Below, one piece after another: positions 1 through 54,857 of a DNA stretch of 54,857 nt. Each line of letters starts with the position of its first letter. The first letter of the stretch is position 1. The notes beneath the pieces were generated by a model. It saw only the letters and a program-made list of their open reading frames with translations, was not told where the DNA came from and did not search any database. The DNA is from Bacillota bacterium. GTDB taxonomy: Bacteria; Bacillota; JAAYKD01. A program made the position numbers and the translations under genes. The stretch covers positions 1 through 54,857 of the forward strand of contig JAAYKD010000074.1 in the NCBI GenBank assembly GCA_012522585.1. Reading direction: 5' to 3'.

Positions 1-1745
1 CCTAATTGTTCGATAAGAACTTGCATTTGCTGTTGGGGCAACCATTGGTTGCCTTTGACCGAGGCCTTACAGGACATGCTGACCAATTTTTTTAACATTA
101 AATCGGACTTACTCAAGCTTCTTTGAACATTGCTCAGTTCTAAAAAGAGTTCTTTAAAGTCGATTTTGCCTAAGCTGAATGCTTCGATTTGAGGTACTTC
201 TCGAACTAAAAAAGAATTCAAACCAAATTCTTCAAAAACAAAGCCCAAGCTGGAAATCTCCTCCCATTTTTCTTTAAAGCGGTCGAAATCCTGGGGGCTA
301 AACTCTATGCTCAGAGGCTCTAAAAGCAGCTGGCTTTTGATCTTTCCCTGGTCCATTTCATTTTTAAACTGATTGTACATGATGCGTTCGGCCATCGCAT
401 GTTGATCAAATATATAAAGGCAATCGATGCTCTGAGCCAAAATATAAGTTCCGGCCAGCTGGCTGATCGGACGCAAAGTTGGTAAGAAGCTTTCGCTGCT
501 CTGAAGATCCTCAGCCAGGGGAATTTGCGGCTGTTGGGCTCTTTCTTTTCTCAAACTAGCCCAAGCTTCGTTGACGGAGGAAAACTTTTTCTTGGGCTCC
601 GGCTCCGGAGGATCAATTCGTTTCGGTTGGGTCGGTTGGAATTGCTCATAGAGATCCACTTTAAATGCTTCTTTTTTAGCTTGAACGAGGGTTTCCCCAT
701 GAAAACTTGGCCTCTCTTGCAAAACTTTAGTCTCTTGGGCTGTCGAGTAATTGCTGAGATGGGGGTTTAAGCCACTGTTGACTCCTCGCATCACCAAGGA
801 ATAGACTCGCCGATCGTCTTGGAAGCGAACTTCTGTTTTAGCCGGATGGACATTGACATCCAAATCTGCCGGAGGCAAATTCAGATTTAAAACAAAAAAC
901 GGATACTTTCTGGCCACCATGGCCATACGATAGGGTTCTTCAGCAGCATGAACTATATTGGCAGCTGTGGCATAGCGGCCATTGATGATAAAATGCTCAT
1001 CCCGGCGATTATTACGGGGATAAGTGGTCTTGCCAATATATCCCTGAAGGGAATATTCGCCATCGCTATAGTCGACAGGAAGCAGATGTTTGACGATATC
1101 CTTGCCATAGATGGCAGCAATTACATTTTTCAAATCGCCGCTGCCATCAGTCTGCAAAACGATTTTCCCGTCTCGAATACAGTGAATTGAAACATCAGGT
1201 TTGGCTAAGGCCAAACGGACACAGACTTGCAGAACATGGCTGCCTTCTGTCCGGGCAGTTTTCATAAATTTTAAACGAGCCGGAGTATTATAAAAGAGGT
1301 CTTTGACCAGAACCCTCGTTCCTTTGGCTGCTGCTGTTTCTGCAATTTCTATTTTCGAATCGTAAAATGTAATTTCTGTTCCGGCTAAGTCCTCTTCTCT
1401 TCTGGTCAGCAATTGAAAATCCGAAACGGAAGCTATGCTGGGCAGGGCTTCACCCCGAAATCCTAGGGTTTTAATGTTGAACAGATCGGAAGCCAGACTG
1501 ATTTTGCTGGTTGCATGACGTTGCAAGGCCAACTCTGCATCCTGAGCGCTCATACCACGGCCATTATCTGTGATGATGATCGTGGCAAGGCCCCCTTCCT
1601 CTATTTCCACTGTGATCTGGTCTGCCTTGGCGTCAATGGCATTTTCCAAAAGCTCTTTGACCACAGAAGCAGGTCTTTCTACGACTTCTCCGGCTGCAAT
1701 TTTGTTGGCTACATCAGGTGCTAAAAGGCGAATTGTTTCTGACAA
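1..1745 (-). CDS. mutL: DNA mismatch repair protein MutL, 3' truncated by the window edge
   Basis: Minus-strand translation from TTG at 1745 reads MSETIRLLAPDVANKIAAGEVVERPASVVKELLENAIDA...DDGRGM...TLGFRGEALPSI, the MutL GHKL motifs. Adjacent to mutS. Confidence 0.96.
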   Translation of the reverse strand, partial: MSETIRLLAPDVANKIAAGEVVERPASVVKELLENAIDAKADQITVEIEEGGLATIIITDNGRGMSAQDAELALQRHATSKISLASDLFNIKTLGFRGEALPSIASVSDFQLLTRREEDLAGTEITFYDSKIEIAETAAAKGTRVLVKDLFYNTPARLKFMKTARTEGSHVLQVCVRLALAKPDVSIHCIRDGKIVLQTDGSGDLKNVIAAIYGKDIVKHLLPVDYSDGEYSLQGYIGKTTYPRNNRRDEHFIINGRYATAANIVHAAEEPYRMAMVARKYPFFVLNLNLPPADLDVNVHPAKTEVRFQDDRRVYSLVMRGVNSGLNPHLSNYSTAQETKVLQERPSFHGETLVQAKKEAFKVDLYEQFQPTQPKRIDPPEPEPKKKFSSVNEAWASLRKERAQQPQIPLAEDLQSSESFLPTLRPISQLAGTYILAQSIDCLYIFDQHAMAERIMYNQFKNEMDQGKIKSQLLLEPLSIEFSPQDFDRFKEKWEEISSLGFVFEEFGLNSFLVREVPQIEAFSLGKIDFKELFLELSNVQRSLSKSDLMLKKLVSMSCKASVKGNQWLPQQQMQVLIEQL

Positions 1746-1747
1746 GC

Positions 1748-4354
1748 TTAACCCTCCTCTGCCAGTTTTTTCTGCAGTTCGTGTAAAGTATTCAAAGCTT
1801 CAATGGGGGTAATACTCAGGGTGTCAACTCGGCGTAAATCTTTTAAAATTGGGTGTTCTTCCGCTAGTAAAAATGAAAGCTGTTCGTTATTCTGAGCCTG
1901 CTCTTTCAAGCCGGCCTGACTGGGCCCTAGCTTATGCTCCCCGGCTTCCAGTTTTTTCAGCACCTCTTTGGCTCTTCGGATCACATTGTTGGGCAAACCG
2001 GCCAGACGTGCTACCTCGATTCCGTAGCTTTTATCCACTCCGCCGGGAACAATTCTATGTAAGAAGATGATATCTTCGCCTCGTCCTCGGACTGCCACAG
2101 AGTAGTTTTTAACCCCATCCAGATGGTCTTCCAAATCGGTAAGCTCGTGATAATGGGTGGCAAAAAGAGTTCGGGCTCCTAAAACCTTAGGGTTTTGGAT
2201 GTATTCTAAGGAGGCTCTGGCGATGCTCATGCCGTCAAAAGTACTGGTGCCCCTGCCGATTTCATCTAAAATCAAGAGGCTTCGATCGCTGGCTGCAGCT
2301 AAAATTTGACTCAATTCGTTCATCTCCACCATAAAGGTGGACTGGCCTCCGGCCAGATCATCACCACTGCCCACTCGGGTGAAGATTCTATCGACTAAAC
2401 CGATTTCTGCGCTAGCCGCCGGCACATATGAACCCATCTGAGCCATCAAGACTATCAAGGCTGACATGCGCAAGTAGGTGCTCTTTCCGGCCATATTAGG
2501 ACCGGTTAAAATCAAAACTCTCTGTTCAGTCATATCCAAGAGCAGATCATTGGCTATATAGGGCTTGTCTTTTAAAGTCCTTTCAACCACCGGGTGTCGG
2601 CCTTCTTTAATTCGAATCGAGCCACCTTCACTGATTGTGGGTTTGCAATATCGATTCAAACCGGCTAACTCAGCCAAACCGGCCAGAACGTCAAAGAGGG
2701 CTATGGCCGAAGCAGCTATATATATCTCTTCTTTAAATTCTGCAACCTGATCTCGCAATTCTATGAAAAGCTCATACTCCAATTCCACCAGTTTGTTTTC
2801 TGCACCTAAAATAGTCTCTTCCAGCTCTTTTAATTTAGGCGTGAAATAGCGTTCCGAGCCGGTCAGAGTCTGTTTGCGAATATAATAATCGGGCACCAAA
2901 GAAAGTTGAGAGTTGGTCACTTCCAAATAATAGCCAAATACTCGATTATAGCCGATTTTTAAATTGCGAATACCAGTCTTCTCTTTCTCCTCTTTTTCCA
3001 GCTCCAGAAGCCAATTTTTACCTTCTGTGGAGGCTTTTTTCAGTCGATCCACCTCTTCATTGAAGCCCGTCTTGATCATCTGGCCTTCTCTGATGCTCAA
3101 GGGAGGATCTTCCACTAAGGCCAAGTCGATATAATCCACCAGTTTCTGCAAATCAGGGAGATGAGACAACTGAGTCTGTAAAAGAGATGATTGAGCATCC
3201 TGCAGGAGTTCTTCGATCAAAGGTAAACTGCCAAGAGTGCGTTTCAAGGCAATTAAATCTCTGGCATTGGCAGAGCCAAAGCTTATTTTACTGTAAAGTC
3301 TTTCCAAATCAGAACATCTGTTCAAGATTTCCTGGAGGTTTTGCCTTAATGCAGGGTTCTCAACAAATTCACTCACGCCTTGTAAGCGATGTTCAATCTG
3401 AGCTTTATCTGTCAAGGGTTGCAGGAGCCAGCGGTGGAGCAAGCGCCCACCGGCTGCCGTTTTTGTCTTGTCCATAACCCAGAGCAAAGAACCTTTGCTG
3501 GTATTATCCCTCATAGTTTGAGTCAATTCCAAACTGCGTCTGGTTGAAGCATCCAAAATCATTTGCCAATCCAGTTGGTAGAATTTCGGTCTCAATTTGG
3601 CAAAGAGTTCCAGCTTGGTCATCTTTGTCACGTATTCTTGCAAGACCCAACAGACTCTGATCAGCTCAGCCTTTTTTTCTCCGGAGGGCAATTCCTGATA
3701 AATTTGGGCTTCTTGAATCTCAGAATTGTAATCTTCCAAATCTTCGACTTTTAAGAAATTACATTGAATCTCGTAATTGGAACAGAGTTCCCTCAATTCT
3801 TCCTCCCCTTGTCCGGGCAGGAGAATCAATTCTTTAGGTCTGTAGCGAGTTATCTCGTTTTTTAATTGGTTGATCGCATCCAAGCCTTCATAATTTGTAC
3901 AGACGAAGGTCTCTGTAGAAACATCTATAGCAGCTAGGGCAAAATAATCATTACGTGCTTCTAGCGCTAAAAGATAATTATTCTCTTTATCTGCCAAAAG
4001 GGAAGTTAAATTGGCCGTTCCGGGAGTTAACACTCGAACTATTTCCCTTCGGACCAAGCCTTTGACACTTTTAGGGTCCTCCACTTGCTCGCCTATAGCA
4101 ACTTTGTAGCCTTTGGCGACTAGTTTGGCAATATAGGATTCAGCAGCGTGGTAAGGCACACCACACATGGGAATGCGCTCCTTCTGCCCGGCCTCCCGAC
4201 CTGTCAAGGCTATTTCCAAGACTTTAGACATTTCCAAGGCATCCTCGAAGAACATCTCGTAAAAGTCGCCTAAACGAAAAAACAGAATCGCATCGGGTAT
4301 TTCAGCTTTTAATTGTAAATATTGTTGAATCATGGGCGTATAATTCTTACTCAA
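1748..4354 (-). CDS. mutS: DNA mismatch repair protein MutS
   Basis: 868 aa; FFRLGDFYEMF mismatch-binding motif, Walker A TGPNMAGKSTYLRM, DEIGRGTSTFDG. Confidence 0.98.
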   Translation of the reverse strand: MSKNYTPMIQQYLQLKAEIPDAILFFRLGDFYEMFFEDALEMSKVLEIALTGREAGQKERIPMCGVPYHAAESYIAKLVAKGYKVAIGEQVEDPKSVKGLVRREIVRVLTPGTANLTSLLADKENNYLLALEARNDYFALAAIDVSTETFVCTNYEGLDAINQLKNEITRYRPKELILLPGQGEEELRELCSNYEIQCNFLKVEDLEDYNSEIQEAQIYQELPSGEKKAELIRVCWVLQEYVTKMTKLELFAKLRPKFYQLDWQMILDASTRRSLELTQTMRDNTSKGSLLWVMDKTKTAAGGRLLHRWLLQPLTDKAQIEHRLQGVSEFVENPALRQNLQEILNRCSDLERLYSKISFGSANARDLIALKRTLGSLPLIEELLQDAQSSLLQTQLSHLPDLQKLVDYIDLALVEDPPLSIREGQMIKTGFNEEVDRLKKASTEGKNWLLELEKEEKEKTGIRNLKIGYNRVFGYYLEVTNSQLSLVPDYYIRKQTLTGSERYFTPKLKELEETILGAENKLVELEYELFIELRDQVAEFKEEIYIAASAIALFDVLAGLAELAGLNRYCKPTISEGGSIRIKEGRHPVVERTLKDKPYIANDLLLDMTEQRVLILTGPNMAGKSTYLRMSALIVLMAQMGSYVPAASAEIGLVDRIFTRVGSGDDLAGGQSTFMVEMNELSQILAAASDRSLLILDEIGRGTSTFDGMSIARASLEYIQNPKVLGARTLFATHYHELTDLEDHLDGVKNYSVAVRGRGEDIIFLHRIVPGGVDKSYGIEVARLAGLPNNVIRRAKEVLKKLEAGEHKLGPSQAGLKEQAQNNEQLSFLLAEEHPILKDLRRVDTLSITPIEALNTLHELQKKLAEEG

Positions 4355-4388
4355 AAATACTACCCCCTTTTCTTAATGAATAGAAACA

Positions 4389-5774
4389 CTAAACCAGCCT
4401 ACCCGTCAAATGCCAAGGGCTGGCTTTTTCTATTTTAACCGAGATAATTTCACCGGTTTTATCTTCCTGACTGGGAAAATGGACTAATTTATAGCCATCG
4501 CTTCTGCCTGTATACATATTGGCATCATTTTTACTTGGACCTTCAACTAAAACTTGAAGGGTTTCTCCTTCTAATTTTAGATTCTTCTGCAAAGAAATTT
4601 CAGCCTGGAGATCCATCAATCTTTGGATTCTCTGCTGCTTGATCTGATAAGGGACCTGACCTTCCATTTGAGCAGCCGGAGTTCCCCCTCTTTTGCTGTA
4701 GATGAAAGTATAGGCACTGTCAAAACCAATTTTTTCTACCAGATCCAGGGTTTCTTGGAATTCCTCCTCAGTTTCACTGGGAAAACCTACGATGATATCG
4801 GTTGTAAAGCTGACTTGGGGCACATCCTCTTTTATTTTTTGGGCTAATTGCAAGTACTTTTCTTTGCTATAGCCCCTATTCATAGCTTTTAAAATGCTAT
4901 TGCTTCCGGCTTGCAAGGGCAGATGAAAGTGCTTACATATATTATCGTACTGAGCAAAGGCGGAAATTAATTTATCGCTGACATCTCTGGGATGAGAAGT
5001 CATAAAACGAATTCTTTTTAGGTCGGTAATTTCAGCCACCTCAACCAGGAGGTCGGCGAAATCAACTTGAGGCTCCAGACCTTTGCCATAGGAATTTACA
5101 TTTTGGCCTAACAAGGTAACTTCTTTGACCCCATCAGCCACCAAGAATTCAATCTCACTGATTATATCCTCCGGTCGGCGGCTGCGCTCACGTCCTCTGA
5201 CATAGGGCACTATACAGTAAGTGCAGAAATTATTGCAGCCATAGGTTATGCTGACCATAGCACTATGCTTCTGAACTCTTAAGCGAGGCAGGCCTTCTTT
5301 AGGTAAGGCATTGGTTTCTTCCAAATCCTTGGATCTGCTCTGAGAAAAAAGCACATTGTGCAAGAGCCTGAGAAAATCGTCAATTTTATGAGTGCCAAAA
5401 AGCAAATCCACCTGTCTGTAGCTCTTCTCGATTTTTTCGACAATTTCAGGTCTTTGGGCCATACAACCGCCAAAAGCTATGATCATGTCAGGGTTATTTT
5501 CCTTGAGATGCTTGAGACGCCCTAATTGACCTAAAACTCTGTTTTCAGCACTCTCTCTGACACTACAGGTATTCATCACGATTATATCTGCTTGTTCAGG
5601 CTGATCTATTTTGACGAAGCCCAACTCCCACAACAAGCCTGCGATGAGTTCGGCATCATGAAAACTCATCTGACAACCAAAGGTCAAAAAGCACATATGA
5701 GGTGCGTGACCCTGTTTTTCTTTAAATTTGAGGCTCCAATTTAAGAGCTCCTCCTTTATATTTTCGTATGACAT
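4389..5774 (-). CDS. miaB: tRNA-2-methylthio-N6-dimethylallyladenosine synthase MiaB
   Basis: 461 aa; radical SAM CxxxCxxC (YGCNNFCTYCIVPYVRGRERSR), N-terminal FGCQMS/NTCSVRE/GGCMAQR cysteines, C-terminal TRAM-like region. Confidence 0.97.
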   Translation of the reverse strand: MSYENIKEELLNWSLKFKEKQGHAPHMCFLTFGCQMSFHDAELIAGLLWELGFVKIDQPEQADIIVMNTCSVRESAENRVLGQLGRLKHLKENNPDMIIAFGGCMAQRPEIVEKIEKSYRQVDLLFGTHKIDDFLRLLHNVLFSQSRSKDLEETNALPKEGLPRLRVQKHSAMVSITYGCNNFCTYCIVPYVRGRERSRRPEDIISEIEFLVADGVKEVTLLGQNVNSYGKGLEPQVDFADLLVEVAEITDLKRIRFMTSHPRDVSDKLISAFAQYDNICKHFHLPLQAGSNSILKAMNRGYSKEKYLQLAQKIKEDVPQVSFTTDIIVGFPSETEEEFQETLDLVEKIGFDSAYTFIYSKRGGTPAAQMEGQVPYQIKQQRIQRLMDLQAEISLQKNLKLEGETLQVLVEGPSKNDANMYTGRSDGYKLVHFPSQEDKTGEIISVKIEKASPWHLTGRLV

Positions 5775-5831
5775 TAATTGAACTCCTTTATCTGCAAAAT
5801 TCTACATGAAAATTATTTATTTTAAAAAAAC

Positions 5832-5860
5832 TTGCCCCGATTCAAAAAAAAGTGTATGAT
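5832..5860 (+). promoter_or_regulatory. Predicted sigma-A type promoter of the peptidase gene (TTGCCC-17 bp-TATGAT)
   Basis: TTGCCC at 5832-5837 and TATGAT at 5855-5860, 17-bp spacer, upstream of the SD AGGTGAT and ATG at 5893. Confidence 0.6.
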
Positions 5861-5892
5861 GTAGAGAGAAAATGTATAATATAGGTGATGAT

Positions 5893-6708
5893 ATGAAAGT
5901 AATCAAAAAAGAAAAAACCTTTGATTATGCTTCTTTCAACCTCGATCGCCTGATTCAATTGGTTGATGTCTACGCAGTACCCAAAGAAGAGCTGCCCATG
6001 GCAGAGTTCATCAAACCTCTTTTAGCTGAACACTGTGTAGAAATTGAAAGAGATGGAATTGGTAATGTTTATGCTATCCGCAAAGGGGATCCTAAAGCCC
6101 CTACCGTCCTTTTAAGTGCACATCAGGATACCGTTTTATTTCCACCCCAGGAGAAGTATTATATCGTAGAAAACGGCTATCTGCAATTGAATAAGGACTT
6201 GCTGGAAAGAGAACGCTACAGCCGTGCTTTAAGGCCGGTTGTTCTGGGCGGTGACGATCGTTGTGGTATAGAAATAATTCTCTCAATTTTAGAGACCTAC
6301 GATGGCCCCTTAAACATAAAGGTTATTCTCTCGACCAGAGAAGAAATTGGTGGCGAAGGCATTGCCGATGCCAAGCGTGAATTCTTTCAGAATATTGATT
6401 TTGGTCTAATTCTCGATAGGAAGAACAGCGGTGATATTATCACCAGCATCAACCGCCACAAGCTCTGTACGAAAAAACTCTATCAACATGTTTTACGTTC
6501 CGGTATCAGAACAAATGTCAAAAATTTAAGAGAGACTGTAGGGTCATTTTCCGACGCCTATTTTATCTCCCGCCGTCTCAAAGTTGACTGTGTCAATATC
6601 AGTGTAGGCTATTATCAGCCTCACACCTCCCATGAACGAATCGATTTATATGCTTTCAACGACAGTGTTCGCTGGACTAAAGAAATCCTTGAGTCCTACA
6701 GTTTCTAA
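5893..6708 (+). CDS. Compact M20-like metallopeptidase (peptidase T-like)
   Basis: Translation contains LLSAHQDTV, GGDDRCGIEI, STREEIGGEG, ILDRKNSGD and HTSHERIDL, the metal-ligand/catalytic pattern of M20/M28-type peptidases. ATG at 5893 has SD aggtgat; the ORF track starts upstream at 5872. Confidence 0.75.
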   Translation: MKVIKKEKTFDYASFNLDRLIQLVDVYAVPKEELPMAEFIKPLLAEHCVEIERDGIGNVYAIRKGDPKAPTVLLSAHQDTVLFPPQEKYYIVENGYLQLNKDLLERERYSRALRPVVLGGDDRCGIEIILSILETYDGPLNIKVILSTREEIGGEGIADAKREFFQNIDFGLILDRKNSGDIITSINRHKLCTKKLYQHVLRSGIRTNVKNLRETVGSFSDAYFISRRLKVDCVNISVGYYQPHTSHERIDLYAFNDSVRWTKEILESYSF

Positions 6709-6722
6709 ATTGTTTCGAACAA

Positions 6723-6870
6723 AGTAAAGGCTATTATCAGCCAGACACCTCTCACGAACCCATGGATTTATCTGCTTGCAATTACAGTGTTCCCTGGACC
6801 CAAGGAAATTCTCGAGTCCTACAGTTTTTTAAAGTTGTTTTGAACACAGTAGAAATTAAACTATTATCAG
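6723..6870 (+). repeat. Decayed tandem duplicate of the 3' end of the preceding peptidase gene
   Basis: ggctattatcagcc...acctc.cacgaac..atggattta..tgctt.caa.tacagtgtt at 6729 onward matches 6607 onward with a 122-bp offset. A third ctattatcag is at 6861-6870. Confidence 0.88.
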
Positions 6871-8100
6871 GTGATTTTTATGATCGAAATTAAAGAAACC
6901 TTTGAAGTCAATTATGAAGAAAAATTTGATATAGAATCGAGTCTGATCAACGCCAGGCTCTTTTACGAGAGCGCTCAAAGATCTTGTTGTCCGACTCCCT
7001 TTCCCGATTATATGCCAAGGAATCCTTTATTGCAAAAAATTCAGGGTGAACATGCAATTCCTTCTCCTCCCATGCCTTTTTGGTGGTCGGAGAATGTAAT
7101 CAACTCGCCTCAATTGAATAAATTCCCTTGGCTCAAAGAGGTGTTGGTTGGGGTCACCTGGCAAGAATTGATGGAAGGAAAGATTTCCAACAAAAAATTT
7201 AGAGAGCACAGACAAAATTGGTCGGTAGAACAGAGGAAACAGGTTTCTTCACCTAAAATCGGCGGAATGCTCAATATTATCTTTCATGTCGACCCGGAAC
7301 CTTTAAAAAAATACGTCAATCGTAAAGAACAAGTCAGTCGTCTTCCCTTTTGGTGGTATTGGGTTTCCTTGGAAGCCCGCTCCATGAGCAACACCTCGGT
7401 CAGCCGCTTTTTAGCCAAGACGACCGTGGAGGAATTCAATTCGGGAGAATTCAGTCCCGAAAGGTATGAACAGCTGAAAGGTTTAAAACTGAAAAAACGA
7501 TTAAAAAATGCCAAAATAGAAGATTTGCTTCATCAAATCTTCTATGAGTATCCAAGTGTCTTGACTAAGTTCAATCAAAGAGGGGGCAAAACTCTCTATA
7601 CCATGAGAGTAACCACCGACCCCTATTCTATAGTCACCATGAGCACCCGCTCACCTCACTGGACCAGCTGTATGAATCCTGTCCGCAATGATTCCCACGA
7701 ACAAAGCCATCGTCTCTGGGCCAACCTCTTAGACAGCAATATGGCGATTCTGGAAATGATCAACCCGGATGAAGAAGTGGGTTCCAATCTGGTAGCCCGT
7801 GCCGTCTTAAGAATTGTCAAAGACCACAAACAAGACCTACTCTATCTCGATTGTCTCTACGGGGAAAGGGGTTATGTAACATCCTTTGTTGCCCTGACCA
7901 GACGTTTAGCCCAGAGCATCGGGCTGGTTCCGGTCTCCGGCAGGATGATCCCCTTCTATACCAGCTTTAATACACCGCTCAGCGGCTATCCCATGGATTT
8001 CAAACATTACGAGCCACCTCACCTGGATTTAGGTGAATGGAAAAGACAAAATGGGCTCTATGTTTTCAGCGGAGAGGGACATTATCTCCATTCAGTTTAA
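6871..8100 (+). CDS. Conserved hypothetical protein with MST..WTSCM motif
   Basis: Full-length 409-aa ORF. GTG at 6871, or in-frame ATG at 6880 with an AGGTGAT-like SD. Contains TMSTRSPHWTSCMNP, which resembles a motif I recall from uncharacterised phage/bacterial proteins. Confidence 0.7.
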   Translation: MIFMIEIKETFEVNYEEKFDIESSLINARLFYESAQRSCCPTPFPDYMPRNPLLQKIQGEHAIPSPPMPFWWSENVINSPQLNKFPWLKEVLVGVTWQELMEGKISNKKFREHRQNWSVEQRKQVSSPKIGGMLNIIFHVDPEPLKKYVNRKEQVSRLPFWWYWVSLEARSMSNTSVSRFLAKTTVEEFNSGEFSPERYEQLKGLKLKKRLKNAKIEDLLHQIFYEYPSVLTKFNQRGGKTLYTMRVTTDPYSIVTMSTRSPHWTSCMNPVRNDSHEQSHRLWANLLDSNMAILEMINPDEEVGSNLVARAVLRIVKDHKQDLLYLDCLYGERGYVTSFVALTRRLAQSIGLVPVSGRMIPFYTSFNTPLSGYPMDFKHYEPPHLDLGEWKRQNGLYVFSGEGHYLHSV

Positions 8101-8107
8101 TCATATG

Positions 8108-8152
8108 TAAAAGGCAACTAAGGCTTGATCTGCCATAGTTGCCTTTTTTTGA
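8108..8152. terminator. Bidirectional rho-independent terminator between convergent genes
   Basis: aaaaggcaactaaggcttgatctgccatagttgcctttttttt: AAGGCAACTA/TAGTTGCCTT stem with T-tract on + and A-tract on the other side. Confidence 0.8.
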
Positions 8153-8165
8153 TTTTAAAAAATGA

Positions 8166-8591
8166 TTATTCCGCTTCTTTCTTCTGCTCCACCAATCTTT
8201 TATGAGAGAAAGCTAATAATGATTTATCTTGGCTATATGTTATGCGTTCAAGGGCATCTTCATAGGGGAAAAAGCCGCCTTCAGAAAATCCTTCTTCTAA
8301 ATTAGCTACAGTCTCATCGTCATCGCTGGTCATCAAATACCAAGTAATGCGATTACATACAGGGCGTCGGCGTGAGATTGAATAAAATTCATAGCTGGTC
8401 TGCCCTGCCGGTTCGATAATATCAGCTTTGACACCTGCTTCAAACTGAACTCTTGAAACGGCAACTTCATGAGCTAATTGATCAGTTCTGATAACACCTT
8501 TGGGAAACACCCATTCTTCTTTTTCGTTTTTGAGAAGGAGCACCTTATCTTTGTGAAAGACAACTCCTCCGGCGCAATTGCGGATCAACAT
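8166..8591 (-). CDS. Nudix-family protein with a degenerate Nudix box
   Basis: MLIRNCAGGVVFHKDKVLLLKNEKEEWVFPKGVIRTDQLAHEVAVSRVQFEAGV; Nudix fold signature but not the consensus REUXEE. ATG at 8591 has SD AAAGGAG; the ORF track extends to 8627. Confidence 0.8.
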   Translation of the reverse strand: MLIRNCAGGVVFHKDKVLLLKNEKEEWVFPKGVIRTDQLAHEVAVSRVQFEAGVKADIIEPAGQTSYEFYSISRRRPVCNRITWYLMTSDDDETVANLEEGFSEGGFFPYEDALERITYSQDKSLLAFSHKRLVEQKKEAE

Positions 8592-8670
8592 AATAGTCAC
8601 TCCTTTTGAGTATTTCATTATTAGCATTTAAACATTAGTTTATGTATTTCTATTCTTTTTTAAGGGTCAA

Positions 8671-9186
8671 AATTCCTTCTTTAAAACCAATTGATTTATA
8701 GAATTAGTTTAAATACCAGGACTTCAGTTCTCAGCCCTTTAAGAAAAGCGATTGAGCAAATACATTATTGCCTTACTTGTAGCAAGCTAAGAGAGGAATT
8801 CGCTTTTTAAAACTGGCTGATGTAAAGAATTGGTTTAAATACTAAGACTTAGATTCTCAGCCCTTTAAGAAAAGTGATTAAGCAAATACAATATTGCCAT
8901 AGCTTGCAGCAAAGCTAAGAGGGGTATCCTCTTTTTAAAACTGGCTGATGTAAAGAATTGGTTTAAATACTAAGACTTAGATTCTCAGCCCTTTAAGAAA
9001 AGTGATTGAGCAAATACAATATTGCCATAGCTTGCAGCAAAGCTAAGAGGGGTATCCTCTTTTTAAAACTGGCTGATGTAAAGAATTGGTTTAAATACCA
9101 TGACTCAGATTCTCAACCCTTTAAGAAAAGCGATTGAGCAAATACAATATTGCCATAGCTTGCAGCAAAGCTAAGAGAGGAATTCC
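8671..9186. repeat. Tandem array of about four 126-128 bp units, derived from the 3' end and downstream of the DUF1294 gene
   Basis: The ccctttaaga anchor occurs at 8735, 8861, 8989 and (accctttaaga) 9117. Units beginning 8821 and 8949 differ at only about one position over 128 bp by eye. The rightmost unit is the DUF1294 3' coding end. Confidence 0.93.
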
Positions 9187-9402
9187 ATATTTGAAATCTC
9201 GACGGAGGGTCTTATGTCGGAACAATCTCATGGCAATCATGGCTCCAAATGCTCCGCCAAATTGAGCTAAGCGCCAAAGTGTTCTTTCTTTTATTCTGTA
9301 TTTTTGCTTGACAGCCAAAACTTTATCATAAAAAAACATCCAAATAGTCAGCAAATTAATAGCTATATAAGCATAAATGATACCTTTAATCGTAATTTCC
9401 AT
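9121..9402 (-). CDS. DUF1294 family small membrane protein
   Basis: 93 aa; FFYDKVLAVKQKYRIKERTLWRLAQFGGAFGAMIAMRLFRHKTLRRDFKYGIPLL, the DUF1294 signature (GG..GA..AM..FRHKT). Confidence 0.85.
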   Translation of the reverse strand: MEITIKGIIYAYIAINLLTIWMFFYDKVLAVKQKYRIKERTLWRLAQFGGAFGAMIAMRLFRHKTLRRDFKYGIPLLALLQAMAILYLLNRFS

Positions 9403-9452
9403 AGTTTATACCTTTCAAAAAAATAATTATCGAAAAAGAAAATATATTCAAG

Positions 9453-9481
9453 ATGACAAATGTGAAAAAATGTGCTATCAT
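9453..9481 (+). promoter_or_regulatory. Predicted sigma-A type promoter of fba (ATGACA-17 bp-TATCAT)
   Basis: atgaca 9453-9458 and tatcat 9476-9481 with 17-bp spacer, followed by SD agggaggcg and TTG at 9506. Confidence 0.5.
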
Positions 9482-9505
9482 TAAAAAAAAAGGGAGGCGT
9501 TAAAT

Positions 9506-10438
9506 TTGGCTTTGATTTCAACCACCGAAATGTTTCGAAAGGCTCACGAAGGCAAGTATGCAGTAGGTGCTTTCAATGTGAACAACATGGAGATAATTCA
9601 GGGGATAGTGGACGCAGCCAAGGAAGAGAGATCACCTTTAATTCTACAGGTTTCTGCCGGTGCTCGCAAGTATGCTAAGCATATTTACTTGATGAAATTG
9701 GTAGAAGCAGCAGTTTTAGACAGCGGTTTGGATATCGCATTACATTTGGACCATGGTGAAGATTTTGAAATCTGCAAAGCATGTGTAGATGGAGGCTTTA
9801 CCTCAATCATGATCGATGGTTCCAAATACGATTTCGAAGAGAACATCGCCTTAACAAAAAAAGTAGTCGATTACGCACACAGCAAAGGAATCCCTGTGGA
9901 GGGCGAATTAGGGCAATTGGCCGGTATCGAAGATGATATTAACGTAGCAGACGTAGATGCTACCTTCACCGATCCTGACCAAGCAGTTGAATTCGTCGAA
10001 AGAACAGGAGTTGACTCCTTAGCCATCGCCATCGGCACAAGTCACGGAGCTTACAAGTTTAAAGGAGAACCCAGATTGGATTTTGCAAGACTGGAAAAAA
10101 TCGTCTCTTTATTGCCTGAAGGCTACCCCATCGTCTTACATGGAGCCAGCACAGTCTTGCCAGAATTTGTAGCTATGAACAACAAATACGGTGCTAAAAT
10201 CGAAGGTGCTCAAGGAGTACCCGAAGAAATGCTGAAAAAAGCGACAACTATGGGAGTCAGTAAAATTAATATTGATACGGACTTGCGTTTAGCCATGACC
10301 GCATCGATCAGACGCCATTTAGTTGAACACCCAGCAGATTTTGATCCCAGAAAATATTTAGGACCTGCCCGCCAAGCCATTAAAGAAATGGTAGCCCATA
10401 AAATGCGCAATGTCTTAGGCAGCAGTAACAAACTTTAA
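9506..10438 (+). CDS. fba: Class II fructose-bisphosphate aldolase
   Basis: 310 aa; AVGAFNVNNMEI, LHLDHGEDFE, EGELGQLAGIEDD, VLHGAST, KINIDTDLRLA. TTG start with SD agggagg. Confidence 0.95.
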   Translation: MALISTTEMFRKAHEGKYAVGAFNVNNMEIIQGIVDAAKEERSPLILQVSAGARKYAKHIYLMKLVEAAVLDSGLDIALHLDHGEDFEICKACVDGGFTSIMIDGSKYDFEENIALTKKVVDYAHSKGIPVEGELGQLAGIEDDINVADVDATFTDPDQAVEFVERTGVDSLAIAIGTSHGAYKFKGEPRLDFARLEKIVSLLPEGYPIVLHGASTVLPEFVAMNNKYGAKIEGAQGVPEEMLKKATTMGVSKINIDTDLRLAMTASIRRHLVEHPADFDPRKYLGPARQAIKEMVAHKMRNVLGSSNKL

Positions 10439-10546
10439 AGTTCCGAATCAAAGATTAAATTACTGGAAAAATTATTCCGATTAAAACCTTGTAAACATCG
10501 GGCACTTGTTGCCTATTGAATTGCTTGGATATAACAGCTAAAAACA

Positions 10547-10590
10547 AAGCCTCTTCTTTTGCCTTGAGCAGTAGAAGAGGCTTATTTTTT
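10547..10590 (+). terminator. Rho-independent terminator downstream of fba
   Basis: aagcctcttct...agaagaggctt stem followed by attttttat. Confidence 0.75.
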
Positions 10591-10629
10591 ATGCTGTTTA
10601 CTAGAATCTATTGGCTAATTTGAAATTCC

Positions 10630-11163
10630 TTAAACTAAGTCTGCCCCCGTTTTTAAAGCTTCTTCGTTTAAGGGCATCAAGTTTTGCCTGTGAGGTGGCA
10701 GGGTATCTTTGAGAGCTTGCACGATGGTTTCAAAACCCACTGCTTTTGTTTCTTTCAAGAAGGCGCCTAACATGATCATATTGGCTACACGATTGTTGCC
10801 GATTTTTTCAGCCAGGTCATTGGCCGGTATTCTATATTGGGTTATGTCAGTCCGCTCACATTCCTGATCGATTAAAGAACTGTTGATAAAGAGGACTCCG
10901 CCCGGTTTGACCATGGGAGCAAATTTTTCAAAGCTCTGAATATTCATGACGATAGCAGCTGTCGGGTTGATGACTATCGGTGTGCCGATATCCTTTTCAC
11001 TGACGACTACGGAGCAATTGGCTGTTCCTCCCCGCATTTCCGGTCCATAGGAGGGTAACCAGGTAACTTTTTTGTTTTCTCGTAAGCCAGATTCTGTAAT
11101 CAATTGGCCTAAGAGCATTACACCCTGACCGCCAAATCCGGCAATAATAATATCATGAGTCAT
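10630..11163 (-). CDS. 2-oxoacid:ferredoxin oxidoreductase gamma subunit (Vor/Kor type)
   Basis: 177 aa; DIIIAGFGGQGVMLLGQLITESG...GPEMRGGTANCSVVVS. Confidence 0.93.
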   Translation of the reverse strand: MTHDIIIAGFGGQGVMLLGQLITESGLRENKKVTWLPSYGPEMRGGTANCSVVVSEKDIGTPIVINPTAAIVMNIQSFEKFAPMVKPGGVLFINSSLIDQECERTDITQYRIPANDLAEKIGNNRVANMIMLGAFLKETKAVGFETIVQALKDTLPPHRQNLMPLNEEALKTGADLV

Positions 11164-11909
11164 TATTTTACCTCCTCCGGAACTTTAAAATCTTTCAAAG
11201 GATAATAAGGAATCATATTTTCTTCCACCCATTTGAGAGCTTCAATGGGACTCAAACCCCAGTTGGTGGGGCAAGTGGAGAGAACTTCAACCATGGAAAA
11301 GCCTAAACCTTTTTGTTGAGCGATGAAGGCTTGTTTGATCATTCTCTTAGCTTTAATGACAGCCGCCGGATTATGTACCGAAACCCGGCTGATCAAAGCG
11401 GTGCTGTCTAAAGTAGCCAGCATTTCTGAGATGCGAATGGGTCTGCCGGTTTCTGCTTCCTGACGTCCGTAAGGGGATGTTGTGGTCTTCTGGCCCACCA
11501 AGCTGGTAGGAGCCATCTGTCCACCTGTCATACCATAAATGGCATTGTTGACGAAAATGACTGTAATATTTTCACCTCGGTGAGCGGCATGAACGATTTC
11601 AGCTGTACCAATCGAGGCCAAATCTCCGTCTCCTTGATAGGAGAAGATCATCTTGTCGGGCATTGCTCTCTTTAAGCCGGTGGCAATAGCCGGGGCTCTG
11701 CCGTGAGCTGCCTGAACCATATCCACGTTAAAATAGTTATAAGCAAAAACTGAACAGCCGACGGGAGCTATGCCAATGGTGATGCCGGCAATATCCAGCT
11801 CATCCATGACCTCAGCTACCAAACGATGAATAATACCGTGAGTGCAACCGGGGCAATAGTGAGTTTCAACTTCGGCTAAGGATTTCGGTCTTTCATATAC
11901 AATTGCCAT
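11163..11909 (-). CDS. 2-oxoacid:ferredoxin oxidoreductase beta (TPP-binding) subunit
   Basis: 248 aa; [49 protein letters not shown] (TPP motif). Confidence 0.95.
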
Positions 11910-11910
11910 T

Positions 11911-12966
11911 TTATTTCACCTCATCAATAAGCTTCTTTAGTTCTGCTAGAATATGTAGGGGCTCCGGTGCCATACCACCGGTTCTGCCGTGGAAGCGGAC
12001 CGGCTGGCGGCCGTTGACTGCCAAGCGCACGTCTTCTACCATTTGTCCGGCGCTCATTTCAACTGTTAAAAACCCTTTGGCTGTCTTTTGAACTTTATCA
12101 AAAGCCTCGTCCGGGAAGGGATAGAGAGTGATGGGTCTGATCAAACCAACTGAGATTCCTTCTTCCCTGGCCATCTCAACTACTGAACGCATGATTCTGG
12201 CAGTAGTTCCATAACCGACTAAGAAAAACTCAGCATCTTCATGAAGGATTTCATAGCGAACTTCTTCTAACATTTTTGCAAATTTTGCCTGCAGGACTTC
12301 ATTGTGTTCTTCACATTCCTCGGCTTTGATGAAAAGGGAGTTGATTACATTGGGTTTACGCTCCCCTAGGGTTCCGGTAGTGGCCCAAGAAATGTCAGCT
12401 TCTTGAGGCTCTCTGGGTTCAATTGCTACAGGCTCCATCATCTGGCCTAACATGCCATCGCCTAAAACGATGACCGGATTACGATATTTTTCCGCCAAAT
12501 CAAAGGCATCCATGGTTAGATCAACCATTTCCTGGACTGTCGAAGGGGCTAAGACGAGCATTTTGTAATCCCCGTGGCCGCCACCCTTAGTCGACTGAAA
12601 ATAATCACTTTGTGAAGGTTGAATCGTACCTAAACCAGGTCCGCCTCGCATCATATTGACCACAACACAGGGTAATTGAGAACCTACCAAGTAGGAAATA
12701 CCCTCTTGCTTCAAACTGATTCCGGGACTGGATGATGAGGTCATGCAGCGCACACCGGTGCTGGCTGCCCCATAGACCATATTGATGGCTGCCACTTCGC
12801 TCTCGGCTTGGACGAAAACACCGTCCAATTGCGGCAAGCGACGGGACATATATTCGGGAACCTCATTTTGTGGTGTAATCGGATAACCGAAAAAGTAACG
12901 GCAACCGGCAGCTAAAGCAGCTTCGGCCAGAGCTTCGTTGCCCTTCATTAAAATTTTCTCTGCCAT
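11911..12966 (-). CDS. vorB: 2-oxoacid:ferredoxin oxidoreductase alpha subunit (VorB-like)
   Basis: 351 aa; [72 protein letters not shown]. Confidence 0.92.
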
Positions 12967-12978
12967 TTTAAAAACTCC

Positions 12979-13185
12979 TTACTTTTCCACTTTTATTGCT
13001 ACATCAGGGCACATTCTGGCACACATGGCACAGGAAATACAGAGGCTTTGATCAGTTACAATAACGGGATGATAGCCTTTGGAATTCATGTGTTTGCCCA
13101 TGACCAAAATTTTTTGGGGACAGGCTGTTGTGCACAAACCGCAACCTTTGCAAATCTCTTCGAAAATGGTCACTCTTTGAATCAT
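12979..13185 (-). CDS. 2x[4Fe-4S] ferredoxin-type delta subunit
   Basis: 68 aa; two clusters, CKGCGLCTTACP and CISCAMCARMCP. Confidence 0.93.
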   Translation of the reverse strand: MIQRVTIFEEICKGCGLCTTACPQKILVMGKHMNSKGYHPVIVTDQSLCISCAMCARMCPDVAIKVEK

Positions 13186-13204
13186 AGTATCCTCCTTCTT
13201 CTCT

Positions 13205-13882
13205 CTATAAGCTACGTTCCCAGGGGGGCAGCATTTGCCTCTCCACTAAAAACAAGGGTTCCTTAATATGTTCTTTGACTTGCTCGGCCAACCTTTTGTC
13301 AACTGCTGCAAAAGCGATGGGCAAGCCGGTCATTTGAGAAACCTTCTGAGCCATTGCATAGCCCTCTAAGATGATTTCCTTGGTTGTTTCAACTCCCAGA
13401 TTGGTATTAGCTACCAGAGCATGAACTTTTAAGCGGGATTTCCATTCGATTCTCTCTTTCATCTCAATCAGCTCCTCAGCCGTCTGAGAAAAAGGCCTTT
13501 TGATATTGATCACAAAGAGAACCTGATGGTCGATGCTCTCAAACATATCTTTATATTGACCTAGAGCCGTGGCTCCGGCATCATATCCCCCTACATCCAT
13601 GATTACTTTCAAATCTGGATTGTGAAAGACCGTATAGACTTCAGCTGAAACCGCCGGAACATCGGCATGTTCCATTTGGCCTTGGGGCAAAATTGCTCTA
13701 ATATCCTTTTGTGCTAATTTAGCTCGAAATTCTCTGGCCCTGAAATAGGGTTTGACTACGTCCAAATCGACAATGGCAATTTGCTCATATTGATCGGCTA
13801 AACTCTGCACCACATTTAAGGATAATTCGGTTTTACCGCTGCCGTAAGGGCCGACAAAAATAGTAACTCTATGTTTAAACAT
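13205..13882 (-). CDS. P-loop nucleotide-binding protein embedded in the vor/ptb/buk operon
   Basis: 225 aa; Walker A GPYGSGKT, MDVGGYDAGATALGQY; overlaps buk by 8 bp. Confidence 0.85.
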   Translation of the reverse strand: MFKHRVTIFVGPYGSGKTELSLNVVQSLADQYEQIAIVDLDVVKPYFRAREFRAKLAQKDIRAILPQGQMEHADVPAVSAEVYTVFHNPDLKVIMDVGGYDAGATALGQYKDMFESIDHQVLFVINIKRPFSQTAEELIEMKERIEWKSRLKVHALVANTNLGVETTKEIILEGYAMAQKVSQMTGLPIAFAAVDKRLAEQVKEHIKEPLFLVERQMLPPWERSL

Positions 13883-14945
13883 AAACTTTCACCTGTTCGG
13901 CTCCTTTTAAGACTCGCAGCACCCCTAAAGCCAAAGCCAAAAGCTCATCTTCACCGGGATATACAAAAACTCTACCCAAAAAGCCTATCTTTCTTTCTAT
14001 ATAAGAGATTAAATATTGACTATAAGCCAGACCACCGGTCAAAATAATAGCATCGATCTGACCCTCTAAGACTACTGCCTGGGCGCCTATTTCTTTGGCA
14101 ACCTGATAGGCCATGGCTTCGAAGACAATCTTGGCCTTTTGGTCTCCTTGTTCGATCCGCTGGGTTATTTCACGACCGTCATTGCTATCCAAATAGGCGA
14201 TTAAACCGCCCCTGCCAACGAAGAGCTTGCGCAATTCAGCCTGACTATACTCACCGCTATAGGCCATGGTTATGACATCGCAGACCGGTAAACCTCCGGC
14301 TCGCTCCGGTGAAAAGGGTCCGTCCCCATCCAAGGCATTGTTGGAATCGATGATTCTGCCTTTTTTATGAGCACTGACTGAAATTCCCCCGCCTAAATGA
14401 GCAACGATAAAATTACTTTCCTGATAGCTTTGCTCCAGCTCCAGAGCACAACTATGAGCCACCATCTTTTGATTTAAGGTGTGCTGGATACTGCGTCTGG
14501 AAATCATGGGCAGACCGGAATAACGAGCTACTTCTTCCAATTCATCGACCACTGTAGGGTCGACGATGTAGGCGGGAATATTTAAATCCTGAGCAAAAGC
14601 ATGGGCTAAAAGTCCGCCTAAATTGGAAGCATGATCACCGGAGTAACCCTCGCGCAAATCCTTGAGCATAGCCTCGTTGACCTGATAAGTGCCGCCGGCA
14701 ATGGGCTTTAAAAGGCCACCTCTTCCTACTACTGCGGTCAAAAGATTCAAATCGAAGTTCTCTTCACGCAAAAATGCTTGAATGTCCTCTAATCTAAATT
14801 CATATTGAGAATAAATATTGGCAAACCCTTTAAGCTCTTCGGCTGAGTAACGAAGAGTATGCTCAAAAAGCATTTCTTCATCTTTAAAAACTCCAATTTT
14901 AGTGGAAGTCGAGCCTGGATTCAAAGCTAAAATAAAAGAGCTCAT
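13875..14945 (-). CDS. buk: Butyrate kinase (butyrate/branched-chain acyl kinase family)
   Basis: 356 aa; LALNPGSTSTKIGVF, VGRGGLLKPI, AHLGGGISVSAHKKGRIIDSNNALDGDGPFSPERAG. Confidence 0.95.
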   Translation of the reverse strand: MSSFILALNPGSTSTKIGVFKDEEMLFEHTLRYSAEELKGFANIYSQYEFRLEDIQAFLREENFDLNLLTAVVGRGGLLKPIAGGTYQVNEAMLKDLREGYSGDHASNLGGLLAHAFAQDLNIPAYIVDPTVVDELEEVARYSGLPMISRRSIQHTLNQKMVAHSCALELEQSYQESNFIVAHLGGGISVSAHKKGRIIDSNNALDGDGPFSPERAGGLPVCDVITMAYSGEYSQAELRKLFVGRGGLIAYLDSNDGREITQRIEQGDQKAKIVFEAMAYQVAKEIGAQAVVLEGQIDAIILTGGLAYSQYLISYIERKIGFLGRVFVYPGEDELLALALGVLRVLKGAEQVKVYV

Positions 14946-14955
14946 AAATATCCTC

Positions 14956-15858
14956 CTACTCTCCGGCTAAGAAAGTCGCTGCTGCTATGGAGACTAATTT
15001 TGAATGAGGTGAATCGGAACGGGAAGTTAGAACTATGGGTCTGCTGGCTCCTACTACAATCCCGGCAACTGTTGCATCGGCGAAGTAGATTAAAGATTTA
15101 TACATGACATTACCGGCTTCAATGTAAGGAGCTAAGACTACATCTGCTCGGCCTGCTGCCGGATGGTCGATTCCCTTGTGTTGCGCCGACTCCAAGCTGA
15201 GAGCTCCGTCAAAAGCTAAAGGTCCGCTGATTATAGCATCGCCAAAGAGCCCTTGCTCTCCCATCTCCCTGAGAGCGTCGGCATCGATGGTTGCCTGCAT
15301 TTTCGGGTTCACCTGTTCGATTGCTGCCAAAGGTACAACTTTTGGCTCTTCGACTTCAAAAGCTCGAGCTACGGTCAAAGCGCTTTGCAACAATTCGACT
15401 TTTTGCTCGAAGTTGGGATTTATATTCATGGCTGCATCGGTTAAAAAGATTAAACGATCTAGAGCTGGCACTTCCAAGATTGCGATATGGCTTAAAATCC
15501 TGCCGGTTCTCAAACCTATTTCTCTGTCCAAAACAGCTCTTAAAAGCGTAGGCGTATCGACTATGCCTTTCATCAAAAGATGTGCTTCTCCGCTGGAGAC
15601 AAGTGCAACAGCTTTTCTGGCTGCCTCAGCATTGTCTTGAGCGTCCACAATAGGTAAATTAGTCAGATCCAAAGAATTAGCAGCTGCTATGCTCTTGATT
15701 TCCTCTTCTTTACCTACCAAAATGGCGTCAACTAAACCCGCTTCCACCGCATCCAGAACAGCCTTCAAGACATCCAAGTCATTGGCTGCAGCTACGGCTA
15801 GCTTTCTTTTGGGCAAAGCCCTTACTCTCTTTTGCAACTCATCAAATGTTCTGATCAA
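14956..15858 (-). CDS. ptb: Phosphate butyryltransferase (phosphate acyltransferase family)
   Basis: 300 aa; LLMKGIVDTPTLLRAVLDREIGLRTGRILSHIAILE, DAAMNINP, DVVLAPYIEAGNVMYKSLIYFADA; adjacent to buk. Confidence 0.93.
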   Translation of the reverse strand: MIRTFDELQKRVRALPKRKLAVAAANDLDVLKAVLDAVEAGLVDAILVGKEEEIKSIAAANSLDLTNLPIVDAQDNAEAARKAVALVSSGEAHLLMKGIVDTPTLLRAVLDREIGLRTGRILSHIAILEVPALDRLIFLTDAAMNINPNFEQKVELLQSALTVARAFEVEEPKVVPLAAIEQVNPKMQATIDADALREMGEQGLFGDAIISGPLAFDGALSLESAQHKGIDHPAAGRADVVLAPYIEAGNVMYKSLIYFADATVAGIVVGASRPIVLTSRSDSPHSKLVSIAAATFLAGE

Positions 15859-15999
15859 ATCTCTCTCCCCTTTGTACTTTTTATTTCTAGGAACTAAGAA
15901 ATTCTAAAATTGAGGCTGATAATATTGTTTTTATAATGCACAAAAATAGCCTCTGCTAAATATATTTCAACAACCGAATGAATTATCCTGCCTCTTTTA

Positions 16000-16854
16000 T
16001 CATTGTGTGTTTAAAATCAAAGCAATTTGCACTCCAGGAAAAAAACTGCTTTGGGAAAACTGACCATATTTTGAACTTTCCTCTAAAAAACCACTGCCGC
16101 TTCTCAAAATGAATTTACCATTGAATCTTTGCAATGATTTGATCACCTGGGCTAAGCCTAGGCCCCTGCCCACTTCTTTACTGGCCGAAACTCCTTGAGT
16201 CAAAGCATATCTGATAATCTCTTCTTCATCCTTACTCATCAAATCGTGTTTTTTGCTCAAGCTTCCCCTCAAACCTATGCCCAAATCACCTAAAGCTATG
16301 TGCAATTGTCGGCCCTCTTTGCGTCGGTAAACCTGAGCCGCTACAAAACCCTCGTCTTCACTATGTTGAGGTATGTTCTGGCAGAGTTCCGACAAGAGGG
16401 TGCAAAAATAAAGCTGATCTTGGCTTAACTCTCGGGCATCAGCTGCCATCAGCCGATGCATCGAGGTCATGAAGTTTTTGATCAACTGGGGCACATCATC
16501 TTCTAAACTAAATCGAGTCAGAGGAATCAGCCAGGTTTCATCCCGTCTGGCAATTAAATCCGCAGGCTTTTGAGCCGGCAAAAAAACTGCATACTCCTGG
16601 GCCGCCTGTAGGAATCCACTGCGTAAAAGATAGGCTCTGACCTGATAATTTCTAGGCAAATATAAAAACAGCTTGGGCAAGACCAAGGAATAATAGCGCA
16701 GATAGGTCAAGACCAGAATCAGGCCCAAGGGGTCGATAAACTGTAAATCACGCAAGGAAATGCATTGATCACCGTAAGATTTCGGCTTTAATTGGGCCAG
16801 AGCTTTAATGCTATCGGTTCCGGTCAGATAAAAAGGAAGGTTGAGAAAATCCAT
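16000..16854 (-). CDS. Protein with N-terminal STAS-like region and C-terminal GHKL (HATPase_c-like) domain
   Basis: 284 aa; CISLRDLQFIDPLGLILVL (STAS-like); N-box LLSELCQNIPQHS, G1 LGDLGIGLRG, G2 VGRGLGLAQVI. Confidence 0.7.
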   Translation of the reverse strand: MDFLNLPFYLTGTDSIKALAQLKPKSYGDQCISLRDLQFIDPLGLILVLTYLRYYSLVLPKLFLYLPRNYQVRAYLLRSGFLQAAQEYAVFLPAQKPADLIARRDETWLIPLTRFSLEDDVPQLIKNFMTSMHRLMAADARELSQDQLYFCTLLSELCQNIPQHSEDEGFVAAQVYRRKEGRQLHIALGDLGIGLRGSLSKKHDLMSKDEEEIIRYALTQGVSASKEVGRGLGLAQVIKSLQRFNGKFILRSGSGFLEESSKYGQFSQSSFFPGVQIALILNTQ

Positions 16855-16877
16855 CTGTTCAAACCTCCCTTTCTAGT

Positions 16878-18122
16878 TTATATCTTTTCTTTTAAATGAT
16901 CGAAGAGCAGATAGGCGGCATTTTTAACTGAACGCAATTTTATTTGATCTCGCCTGCCCCGCAAATTCAATTCTTTGCTGATGACTCCCTCAGGTCCGGC
17001 TAAGCCCAGCCAGACTAAGCCAACCGGTTTCTCGACAGTTCCACCATCGGGTCCGGCGATTCCGGTCACTGCAAGGGCATAATCACTTTGAGAACGAGCC
17101 CTAGCCCCCAAGGCCATCTCGATAGCCGTCTGCTGGCTGACTGCTCCATGCTCTTCTAAGGTCTCTGCTTTAACTCCCAATTGTTCTATTTTACTCTGAT
17201 TGGAATAGGTGACCCAACCCTGTTTAAAAAACTTGGAACTTCCGGCCAGGTCGGTAAAGGAACTGGCTAAAAGGCCTCCGGTGCAGGATTCCGCTAAGGA
17301 CAAAGTCAAGTTTTTAGCCTGCATCTGCTTGGCCACCACAGAAAACAGAGTGTCCTCATCGGTCCCATAGATAAACTGACCGACGATTGCCTTGATCTTT
17401 TCATGGAGTCCGTCCAGCTTCCGATCGGCTTCTTCTTTAGTCTTAGCTCTGGTAGTCAAGCGCATTTGCATTTCTCCCAAAGCGGCATAAATGGCGATAG
17501 TTGGGTCGGTTTGGTTTTTGACCAAATCGAGAATTTCCATTTCTAAAGCCGATTCTCCGATACCAAAAAAGCGTAAGTTTCTATGGAACAAATGCTCGCT
17601 CAAATCAAAAAACTTGTTCAACAAAGGCACAACTTCATGTTCAAACATATATTCCATTTCCCAAGGAGGACCGGGCAACATGAAGATCCAGCTGCCGTCC
17701 TTCTCCACGGCATAGCCACAAGCTGTGCCATTAGGATTGGGCAAAATTATTGAGCCTCTGGGTTTGGTCGCCTGCTTGAGATTATTTTCCGGCATATTGC
17801 CAAAACGGCTCTGATAGCGAGCGAGCAGACGAGCCTTTTGTTCTTCGTCCATTTCCAAAGGTCGCTCTGTGGCCTGGGCTACCCCTTCTCTGGTCAAATC
17901 ATCTTCAGTCGGGCCTAAGCCTCCCGTCAAGATCAGAATATCGGCTCTTTTTAAGGAATCACTGACGGTAGCGGCCAATCTATTCAGATTGTCACCAACG
18001 GTAATCTGTCGATAGACATTGACCCCAAAAGAAGCCAGCCTTTCCGCCAGCCATGCGGCATTGGTGTTGACGATTTGCCCTAAGAGCAATTCTGTTCCCA
18101 CAGAAATCAGTTCTGCGTTCAT
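16878..18122 (-). CDS. cinA: CinA family protein (competence/damage-inducible, NMN deamidase)
   Basis: 414 aa; AELISVGTELLLGQIVNTNAAWLAE, TGGLGPTEDD, LAESCTGGLLAS, TGIAGPDGGT. Confidence 0.96.
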   Translation of the reverse strand: MNAELISVGTELLLGQIVNTNAAWLAERLASFGVNVYRQITVGDNLNRLAATVSDSLKRADILILTGGLGPTEDDLTREGVAQATERPLEMDEEQKARLLARYQSRFGNMPENNLKQATKPRGSIILPNPNGTACGYAVEKDGSWIFMLPGPPWEMEYMFEHEVVPLLNKFFDLSEHLFHRNLRFFGIGESALEMEILDLVKNQTDPTIAIYAALGEMQMRLTTRAKTKEEADRKLDGLHEKIKAIVGQFIYGTDEDTLFSVVAKQMQAKNLTLSLAESCTGGLLASSFTDLAGSSKFFKQGWVTYSNQSKIEQLGVKAETLEEHGAVSQQTAIEMALGARARSQSDYALAVTGIAGPDGGTVEKPVGLVWLGLAGPEGVISKELNLRGRRDQIKLRSVKNAAYLLFDHLKEKI

Positions 18123-19451
18123 TCACTCATCCCTTTCAATTCTATGGCCCAAGAGGTCATAAGCTTTTATTTCATCTATTTTGACCGGCACTACCTGACC
18201 AAACTCTCCGGCACCTCTAAAGATGACCAGACCGTCTATATCAGGGCTCTGTCCTTGAGTCCGTCCGATCCACTGGCCATCCTTAGTTTGGCCTTCAATT
18301 AAAACATCCATTTCCCTGTTTAAAAACTTGAGATTATTATCTTTGACCACTTCCTGCTGGACTGTCATCAGATAATTGCGCCTTCTTTCCTTTTCTTCCA
18401 GAGGAATCGGGTCGCCTAAATCATAAGCAGAAGTCCCTTCCTCAGGTGAATAGATGAAGATGCCCACATGGTCAAAAGCTGTCTCTTTGATGAATTCGGC
18501 CAAGGCCTCAACATCTTCGTCAGTTTCTCCGGGAAAGCCGACAATATAACTGGTGCGCAGGATGACCTCAGGAATTTCGCGGCGTAATTTTGCGATTAAA
18601 TCGAGAAGGTACTCCTTGCTATGAGGTCTGTTCATGGCTTTGAGCAGGTGGGTCTGACAATGTTGCAAAGGCAAATCGACGTAAGCACACATTTTAGGAT
18701 GGTTGGCCAGAAGATCGATAAAATCCTGGCTGAAATGGGTTGGATAGAGATATAAAACTCGCAACCAGACTAAGCCAGGTAAATCTAAAATTCGCTGACA
18801 GAGCTCACCTAAAGCAGGCCGCTTATATAAATCGTAGCCATAATAGGTTGTATCCTGAGCTATCAAACAGATTTCTTTGACACCGCCCTCGATCAGCCCG
18901 GCAGATTCCGCAACGATATCTTCCATGCTTCTCTCACGATAATCACCTCTGATGATTGGGATGGCACAATAGCTGCAGCGATTGTTACAACCGTCCCCCA
19001 CTTTTACATAGGCGGTGGCTGGCAGAGTTGCCAGCTTTCTGGGCATTTTGGCTGTATACAGATAGTCCATGGGGTCAGAGGATAAGACAACCCGCTCCTT
19101 TTCAGCGACAATTTTTTCTGTAATCTCCAAGACCTGGGCAAAATTACCCACACCGAAAAAACCATCCACTTCCGGCAGCTCCTGGGCCAGGGCATCTGCA
19201 TATCTTTGAACCAAACAGCCTGCCACAATCAAATACTTTAATTTACCCTCTTCTTTTAATTGAGCCGTCTCTAAAATCGTTTCAATCGACTCTTCTTTAG
19301 CCGGTTCAATAAAGCCGCAAGTATTGATGATGATCAGCTCAGCTTCTTCCGGTTGCACATAGTTATAGCCTTTTTGCTCCAGTAAACCCATCATCATCTC
19401 ACTGTCCACCAGGTTTTTACTGCAGCCTAAGGAAATCATGGAAAAATTCAA
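18123..19451 (-). CDS. rimO: Ribosomal protein S12 methylthiotransferase RimO
   Basis: 442 aa; SLGCSKNLVDSE, NTCGFIEPAKEESI, DGCNNRCSYCAIPIIRGDYRERS. Confidence 0.97.
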   Translation of the reverse strand: MNFSMISLGCSKNLVDSEMMMGLLEQKGYNYVQPEEAELIIINTCGFIEPAKEESIETILETAQLKEEGKLKYLIVAGCLVQRYADALAQELPEVDGFFGVGNFAQVLEITEKIVAEKERVVLSSDPMDYLYTAKMPRKLATLPATAYVKVGDGCNNRCSYCAIPIIRGDYRERSMEDIVAESAGLIEGGVKEICLIAQDTTYYGYDLYKRPALGELCQRILDLPGLVWLRVLYLYPTHFSQDFIDLLANHPKMCAYVDLPLQHCQTHLLKAMNRPHSKEYLLDLIAKLRREIPEVILRTSYIVGFPGETDEDVEALAEFIKETAFDHVGIFIYSPEEGTSAYDLGDPIPLEEKERRRNYLMTVQQEVVKDNNLKFLNREMDVLIEGQTKDGQWIGRTQGQSPDIDGLVIFRGAGEFGQVVPVKIDEIKAYDLLGHRIERDE

Positions 19452-19453
19452 AT

Positions 19454-21295
19454 CTATCTCCTTCTTCTCTTCCTAGAATTTCTTCTTTGATAGTTTTGCC
19501 CCTTGCTTAAAGGAGGCACAAGGGCCTTTTCACCGTGACCGATCAAATCCTGGCGTCCCGAACTCAGCAGAGTATCATGAACAATCCTTCTATTTTCAGG
19601 TTTTTTATATTGTAAAAGGGCTCTTTGCTGCCTTCTTTTTTGAGGAGATTTGATCACTGTGACTTCTTCTAAAGTGATGGGGTCATAGCCGCTGTAATAC
19701 ATAGCGGTGGAAATACTGCCCGGGGTAGGAATAAAATCCTGAACCTGTTGGGGCTGAAAGCCTATATCTCTGACGTATTCAGCCAATTCTATGGCATCAC
19801 TGAGATGACAACCGGGGTGAGAGGTCATCAGATAGGGCACTAAATATTGCTTCAAGCCTAGTTTTTCATTGGCTTTGGCGTAGGCTAGGCGAAACTGATC
19901 GAACACTTCTACGCCAGGTTTGCCCATGCAATCCAGGGCATTTTTGGCAACATGCTCAGGGGCTACTTTAAGTTGACCACTGATGTGGTAAAGACACAAT
20001 TCCTCCAGATATTCCTGCCCCTTTGGGTCCGCCAGCAAAAAGTCATAGCGAATTCCGGAGCGGACAAAGACCTTTTTTACTCCCGCAACTTTTCTGGCCT
20101 TGCGCAAGAGTTCAAAATAATCGCTGTGGTCTACCACTAAAGAGGGGCAATTTTCTGGAAAGAGGCATTGCCTAAAATTACAGGCACCAAATTCCTCTTG
20201 TTTGGCACAAGCCGGTATGCGGAAATTGGCACTGGGCCCACCAATATCGTGAATATAGCCTTTGAAGCGAGGGGATTTGGTCATAGCCTCTATTTCTTTT
20301 AAGATGCTCTCATGACTTCTATTTTGAATAATCCTGCCTTGATGTGAAGTAATGGCACAAAAATTACAGCCTCCGAAACAACCCCGATGGCTGGTAATAC
20401 TAAATTCAACTTCTGCTAAAGCAGGAACTCCTCCCTCTTTGTCATAGAGAGGATGCCAAGTTCGCTCATAGGGCAAATCGTAAACAGCATCCATTTCCTT
20501 TTGGCTCAAAGGCTTAGCCGGTGGATTCACTACTAAATAGCCTTGATCCAGCTTTTGAATTAAGGGTTTTCCTAAAAAGGGATTCTGCTCTTTTTCAGCT
20601 TGACCTACGGAGCGTGCATATTCTCTTTTGCTTTTTCTGACTTGAGCCAAGGAAGGCAGAATGACTGCCTCGGCCAATTCTGGTTTTTCCTCACTGAGAT
20701 AAGCCGTCCCGGCCAGATCTTTCAAGTTTTTCAAAGGCACATTGCGACGGCTAAATTCAGCTAGCTGCCACAATTGCTTTTCCGCCATACCATAGATGAG
20801 CAAGTCAGCTTGGGCTTCAGCAATGATGGAGTTTTTTAGAGTATCTTCCCAATAATCATAGTGGGGATGACGTCTCAAACTGGCTTCGATACCGCCTAAG
20901 ATGATCATACTCTGGGGGAAAAGCTCTCTGATTTTCAAACTATTGGCAATGCTGGCCCGATTTGGCCTTAAGCCTCCCTTGCCTCCGGGGGCATAATCAT
21001 CCTGACTGCGCCTCTTCTTGGCAGCAGTATAATTTGAAACCATGGAATCCATATTGCCTGCACTGATCATAAAGGCTTGGGTGGGAGCACCGAAGAGGGT
21101 AAAATCTTGATCTTTATTGAGATCCGGTGCAGCAATGATTCCGACTCTAAATCCTTCCGCTTCCAGAAGACGAGCCACAATACTCATGCCAAAACTGGGA
21201 TGATCCACATAGGCATCTCCGCTGACGATGATAAAATCTAAAACTTCCCAATTTCGTTTTAGCATTTCTTCTTTAGTTAAGGGTAAAAAAGACAT
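19454..21295 (-). CDS. YgiQ family radical SAM protein
   Basis: 613 aa; FLPLTKEEM, DFIIVSGDAYVDHPSFG, HRGCFGGCNFCAITSHQGR, FIPTPGSISTAMYYSG. Confidence 0.95.
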   Translation of the reverse strand: MSFLPLTKEEMLKRNWEVLDFIIVSGDAYVDHPSFGMSIVARLLEAEGFRVGIIAAPDLNKDQDFTLFGAPTQAFMISAGNMDSMVSNYTAAKKRRSQDDYAPGGKGGLRPNRASIANSLKIRELFPQSMIILGGIEASLRRHPHYDYWEDTLKNSIIAEAQADLLIYGMAEKQLWQLAEFSRRNVPLKNLKDLAGTAYLSEEKPELAEAVILPSLAQVRKSKREYARSVGQAEKEQNPFLGKPLIQKLDQGYLVVNPPAKPLSQKEMDAVYDLPYERTWHPLYDKEGGVPALAEVEFSITSHRGCFGGCNFCAITSHQGRIIQNRSHESILKEIEAMTKSPRFKGYIHDIGGPSANFRIPACAKQEEFGACNFRQCLFPENCPSLVVDHSDYFELLRKARKVAGVKKVFVRSGIRYDFLLADPKGQEYLEELCLYHISGQLKVAPEHVAKNALDCMGKPGVEVFDQFRLAYAKANEKLGLKQYLVPYLMTSHPGCHLSDAIELAEYVRDIGFQPQQVQDFIPTPGSISTAMYYSGYDPITLEEVTVIKSPQKRRQQRALLQYKKPENRRIVHDTLLSSGRQDLIGHGEKALVPPLSKGQNYQRRNSRKRRRR

Positions 21296-21315
21296 TTTTC
21301 TCCTTTATTTTGATA

Positions 21316-23877
21316 TCAATCAAACTTATTTTCTAATTGTTCTTTAGAGATTAAAACCTCTCTGGGCTTGGATCCTTGAGGAGGACCGACTATGCCGTGT
21401 TCTTCCAATTGATCCATGATTCTACCGGCTCGACTGTGGCCGATGCGCAATCTTCTCTGTAAATAAGAGACTGAGCCTTGCCCTGTTTCAATAGCAATAT
21501 AAGCGGCTTCCATGAAGAGTTCGTCCACATCAGCCAGGATTTCCCCGTCAATTTCTGCTTCTTCCGGGTTTAAGATGGCCTCATCAAAGACAGGAACTCC
21601 CTGTTGTTTGACATGTTCCACCACCCTTTCCACCTCGGCTTCCGAGATCAAGGGCCCTTGAATTCTGACCGGTTTGCTCAAACCCATGGGTTGAAAGAGC
21701 ATATCCCCTTTGCCCAAAAGCTTTTCGGCTCCGTTCATATCGAGGATTATTCTCGAATCGACACCGGAAGAAACTGCAAAGGCTATGCGACTGGGTATAT
21801 TCGCCTTGATCGAACCGGTGATAATATCTGATGAAGGCCTTTGAGTGCCGATGACCAGATGAATTCCGGCTGCTCGAGCCAACTGAGCTATGCGAATGAT
21901 CGACTCCTCTACCTCGTCTCGAGCTACGATCATCAAATCGGCTAATTCATCGATGAAGACAACCCAATATGATAGGGGGTCATGTTCTCCTATTTCTAAA
22001 ACTTTTTCATTATACTGACCGATGTTCTTTACCCCTGTAGCGGCAAACAGATCATAGCGTTTGTCCATCTCTCGGGTTACCGATTTGAGCACTCCGGCAG
22101 CTTTTTTAGGATCGGTGACTACCGGGGCCAAAAGATGGGGTATGCCATTGTAATTGGACATTTCAACAACCTTGGGGTCGATCATGATCAGCTTGATTTG
22201 GTCGGGAGTAAAGCGATAGAGCAAGCTGGTTATCATACAGTTCATACAGACGCTCTTACCTGATCCGGTAGCTCCTGCAATCAGCAAATGGGGCATTTTA
22301 GACAAATCAGCCACGATGGTGCGCCCGGCTATATCCTTGCCCAAAGGCACGATAACACCGTTTTCTGCATCCTGAAACTCTTCTGTGTTCAAAACATCAT
22401 GGAGTCTGACGATATTTGTTATTTTGTTGGGTACCTCGATTCCAATAGCTGGTTTTCCCGGTATGGGTGCTTCAATCCGCACTCCTGTGGCTGCCAAGCT
22501 CAAGGCTATATCATCAGCTAAATTAGCCACTTTATTGACCCTGATTCCCGGAGCCAGCTGCAATTCATAACGAGTCAGAGTCGGCCCGGAACTTATATTG
22601 ACCACCTTGGATTTGACACCGAAGACAGCCAGAGTCTCCTCCAAGGTCTTGGTATTTTCCTCCAACTCGGCAAAATGTTTGTCCTCAAGGGGTTTTCCCG
22701 GTTGCAAGAGCTCTAAACCGGGCTTTTGATAGCGACTGGTTTTTTCTGTTGGCAAAACCGTTTCCATAAACTCCCCTTCCGGCATTTCAAAGGCTTCTAT
22801 TTGCCCTAAGGGAGGAGTGACGAAAATATCAATTGATTCCTCGGAATCCTTTTGAGCTGAATAATCCTGATCACCGTTTTCTTCTTGATCAAAACCATAG
22901 ATGATTTCTGCATCAGCCTGTAAGCCTGTAACAAGTTCAGTTTTTTCAAGAGAAGGCTGAGCAATCTCAGGCAAATCCTGGGTTTGCTCCTCGTGCTCTT
23001 CTGTTTGAACTGAAATTTCTTCTTCTTGGAGATTATCCGGTTCGACTGGTTCAGGCTTTTTTTCTTTTCTGTTGCCGATTTGAGCCAGTCTCTCCGCCAT
23101 CAGTTTGATCGGAGTCATTTTCTTCTCCTGATCGATCTGATCCAGCGGCTCAGTGCTTGGCTGCTCCAGCTCAACTGGCAAGGGCTCAGCCTTGATAATC
23201 CCTTCTTGCTTGACTTGGGCTATCGGATCTTCAGCTGCAACTTCAGCTTTTTTCTTTTTATTGACTGATTGTCGCTGGGCAATTGAAGAAAATGCTTTTT
23301 TAACCGATTGAAAGAGCTTTTTAAAGAAAGTAAACACAAGGTTAAAATAAAACTGTGGCAACTTCTTGGTGGACAGACAGAGAGCTATAAATAGTAAAAA
23401 AGACAATAGGATGATTAAACCGAAATGGCCTAAGATCGGTAAAAACATATGTAAAATAGCGCTGCCTATAAACCCTCCGGCTTGACGGAAGACGGATTCT
23501 AAACTGGTATCATGTCCTTTAATTTCAAAGGCCAAAGAAAAAACCGGTAAGAAGGCAAGATTTGCCAAGACCAAACCGATGATTTGGCCCAATTTTAAAA
23601 ACAACTTTTGCCAACGCAAATAACCTATAGAAAAGTAAAGAAGGGTAAGAATTAAAACAAAGGAGCCATTGCCCAAATAGTATTTGAAAAAGTCGGCTAA
23701 GACAAAACCGACTACTCCAGTTTTATTGCTAAAAAAACTCAAGGTCAAATAAACCAGAAAAAAAACAGAGCTGAGAGGAAGAAGCCAGTTCAGGAAAAGA
23801 AAATCTCCTTGGACTCTCGCTTTGTTCTTCTTGACACCTTGCTTTTTTCTTTTTCCTGCCAAACTTGTCACCTCCAA
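21316..23877 (-). CDS. ftsK: DNA translocase FtsK/SpoIIIE
   Basis: 853 aa; N-terminal TM segments, Walker A AGATGSGKSVCMN, C-terminal gamma winged-helix RRLRIGHSRAGRIMDQLEEHGIVGPPQGSKPREVLI. Confidence 0.96.
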   Translation of the reverse strand: MEVTSLAGKRKKQGVKKNKARVQGDFLFLNWLLPLSSVFFLVYLTLSFFSNKTGVVGFVLADFFKYYLGNGSFVLILTLLYFSIGYLRWQKLFLKLGQIIGLVLANLAFLPVFSLAFEIKGHDTSLESVFRQAGGFIGSAILHMFLPILGHFGLIILLSFLLFIALCLSTKKLPQFYFNLVFTFFKKLFQSVKKAFSSIAQRQSVNKKKKAEVAAEDPIAQVKQEGIIKAEPLPVELEQPSTEPLDQIDQEKKMTPIKLMAERLAQIGNRKEKKPEPVEPDNLQEEEISVQTEEHEEQTQDLPEIAQPSLEKTELVTGLQADAEIIYGFDQEENGDQDYSAQKDSEESIDIFVTPPLGQIEAFEMPEGEFMETVLPTEKTSRYQKPGLELLQPGKPLEDKHFAELEENTKTLEETLAVFGVKSKVVNISSGPTLTRYELQLAPGIRVNKVANLADDIALSLAATGVRIEAPIPGKPAIGIEVPNKITNIVRLHDVLNTEEFQDAENGVIVPLGKDIAGRTIVADLSKMPHLLIAGATGSGKSVCMNCMITSLLYRFTPDQIKLIMIDPKVVEMSNYNGIPHLLAPVVTDPKKAAGVLKSVTREMDKRYDLFAATGVKNIGQYNEKVLEIGEHDPLSYWVVFIDELADLMIVARDEVEESIIRIAQLARAAGIHLVIGTQRPSSDIITGSIKANIPSRIAFAVSSGVDSRIILDMNGAEKLLGKGDMLFQPMGLSKPVRIQGPLISEAEVERVVEHVKQQGVPVFDEAILNPEEAEIDGEILADVDELFMEAAYIAIETGQGSVSYLQRRLRIGHSRAGRIMDQLEEHGIVGPPQGSKPREVLISKEQLENKFD

Positions 23878-23901
23878 GAATAATTGTTTGCTTTATTTAA
23901 A

Positions 23902-25542
23902 TCAGACGAAAAGAATGACCGGTAGGACCATTGGACGTCTGCGAGTCTGTTCCGAGAGAAACCTGGAAATGTTTTCTCTGACCATATTTCTGATAGTGGC
24001 TGCATCTGCAGATTTCAAATTCTGCTTGATTAAATATTGATTGAGCTGAGCCATCGCTTCTAAGAAGACTTGCTCCGATTCATGGGCCGGTAAAAAGCCC
24101 CGACTTTCAATTTGAGGCAACTTAACAGGAGTTTTATTAGCTTTATCAACGGTTATCACAACGATGACTACCCCATCCTTAGCTAAAATCCTCCTATCCT
24201 TTAAAACCACATTACCGATGTCTCCGACTCCCAAACCGTCAACCATAACTTTTTCAGCAGGAACTTGTTCGCTGATATTTCCTTGATTTGCCTCTAAACG
24301 CAGAACTTCACCGTTTTCCAAAACGAAAACATTCTGATCGGCCCAACCTAAATTGAGAGCGATTTCCTTAGCCTGGACTAAATGTCTGTGTTCTCCGTGA
24401 ATGGGAATGATAAATTTTGGTTTGGTCAGAGAATAGAGCAATTTTAATTCCTCTTGGCCTCCGTGCGAGCTAATTTCCCCTAAGGAGATGAGCTCGTGCA
24501 CTTCTTCTGCTCCCTGACGATAGAGCATATCGATGGTTCTAATCAGAGTTTTTTCTGTTCCGGCATGATAAGAACCGGTTAAGATAATCGTATCATTTTT
24601 TTCGATTTGAAAACGATGTCCCGATTCCCCGCTTAAGGGCCCTAAATAAGGCTGCCCGGGCACTGATGCAACCACGACTAAATCGGGTTTGCGACTTCTG
24701 CCCCTTCTTCCCCTACCCTTGAACTCTCGATATTTTAAAACACCGGCACTTTCTGCTCTGGCAATCACTGCATTCAACTGTTCAGGAAAAAGGGTGACCC
24801 TGCGTTCAGTTTTCTCAGCAATATCCAAAACTTGTTGAATTCGCAAAAGATCGGTGACATAGAGGTGAACTACCACCCTGGCCTCAGCTTCTTCAATTAT
24901 GCCGGCCAGTTTTTCAGCCACCACACTTTCTGAAATGGTGGCACCTTGATGCTCGGCATTGGCGGAATCTGCCAGGAGGGCAAAGACGCCTTGATGGCCT
25001 AAGGCTGCCAAGCGATCCAAATCCGTATTTTCATCCTGATAAGGGGTATAATCTATTTTAAAATCGCCGGTATTGATAACCCAACCTAAAGAAGTTCTGA
25101 TGGCAACTCCACTGGCACCGTAAACATCGTGACAAGCGTGGATCAGCTCGCAGGTTAATTTTCCTAAACGAAACCTTTCCCCCGGTTTTACCGTCTTCAT
25201 CTCCACATTATCATAAAAATAATGCTCCTTGAGATAAAAACCAGCCATCGCCAGAGTCATCTTGGTGCCATAAACAGGCAGAGAAAGTTGCTCCAGCAAA
25301 TAGGGCAAGGAACCTAAATGAGGTTCATGTCCATGGGTCAGGATAATTCCTCTTAACTTTTCCTTGTTCTCTAAAAGAATGGAAAAATCGGGAATGACCA
25401 CGTCGATTCCCAACATACCGTCTTCAGGCATGGCAGAACCGCTGTCGATGATAATCCAATCATCTTCGACAGCTATGACCATCATATTCTTTCCGAATTC
25501 ACCGAATCCACCTAGGGGAATTATCTTAACATTTTCAGACAT
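23902..25542 (-). CDS. RNase J-like metallo-beta-lactamase/beta-CASP protein with a degenerate catalytic motif
   Basis: 546 aa; homologous over its full length to RNase J (TGDFKID, IPIHGEHRHL, GGQEELKLL), but HxHxDH reads HGHEPH and the SNVHR-type motif reads TDLLR. Confidence 0.88.
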   Translation of the reverse strand: MSENVKIIPLGGFGEFGKNMMVIAVEDDWIIIDSGSAMPEDGMLGIDVVIPDFSILLENKEKLRGIILTHGHEPHLGSLPYLLEQLSLPVYGTKMTLAMAGFYLKEHYFYDNVEMKTVKPGERFRLGKLTCELIHACHDVYGASGVAIRTSLGWVINTGDFKIDYTPYQDENTDLDRLAALGHQGVFALLADSANAEHQGATISESVVAEKLAGIIEEAEARVVVHLYVTDLLRIQQVLDIAEKTERRVTLFPEQLNAVIARAESAGVLKYREFKGRGRRGRSRKPDLVVVASVPGQPYLGPLSGESGHRFQIEKNDTIILTGSYHAGTEKTLIRTIDMLYRQGAEEVHELISLGEISSHGGQEELKLLYSLTKPKFIIPIHGEHRHLVQAKEIALNLGWADQNVFVLENGEVLRLEANQGNISEQVPAEKVMVDGLGVGDIGNVVLKDRRILAKDGVVIVVITVDKANKTPVKLPQIESRGFLPAHESEQVFLEAMAQLNQYLIKQNLKSADAATIRNMVRENISRFLSEQTRRRPMVLPVILFV

Positions 25543-25637
25543 TTTTATCTTATCCTCACTAATTTCTCTACAATTCTTTTCTAAGCAATCACCTTAAAAA
25601 ATTCAACGATAGTAGTATTTTATCCTTCTTTAATCAA

Positions 25638-25670
25638 ATAAACCCAGCGTTTTACACCCTGGGTTTATCC
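25638..25670 (-). terminator. Hairpin/possible terminator of the M42 peptidase gene
   Basis: ataaacccag...ctgggtttat stem between the rnj-like gene start and the M42 gene end; weak U-tract. Confidence 0.5.
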
Positions 25671-25709
25671 TTGGAGTTATCTTTTTGAAATTTTATCTTA
25701 AATTCAAGT

Positions 25710-26792
25710 TTAAAGATCCGTAAACTTTAAATCCTCGTAGAGGTGAATATCCTCAACCAAAATTTCCAGGGCTCTGACTAAGCCCACAGCATCATTTAAA
25801 TCCATGACCTCAACGGGAGAATGGGAATAGCGTCTGGGCACGGTCAAGGCTCCTGCTACAATCCCCCCTGCTGCTAAATGAATGGCAGCAGCATCCGTGT
25901 TACCACCAACAAAGACCGTCTTCTGATAATCTATTTTAGCTTTACGGCAGGATTGATCCAAAATATGCTCCATGATCGGGTTGAGCAACATACCTCGGGC
26001 ACCGCCTCCGCTTAAGACTTGAATCGCCGGCCCCTGACCGATGGCAATGGGCAATTCTTTGATGAAATTTACATCAGGTGTATCCCCTGCCGGCATGGTG
26101 TCGATGGCTACGGCAAAATCTGGCTTGAGATTAAAGCTGACCATCTGGGCTCCTCTTAAACCCACTTCTTCTTGAACCGTGATGACTCCATAAAGGGTCC
26201 CGGCAAACTCTCTATCCTGTAATTGTTCGAACAAAACCAAAAGAGCAGCACAGCCGATTCGATCATCAAGAGCCTTGCCCACCACCCTATCTTTATTGTA
26301 AAACTCATGAAAATAGGGCCATTGATAGATGGGATCACCTATTTTTATTCCCATCTCTGCTATTTCTTGGTCACTGCTGACTCCCATATCAATATATAGA
26401 TCACGGTGCTTGGTGACTTCATTTCTTTCCTTATCGCTCATCAGATGCCCGGCTTTCACCCCGACAACACCAAAATGACCGTTGATTCCTACCTGTCTGC
26501 CTAAAAGCAGAGCATCCACTGTTCCGCCTATTTTTTCGAAGCGAATAAAACCATTCTGCTCCACGCTTTTGACAATGGCACCGATTTCATCACTGTGGGC
26601 TGCCAGCATCAGCTTGGGACCTGGTTTTTTACCTTGCAGAGTAGCTATAATATTGCCAAAGGGATCGACTTCTAATTGATCGGCTAAGCCGGTGAATTTA
26701 TCGACTAAAACCCTGACAACTTTCTGCTCTTTACCGGAAACTCCCGGTATTGCCATCAATTCTCTCAATAAATCTTTTAATTTTTCCTTCAA
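25710..26792 (-). CDS. M42 family glutamyl/aminopeptidase
   Basis: LAAHSDEIG, GKALDDRIG, VQEEVGLRG, AIDTMPAGD, RRYSHSPVE. The likely start is TTG at 26792 after SD aggaggg; the ORF track extends to 26861. Confidence 0.92.
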   Translation of the reverse strand: MKEKLKDLLRELMAIPGVSGKEQKVVRVLVDKFTGLADQLEVDPFGNIIATLQGKKPGPKLMLAAHSDEIGAIVKSVEQNGFIRFEKIGGTVDALLLGRQVGINGHFGVVGVKAGHLMSDKERNEVTKHRDLYIDMGVSSDQEIAEMGIKIGDPIYQWPYFHEFYNKDRVVGKALDDRIGCAALLVLFEQLQDREFAGTLYGVITVQEEVGLRGAQMVSFNLKPDFAVAIDTMPAGDTPDVNFIKELPIAIGQGPAIQVLSGGGARGMLLNPIMEHILDQSCRKAKIDYQKTVFVGGNTDAAAIHLAAGGIVAGALTVPRRYSHSPVEVMDLNDAVGLVRALEILVEDIHLYEDLKFTDL

Positions 26793-26865
26793 TTTGGCCC
26801 TCCTTAAAGGTTTTTTATTTTCTCCATAGAAATAATATAGACGAATACTTGAAAGGAGCAAAACA

Positions 26866-27804
26866 ATGAATATACTATCCTATCATCCCTTTACCCCAGA
26901 ACAGATGAAAAGACTTGAAGCTTTGCCATTGGCCAGCCTTCGAATAGTTTCGCCAAAAGAAGACGCCACTCCTTTTCTTGAGAAAGCCCAAGTTGTCTTT
27001 TCCGGCTCAGCTTTAAGAGAAGAAGTTTTAGCCCAAATGCCCCAACTAAAATGGTTACAAGTATCCAGTGCCGGGGTCAACCACCTGCCTCTGGCTAGTT
27101 TAGAAAAAAGAGAGATCACCCTGACAAATGTCCGTGGCATGCACGGTGACTGTATCTCAGAATATATCATCGCCATGATGTTCGCCTTGAGCCGTCATCT
27201 TCCCGCCATGTTAAAAAACCAAGAGGCCAAAAAATGGGAACGAATCGGTCAAGGTATGCTCAAAGGAAAAACCTTAGGCATCATCGGTTTAGGTGGTATC
27301 GGCTTGGTACTGGCTAAAAAAGCTAAAGATCTGGAGATGCAGGTTTTAGGTTTACGCAACAGCGACAAGCCGGCAGCCCATGTTGATAAAATCTATCAAA
27401 ATAAAGACTTACATGAGTTTTTAGGCCAATCTGATTATGTGGCCCTTTGCTGCCCTTTGACTCCGGAAACCACCAATCTGATCGGTTCAGAGGAATTGGC
27501 TGCTATGAAAGAAAGCGCTTTCCTGATCAATATTGCCAGAGGCCGAGTCGTCGATGAACCCGCTTTGATTAAAGCACTGGATAAAAGAATTATCGCCGGA
27601 GCGGCTTTAGACGTTTTCTGGCAAGAACCTCTCCCGGAAGACAGTCCTTTGTGGAATCTGGACAATGTCATTTTAACCCCTCACATAGCCGGTGATATGA
27701 TCGATTACACAGAGAGAGCTGCTAATATTTTTATCGATAATTTGGAAAAATACTTGAATGGTCAACCTTTACACGGCCAAGTCGACTATAAACTGGGATA
27801 TTAA
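26866..27804 (+). CDS. D-2-hydroxyacid dehydrogenase (NAD-dependent)
   Basis: 312 aa; GIIGLGGIGLVLAKKA, INIARGRVVDEPAL, DVFWQEPLPEDSPLW, ILTPHIAG. Confidence 0.93.
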   Translation: MNILSYHPFTPEQMKRLEALPLASLRIVSPKEDATPFLEKAQVVFSGSALREEVLAQMPQLKWLQVSSAGVNHLPLASLEKREITLTNVRGMHGDCISEYIIAMMFALSRHLPAMLKNQEAKKWERIGQGMLKGKTLGIIGLGGIGLVLAKKAKDLEMQVLGLRNSDKPAAHVDKIYQNKDLHEFLGQSDYVALCCPLTPETTNLIGSEELAAMKESAFLINIARGRVVDEPALIKALDKRIIAGAALDVFWQEPLPEDSPLWNLDNVILTPHIAGDMIDYTERAANIFIDNLEKYLNGQPLHGQVDYKLGY

Positions 27805-27862
27805 GAGCTCTGGCGAGCGTCAATGCTGTAACCCTTTGAACTTGACAACCACAACAAAACCC

Positions 27863-27905
27863 AAAACACCTGTCAGGCATTTCGCTTAACAGGTGTTTTC
27901 TTTTT
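27863..27905. terminator. Bidirectional terminator between convergent ddh-like and pyk genes
   Basis: AAAACACCTGT...ACAGGTGTTTTCTTTTTG. Confidence 0.85.
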
Positions 27906-27906
27906 G

Positions 27907-29658
27907 TTAATTATTCTTTCTGACTCGGCCCCGATAGATTCTGCCATAACGGTCAAGGGTGATCTCCTGTCCTGTCTTGAGAATGGAGGTGATATTGTTG
28001 ACCCCAACCATGACAGGTATATTCAAGCTGAGTCCGTAGATAACAGCCGGAGAAGTCAAGCCTCCCTCTTCAGTGATCAGCCCACTGGCCTTTTGCACTG
28101 CTTGAGCGAATTCAGAGTCCAGAGTCTTAGTGATCAGGATATCCCCCTGATTCATCTGCAGATCAGCTTCTTCCGGGCTTAAAGCCACAACTGCTCGGCC
28201 AAAAACCGATTTCTTACCTACAGATGTTCCTTCTGCTAAAATGTCACCTACGGTGATGATCTGCATCATATTGGTGCTGCCCGGAACCCCTGCTCTGATT
28301 CCTGAAGTCAGCAGGACTAAATCTCCATTGGAAATCAAATCAGCTTCCAAAGCGGCAGCCACTGATTCACTGACCATGGTATCAGTATCCTGATTGTGCG
28401 GGCTGACCAAAGGATTGACACCCCAGAGCAAGCACAATTGATTGGCTATAAGCTCATCGTGGGTAACAGCTATAATCCTTGCTAAAGGACGATATTTTGC
28501 TACCATCCGAGCGGTCGTGCCAGTACTGGTAGCGGTGATGATGGCATCAGCTTGTAAGGTCTCAGCACTTTGGCAAACAGCTTGGCTGATCGCATCGGTC
28601 AAAGTAACTTCAGGAACAATCCTTCTGTGGTGAGCTTTATTTCTGACCCAAGTTTCTTCTGTATAGAGAGCTATGCGCGCCATGGTTTCCACAGCTTCCA
28701 CGGGGTAAATCCCGCTGGCTGTCTCTCCTGAGAGCATGATAGCATCGGTTCCATCCAAAATAGCATTGGCTATATCGCTGGCTTCCGCTCTGGTCGGGCG
28801 AGGATTGCGAATCATGGAATCCAGCATCTGAGTGGCGGTTATGACGGGTATTGCCTTCTGATTACATTTTCTGATCATCTCTTTTTGGGCCATGGGAACT
28901 TGTTCAGGTTCAACTTCCACACCTAAGTCTCCCCTGGCTACCATCATAGCATCGACAACATTTAAAATTTCGTCTAAATTATCCAGACCTTCCTGGCTTT
29001 CAATTTTGGCTATGATCTTCTGTCTGCCACCAAATTCCTCGATGACCTTTCTGATTTCCAAAACATCTTCAGCTTTGCGAATAAAGGAAGCTGCTATAAA
29101 ATCCAATTCATGCTCGACGGCAAAGCGGATATCCTCCACATCCTTAGGGTTTAAAGCCGGGATAGATATTTTGGCTCCGGGCAGATTGACCTTCTTGCGG
29201 TCGGAGAGCTCGCCATTATTTAAGACTTGACAGACAATATCGGTTTCATCGACTATTTCTAGCACCCTCATGCTCATATTGCCATCGTCTAAAAGAACGG
29301 TGCTGCCTATTTCCACCTCTTGTGGAAGGGCATCGTATTCTACCTGAACTATCTTCTGATCACCCAAAACCGGACGGGTAGTCAAAGTAAAAATATCTCC
29401 CGAATTCAGAGAAATCTTACCTTCTTTGAATTTACCGATTCGAATTTCCGGCCCCTTATTATCCAAAATTATAGGTATGCGCAAACCCAGTTCTGCAGCT
29501 GCTTCTCTGAGCATCTCGATTCTGCCAAGGTGCTCTTGATGACTGCCATGGGAAAAATTCAGGCGAACCAAATTAGCGCCGGCTTGCAAAAGCCCCTTCA
29601 TGATTTCTAAATCTTTAATAGCGGGTCCTAAAGTTATAATTATTTTAGTTTTCCTCAT
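27907..29658 (-). CDS. pyk: Pyruvate kinase with C-terminal PEP-utilising-type extra domain
   Basis: 583 aa; TKIIITLGPA, MVARGDLGVE, TATQMLDSM, IMLSGETASG; C-terminal extension GDILITKTLDSEFAQAVQKASGLITEEGGLTSPAVIYGLSLNIPVMVG. Confidence 0.97.
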   Translation of the reverse strand: MRKTKIIITLGPAIKDLEIMKGLLQAGANLVRLNFSHGSHQEHLGRIEMLREAAAELGLRIPIILDNKGPEIRIGKFKEGKISLNSGDIFTLTTRPVLGDQKIVQVEYDALPQEVEIGSTVLLDDGNMSMRVLEIVDETDIVCQVLNNGELSDRKKVNLPGAKISIPALNPKDVEDIRFAVEHELDFIAASFIRKAEDVLEIRKVIEEFGGRQKIIAKIESQEGLDNLDEILNVVDAMMVARGDLGVEVEPEQVPMAQKEMIRKCNQKAIPVITATQMLDSMIRNPRPTRAEASDIANAILDGTDAIMLSGETASGIYPVEAVETMARIALYTEETWVRNKAHHRRIVPEVTLTDAISQAVCQSAETLQADAIITATSTGTTARMVAKYRPLARIIAVTHDELIANQLCLLWGVNPLVSPHNQDTDTMVSESVAAALEADLISNGDLVLLTSGIRAGVPGSTNMMQIITVGDILAEGTSVGKKSVFGRAVVALSPEEADLQMNQGDILITKTLDSEFAQAVQKASGLITEEGGLTSPAVIYGLSLNIPVMVGVNNITSILKTGQEITLDRYGRIYRGRVRKNN

Positions 29659-29748
29659 ACTAAACCTCTCTTTCTGTTTAGTTTTTTATTTTTATTATCT
29701 TTCAACACTAACCATTATACACGTAAAATCACCTATATGACAAGTGTT

Positions 29749-29816
29749 AAAAAACTCCTTTCTAACTCAGCTTTTAAATAGTTTAAGCTAAATCAGAAAG
29801 GAGTTTGTTTTTTTAA
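29749..29816 (-). terminator. Terminator of proS
   Basis: aaactcctttct...agaaaggagttt stem flanked by T/A tracts. Confidence 0.75.
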
Positions 29817-29819
29817 AGT

Positions 29820-31529
29820 CTATTCTTCAAATTTTAAAGCTTCAGCTATCAATGTTTGAACTCTGTTCAGAATTGAATCGGCTTCTATTTTCTCACTCTC
29901 AGCTTTGCTGCGCTCTTTCAATTCGATTAAGCCTTCGTTCAAATTACGTTTGGAAACAACTAAACGAATGGGCAAACCGATTAAATCGGCATCGTTGAAC
30001 TTGACTCCAGGCCTCAGATCACGGTCATCATAGAGAACTTCTACCCCGGCATCTTTTAACTCCTGGTAGAGCTCATCAGCTCGAGCAATAACCTCTTCAT
30101 CCTTGCCCACGCTACATAAATAAACATGGTAAGGAGCCACACTCATCGGCCAGATAATGCCATACTGATCATTGTATTCTTCGATTACACAGGAAAGCAT
30201 GCGGCCTAAGCCAATACCATAACAGCCCATATCCATGGGTCTGAGCTCCCCTTTTTCATCGAGGAAAACAGCCTTCATAGAGGCGGAATATTGAGTCCCC
30301 AGTTTGAAAATATTGCCCACTTCCACGCCTCTTTGCTCTTTTAGAGGTGTCTGGCACTGAGGACAGAGAGCGCCTTCTTCGACTAATTCAAAATCAAAGG
30401 GGCCTTCACCTGTAAAATCACGATTCAATTGAGCGTTTTGGTAATGATAGCCTTCTTGATTGGCTCCAATTATCCAATTTTCTGAATTATAAACGGAGCG
30501 ATCCAAGAGCACTCTGATTTTCTGACCTTTGGGAGAAGCGTATCCTGCAACGATACCAGCTGCTTCCAGCTCTTCTTCAGTGGCCATGCGAATATTCGGG
30601 TCATCCAAGATTTTCTTTAATTTCAGCTCATTCAGCTCTAAATCCCCTTGGATAGCAACCATGACGATCTCTTCATTGCTCACATAGAAAAGGGCTTTTA
30701 AACAGTCATGCTCTTCGGCCTTGAAGAAATCTGCCACTTCTTTAATGCTCTTGCAACCGGGAGTGGCAACTTTTTCCAAATCTCCTGCAATTTGTTCTTC
30801 TCTTTTTTCTAAATGAGATTGGGCTACTTCCTGATTGGCAGCATAATCACAATTGGGACAGAGGATCAACCTGTCCTCGCCAATTGGGGTCACATACATG
30901 AATTCATGGGAGACCTTGCCTCCGATATTGCCGTTATCCGATTCAACGGAAAGAACATCGAGACCGGCTCTTTTAAAAATTCTAAAGTAAGCCGCCATCA
31001 CATCTTCATAATAAACATCTAAATCGGCTTCATCTACATGGAAGCTATAACCATCTTTCATGTAAAACTCTCTGACTCTGATCAATCCACCACGGGAGCG
31101 GGGCTCATCTCTGAACTTCAACTGAATCTGATAAAGAGCCAAAGGCAATTGGCGATAGCTGTTGATCTCATTGCGAACCAGCTCTGTTACCGCTTCTTCA
31201 TGGGTGATGGCCAAAACCATATCACGGCCACTCCGATCTTTAAAGCGGGCCATCTCAGAACCAACTGAATACCAGCGTCCTGATTCCTGCCAAAGTTCAG
31301 CAGGTTGAACCACCGGCATGTTGATTTCCTGCATTCCAACAGCTTCCATTTCTAAGCGCAAGATATCCTGAATTTTTTTCATTGAACGCCATGCCAATGG
31401 ATTGTATTGATAAATGCCAGAGGCCAATTTTCTGACCAAACCGGCCCTAAGCAAGAGCTTGTGACTGATAATTTCAGCTTCCGCAGGCACTTCACGTATA
31501 GTTCTTCCGAACAGTCGAGACATTTTCAT
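29820..31529 (-). CDS. proS: Prolyl-tRNA synthetase
   Basis: 569 aa; SHKLLLRAGLVRKLASGIYQYNPLAWRSMKKI, TFKDRSGRDMVLAITHEEAVT-like class II motifs, GCYGIGLGRMLSCVIE. Confidence 0.97.
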   Translation of the reverse strand: MKMSRLFGRTIREVPAEAEIISHKLLLRAGLVRKLASGIYQYNPLAWRSMKKIQDILRLEMEAVGMQEINMPVVQPAELWQESGRWYSVGSEMARFKDRSGRDMVLAITHEEAVTELVRNEINSYRQLPLALYQIQLKFRDEPRSRGGLIRVREFYMKDGYSFHVDEADLDVYYEDVMAAYFRIFKRAGLDVLSVESDNGNIGGKVSHEFMYVTPIGEDRLILCPNCDYAANQEVAQSHLEKREEQIAGDLEKVATPGCKSIKEVADFFKAEEHDCLKALFYVSNEEIVMVAIQGDLELNELKLKKILDDPNIRMATEEELEAAGIVAGYASPKGQKIRVLLDRSVYNSENWIIGANQEGYHYQNAQLNRDFTGEGPFDFELVEEGALCPQCQTPLKEQRGVEVGNIFKLGTQYSASMKAVFLDEKGELRPMDMGCYGIGLGRMLSCVIEEYNDQYGIIWPMSVAPYHVYLCSVGKDEEVIARADELYQELKDAGVEVLYDDRDLRPGVKFNDADLIGLPIRLVVSKRNLNEGLIELKERSKAESEKIEADSILNRVQTLIAEALKFEE

Positions 31530-31599
31530 AAATAAACCCCTTTATATAGACTATAAATTCTTCATCTTAAATGCTTGCTAACGAATGATAAGAAAGTTT

Positions 31600-32235
31600 T
31601 TAACCCAATTGAGCTTTGGCCATGATCTCTGCTTGCAAGAGCAATTGGTCGGCTTCTTTGGCTATTTTTTCGCTGAGCTCAAGATACTCGTCAATTTCTT
31701 CTTGGTCTTTTAAGCCGCTTAAATTTATTTTTACATTGGCTAAAGCTCCCTTACAGCCGGCCTGGGCCAAGTGAGCTGCAACCAAACCATCGCTAAAAGT
31801 ATTTTGATTTCCTTTTTCCATAGCAATGAAACTTAGTTTGATAACTTCCAAGGCTAGAAGAGCCGTGTTTTTTGGTGTTTCGATGGCTATTCTTGTACTT
31901 TTTAAAATTTCCTCAGCTCTGGTCTTCTTCTCCTGATCAGTCTTTCTGGGCAGTTTAAAGGCTGACATGACCAACTCGTAAGCTTTGGTATCCTCATCGA
32001 TTAGATTCATAGCTTGCAGTCTGAGCTTTTTAGTTGTAGCCAGCAATTCCTCCATCTCGGCAGCCACATCAGCGTATCTTTTGCGCCCAACAGTTAAATT
32101 GGCTACCATTTCGATCAGAGCTGCTCCATTGGCTACAGCCTGAGCAGAAGCCGAGCCTCCACCGGGCGCTGGTTCAGATGAGGCTAATTTTTCAATAAAT
32201 TCCTCTTGAGTTAAATGTAAAAGACTATTCTTCAT
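31600..32235 (-). CDS. Cyclodeaminase/cyclohydrolase family protein (FchA-like)
   Basis: 211 aa; EEFIEKLASSEPAPGGGSASAQAVANGAALIEMVANLT; overlaps the ftsH 3' end by 11 bp. Confidence 0.9.
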   Translation of the reverse strand: MKNSLLHLTQEEFIEKLASSEPAPGGGSASAQAVANGAALIEMVANLTVGRKRYADVAAEMEELLATTKKLRLQAMNLIDEDTKAYELVMSAFKLPRKTDQEKKTRAEEILKSTRIAIETPKNTALLALEVIKLSFIAMEKGNQNTFSDGLVAAHLAQAGCKGALANVKINLSGLKDQEEIDEYLELSEKIAKEADQLLLQAEIMAKAQLG

Positions 32236-34063
32236 CCTGTAAAACCTCCAGATCTTGATTAAGATTATTTAAATCAGCAAAGAGCGCTCTCAATTCGTCG
32301 CCTTTAACCGTTTCTTTGACTAGAAGAAGGTTAGCTAAGGCATCCAGATGCCGTCTGTGCTCCTTGAGAATCTCTGTAGCCTGTTGATAACCCGTGTTGA
32401 TGACCTTGGCTACCTCTGTGTCGATTAGATGGGCTGTTTCTGGACTATAGGTGCGTCCTTGAGCTAATGAACGACCTAAAAAGACTTCATTTTGCCCGCT
32501 GCTATAATTGACCGGACCCAACTTTTCGCTCATACCAAATTCTGTGACCAGCTTATATGCCAGATCAGTAACCCTTTCCAGATCATTGGTTGCACCGGTG
32601 GAAACTTCATCGAAGACCAGCTCTTCAGCTGCCCTTCCTCCCAGCGCATAGGAGATGGTGTTGAGTATATCCTTTTTGGTGTGATAGTAGCGGTCCTCTT
32701 CAGGTAAAACAGCGGTAAAGCCTCCGGCTCTTCCCCGAGGCACGATGGTGACAGTGTGGACAGGATCAAAATCAGGAAGAACATGAGCAACTACAGCATG
32801 ACCTGCTTCGTGAAAAGCGCTCAGCCTTTTTTCTTTTTCACTGACTACCTTTGATTTTTTAGCCGGTCCGGCCATCACCCGATGAATGGCTTCTTCCAAT
32901 TCGGTCATATCGATTTTGTCCTTAGATTTTCGGGCTGAAAGCAAAGCAGCTTCGTTGACCAAGTTTTCCAAATCAGCAGCGGTAAAGCCCGGTGTCGCTT
33001 TGGCTAAGGACAAAAGATCAATCTCATCCTCTAAGGGCTTACCTCTTATATGAACGTTTAAGATGGCTTCTCTTTCTCTGACGTCAGGGCGATCGACAAA
33101 GACCTGGCGATCAAAACGTCCGGGACGGAGCAAAGCCGGGTCTAAAATATCCGGTCTGTTGGTGGCAGCTAAGATGATAATACCTTCGTTAACCTCAAAG
33201 CCGTCCATCTCGACTAAAAGTTGATTCAGGGTCTGTTCTCGTTCGTCGTGGCCGCCCCCTAAACCGGCTCCTCTTTGTCTGCCTACAGCGTCAATTTCAT
33301 CGATAAAAACGATGCAAGGAGAGCTTTTCTTGGCATTTTCAAAGAGGTCTCGGACTCTGGATGCACCTACCCCGACAAACATTTCAACAAAATCAGAACC
33401 ACTGATACTGAAAAAGGGCACTCCTGCTTCACCGGCTACGGCTTTTGCCATATAGGTTTTTCCGGTCCCGGGAGGACCGACTAAGAGGATTCCCTTGGGT
33501 ATCCTGGCTCCCATTCTCAAAAATCGTTTGGGGAATTTTAAAAATTCAACAACTTCAGTCAATTCTTCTTTGACTTCTTCGTAACCGGCAACATCGTCAA
33601 AAGTCACCTTTTTTTCCGATTCTTGTTGCATTCTAGCCCTACTCTTGCCAAAGGACATGACCTTTGTGTTGCTGCCAGCTCCTCCTTGTTGCATGACGAA
33701 AAACCAAAAGAACATGAACAAAGCGAACATGAATAATGTACTCAACAAGCTGGTCCACCAAGGTGGTTCAGGTGGCAGGGCAATTTTAAATTTGTCGGTG
33801 CTCTTTAATAGAAGCTGACTGATGTGGGATTTTTCCGATTCAGGGATAATCGTGCTAAATGAACGACCGTCTGCTAAAACTCCTTCGACTTTCTGATCGA
33901 CTAAAAGTGCTTCCTGAATATCCTGCTTTTCTAAATGTTGATAGAACTCGCTATAGTCCAAGTCAACAACCGCCGTACCATTGGGCTGAAAAAAGCTAGT
34001 CGAAGCTAAGATGATCAGAGCAAACAAAAGAATTATAGCAGTGGTAGGGAATTTTCGTTTCAA
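32225..34063 (-). CDS. ftsH: ATP-dependent zinc metalloprotease FtsH
   Basis: 612 aa; [34 protein letters not shown] region [15 protein letters not shown]. Confidence 0.98.
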
Positions 34064-34084
34064 ACCTTTTCTCCTTTCTGCCCA

Positions 34085-34642
34085 TCAATTCTCTGTTGAT
34101 TCATAGGCTTCAGGTTTTAAAACACCTATATAAGGCAAATTGCGATAGTGGTCCGCAAAATCCATACCATAACCAACAACAAAATAATCTTCAATCTCAA
34201 AACCAACAAAATCTACCGGCGTTTCGACTTTTCGCCGGGATGGTTTATCGACCAAGGCCACAATGCGAATGGATTTAGGATTTCTTTTGCTCAAAAATGT
34301 TCTCAATCTGGCCAAAGTAGTTCCTGTGTCCACAATATCTTCAACAACCAAAACATGTTTATCGGCTATATCCCGGTCTAAGTCTTTGGTAATTCTCAAA
34401 TTACCTGTACTCTCGGTTCCACTGCCATAGCTGGAGCAACCAAAAAACTCGATGATCGCCGGCTGTTTTATTTTTCTGACTAAATCGGCCATAAAACAAA
34501 AGGATCCATTTAAAACGCCGATTACCACAATTTCCTCGTCTGCGGGATAGAATTCGCTGATTTCCTGGCCTAACTGTGTGACTCTTTCCTGAATTTCTTC
34601 CGCGCTGATGTAGACTCTTTCCACATTTTTTTCCAAGTGCAT
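34085..34642 (-). CDS. hpt: Hypoxanthine phosphoribosyltransferase
   Basis: 185 aa; VIGVLNGSFCFMADLVR, VVEDIVDTGTTL, YVVGYGMDFADHYRNLPYIGVL-like. Confidence 0.96.
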   Translation of the reverse strand: MHLEKNVERVYISAEEIQERVTQLGQEISEFYPADEEIVVIGVLNGSFCFMADLVRKIKQPAIIEFFGCSSYGSGTESTGNLRITKDLDRDIADKHVLVVEDIVDTGTTLARLRTFLSKRNPKSIRIVALVDKPSRRKVETPVDFVGFEIEDYFVVGYGMDFADHYRNLPYIGVLKPEAYESTEN

Positions 34643-34661
34643 GATGATGATCCTTTCGCTT

Positions 34662-36077
34662 TCAATTTTCTAAAACAAAGCTTAAATGATAACATTTTTC
34701 CCTGTCAGCAGGCTGGTAAAGCTGATTACAATAGTGGTCGGGAATCAGAATTATTTTATCTTCCTGAGTCAATAAAGGCATAGACCTACGCCAGGGAATG
34801 GGAACTCTTCTTTCCTGGAAATAGTCGCTGAGTTTTTTGCTCTGATTGCCCTTAATCCTGATTTTATCACCTAGCTGAAAAGTTCTTAAGTCAAATTCGC
34901 TAAAATTTTCCCATAATCTCTGGGAAAATACTCCCCCTCTTTTTCTCTCTTCCCAAGATATTTCCTCTATTTTTAACTGACAGGAAAATTCCGCTAGATC
35001 TCTAAGCCAAGGCAAGTTTTCTCGTTCCGGCAAGGGCCAATTAGGCTTCAGCTTAGGGAGAAATTCTCCTTGTGCAGCTGTCAATAAAAAGAATCTATCA
35101 CAACTGATCATTGCAATAATTCCTTGGGGCAAAGAGAATTGCCAAAAGGAGGGATTTTTATATATTTGGCTTAGAACTTCTTCGATGTGGATAAACTGAA
35201 TGCATTCTTGATTGCCGGCAATTTGATAAAAAGAATTATTTAACCAGCGACTTAAGAGGGATTTTGGCCAATTTTTCATTTTTTGTATCTCAGCAGAAAG
35301 AAAATTAAAAGGATCTGGGCTCAGTTGAACCAACCTTTTTTCTAGCTCATGATTGATGAATTCCTGATCATCGGCTAAAAGTTTTTGCAAGCTTTTAATA
35401 CTCAAATTGATTTTAGGGTTTTCTTTTTCTAAAAAAGGCAAAAGCTCTTGTCTGATCAGACTTCGCTTGTAATAATCAGCGTAATTACTTTCATCCTCAC
35501 AGTAATTTATACAGCTTCTATCCAAAAGCTCCTTGATGTCCCTTTGCCGATAGTCTAACAGAGGTCTGAACAAGAGAGTTTTTTCATTTAAAGCCAGGCC
35601 AGCGGCCAAGGGCAAAAGACCTTGAGGAGAGGTTCCTCTGATCAGGCGCAGAAAGAAGCTCTCCACTTGATCGTCTTGGTGGTGACCTAAAACAAGAGCA
35701 TCGGCATCGATTTTTTCAGCCAGTTCTTGGAAAAAATCATACCTGGCCTGACGCCCGGCAGCTTCTTCCCCTTTCTTCATCAACTTGTTGAGTGCTCTGA
35801 TATCAGCTCTCTCCACGTAAAAATCCAGACCTAAGACTTCAGACCAAGCTCTGACAAATTCTTCTTCCTCGTCGGCTATCTCACTGCGCAAACCATGATT
35901 GAGGTGAGCTACCGACAAAGTCCAATTGAATTCGTCTTTCAGAGCATGCAGGGCTAAAAGTAAAAACATAGAATCTGCTCCACCGGAGACTGCGACTAAA
36001 AGATGTTTGGAATTACCTAATTCTTTGCTTATTTCTTCTTTTCCTAAAAACTTCCTGACCATGTTCTTAAATTTCAC
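34662..36077 (-). CDS. tilS: tRNA(Ile)-lysidine synthetase
   Basis: 471 aa; LLVAVSGGADSMFLLLAL, AHLNHGLR, LGHHQDDQVESFFLRLIRGT; tilS-hpt-ftsH synteny. Confidence 0.96.
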   Translation of the reverse strand: MKFKNMVRKFLGKEEISKELGNSKHLLVAVSGGADSMFLLLALHALKDEFNWTLSVAHLNHGLRSEIADEEEEFVRAWSEVLGLDFYVERADIRALNKLMKKGEEAAGRQARYDFFQELAEKIDADALVLGHHQDDQVESFFLRLIRGTSPQGLLPLAAGLALNEKTLLFRPLLDYRQRDIKELLDRSCINYCEDESNYADYYKRSLIRQELLPFLEKENPKINLSIKSLQKLLADDQEFINHELEKRLVQLSPDPFNFLSAEIQKMKNWPKSLLSRWLNNSFYQIAGNQECIQFIHIEEVLSQIYKNPSFWQFSLPQGIIAMISCDRFFLLTAAQGEFLPKLKPNWPLPERENLPWLRDLAEFSCQLKIEEISWEERKRGGVFSQRLWENFSEFDLRTFQLGDKIRIKGNQSKKLSDYFQERRVPIPWRRSMPLLTQEDKIILIPDHYCNQLYQPADREKCYHLSFVLEN

Positions 36078-36194
36078 CCCTTTTAAAACTTTGCTAGCTA
36101 GATTAAAAATTGACTGATTTTTTCATTTAAATGAGACTCTCTATTAGTAATTGACAAAGTGTAATCTGGCAGCCTAGATTTAATGAGCTGCTCT

Positions 36195-36422
36195 TTAATC
36201 ATCCTGAGATTCAAATATAAGCTTTAATCTCTCTACCTTAGACAATGACTCAAATTCAAAATTCTCGTTACCCCTGGAGAGCCCATCAATCTCGAAGTTA
36301 TGGTAGTACCTAAAAAATATTTCAAGCTCGAGGTTTTGTATTCTTACTGTTGAATTCAACTTGAAATTCTTGACTTGAATTTTTGTCATCTCTGATAGCT
36401 GTTGTAGAATATAAATTCTCAT
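36195..36422 (-). CDS. Uncertain small ORF of 75 aa
   Basis: Open frame only, in an atypical A/T-rich patch with internally similar phrases; no clear SD. Confidence 0.25.
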   Translation of the reverse strand: MRIYILQQLSEMTKIQVKNFKLNSTVRIQNLELEIFFRYYHNFEIDGLSRGNENFEFESLSKVERLKLIFESQDD

Positions 36423-36507
36423 TACTCTAGTTGCAAACCCAATCTCAAAACTCTTGTACCTCTAATGCTGGTTAGAACTTTAAATTCTAGAAACAAATCA
36501 AACAATG

Positions 36508-36633
36508 CTAATCAAAGCGTCCCCATTTGTCAAAAAAGCCTTTTCTATAAAACCAGAAGATTAGCAGAAGACCGATGACAAATGACAATAATGACAAAGG
36601 AAGCATCCAATACAATTCACTGTAATAATCCAT
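36508..36633 (-). CDS. 41-aa single-TM small protein (not in the ORF track)
   Basis: ATG at 36633 preceded by gaggaggctaaaat (strong SD). MDYYSELYWMLPLSLLSFVIGLLLIFWFYRKGFFDKWGRFD: one TM helix followed by a positively charged/aromatic tail. Confidence 0.7.
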   Translation of the reverse strand: MDYYSELYWMLPLSLLSFVIGLLLIFWFYRKGFFDKWGRFD

Positions 36634-36666
36634 ATTTTAGCCTCCTCGATTACTTCTTACTAAAAT

Positions 36667-36702
36667 AAAACAGGTCTGAGCCACATGCTCAGACCTGTTT
36701 CA
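36667..36702 (-). terminator. Terminator of nifJ
   Basis: aaacaggtctgagc cacat gctcagacctgttt perfect stem just downstream of the nifJ stop. Confidence 0.85.
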
Positions 36703-36711
36703 AGATGAATT

Positions 36712-39700
36712 TTATTCCTCAGTTTCGGCCATTTTCACATGCTGTTCGTAGCGTGCTTTTGCTTCTTCTTCAGCTTTATTGAACAGGCGTTCAGCTTCCT
36801 CTGGGAATTGCTTGGTCAAAGCAGAATAACGAACTTCACTCATCAGGAAATCACGGAAGCTTGCCTTAGGCGCTCTGTAATCCATGGTGAAGGGGTTCTT
36901 ATCTTGATCTGCCAGCATTGGATTGTATCTATACATGGGCCAGTATCCTGCTTCAACAGCTTGTTTAGCAGTCAATTGTGATTTGCTCATATCGATACCA
37001 TGACTGATACAAGGTGAATAGGCAATGATCAAGGCAGGTCCATCGTAGCTTTCAGCTTCTGTGATCGCTCTGACAAATTGATTTTGGTTGGCTCCCATAT
37101 TGACTGAAGCCACATAGACGTAACCATAGGACATGGCCATCATACCCAAATCTTTTTTCTTTGTCTTCTTACCTGAAGCAGCAAATTTTGCCATGGAACC
37201 GGTAGGAGTTGCTTTAGAAGCCTGACCACCTGTATTGGAATAGACTTCGGTATCTAAGACCAGGATGTTGACATCGACTCCGGAAGCAATGACGTGATCA
37301 AGACCACCAAAACCGATATCATAAGCCCAACCATCTCCACCGAAAATCCAGATGGAAGGTTTGGTAAACAAATCTTTTCCTTCGATTATTTCAGCTAAGA
37401 GCTCTTTGGCTTCTCCTTCTGCCTGCTCGACTAAGGAGGGCAAGAGTGCTTTCAGAGCATCGCCGTATTGGCGAGATTGCTTAGCATCATTTCGGTTGTC
37501 CAGCCAATTTTTCATCAATTCTTTAGTCTCTTCAGCAAGATCTAAATCCATGGCTTTAGTGACCAAATCTGCTAAACCATCTCTTCTTTGGATATAGGCT
37601 AAAGCCATACCAAAGCCGTATTCAGCATTGTCTTCAAACAAAGAGTTGGCCCAAGCAGGTCCCTGGCCTAAACAGTTAGTCGTGTAAGGATTAGAGGGTG
37701 CACTGCCACCATAGATGGAAGAGCAACCTGTAGCATTGGCTACTACCATACGGTCACCGAAAAGCTGGGTAACAACCTTGATATAAGGTGTTTCGCCACA
37801 ACCGGCACAAGCTCCGGAGAACTCGAAGAGTGAGTGGGTGAATTGACTGCCTTTGACAGTGTTGACATTGTAAGGGTTCTCGCATTGCTCAATTGCGCTG
37901 ACAAAATCATAATTGGCAATTTCTTCTTCCCTGACTTCATCCAAACGCTTCATAAACAAAGCTTTGCCTCTGGCTGGGCAGACTTGTTCACAGTTACCGC
38001 AACCGGTGCAATCTAAGGGAGAAGCTTGAATGACGAATAATTTGCCTTGACCTTCTCTACCCACAGCAACTAAATGCTGTAAGCTATCGGGTTTTCCTTC
38101 CAGATCTGCTTCTTCAAGCAAATAGGGTCTGATAACCGCATGAGGACAGACAAAAGCACATTGGTTACACTGGATACATTTGGAAGCATCCCAAACAGGT
38201 ATATCCACTGCGATACCGCGCTTTTCATATTGGGTTGTACCCATGGGGAAGGTTCCGTCCGGAGTGAATTTGCTGACCGGCAATTCGTCGCCTTTGAGAG
38301 CTGCCATGGGACGGGCAATTTCACGAACGAATTGGGGAACATCTTCTTCTTTAACTTCGGGGTCTTGAGCGTCTAACCATTGGGCAGGAACTTCAATTTC
38401 ATTTAAGCCGGCAATGGACTGATCAACCGCTGCATAGTTCATGCGGATGATTTCCTCGCCTCTGTGTCCATAAGAACTGACGATAGCTTCCTTGATGTAG
38501 CCAATAGCTTCATCAGATGGAATTACATTGGCAATATGGAAGAAACAGGATTGCATGATGACGTTGATTCTGCCACCCATACCTGTTTTTCTGGCAATAT
38601 CGATAGCATCTACATTGTAGAATTTAACTTTTTTAGCAGCCAAAGCTCTCTTCAAAGAAGCAGGCAGATGGGTTTCCATCTCTTCCAAGCTCCAGGGAGA
38701 GTTCAAGAGGAAGATGCCGCCTTCTTTTAAATCGTCTAACATATCATATTTATCGACGAAAGATGGGTTATGACATGCGATAAAGTCAGCTTCTTCAACT
38801 AAGTAAGAAGAAAGTATGGGGTGCTTGCCAAAGCGCAAGTGGGATATGGTAATACCACCTGATTTTTTGGAATCATAGACAAAATATCCTTGGGCGTACA
38901 TATCTGTATGATCACCGATAATTTTGATGGAGTTCTGGTTGGCACCAACTGTTCCGTCAGATCCTAAGCCATAGAACATACAGCTGTAGACACCTTCAGG
39001 TGCAGAGTTGATCTTTTCCTTTACTTCTAAGCTGGTAAAGGTCACATCATCGATGATACCAACTGTAAATCCGTTTTTAGGATTGTCCAGCTTGAGATTT
39101 TCGTAAACTGCATTGATCATGGAAGGAGTAAATTCCTTGCTGCCTAAGCCATAACGTCCGCCGACGATGGTTGGAGCATTTTCTTTTTTACCATAAATGC
39201 TGCAAATATCTAAATAAAGGGGCTCGCCTAAGGAACCAGGTTCTTTTGTTCTATCTAAAACAGCAATTTTCTTGACTGTTTCAGGCATAACGCTCAAGAA
39301 ATGTTCAGCTGAGAAAGGACGATACAATCTGACTTTGATTAAACCGACTTTTTCACCTTGAGCTACCAGATAGTTGACTGTTTCTTCAATGGCGTCACAG
39401 CCTGAACCCATAGCAATGATAACTCTTTCTGCATCAGGAGCTCCGAAATAATCGAAAGGTTTATAATGACGACCGGTCAATTCCCCGACTTGCTTCATGG
39501 TTTCTTCCACAATAGCGGGAACTTGATTGTAATATTTGTTTACTGTTTCTTTTCCTTGGAAATAAATATCCGGATTTTGAGCTGTTCCTCTTTGCACAGG
39601 ATTTTCAAAAGTCAGCGCTCTTTGGCGGAATGCTTTAACTGCATCTTGATCGATCAGCTTGGCCATTTCCTCATAACCAATGACGTCAATCTTTTGAATC

Positions 39701-40236
39701 TCATGGGATGTTCTAAATCCATCAAAGAAGTGTACAAAGGGGACGCTGGCTTTCAAAGTTGCCAGATGAGCAACTAAAGCTAAATCCATGACCTCTTGTA
39801 CTGAAGCAGAAGCCAAAAGGGCAAACCCTGTCTGACGTACTGCCATAACGTCCTGCTGATCTCCAAAAATGGAAAGAGCATGAGCTGCGATAGCACGAGC
39901 AGATACATGGAAAACTGTCGGTAAGAGTTCACCGGCAATTTTGTACATATTGGGAATCATCAAGAGCAATCCTTGAGAAGCGGTAAAAGTTGTTGTTAAA
40001 GCACCGGCAGCCAAAGAACCATGAACTGCACCGGCAGCTCCTGCTTCTGATTGCATTTCGGTTACTTTAAGAACTTGATCGAAAATATTTTTGCGACCGT
40101 GGGCTGCCCATTCATCGGCTATCTCACCCATGTTTGAAGATGGAGTGATAGGATAAATAGCTGCTACATCGCTGAAAGCATAGGCCACGTGGGCTGCCGC
40201 TGTATTTCCGTCAATAGTTTGCTTAGTGATCGGCAT
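36712..40236 (-). CDS. nifJ: Pyruvate:ferredoxin (flavodoxin) oxidoreductase
   Basis: 1174 aa; YPITPSSNMGE, CIQCNQCAFVCPHAVIRP, CTGCGNCEQVCPARGKAL, FEFSGACAGCGETPYIKV. Confidence 0.98.
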   Translation of the reverse strand: MPITKQTIDGNTAAAHVAYAFSDVAAIYPITPSSNMGEIADEWAAHGRKNIFDQVLKVTEMQSEAGAAGAVHGSLAAGALTTTFTASQGLLLMIPNMYKIAGELLPTVFHVSARAIAAHALSIFGDQQDVMAVRQTGFALLASASVQEVMDLALVAHLATLKASVPFVHFFDGFRTSHEIQKIDVIGYEEMAKLIDQDAVKAFRQRALTFENPVQRGTAQNPDIYFQGKETVNKYYNQVPAIVEETMKQVGELTGRHYKPFDYFGAPDAERVIIAMGSGCDAIEETVNYLVAQGEKVGLIKVRLYRPFSAEHFLSVMPETVKKIAVLDRTKEPGSLGEPLYLDICSIYGKKENAPTIVGGRYGLGSKEFTPSMINAVYENLKLDNPKNGFTVGIIDDVTFTSLEVKEKINSAPEGVYSCMFYGLGSDGTVGANQNSIKIIGDHTDMYAQGYFVYDSKKSGGITISHLRFGKHPILSSYLVEEADFIACHNPSFVDKYDMLDDLKEGGIFLLNSPWSLEEMETHLPASLKRALAAKKVKFYNVDAIDIARKTGMGGRINVIMQSCFFHIANVIPSDEAIGYIKEAIVSSYGHRGEEIIRMNYAAVDQSIAGLNEIEVPAQWLDAQDPEVKEEDVPQFVREIARPMAALKGDELPVSKFTPDGTFPMGTTQYEKRGIAVDIPVWDASKCIQCNQCAFVCPHAVIRPYLLEEADLEGKPDSLQHLVAVGREGQGKLFVIQASPLDCTGCGNCEQVCPARGKALFMKRLDEVREEEIANYDFVSAIEQCENPYNVNTVKGSQFTHSLFEFSGACAGCGETPYIKVVTQLFGDRMVVANATGCSSIYGGSAPSNPYTTNCLGQGPAWANSLFEDNAEYGFGMALAYIQRRDGLADLVTKAMDLDLAEETKELMKNWLDNRNDAKQSRQYGDALKALLPSLVEQAEGEAKELLAEIIEGKDLFTKPSIWIFGGDGWAYDIGFGGLDHVIASGVDVNILVLDTEVYSNTGGQASKATPTGSMAKFAASGKKTKKKDLGMMAMSYGYVYVASVNMGANQNQFVRAITEAESYDGPALIIAYSPCISHGIDMSKSQLTAKQAVEAGYWPMYRYNPMLADQDKNPFTMDYRAPKASFRDFLMSEVRYSALTKQFPEEAERLFNKAEEEAKARYEQHVKMAETEE

Positions 40237-40352
40237 TCGTTTCTCTCCTTTATATTGTTATCTTCGAGGCTGAAAACCCTGATAATAGATCAAATAAGTT
40301 GACTGCCTCAGTAAAAAAAACTTGTTTTTGGCATAAGCCTATCACAACTTAT

Positions 40353-40381
40353 AATGTATGTTGTTTTGACCTAAAAGTCAA
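40353..40381 (-). promoter_or_regulatory. Predicted sigma-A promoter of nifJ (TTGACT-17 bp-TACATT on the minus strand)
   Basis: agtcaa 40376-40381 and aatgta 40353-40358 (reverse complements), 17-bp spacer. Confidence 0.5.
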
Positions 40382-40422
40382 GTGAAATGAAGAACTTTCT
40401 TCGGCTTGTACAAGCAAAAATC

Positions 40423-40567
40423 AGCTTTTAGACACTTACCTGATTTTTCATGTTGAAATGTCCACCCAAGTAATGGGCTACTAAGGTAGCAGCATCCAAG
40501 GATTCAGCATATTCACTCAGGGGAAGAGCTAAAATTCTATCGCAGTTTTGCTGAGCTTACTGAAATA
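40423..40567 (-). pseudogene. Diverged tandem copy of the C-terminal end of the adjacent TrmH-like methyltransferase gene
   Basis: Minus translation of 40428-40556 is AQQNCDRILALPLSEYAESLDAATLVAHYLGGHFNMKNQVSV*, against RQKCDRFVSIPMSNKVESLNVAAAATLVAYYFGEHSRD* of the intact gene; unit offset about 137-145 bp. Confidence 0.85.
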
Positions 40568-40582
40568 AGCTTTTATTGAACT

Positions 40583-41410
40583 TTAATCCCTAGAATGCTC
40601 GCCAAAATAGTAGGCCACTAAGGTGGCAGCGGCGGCAACATTCAAGGATTCAACCTTGTTGCTCATGGGAATAGATACAAATCTATCACATTTTTGTCGA
40701 ACTTCCTCAGATAAACCTAGGCTTTCATTGCCCAAAACATAAACCGCTCTTTCCAATCTTGGTTGTGTAAAGAGATTTGCTGCTGCTTTTTCTGAACTCA
40801 AGCCAATTATTTTATAACCCTTTGCTTTAGCTAAGCTGAGAGCATCGGCGAGTTTTGGGTGAGAATAGATGGGGAATTTGAAAACTGCTCCGGCAGCTGC
40901 TTTGATCAGCAGGGGCTGATTGATTGAAGGCACTCCCTCTTTGGGTAAGAGTAACCCGGAAACACCGGCAGCAGCGACTGAACGCACAATCATCCCTAAG
41001 TTTGCCGGATTGGTCACGCCATCTACAGCTAAAATTGTACTGGGGCCATTTTGATAGTTTAAAAATTTAGGCCAGTCATTCTCCAACTTGCCCAGAACGT
41101 CTGCCACAATGCCTTGATCTTCATTTTTATTTTTTGAAATTCTATGCAGAGCTTCCGGCTCCATCTCCTTAATCGCTATGCCCTTTGCTTGAGCCTTCCT
41201 GACTATAGCCCGAAGAGATTTGCTCTGATTATGCCTGTCTACTAAGATTCTTTCAATCTTAATTTCAGGATGTTGATCAACTAAATCAGAAACGGTTTTC
41301 TTTCCGAAAACCGTTATAAATTTATTAAAGTATTCCTTTTTAGCCAGATATTCCTTTGAATCCTGAAATTTCTTTGTTTTTTTATTTTTCATACTCTTTC
41401 CCTCATCCAA
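40583..41410 (-). CDS. TrmH/SpoU-family RNA methyltransferase
   Basis: 275 aa; VTNPANLGMIVRSVAAAGVSGLLLP, YVLGNESLGLSEEV, IPMSNKVESLNVAAAATLVAYY (motifs 1-3). Confidence 0.93.
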   Translation of the reverse strand: MDEGKSMKNKKTKKFQDSKEYLAKKEYFNKFITVFGKKTVSDLVDQHPEIKIERILVDRHNQSKSLRAIVRKAQAKGIAIKEMEPEALHRISKNKNEDQGIVADVLGKLENDWPKFLNYQNGPSTILAVDGVTNPANLGMIVRSVAAAGVSGLLLPKEGVPSINQPLLIKAAAGAVFKFPIYSHPKLADALSLAKAKGYKIIGLSSEKAAANLFTQPRLERAVYVLGNESLGLSEEVRQKCDRFVSIPMSNKVESLNVAAAATLVAYYFGEHSRD

Positions 41411-41420
41411 TCAAAGATCC

Positions 41421-42251
41421 TTATTCTACGATGAAAAGCCAGATGATATCCTGATCGCCCAATAGATCCTGAGCCGATTCAATCTTTTCCTTCGAATAAA
41501 TTCTGACCCTTTTTTGTTCTTCCTTTTGCTCATATTCACCGATTAAATCTGCCAAGAGCCTTTCTAAATCAGCTTCTTCCTCGGAAGCTAGAAAAACTCT
41601 GGTTGCATCGACCCCCTGGCCTGTTATTTCAGGCAATTGCTCCGAAACTTTTTGGTATTCTGAGAATGCATCCAAGGACTCAAAGTAAATAGAAACTACA
41701 GCCGTATAACTGCTTGTACTCTCACTCAACTGTTTCTTATAAGGAAAATCTATTATTTCCAAACTTTCATAAAAATCAAAATCATTAGCTTTAAAAGAAG
41801 GTAATTCTCCCTCTTTTAAATCTTCAACAGTTCTAATTTCTATACCAGCGCTTTCAGGCGCTTCTAAACTGAGTAAACTCTCCTGCTGCTTGGTGTTTTG
41901 AACTAAAGCACTTCTCATAGCAAAAACTAAAATAGTAGCTATAACAAGCCCCTGAACTCTTCTGGCCGAGAAAAAATCTTGAATTAATTGGAAAAAGCCT
42001 GCCTGTCCTTGAGGTTTTAAATTCTCAGCGGCCTGCTCCTGAGGCAAACGGCTCATAATAGAAAAGTGAAGGTTAGCAGGTACAGCAAGCTCTTGGATTT
42101 CCTGAAAGCCTGATTTTACCAGGTTTTTTAATTCCAGTTCACTCTGACAAGAAGGACAAGTTTTTATATGCTCTTGGACTTCCAAGGAAAGCTCATCTAT
42201 ATTTTTAAACTGTTGGGTAGAAATTATCCTACGACATGTTGAACAATTCAT
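41421..42251 (-). CDS. Anti-sigma factor with ZAS-type zinc finger and TM helix
   Basis: 276 aa; HIKTCPSCQSEL zinc finger, TM LVIATILVFAM, downstream of an ECF sigma gene. Confidence 0.8.
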   Translation of the reverse strand: MNCSTCRRIISTQQFKNIDELSLEVQEHIKTCPSCQSELELKNLVKSGFQEIQELAVPANLHFSIMSRLPQEQAAENLKPQGQAGFFQLIQDFFSARRVQGLVIATILVFAMRSALVQNTKQQESLLSLEAPESAGIEIRTVEDLKEGELPSFKANDFDFYESLEIIDFPYKKQLSESTSSYTAVVSIYFESLDAFSEYQKVSEQLPEITGQGVDATRVFLASEEEADLERLLADLIGEYEQKEEQKRVRIYSKEKIESAQDLLGDQDIIWLFIVE

Positions 42252-42252
42252 T

Positions 42253-42882
42253 TCAGCTCTTACCCCCTTGCTTAGACTGACGGAGGTAACCGGAGAAATG
42301 TTCCCTGTTTTTTAGAATTTCCTCTTTTAAAGCCTGTCTGGCCCTGAACAAACGGGATTTAACTGTGCCCAATTGAGTGTCCAGTAGCTGGGCAATTTCT
42401 TTATAGCTCATTTGTTCATAATCAAAAAGAAATAAAACTTCTCGATGTTGAGGACTCAGTTGCCAGATAGCTTCTTTAACGAGCTCCTTTAATTCACTTC
42501 TTTCAAGTAATTCTTCCGGTAATATTATCGGGTCAAGATCGGGCAAATCCAGTTCTTTTTCCTCTTCTGAGGTATAACTATAACGACTCAAGCTCTCAAC
42601 CGGTTTGCGTTTTCGCAAAAAATCATAGGCTGTATTAGTCACTAAAGAATAGAGCCAAGTTTTAAAGGAGGACTGTCCCCTAAACGTTGAAATCGATCTA
42701 TAGAGCTTGAGAAAGGATTCCTGGGTGATTTCGGCTGCATCTTCTCTATTTCCACTCAAACGCAGTGCTTGCAGATAGACACTTTTTTCATAGCGTAAGA
42801 TCAGCTCTTCAAGAGCATCGCGATCGGCATTTTCCACAAACTTTTTAATCAGTACCAGATCAAGGTCATTTTGACTCTGCAT
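42253..42882 (-). CDS. ECF (extracytoplasmic function) RNA polymerase sigma factor
   Basis: DAAEITQESFLKLYRSISTFRGQSSFKTWLYSLVTNTAYDFLRKRK; HREVLFLFDYEQMSYKEIAQLLDTQLGTVKSRLFRARQAL. ATG 42882 with SD aaggtgat; the ORF track extends to 42918. Confidence 0.93.
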   Translation of the reverse strand: MQSQNDLDLVLIKKFVENADRDALEELILRYEKSVYLQALRLSGNREDAAEITQESFLKLYRSISTFRGQSSFKTWLYSLVTNTAYDFLRKRKPVESLSRYSYTSEEEKELDLPDLDPIILPEELLERSELKELVKEAIWQLSPQHREVLFLFDYEQMSYKEIAQLLDTQLGTVKSRLFRARQALKEEILKNREHFSGYLRQSKQGGKS

Positions 42883-42914
42883 TTTATCACCTTCTTGAGC
42901 AGTCCCCTTCTTGA

Positions 42915-42983
42915 TCAATCTTGAAAAGCTGAATCGCCATTTTTTCTGGGCGAACCATCGAGGATCAGAATTTCCTTTTTCAT
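42915..42983 (-). pseudogene. 22-codon remnant (or micro-ORF) of a flavodoxin-fold NAD(P)H/FMN reductase N-terminus
   Basis: Minus ORF MKKEILILDGSPRKNGDSAFQD* with upstream gagaggctgag; ILxxxGSPRKNGxS is the FMN-phosphate loop of this family. Confidence 0.6.
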
Positions 42984-42997
42984 CTCAGCCTCTCTGA

Positions 42998-44092
42998 TCA
43001 AAACTCTTTCTTTTGTAAAAACGGAGGGACTGAAAACTCCGCATCCTGTTTACCTTGGGCTCGATGTAGAGCGGCATTTAACTTTTCCAGTTCGTTCAGA
43101 TCTCTTTTGCGCTGAGAATCAAAATGAGGAACTCTTTTTTCCTGATCAAAGCCTGTGGCAACGACTGCCAGGCGAATCTGATCTTTTAATTTTTCATCGA
43201 TGGAAGTACCCCAAATAATCTGAGCATCTGGATCGACTGCTTGAGTTATGATGTCGGCAGCCTCTGTTGTTTCGTAGAGGGTTAGATCGGGTCCACCGGC
43301 TATATTGAGCAAAACTCCTCTGGCACCGTCTATGGAAGTTTCAAGCAAAGGGCTTGAAATAGCCATTTTGGCAGCTTCTTGAGCTCTATTTTCTCCTTGA
43401 CCATAGCCTATCCCCATGATGGCAGTTCCAGAATCCTGCATGATCGATTTAACATCGGCAAAGTCTAGGTTGACAATACCGGGAACGATAATCAAATCTG
43501 AAATTCCCTGAACTCCCTGGCGTAAAACCTCATCGACCATTTTAAAGGCATCGAGTAAAGAAGTTTTTTTATCTATTACCTGCATCAAGCGGTCATTGGG
43601 AATGGTAATCAGGGCATCTACTTTTTCTCTTAATCTTTCGATTCCCCCCAAAGCTTGAGTAGAGCGTCTTTTGCCTTCAAAATTGAAAGGCTTGGTCACC
43701 ACAGAAATTGTCAAAGCTCCTTGACTTTTCGCTATTTCTGCCACTATAGCAGCAGCACCAGTACCGGTTCCCCCTCCCATGCCCGCTGTAACAAAGACCA
43801 TGTCAGCGCCTTTAATGGCATTGGCTATTTCTTCTCTACTCTCTTCAGCTGCTTGTAAGCCAATTTCAGGGTTTCCACCTGCACCTTGGCCTTTGGTCAA
43901 TTTATCCCCAATCTGTAAGCGTTGTCCGGCTAAGGAATGCTCTAAAACTACACCATCAGTATTGATGGCTATAAACTCTACACCCTTCAGCCCGGCAGCA
44001 ATCATTCGATCGACAGCATTGCTGCCACCTCCGCCCACCCCGACTACTTTGATTTTTGTTATTTCCTGCATTTCCGACTGCAATTCCAACAT
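42998..44092 (-). CDS. ftsZ: Cell division protein FtsZ
   Basis: 364 aa; [26 protein letters not shown]-terminal peptide [10 protein letters not shown]. Confidence 0.98.
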
Positions 44093-44136
44093 ATTTATGA
44101 CCCTCTCTTTCCAACCCTTTTATCCCAAACATCTGG

Positions 44137-44853
44137 TTAATCCGGTAAAAAAACCGGCTTATCACCTTGTAAAACAACTGTACCTTTGATTTTTTGCCCC
44201 CGCATAAAGACAATGACTGTTCTCATATCATTGAGTTGCTGTTCTGTAATTTCCTGATCTACCCTGATTTTATATCTATCCGTCGTGTGTAAATAAAAAT
44301 AACCCTCGGAATATCTTATTTCACTGACCATATCCCTAAAATGATCGTCCATTTTTGCCACAATTTCTTGCAAATCCTGCATCAATTCAGCACCGGGAAT
44401 TTTTTCCCCGATGGCCAAAAAAGGCAGCTCTAAGCCACTAAAAAGCAATTCCAAACGAGGTAAATCCTGACAGATAGTCAGGGCGGTTCCATCGGCTGAA
44501 ACTGCCATTAAGTTACCATAATAGGGTAAATAAGCTAAGATTTCCCTTTCAACGATTGCAATCTCCATGCGATTAGGGAAGACATAGGTGATCTCCGCTT
44601 CTTTGATCCAAGGATGTTGCATCAATCTTTCTCTTTTAGGCGAAGCCAGCAAAAAGACCATGGGCTTGCCTAGAGGTTCTTGCAAAAGGTGAGTTGCTTC
44701 CTCTTCCTTGACTATTTCCATTCCGGATATTTCTATCTGAGCCAAGCGAAAGTATGGTAAAAGGCTTATGCCCACTAAGATTGCTAAGAAAAAAGAGAAA
44801 AAGATTAAAATTTTCTTAAAATTAAAATTAATTTTCAATTTCTCCATAGACAA
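44137..44853 (-). CDS. ftsQ: Cell division protein FtsQ/DivIB
   Basis: 238 aa; N-terminal TM, POTRA-like [19 protein letters not shown]..., [25 protein letters not shown]. Confidence 0.9.
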
Positions 44854-44865
44854 TCTCCTTTTTCA

Positions 44866-45792
44866 CTATTTTTCCAAGGCTAAGTCGATTAATTTTTCCA
44901 CTAAATCAGCGTAGGAATAGCCATAAGCTTTGGCTGATTCGGGAACTAAGCTCGTATTGGTCATACCGGGCAAGGTGTTGACTTCCAAAAGCCAACAATC
45001 GCCTTTTTCATCGGCTATGAAATCCGCTCTTGAAATACCCAGACAACCCAAAGCCAGATGAGCCCGTTCTGCCAAAGCTGAAGCTTCTCTGACCACCCTT
45101 GCTTCAACCAAAGGAGGAACAAAATGGCGACTCATATTGGGTACGTATTTTGCTTCATAATCGTAGAGTTCATTTAAGGGAACTATTTCCACACAGGGCA
45201 AAACAAGGGGATTTCTGTTTCCTAAAACAGGAACAGTCAATTCCGTGCCAGTAATGGCTTCCTCAATTAAAACTTCACGATCAAACTGAAAAGCTTTGGC
45301 GATTGCTTCGTCCAGCTCTTTAGCCTCTTTAACCTGACTCAAACCAATTGTCGAGCCTTGACTGGAAGGTTTGATGATCAATCTTCCCTTAGCCGCAAGC
45401 AAAGCTTCTATTTCAGCTCTTTTATGCTCATAACCTTCATCTTTATAGAGGGCAATCCATTCCGGGGTGCGTAGGCCCTCATGGGCAAAGATTTTTTTCG
45501 ACATAATTTTATTCATGGCCAAGGAGCTGGCTAAAATCCCTGAACCCACATAGGGAATGTCTAAAATTTCTAACAAACCTTGGACCGTCCCATCTTCCCC
45601 GTATTTGCCATGGGCAGCAATAAAAACTACATCAACATTTAGCTTCAAAAGATTTTCAGCTAAATCACGATCGATTTCCAATTGAGTTACTTCATACCCT
45701 CGCTCTTTTAAAGCTGCGATGATGCCCTTAGCTGTCATCAAAGATACTTCTCTTTCAGCAGAGCTCCCGACTAAAACTGCCACATGTTTCAA
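44866..45792 (-). CDS. ddl: D-alanine--D-alanine ligase
   Basis: 308 aa; VLVGSSAEREVSLMTAKGI, HGKYGEDGTVQGLLEILDIPYVGSG, EVNTLPGMTNTSLVP. Confidence 0.96.
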   Translation of the reverse strand: MKHVAVLVGSSAEREVSLMTAKGIIAALKERGYEVTQLEIDRDLAENLLKLNVDVVFIAAHGKYGEDGTVQGLLEILDIPYVGSGILASSLAMNKIMSKKIFAHEGLRTPEWIALYKDEGYEHKRAEIEALLAAKGRLIIKPSSQGSTIGLSQVKEAKELDEAIAKAFQFDREVLIEEAITGTELTVPVLGNRNPLVLPCVEIVPLNELYDYEAKYVPNMSRHFVPPLVEARVVREASALAERAHLALGCLGISRADFIADEKGDCWLLEVNTLPGMTNTSLVPESAKAYGYSYADLVEKLIDLALEK

Positions 45793-47189
45793 TTTTTCAA
45801 TCCCCTTTTATAAGCTAATAAATCGACTACTTCTCTTCCATACTGGTTGATATCACCGGCTCCGGTGAAAATGACTAAATCCCCTTCTCTCAACAGAGGT
45901 GGTAACTTCTCCACCAATTCTTTTTTATCCTCTATATAGACTACTTCTCTCTCCGAATCAAATTTCTTGATCGCATCGACTAAAATAGAGCTCCTGACTT
46001 CAGGATCTGGCATTCTTTCCCTGGAAGGGAAAATACCTATGAGCACAACCAAATCCGCATCTTTAAATGATTGACCAAAGGCATCTCTAAAAAAAAGAGT
46101 TCGACTGTAAAGATGAGGCTGAAAGACGATGATCAAACGCTTTTTCTCTTCAGCCAAAGCTGCTTGAATTAAATTTTTCACCTCAGTCGGATGATGGGCA
46201 TAATCTTCCACAAATTTAATTCCAGCAATCGTATCAATATATTCGTATCTTCGTTTGCCTTGAACATAATCCGATAATCCCAATTTTAACTGTTCTAGAT
46301 CGAGACCTAAATGAAGAGAACAAGCCAGAGCTCCCAGAGCATTTTGCAGATTATATTCACCTAATAGGGAGAGTTCGAACTCAGCCAGAAATTCTTGATC
46401 CTGATAGAGCTGCCAAGTAGAACCTTGAGGGTGCCATTTTATTTTTTCAGCCCTGATTTTAGCATCAGCAACCAGGCCATAGGTTGTATAAGAACAGGTC
46501 AAGCGAGGAAGAATTTTTCTGATTATTTCAGAATCAAGGCCTAAAAAAGCATGACCGTCTGAAGGCAGGTTATTTAAAAACTCAACGAAAGTATTTTCTA
46601 TCTGGTTTAAATCCTCGTAGTAATCGAGATGATCCTCTTCAATATTGGTGATGATGGCATATTGGCTGGGCAGATTTAAGAAGCTACCATCACTTTCATC
46701 GGCTTCCGCTACCAAATAATCGCCCTTGCCCCAAATTGCGTTGCCACCGATTAAATCGAGTTCTCCTCCCAGCAAAGCTGCCGGATCAAAACCAGCCTTT
46801 TTTAAAATCGAGGTGAGTAAAAAGGAAGTGGTAGTTTTACCGTGGGTACCACTGATTGCGATACTCTTCTTTTCCCTGATCAAGGCCCCAAGCATTTCCG
46901 AACGGTGCCAGATCGGCAAATTCAATTCTTCAGCTCTTTGCAACTCTTCATTTTCGTATTTAATGGCAGAAGAAACCACCACCAATTGAGCATCACCAAT
47001 CTGCTCGGCTTTATGTCCTATAAAGACCTTAGCTCCCATCTCTTGTAATTGCTCGGTAATCGCTGAAGGGTTGTTATCGCTGCCTCTGACATCGTAACCT
47101 TGAGCTAAAAGCACTTTGGCTAAAGCACTCATGCCAATGCCGCCAATGGCAATAAAATGAATTTTCTCAAAACTGCTTAAATCAGCCAT
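45789..47189 (-). CDS. murC: UDP-N-acetylmuramate--L-alanine ligase
   Basis: 466 aa; HFIAIGGIGMSALAKVLL, SGTHGKTTTS, EADESDGSFL, DDYAHHPTE-like EDYAHHPTE. Confidence 0.97.
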   Translation of the reverse strand: MADLSSFEKIHFIAIGGIGMSALAKVLLAQGYDVRGSDNNPSAITEQLQEMGAKVFIGHKAEQIGDAQLVVVSSAIKYENEELQRAEELNLPIWHRSEMLGALIREKKSIAISGTHGKTTTSFLLTSILKKAGFDPAALLGGELDLIGGNAIWGKGDYLVAEADESDGSFLNLPSQYAIITNIEEDHLDYYEDLNQIENTFVEFLNNLPSDGHAFLGLDSEIIRKILPRLTCSYTTYGLVADAKIRAEKIKWHPQGSTWQLYQDQEFLAEFELSLLGEYNLQNALGALACSLHLGLDLEQLKLGLSDYVQGKRRYEYIDTIAGIKFVEDYAHHPTEVKNLIQAALAEEKKRLIIVFQPHLYSRTLFFRDAFGQSFKDADLVVLIGIFPSRERMPDPEVRSSILVDAIKKFDSEREVVYIEDKKELVEKLPPLLREGDLVIFTGAGDINQYGREVVDLLAYKRGLKN

Positions 47190-47192
47190 AAT

Positions 47193-48311
47193 TTAAACTC
47201 CTTTTTCTTTAGTAGCCAAAATTTCCAAGGCTAAATCGGCTATTTCTTTACAAGCATTGGGTTTAGCCAGAGATAAAGCCGCCTTCGACATAAATTCTCT
47301 CTTCTCTTGATCGGCCAAGAGATCTGCAATCCTTGCATAGAGCAAGTCACCATTCAAATCAGCTTCTCTGATAGTTATGGCAGCCCCCAAAGCTTCAATT
47401 GCTTTGGCATTATGCTCCTGATGATTATCAGCAACATAAGGAGAGGGTATATAGATGGCAGGTAAACCGCAGGCATTTATTTCCGCAATCATCCCACCTG
47501 CTCTGGCCACTATTAAATCAGCAGCATTCAAGGCCGCAGGCATATCATCTAAATAAGGAAGAATTTTAAAATCAGCGGGCAAAGCAAGGGAATTGCTCTT
47601 TATTTCAGCAAGGACCTGATCATAATTGACCTGGCCGGCAACCAGGATAACTTGCAAATCGTCTAATTGGATCAATCTTGGCAAGATTGCCAAGGCTGCA
47701 TTATTAATCGGCTCGGCGCCTCTACTACCCCCTACAAAAAGTAGGGTTTTCTTCTTAGGATTCAAGCCAAGGCGTTCAATTCCTTGCTCTTTACTCAAAC
47801 TGAAAAATTCTTCTCTAATCGGGTTTCCTGTTGTCACAGTTTTCTTACTTCTGCTCAAATAAGTCGAGGCCTCAGAAAATGAAAGAGCAACTGCATCAAC
47901 GAAAGGCGTCAAAATACGGTTGGTCAAACTGGGTAAGGCGTTTTGTTCATGGATTAAAGTAGGCTTTCCCAATAAGGCTGCGGCCATTAAGACTGGCCCT
48001 GCCACATAACCACCAGTACCAATTACCAGATCCGGCTTATAGGCTCTGACCCTTTGCCAAGAGATAAAAAATCCTTGAATTGCTACAAAAAGTGTTTTCA
48101 CAGTATCAAAAGATAATTTTCTTTCAAAACCTTGGGCTGGTAGACAGGAAAATGGAACCCCTCTTTTGGGCACAATATCCTTCTCCATGCCATCACAGCT
48201 GCCCAAATAATGAACCTCCAAATTCTCTACCCTGGAAGCCAATTCTTCAATTAATGCCAGGCCCGGGTAAATATGCCCTCCGGTTCCTCCCCCACTGATC
48301 AAAACTCTCAT
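47193..48311 (-). CDS. murG: UDP-GlcNAc:undecaprenyl-PP-MurNAc-pentapeptide transferase MurG
   Basis: 372 aa; SGGGTGGHIYPGLAL, GTGGYVAGPVLMAA, RAGGMIAEINACGLPAIYIP. Confidence 0.97.
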   Translation of the reverse strand: MRVLISGGGTGGHIYPGLALIEELASRVENLEVHYLGSCDGMEKDIVPKRGVPFSCLPAQGFERKLSFDTVKTLFVAIQGFFISWQRVRAYKPDLVIGTGGYVAGPVLMAAALLGKPTLIHEQNALPSLTNRILTPFVDAVALSFSEASTYLSRSKKTVTTGNPIREEFFSLSKEQGIERLGLNPKKKTLLFVGGSRGAEPINNAALAILPRLIQLDDLQVILVAGQVNYDQVLAEIKSNSLALPADFKILPYLDDMPAALNAADLIVARAGGMIAEINACGLPAIYIPSPYVADNHQEHNAKAIEALGAAITIREADLNGDLLYARIADLLADQEKREFMSKAALSLAKPNACKEIADLALEILATKEKGV

Positions 48312-48411
48312 AATTTATCGCTCAATTCTGATTTAATTCTACTTGTCTTAAAAACACTCAAAGTCAGTCCGACAGAAATCTTCCAAATAGCCAAAATTAT
48401 TACGCCTAAGC
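48295..48411 (-). repeat. Diverged tandem copy of the ftsW 3' end placed between ftsW and murG (116-bp period)
   Basis: atcgctcaattctgatttaatt occurs at 48317 and 48433. The copy translates to ISLGVIILAIWKISVGLTLSVFKTSRIKSELSDKL*, against ftsW ISAGGTSLAISMISVGLILNVSRQVQLNQN*. Confidence 0.87.
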
Positions 48412-48437
48412 TGATCAAAATTCTCTTAATTCATCGC

Positions 48438-49541
48438 TCAATTCTGATTTAATTGGACTTGCCTGGAAACATTCAAAATAAGCCCAACAGAAATCATCGA
48501 TATAGCCAAAGAAGTTCCGCCTGCACTGATAAAGGGCAGAGTGACACCTGTAGCAGGAATAGTCGCCGTTGCCACGCCTATGTTGATTAAAGACTGTAGG
48601 CAAATAGAAATACTCAAGCCCAGAACCAAGAAACTTGAAAAGACATCTTCGGTCTTTCTGGCAAGATAAAAGCAACGCCAGAGAAAAAGAAAATAGGCTA
48701 AAATCAAAACAAATATACCTAAAATACCAAATTCTTCGGCTATGATGGAAAATATAAAATCGCTCATAGCTTCCGGCAAATATCCATACTTCATCAGACT
48801 ATTTCCAGGCCCGACTCCGGTCAATCCTCCATTTACTATAGCATAGAGAGAATGAATGATCTGATAGCCTGTATCGTCGGGATCCGCCCAGGGGTTTCTA
48901 TATATACTCAAACGGTCTAAGCGATAGCTCTTTTTACTGACAACCAAGGCCAGGCCACCGACTCCGGCCAAAGCAAAGAGTATGGTGATTAGCCAGGGTA
49001 AACCTGCTAAAAAAATCATAATTCCGCCAGTCCCTAAGACTAATAACATGGTACCAAAATCCGGTTGAGCAAAGATCAAGAGAGCAGGTATTAAAACTAC
49101 CAAGAGGGATAAAAGAATCGGCCTAAAACCTTTTAGCTGGCCTTTATTTTTGGTAAAGAGGGCTGAAAGCAGGAGAACTACTCCAATTTTCATCAATTCC
49201 GAAGGCATAAAGGTCAGAGAACCTACTTCGATCCAGCGGTAGGCTCCTAATAATTCCATGCCTATACCAGGTACAAAAACAAGGCCCAAAAGGATAAGGC
49301 CCAAAATGTAAATATAAAAGGAAAATTTATAAAACCAGTTTATTGGTATATAGATGGTGATCAGCATCAGGAGCAGTGACAATCCTGCCCATTTAGCTTG
49401 CTGACCGAATTTTATATGGGAATTACCACCGATTAAAGCATCGTTAAAGCCAGTGGAAAAAACGACTATTAAACCAAAACTGAGCAAAAACAGTATCAGA
49501 ATTAATAACCATAAATCGGGTATGGATTTTTTCTTAAACAC
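48438..49541 (-). CDS. ftsW: Cell division SEDS glycosyltransferase FtsW
   Basis: 367 aa; polytopic SEDS protein, GVGPGNSLMKYGYLPEAMSDFIFSIIAEEFGILG, TLPFISAGGTSL. Confidence 0.96.
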   Translation of the reverse strand: MFKKKSIPDLWLLILILFLLSFGLIVVFSTGFNDALIGGNSHIKFGQQAKWAGLSLLLMLITIYIPINWFYKFSFYIYILGLILLGLVFVPGIGMELLGAYRWIEVGSLTFMPSELMKIGVVLLLSALFTKNKGQLKGFRPILLSLLVVLIPALLIFAQPDFGTMLLVLGTGGIMIFLAGLPWLITILFALAGVGGLALVVSKKSYRLDRLSIYRNPWADPDDTGYQIIHSLYAIVNGGLTGVGPGNSLMKYGYLPEAMSDFIFSIIAEEFGILGIFVLILAYFLFLWRCFYLARKTEDVFSSFLVLGLSISICLQSLINIGVATATIPATGVTLPFISAGGTSLAISMISVGLILNVSRQVQLNQN

Positions 49542-49552
49542 CCTACCACCCC

Positions 49553-50920
49553 TTACAATTCTTCAATCAAGCGAATAAAGTCATCTCCTCGATGTTCAAA
49601 ACTTTCATACATGTCCCAGCTGGCACAGGCAGGCGAAAGAAGAATCAAGTCTCCCCTTGCTCCTTTCGATCTGGCTTTGATTAAGGCATCTGCCATATCT
49701 TCCGCCTTGTCTACATTGCTAAAGCCTAAATTTAAGGCTTCTGCATACATTCGTTCCTTGATTTCGCCTAAAAAGACGGCTGCCTTGCAGTTTTTTTTGG
49801 CTAAAGTCAGTAATTCCTTCAAATCCTGACCCCGATCCAAACCACCGGCAATCCAAATTATCGGCTCTTTAGGCAAAGACAAAGCCGTCAGAGCAGCTTG
49901 AGAATTAGTAGCCTTTGAATCATTTATATAGAGAATTCCGTCTTTTTCTCTGACCTTTTGGAACCTATGCTTGACACCTTTGAAATCTTTAAGACCAAAG
50001 CGAATAGCATCAAGGTCTGCTCCACCAGCCCAGGAAATTAAAGCAGCGGCCATAGCATTCATTATATTGTGAGCATAACCTACACCCAGCTCAGCGACAT
50101 CCAGCAATTCTTCATCCAGGTCCTCGACTTTTATTCGAATCTTATCTCCTTTTAAATAAGCACCCTGATTGGGCCTAGTTTTAGAACTAAAATATAAAAT
50201 CCTGCTCTTGATCCTTGGCACAAGTGCCATGACTTCCTGGTCATCTGCATTTAAGACAGCATAATCATCTTCATCTTGATTTCTAAAAATATTGACCTTA
50301 GCATTGATATAATGTTCCAAACTATGATGCCAGTCCAAATGAGAAGGTGAAATATTCAACAAAGCAGCAACCCTGGCTCGGAAATCGACTATATTATTCA
50401 ATTGAAAACTGGACATTTCCACCACGACTAAATCCTTCTTGCCTAAACCTTCAATTTCAGTGCTCAAGGGTAAGCCGATATTGCCTGCAACTTTAACATT
50501 TTCTCTTGCTCTTGCCATGATGGTTCCAACCCAAGCAGTGGTCGTGGTTTTACCATTGGAACCTGTGATGGCCAGCATATCCACCGGGTTTAATTGAAAA
50601 GCCAATTCCGGCTCGCTGATTATAGGAATTCCCTTTTTCTCAGCTTCTAGCAAAAAGGGAATATCGAAAGGAATCCCCGGGTTTTTGACTATTAAATCAA
50701 AGCCTGCGTCTAAAAGAGAAGCGGGATGACCACCGGTGACAACAGCCACAGGTAATTCGGCTAACAATTCTAGATCGTCTTTTAAATCTTCAGCCTTTTT
50801 AAAGTCGTTCACTGTCACTTTAGCCCCTACTCTTGTTAAAGCTCTAGCAGAAGCCAAACCACTTTTGGCCAAACCTAAAACTAAAACTTTTTTTCCGGCA
50901 AAATTCATCATAACTTCCAC
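49553..50920 (-). CDS. murD: UDP-N-acetylmuramoyl-L-alanine--D-glutamate ligase
   Basis: 455 aa; VLVLGLAKSGLASARAL, TGSNGKTTTTAWVG, INDSKATN. Confidence 0.97.
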   Translation of the reverse strand: MEVMMNFAGKKVLVLGLAKSGLASARALTRVGAKVTVNDFKKAEDLKDDLELLAELPVAVVTGGHPASLLDAGFDLIVKNPGIPFDIPFLLEAEKKGIPIISEPELAFQLNPVDMLAITGSNGKTTTTAWVGTIMARARENVKVAGNIGLPLSTEIEGLGKKDLVVVEMSSFQLNNIVDFRARVAALLNISPSHLDWHHSLEHYINAKVNIFRNQDEDDYAVLNADDQEVMALVPRIKSRILYFSSKTRPNQGAYLKGDKIRIKVEDLDEELLDVAELGVGYAHNIMNAMAAALISWAGGADLDAIRFGLKDFKGVKHRFQKVREKDGILYINDSKATNSQAALTALSLPKEPIIWIAGGLDRGQDLKELLTLAKKNCKAAVFLGEIKERMYAEALNLGFSNVDKAEDMADALIKARSKGARGDLILLSPACASWDMYESFEHRGDDFIRLIEEL

Positions 50921-51882
50921 CCCTTAAGATAAAAAAACAAACCGCTCAAGGTAAAAAACAAACCCCAAGCCCAAAAAACAAAATCTATTTTCCACTCGCT
51001 CCAACCTAGCTCTTCAAAATGATGATGAATCGGACTCATTTTAAAAAGCCTTTTACCACCGGTTCTCTTAAAATAAATTACTTGAATCACCGAAGAAAAT
51101 ATATCGACTACAAAAACTAAGCCAACCCAAACAGCCAAAACTTCCGTTTTTAAAAGCAGGGCAATGGCGGCTAAAGCGAATCCTAAGCCTAATGAGCCTG
51201 TGTCCCCCATAAAAATCTTGGCGGGGTTTCGATTGAATAAAAAAAAGGCCAAGAGTACTCCCATCAAAGCCAGAGACAAAGTCAGCACTTCTAAATCGGA
51301 TTGCCAAAAGGCGACTAAGGCAAAAAAGATCAGTGCGATAAAACTCTGGCCCGAACAAAGCCCATCGACCCCATCGATGATATTGACAGCATTGCTAAAG
51401 AAGACCAGATATAAAAGGGCAAAAATCCAGTAGAAAAAAGAAAAATCGAGAGCTCCAAATAAAGGAAATATATATTGAGTTGAATGATTATTCAAGGCCA
51501 AAAAGATTAAAAACAAAATTGACAAACTGAATTGAAAGAATAATTTTGTTTTTGCCTGCAGACCCTCAGGATCTTTCTTCACCGCTTTGATATAATCGTC
51601 GGCAAAACCCAATATTCCGTGACCTGTTGCTAAAGCTAGAATGATCAAGGTTCTAAAGTCATAATTTCCGCTTACAAAAAATGCACAAGCAGCGGCTGCG
51701 TAAAAAACAATCCCTCCCATGGTAGGAGTTCCGGCTTTCGCATAGTGACTGGCCAAACCCTCTTGACGAATGGTCTGCCCAAATTTCAGCTTGTGCAAAA
51801 AAGGAATTAACAAGGGTATTAAAAGTACACCAATTAAAAATGCTGAAAAAAATGGAATCAAATAATTATTCATCTTGCTCAC
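50908..51882 (-). CDS. mraY: Phospho-N-acetylmuramoyl-pentapeptide-transferase
   Basis: 324 aa; GTPTMGGIVF, FADDYIK, NAVNIIDGVDGLC, FMGDTGSLGLG, SPIHHHFEELGWSE. Confidence 0.97.
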   Translation of the reverse strand: MSKMNNYLIPFFSAFLIGVLLIPLLIPFLHKLKFGQTIRQEGLASHYAKAGTPTMGGIVFYAAAACAFFVSGNYDFRTLIILALATGHGILGFADDYIKAVKKDPEGLQAKTKLFFQFSLSILFLIFLALNNHSTQYIFPLFGALDFSFFYWIFALLYLVFFSNAVNIIDGVDGLCSGQSFIALIFFALVAFWQSDLEVLTLSLALMGVLLAFFLFNRNPAKIFMGDTGSLGLGFALAAIALLLKTEVLAVWVGLVFVVDIFSSVIQVIYFKRTGGKRLFKMSPIHHHFEELGWSEWKIDFVFWAWGLFFTLSGLFFYLKGWKL

Positions 51883-53263
51883 CCCAGAAATCCTTTAAAG
51901 CCGGCAGTATTGTTTCTAAAGCCAAGCTCCTGGAGCCTTTGATCAGAAGCAAGCTGTTCTCCGGTAATTGACCATACAAAGCCTCTATAATCTCCTGATT
52001 ATTGGTAAAATTCAGATGCTTGAGATTGGATTTTTCACGAGCTGCCGCTATCTTTCCCGATAACTCCGCCAAAGGTCCTTTGGTAATTATAGTATCATAA
52101 GCAGAATCTGCAAAGCGCTCACCTAAATTTATGTGAGCTTTAATTTCATCTTCGCCTAACTCTTTCATATCGCCTAAAACCACTAAGGTGGATCTATCCT
52201 CCCTCAGTTCTTCCATGAGTTTTAATGCTGCATCCATTGAAGCCGGGCTGGCGTTATAACAGTCGTTTAAAATAAGTCGATTCCCCTTCAAACGCACAAT
52301 TTCGCTTCGCTGTTCGATAAAGCTCGAATTTTTCAAATTTTCAGCTATGCTTTCCGGACTCAAGCCTAAAGCATAAGCAACGGCTGCAGCTAAAATTGCG
52401 TTTTCAGCCATATGCTGACCGGGCAAAGCGATTTTTGTCTTGACCTTGACTTGGCCGGGAAAAATCAGATCGAATTCAGATCCCTTCAGGCCCATTAAAC
52501 ACAAATTTTCTAAATAAATATCATTACTTGAATCAAGACCATAAGTCAGTTGGCGATCTTTTACCTTTTCTTTTAAAATCTCAGCATATTCTTCCTGGCT
52601 CCGGTAAATGGAATAGCTCTGATCTTTAGCCCCTTGAAAAATCTCCGCCTTAGCCTCTGCTATATTTTTCACACTGCCTAAACGCTCCAAATGAACTCCA
52701 TAAACATTTGTGATCACAGCGATATCCGGCGGAGCGATTTTTGTCAGATGCAAGATTTCCCCTTGACCCAACATACCCATTTCCAAAACCACAACCTGAT
52801 GGCTCTCATCTAAGGAATAAAGGGTTATGGGTAGGCCGGTTTCAGTATTCAGATTGCCCTTGCTCTTGAGAACCTTAAAACTCTCACCCAAAAGAGCCGC
52901 AACAATTTCTTTACTGCTGGTTTTACCAATACTTCCGGTAATACCGATAATTTTCACAGGATGCTTAGCTAAACAGAATCTTCCCAAATTAGCCATTGCC
53001 TCAATGTGATCTTCAACTAAAATATATGAACCAAGAGGATTGTCCAGAGGCTTTTCTACCAAAACAGCAGCAGCACCTTGCTGAAATGCTTGATTGGCAA
53101 AATCGTGACCGTCAAAATTTTCGCCTTTGATGGCAACAAAAAGAGACCCCTTGGTAACTTGGCGGCTATCTGTAACAATATTTTCTACCACTAAATCGTG
53201 ATTGCTGCCAAAATGTCTTCCCTCTACGGCTTGGGCCAATTGAGCAACTGTTAGTCTAGGCAT
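51866..53263 (-). CDS. murF: UDP-N-acetylmuramoyl-tripeptide--D-alanyl-D-alanine ligase
   Basis: VAIKGENFDGHDFANQAFQQGAAAVLVE, GITGSIGKTSSKE, LNDCYNASPASMDAAL. Likely ATG at 53263 (MPRLTVAQLAQ) after SD gagagg; the ORF track extends to 53296. Confidence 0.96.
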   Translation of the reverse strand: MPRLTVAQLAQAVEGRHFGSNHDLVVENIVTDSRQVTKGSLFVAIKGENFDGHDFANQAFQQGAAAVLVEKPLDNPLGSYILVEDHIEAMANLGRFCLAKHPVKIIGITGSIGKTSSKEIVAALLGESFKVLKSKGNLNTETGLPITLYSLDESHQVVVLEMGMLGQGEILHLTKIAPPDIAVITNVYGVHLERLGSVKNIAEAKAEIFQGAKDQSYSIYRSQEEYAEILKEKVKDRQLTYGLDSSNDIYLENLCLMGLKGSEFDLIFPGQVKVKTKIALPGQHMAENAILAAAVAYALGLSPESIAENLKNSSFIEQRSEIVRLKGNRLILNDCYNASPASMDAALKLMEELREDRSTLVVLGDMKELGEDEIKAHINLGERFADSAYDTIITKGPLAELSGKIAAAREKSNLKHLNFTNNQEIIEALYGQLPENSLLLIKGSRSLALETILPALKDFWGEQDE

Positions 53264-53305
53264 TTTTATTTTCCTCTCTTTTATTTTGAATATCACTAAG
53301 ATTAT

Positions 53306-53334
53306 ATATTAGGGTATTTTGCAACATCAGTCAA
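53306..53334 (-). promoter_or_regulatory. Predicted sigma-A promoter of murF (TTGACT-17 bp-TAATAT on the minus strand)
   Basis: agtcaa 53329-53334 and atatta 53306-53311 (reverse complements), 17-bp spacer, upstream of murF. Confidence 0.6.
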
Positions 53335-53430
53335 CGCAAAACAAGCATTTCCTAAGGTCAAGAGCAAAGCTCTAAAAAACCAGTGAGAATTTTCAGCTTT
53401 TTACCTTCAAATCAGATAATTTAGATGGGA

Positions 53431-53461
53431 AAACCGCCGCTCGATCAAACGAGGGCGGTTT
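53431..53461 (-). terminator. Hairpin downstream of ftsL, probable terminator
   Basis: aaaccgccgctcgatcaaacgagggcggttt GC-rich stem immediately 3' of ftsL (minus strand). Confidence 0.65.
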
Positions 53462-53475
53462 GAACAACTTTCAAA

Positions 53476-53913
53476 TCAATCTTGAGGCAGGGAAAAGGAC
53501 TCAAAGCCATCTGACAATTGATAGATTTGATCCTTATTATATCTGGCAAAACCTAAAGCCAGAGCCCGAGTCTGTAATTTTTCCAAGGATGTTTCCTCAA
53601 CAATTTTGGCTGCTAGGTTGACATTTTCGAAATACAAATCCTCAATTGATTGGCTCTGCACTGAGATTCCCTGTGAAATTTTTAAAGCGTAAGAAGCCCT
53701 AAATGAAAGGGTGCTGACCCCAAAAACGAAAATCAAACACAAAATAATAGTATAACGCATCAATGAATAATTGTATAAGGCCTGGGGTTCCTTCGCTTTT
53801 TGAGGTAAGATGATTATATTCTCTTTGATCTTGGGAGAATATGCAATTTCTTCCTGAGGTTGTAAGACTAAAAGTTCCTCTTCTACTCTTCTTGTAGCAG
53901 CCAAAATCATCAC
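53476..53913 (-). CDS. ftsL: FtsL-like septum formation protein
   Basis: 145 aa; single TM (YTIILCLIFVFGVSTLSF) plus coiled-coil periplasmic segment; located directly after rsmH as in dcw clusters. Confidence 0.75.
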   Translation of the reverse strand: MMILAATRRVEEELLVLQPQEEIAYSPKIKENIIILPQKAKEPQALYNYSLMRYTIILCLIFVFGVSTLSFRASYALKISQGISVQSQSIEDLYFENVNLAAKIVEETSLEKLQTRALALGFARYNKDQIYQLSDGFESFSLPQD

Positions 53914-53921
53914 CCTTTCTA

Positions 53922-54857
53922 TTATAATTCTATTTTTCTAACGGCTCTTAATTTAGCACTTTTTGCTCTGGGGTTGTCCTTTAATTCTTGTTCAGAAGCA
54001 ACAAGGGGTTTTCTGGTCAATATTTCAATCTCTTTTTTTCGTCCGCAGAGACAAACAGCTAGATTGGGAGGGCAAACACAGGGGTTTTCTTTTTCCCTAA
54101 AAAGATTCTTGACTATCCTGTCTTCCAAGGAATGAAATGTTATCACTACCAGAACCCCTCCGGGATTTAAGGCTGCGATGGCTTTTCGCAAAGCAGGTTC
54201 CAAAACCTCCAGCTCTCTGTTGACTGCTATGCGCAAAGCTTGAAATGTTCGCTTGGCAGGATGGCCCCCTTTGCGCCTGGCAGCCGCCGGAATGGCTCGC
54301 CTGATCAAATCGACTAATTGATCCGCTCTTTCAATTGGAAGCTCTTTTCTTTCCTGAACGATAAATTTAGCTATGCGACTGGCCCATCTTTCCTCGCCAT
54401 ATTCACGGAAAATTTTGGTCAGTTCCTCTTCGTTTAATTCAGCCAATAAAGAAGCAGCGGTACTAGGACTATTCAAATCCATGCGCATATCCAAGCTTGC
54501 ATCTGAACGATAACTAAAACCTCTTTCGTCTAGATCCAATTGGGGCGAGGAAACGCCTAGGTCAAAAATTATGCCATCCAGACCGCTCACCTGAGCTGAA
54601 GATATTACTTGGTCTAATTGTTCAAAATTCTTTTTAAACAATTTAAAATTTGAACCAATTTGGCTCAGGCGCTGCTCTGCTGCCTGCAAGGCTTGCTCAT
54701 CCTGATCTATACCTAAGAGGAGGCCTTCCTCTCCTAAAAGCTTGAGGATACCTTGACTATGGCCGCCTGCACCTACAGTACAGTCCAGATAGATACCATC
54801 TTCTCGGACCTTTAAGAGCTCTATACTTTCATCAAAAAGGACACTTTTATGAAAAAA
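53922..54857 (-). CDS. rsmH: 16S rRNA (cytosine(1402)-N(4))-methyltransferase RsmH, 5' truncated by the window edge
   Basis: The frame stays open to the window edge: FFHKSVLFDESIELLKVREDGIYLDCTVGAGGHSQGILKLLGEEG...; PAKRTFQALRIAVN, ITFHSLEDRIVK. Confidence 0.96.
   Translation of the reverse strand, partial: FFHKSVLFDESIELLKVREDGIYLDCTVGAGGHSQGILKLLGEEGLLLGIDQDEQALQAAEQRLSQIGSNFKLFKKNFEQLDQVISSAQVSGLDGIIFDLGVSSPQLDLDERGFSYRSDASLDMRMDLNSPSTAASLLAELNEEELTKIFREYGEERWASRIAKFIVQERKELPIERADQLVDLIRRAIPAAARRKGGHPAKRTFQALRIAVNRELEVLEPALRKAIAALNPGGVLVVITFHSLEDRIVKNLFREKENPCVCPPNLAVCLCGRKKEIEILTRKPLVASEQELKDNPRAKSAKLRAVRKIEL

Follow-up and report, generated by a model that had tools for sequence, protein, structure and literature searches.

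Behind the DUF1294 gene of this Bacillota genome lies a tandem array. It belongs to a lineage-specific pattern that recurs across the genome: of the genes examined, about 5% are trailed by an echo, a partial copy of their own 3' end. Three older, single-copy echoes of the same kind, missed by an earlier reading that dealt with the single array, lie in the same window, by which we mean the whole 54,857-nt stretch of DNA analysed here. We consider it probable that the array arose as a small tandem duplication and that the genome-wide pattern reflects a raised rate of such duplication together with the selective survival of events that spared the genes. The array and its neighbours comprise the following features.

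8166..8627, minus strand: Nudix gene (PF00293), downstream of the array
8671..8691, minus strand: short repeat TTTTAAAGAAGGAATT past the last unit, resembling the gene-side edge at about 9181-9196 (P = 0.027)
8692..9177, minus strand: tandem array, 3.8 units of 128 bp (TRF and a second repeat finder)
8692..8817, minus strand: U4, the distal unit, 126 bp, with single bases lost at two places in once-coding sequence (alignment)
8818..8945, minus strand: U3, 127/128 identical to U2 (alignment)
8946..9073, minus strand: U2, encoding an LLNHFS-stop remnant, 127/128 identical to U3 (alignment)
9074..9201, minus strand: U1, with the true DUF1294 gene end (stop 9121-9123) and the gap after the stop (alignment, ORF)
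9121..9402, minus strand: DUF1294 gene, 93 aa, source of the array (PF06961, E 1e-19)

The four-unit, 128-bp array reported in the preliminary description is real, being recovered by TRF (8692-9177, period 128, 3.8 copies, 93% matches, score 809) and by the second repeat finder (unit spacings of 126, 128 and 128), with the unit number as in the MAG assembly (201 contigs, 94% complete). As had been proposed, it was seeded from the DUF1294 3' end: the gene finishes within U1 as LLALLQAMAILYLLNRFS and a stop, whilst U2, which spans 9001-9050, and U3 encode the expected remnant peptide. The middle units had been described as differing at about one position and as recent or homogenized, and their near-identity against drifted outer units bears this out, with identities of 111/128 between U1 and U2 and 110/126 plus two gap positions between U2 and U4, so that U1 and U4 are each 86-87% like the middle units and 83% like each other. 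U4 is frameshifted because of its two single-base losses. Bracketing of the array by microhomology, also claimed previously, was confirmed and extended: aattcc starts at both 8671 and 9181, 510 bp apart (126 + 3 x 128), and the pair belongs to a longer flanking resemblance between TTTCAAATATGGAATT at the gene-side edge and TTTTAAAGAAGGAATT beyond U4 (tested against random windows of the contig), the gene-side border TTTcAAAtAtGGAATT recurring past the last unit as TTTTAAAGAAGGAATT in register (offset 0). The stretch behind the gene likewise matches the stretch behind the last copy (score 64, P ~0). A fifth, degenerate unit upstream of Nudix (8592-8691) was rejected as not significant over that whole stretch (6-29% of shuffles did as well), and the short border repeat alone stands. 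Array DNA was present at one place only in its own genome, which rules out a dispersed repeat family (REP/BIME, MITE), and had no match in relatives except a 34-base chance one.

With the DUF1294 array, the window holds four echoes, the other three belonging to the following genes.

6728..6827, plus strand: echo of the M42 peptidase gene (5872-6708) 3' end, 83% identical (flanking repeat P = 0.001)
40457..40568, minus strand: echo of the 3' end of the gene at 40583-41410, 69% identical (gene-end test)
48322..48418, minus strand: echo of the ftsW (48438-49541) 3' end, 76% identical (P = 0.004)

CTATTATCAG occurs three times at the M42 peptidase: on the gene edge, on the copy edge and then again past the copy. 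The ftsW duplication extended into the first codons of murG, and ATCAGTG..GG..GGAAC is common to ftsW and the murG start. The echo at 40457-40568 is the weakest of the four, scoring 57 against a threshold of 56. Elsewhere in the window (50921-50982), a 21-bp short tandem repeat of about three copies was seen at the start of an ORF.

To assess the frequency genome-wide, we compared the terminal 250 bp of every predicted gene against the following 400 bp; a 5' control set the initial 250 bp against the preceding 400 bp. Gene models were simple longest ORFs, called by an identical procedure in all genomes. Across 810 kb of the genome (42%, 572 genes), 3' echoes were detected at 28 genes (4.9%), leaving out a 29th match (L149) that was not at a gene end. 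Echoes at the 5' end numbered at most 4 of 572, perhaps one or two of them real: L112 resembles a dispersed element and L150 overlaps a 3' echo. L112 near 4630 and L150 near 306 carry GGGACTGTCCC-type motifs with a dispersed-repeat appearance. The difference between 28 and 4 is significant (binomial P 1.9e-5), and random placement of duplications with the observed lengths put 78% inside genes and 5.3% at each of the 3' and 5' ends; plain random duplication would not produce so strong a 3' bias. Host genes included transporters, a short-chain dehydrogenase, a ComEC-like protein, FtsW, an M50 peptidase, a semialdehyde dehydrogenase and others; they are unrelated and, together with the orthologue comparison below, indicate that the pattern was not inherited with particular genes.

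Among relatives, a genome of the same family (G001) had 3' echoes in 3 of 235 genes, and the remaining genomes had none at either end of 426 genes (506 kb), differing strongly from the 28 of 572 seen here (Fisher P 1.5e-7). Nine G001 orthologues of echo-bearing genes had no echo, and the echo events are therefore lineage-specific; conversely, one G001 echo gene had an orthologue in the sampled sequence of our genome, also without an echo. TRF arrays with a period of at least 60 bp followed the same distribution, with 21 in 682 kb of the focal genome, 3 in 300 kb of G001 and none in 288 kb of two genomes of the same order (G002 and G003). Fifteen of the 21 contained a predicted gene's 3' end, one of these also reaching the start of the next gene. 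Besides the DUF1294 array, two arrays at gene ends (both G000:C6) were noted in detail. L040 (14005-14515) repeats the end of the heptaprenyl diphosphate synthase component I gene in 3.8 units of 134 bp, the present C-terminus of that protein differing from the one encoded in the last unit, and L065 (17943-18363) has 4.9 units of 85 bp from a ComEC-like competence gene end, each containing a small hairpin, CCTAG...CTAGG.

Echo copies were mostly 45-190 bp long and started 0-120 bp past the stop codon. For linkers long enough to compare, about 12 echoes, including three in the window, showed a match between the stretch from stop to copy and the stretch past the last copy (P ~0), which is the mark of a tandem duplication ending downstream of the gene. 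About six copies began within 6 bp of the stop, and about nine linkers matched neither flank; flanking short repeats reached P < 0.05 in 6 of 27 echoes, four of them in the window, with the M42 peptidase and ftsW/murG cases the clearest. The junctions are thus not uniform, since most echoes had no detectable flanking repeat and those nine or so linkers resembled neither side. A linker derived from diverged upstream gene sequence seemed likely by eye in L067 and L094 and was not general.

Differences between gene and copy numbered 98, 61 and 152 at codon positions 1, 2 and 3, frameshifting indels were common, and the nonsynonymous fraction was 0.52 against a neutral 0.72, where we estimated roughly 0.58 for a constrained gene paired with a freely decaying copy. 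Judged by these substitution patterns, the differences appear consistent with a freely decaying copy beside a constrained gene, and a protein-coding role for the copies was rejected on that overall fit. Two echo copies, L114 152-847 and L157 5109-5549, differed from their genes almost only at synonymous sites (12:1 and 13:3), which is odd for untranslated copies.

Our preferred account of the array, a small tandem duplication, begins with a segment that starts within the DUF1294 gene and reaches into the gap past its stop codon. Two short direct repeats, imperfect and approximately TTTcAAAtAtGGAATT and TTTTAAAGAAGGAATT, would have bounded its duplication, likely through slippage during replication or through a template switch. 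Unequal exchange or gene conversion, allowed by the RecA found in the genome, may then have produced four units in which the middle two stayed nearly identical as the outer two drifted, an order of events suggested by the identity pattern. U1 keeps the DUF1294 gene whole. Genome-wide, the most likely cause would be a raised rate of small tandem duplication with selection for events sparing every gene. It is not obvious that selection alone can produce the preference for 3' over 5' ends, which is not fully explained because, after a duplication at a 5' end too, one gene is still whole. Selective removal of 5' fragments that are truncated yet translated may be sufficient.

A directed process at transcript ends is a possible alternative, to which we give markedly less weight. 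Here replication or repair would stall between the stop codon and the terminator, at a hairpin, R-loop or paused polymerase, and restart inside the gene, so that 3' ends are duplicated preferentially. The 28 to 4 bias speaks for it, as does the position of terminator-like hairpins which, where seen, lay past the last copy and uncopied in 10 cases and were copied in one clear exception (L114:2969); against it, about half of the echoes, the DUF1294 array among them, had no terminator behind them. A standard SbcD hairpin nuclease was not convincingly found in the genome (94% complete; best match 19 bits) and is present in G001 (154 bits), which would suit such a process. The pattern over relatives, however, does not follow the trait, G001 having SbcD and some echoes and G003 having neither, and SbcD loss as a cause is a lead at best. 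That a family-wide mutational process of this kind acts on gene ends strikes us as doubtful; replication or repair would restart within the gene on reaching the gap that separates its stop codon from the following terminator or gene, and would have marked about 1 gene in 20. Two other repair routes were rejected: Ku-type end joining, with Ku absent from the genome and from close relatives, and a loss of flap nuclease as in FEN1/rad27-type mutators, with a PolA-type 5' nuclease domain present.

Assembly artefact, with strain variants joined end to end, is improbable. In its favour, the MAG is fragmented, most echoes consist of two copies at a period close to read length, and in a few copies the differences from the gene are largely synonymous. 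Artefacts of this origin should, however, fall mostly inside genes, as the random placements did, and equally at 5' ends, whereas we observed frameshifted copies, arrays of 3.8-4.9 diverged units and the same pattern in the same-family genome; strain-variant joining could yield two-copy repeats, but not the 3' preference or four to five diverged units.

The suggestion that the array affects Nudix expression found no support, and a regulatory element whose copy number sets that expression is very unlikely. Both genes lie on the minus strand and are therefore read in the order DUF1294, array, Nudix, which is in keeping with such a role. Consensus scans, however, detected no promoter within the array directed at Nudix and no terminator-like site around it, and Rfam returned no match either for the array (E up to 1) or for the whole window, where tRNAs were also absent; one weak promoter-like site per unit, in three units, was found on the opposite strand, pointing away from Nudix. 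The scans were crude, and a weak or unusual element could have escaped them. The Nudix start itself is probably at 8591, as suggested by AAAGGAGTG in front of ATGTTGATC, rather than at the first ATG of the ORF (8627). DUF1294 was not found in same-family or same-order genomes, where Nudix orthologues are present, and at the G001 locus a gene other than DUF1294 sits upstream of Nudix. Since the 810 kb hold about 28 echoes of gene 3' ends, this array among them, the DUF1294-Nudix pairing is probably incidental, and echoes behind genes as unrelated as transporters, dehydrogenases, ftsW and peptidases leave no shared regulatory theme. Going by sequence, the units after U1 look like untranslated filler. 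Least probable of all is that the copies are retrocopies of mRNA 3' ends, which they resemble in being 3'-biased and 5'-truncated: no reverse transcriptase (PF00078) was found in the 94% complete genome, untranscribed-end features are rare in the copies, the terminator of the mRNA 3' end is usually absent, and several have direct repeats at their ends, as in duplication at the DNA level.

A small tandem duplication remains our preferred reading, and it invites comparison with several known systems. In yeast, FEN1/rad27-type mutators accumulate many small duplications, up to about 100 bp, across the genome; the multiplicity is alike, and the PolA-type 5' nuclease of the present genome marks the difference. 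REP/BIME-type repeats also lie downstream of genes, sometimes in tandem, but form one dispersed family, whereas the DUF1294 array unit has no other genomic copy. In the open-access literature, we found no description of gene-3'-end echoes at about 5% of genes, with a 28:4 bias and none in order-level relatives. If confirmed with reads, this genome would offer a natural system in which to ask whether transcript ends are duplication hotspots, and which repair change sets the duplication rate. Short partial copies behind genes can also mislead gene-end annotation and short-read assembly.

Bacterial minisatellites or VNTRs, often located between genes, repeat a unit of tens to hundreds of bp head to tail; the number of units is expected to vary and serves for strain typing (e.g. 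PMC3691591, PMC4045669). The DUF1294 array is likewise head-to-tail with units in this size range, and so falls among them by unit length; unlike them, each array here copies the 3' end of the adjacent gene, and within one lineage such arrays are found repeatedly at gene ends. Spontaneous rearrangements in Salmonella have short direct repeats at duplication endpoints, mostly in much larger events (PMC3411829), a likeness shared by the window loci where a short repeat marks the two ends and the unit borders, including the DUF1294 array with its head-to-tail units and in-register outer border repeat. The difference is that duplications are here kept at about 5% of genes, with a 3' bias and with most junctions lacking a detectable flanking repeat. 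Small tandem duplications as such are already known, and what appears to be new, going by the open-access literature, is that roughly one gene in twenty is trailed by a copy of its own end, with a bias to the 3' side.
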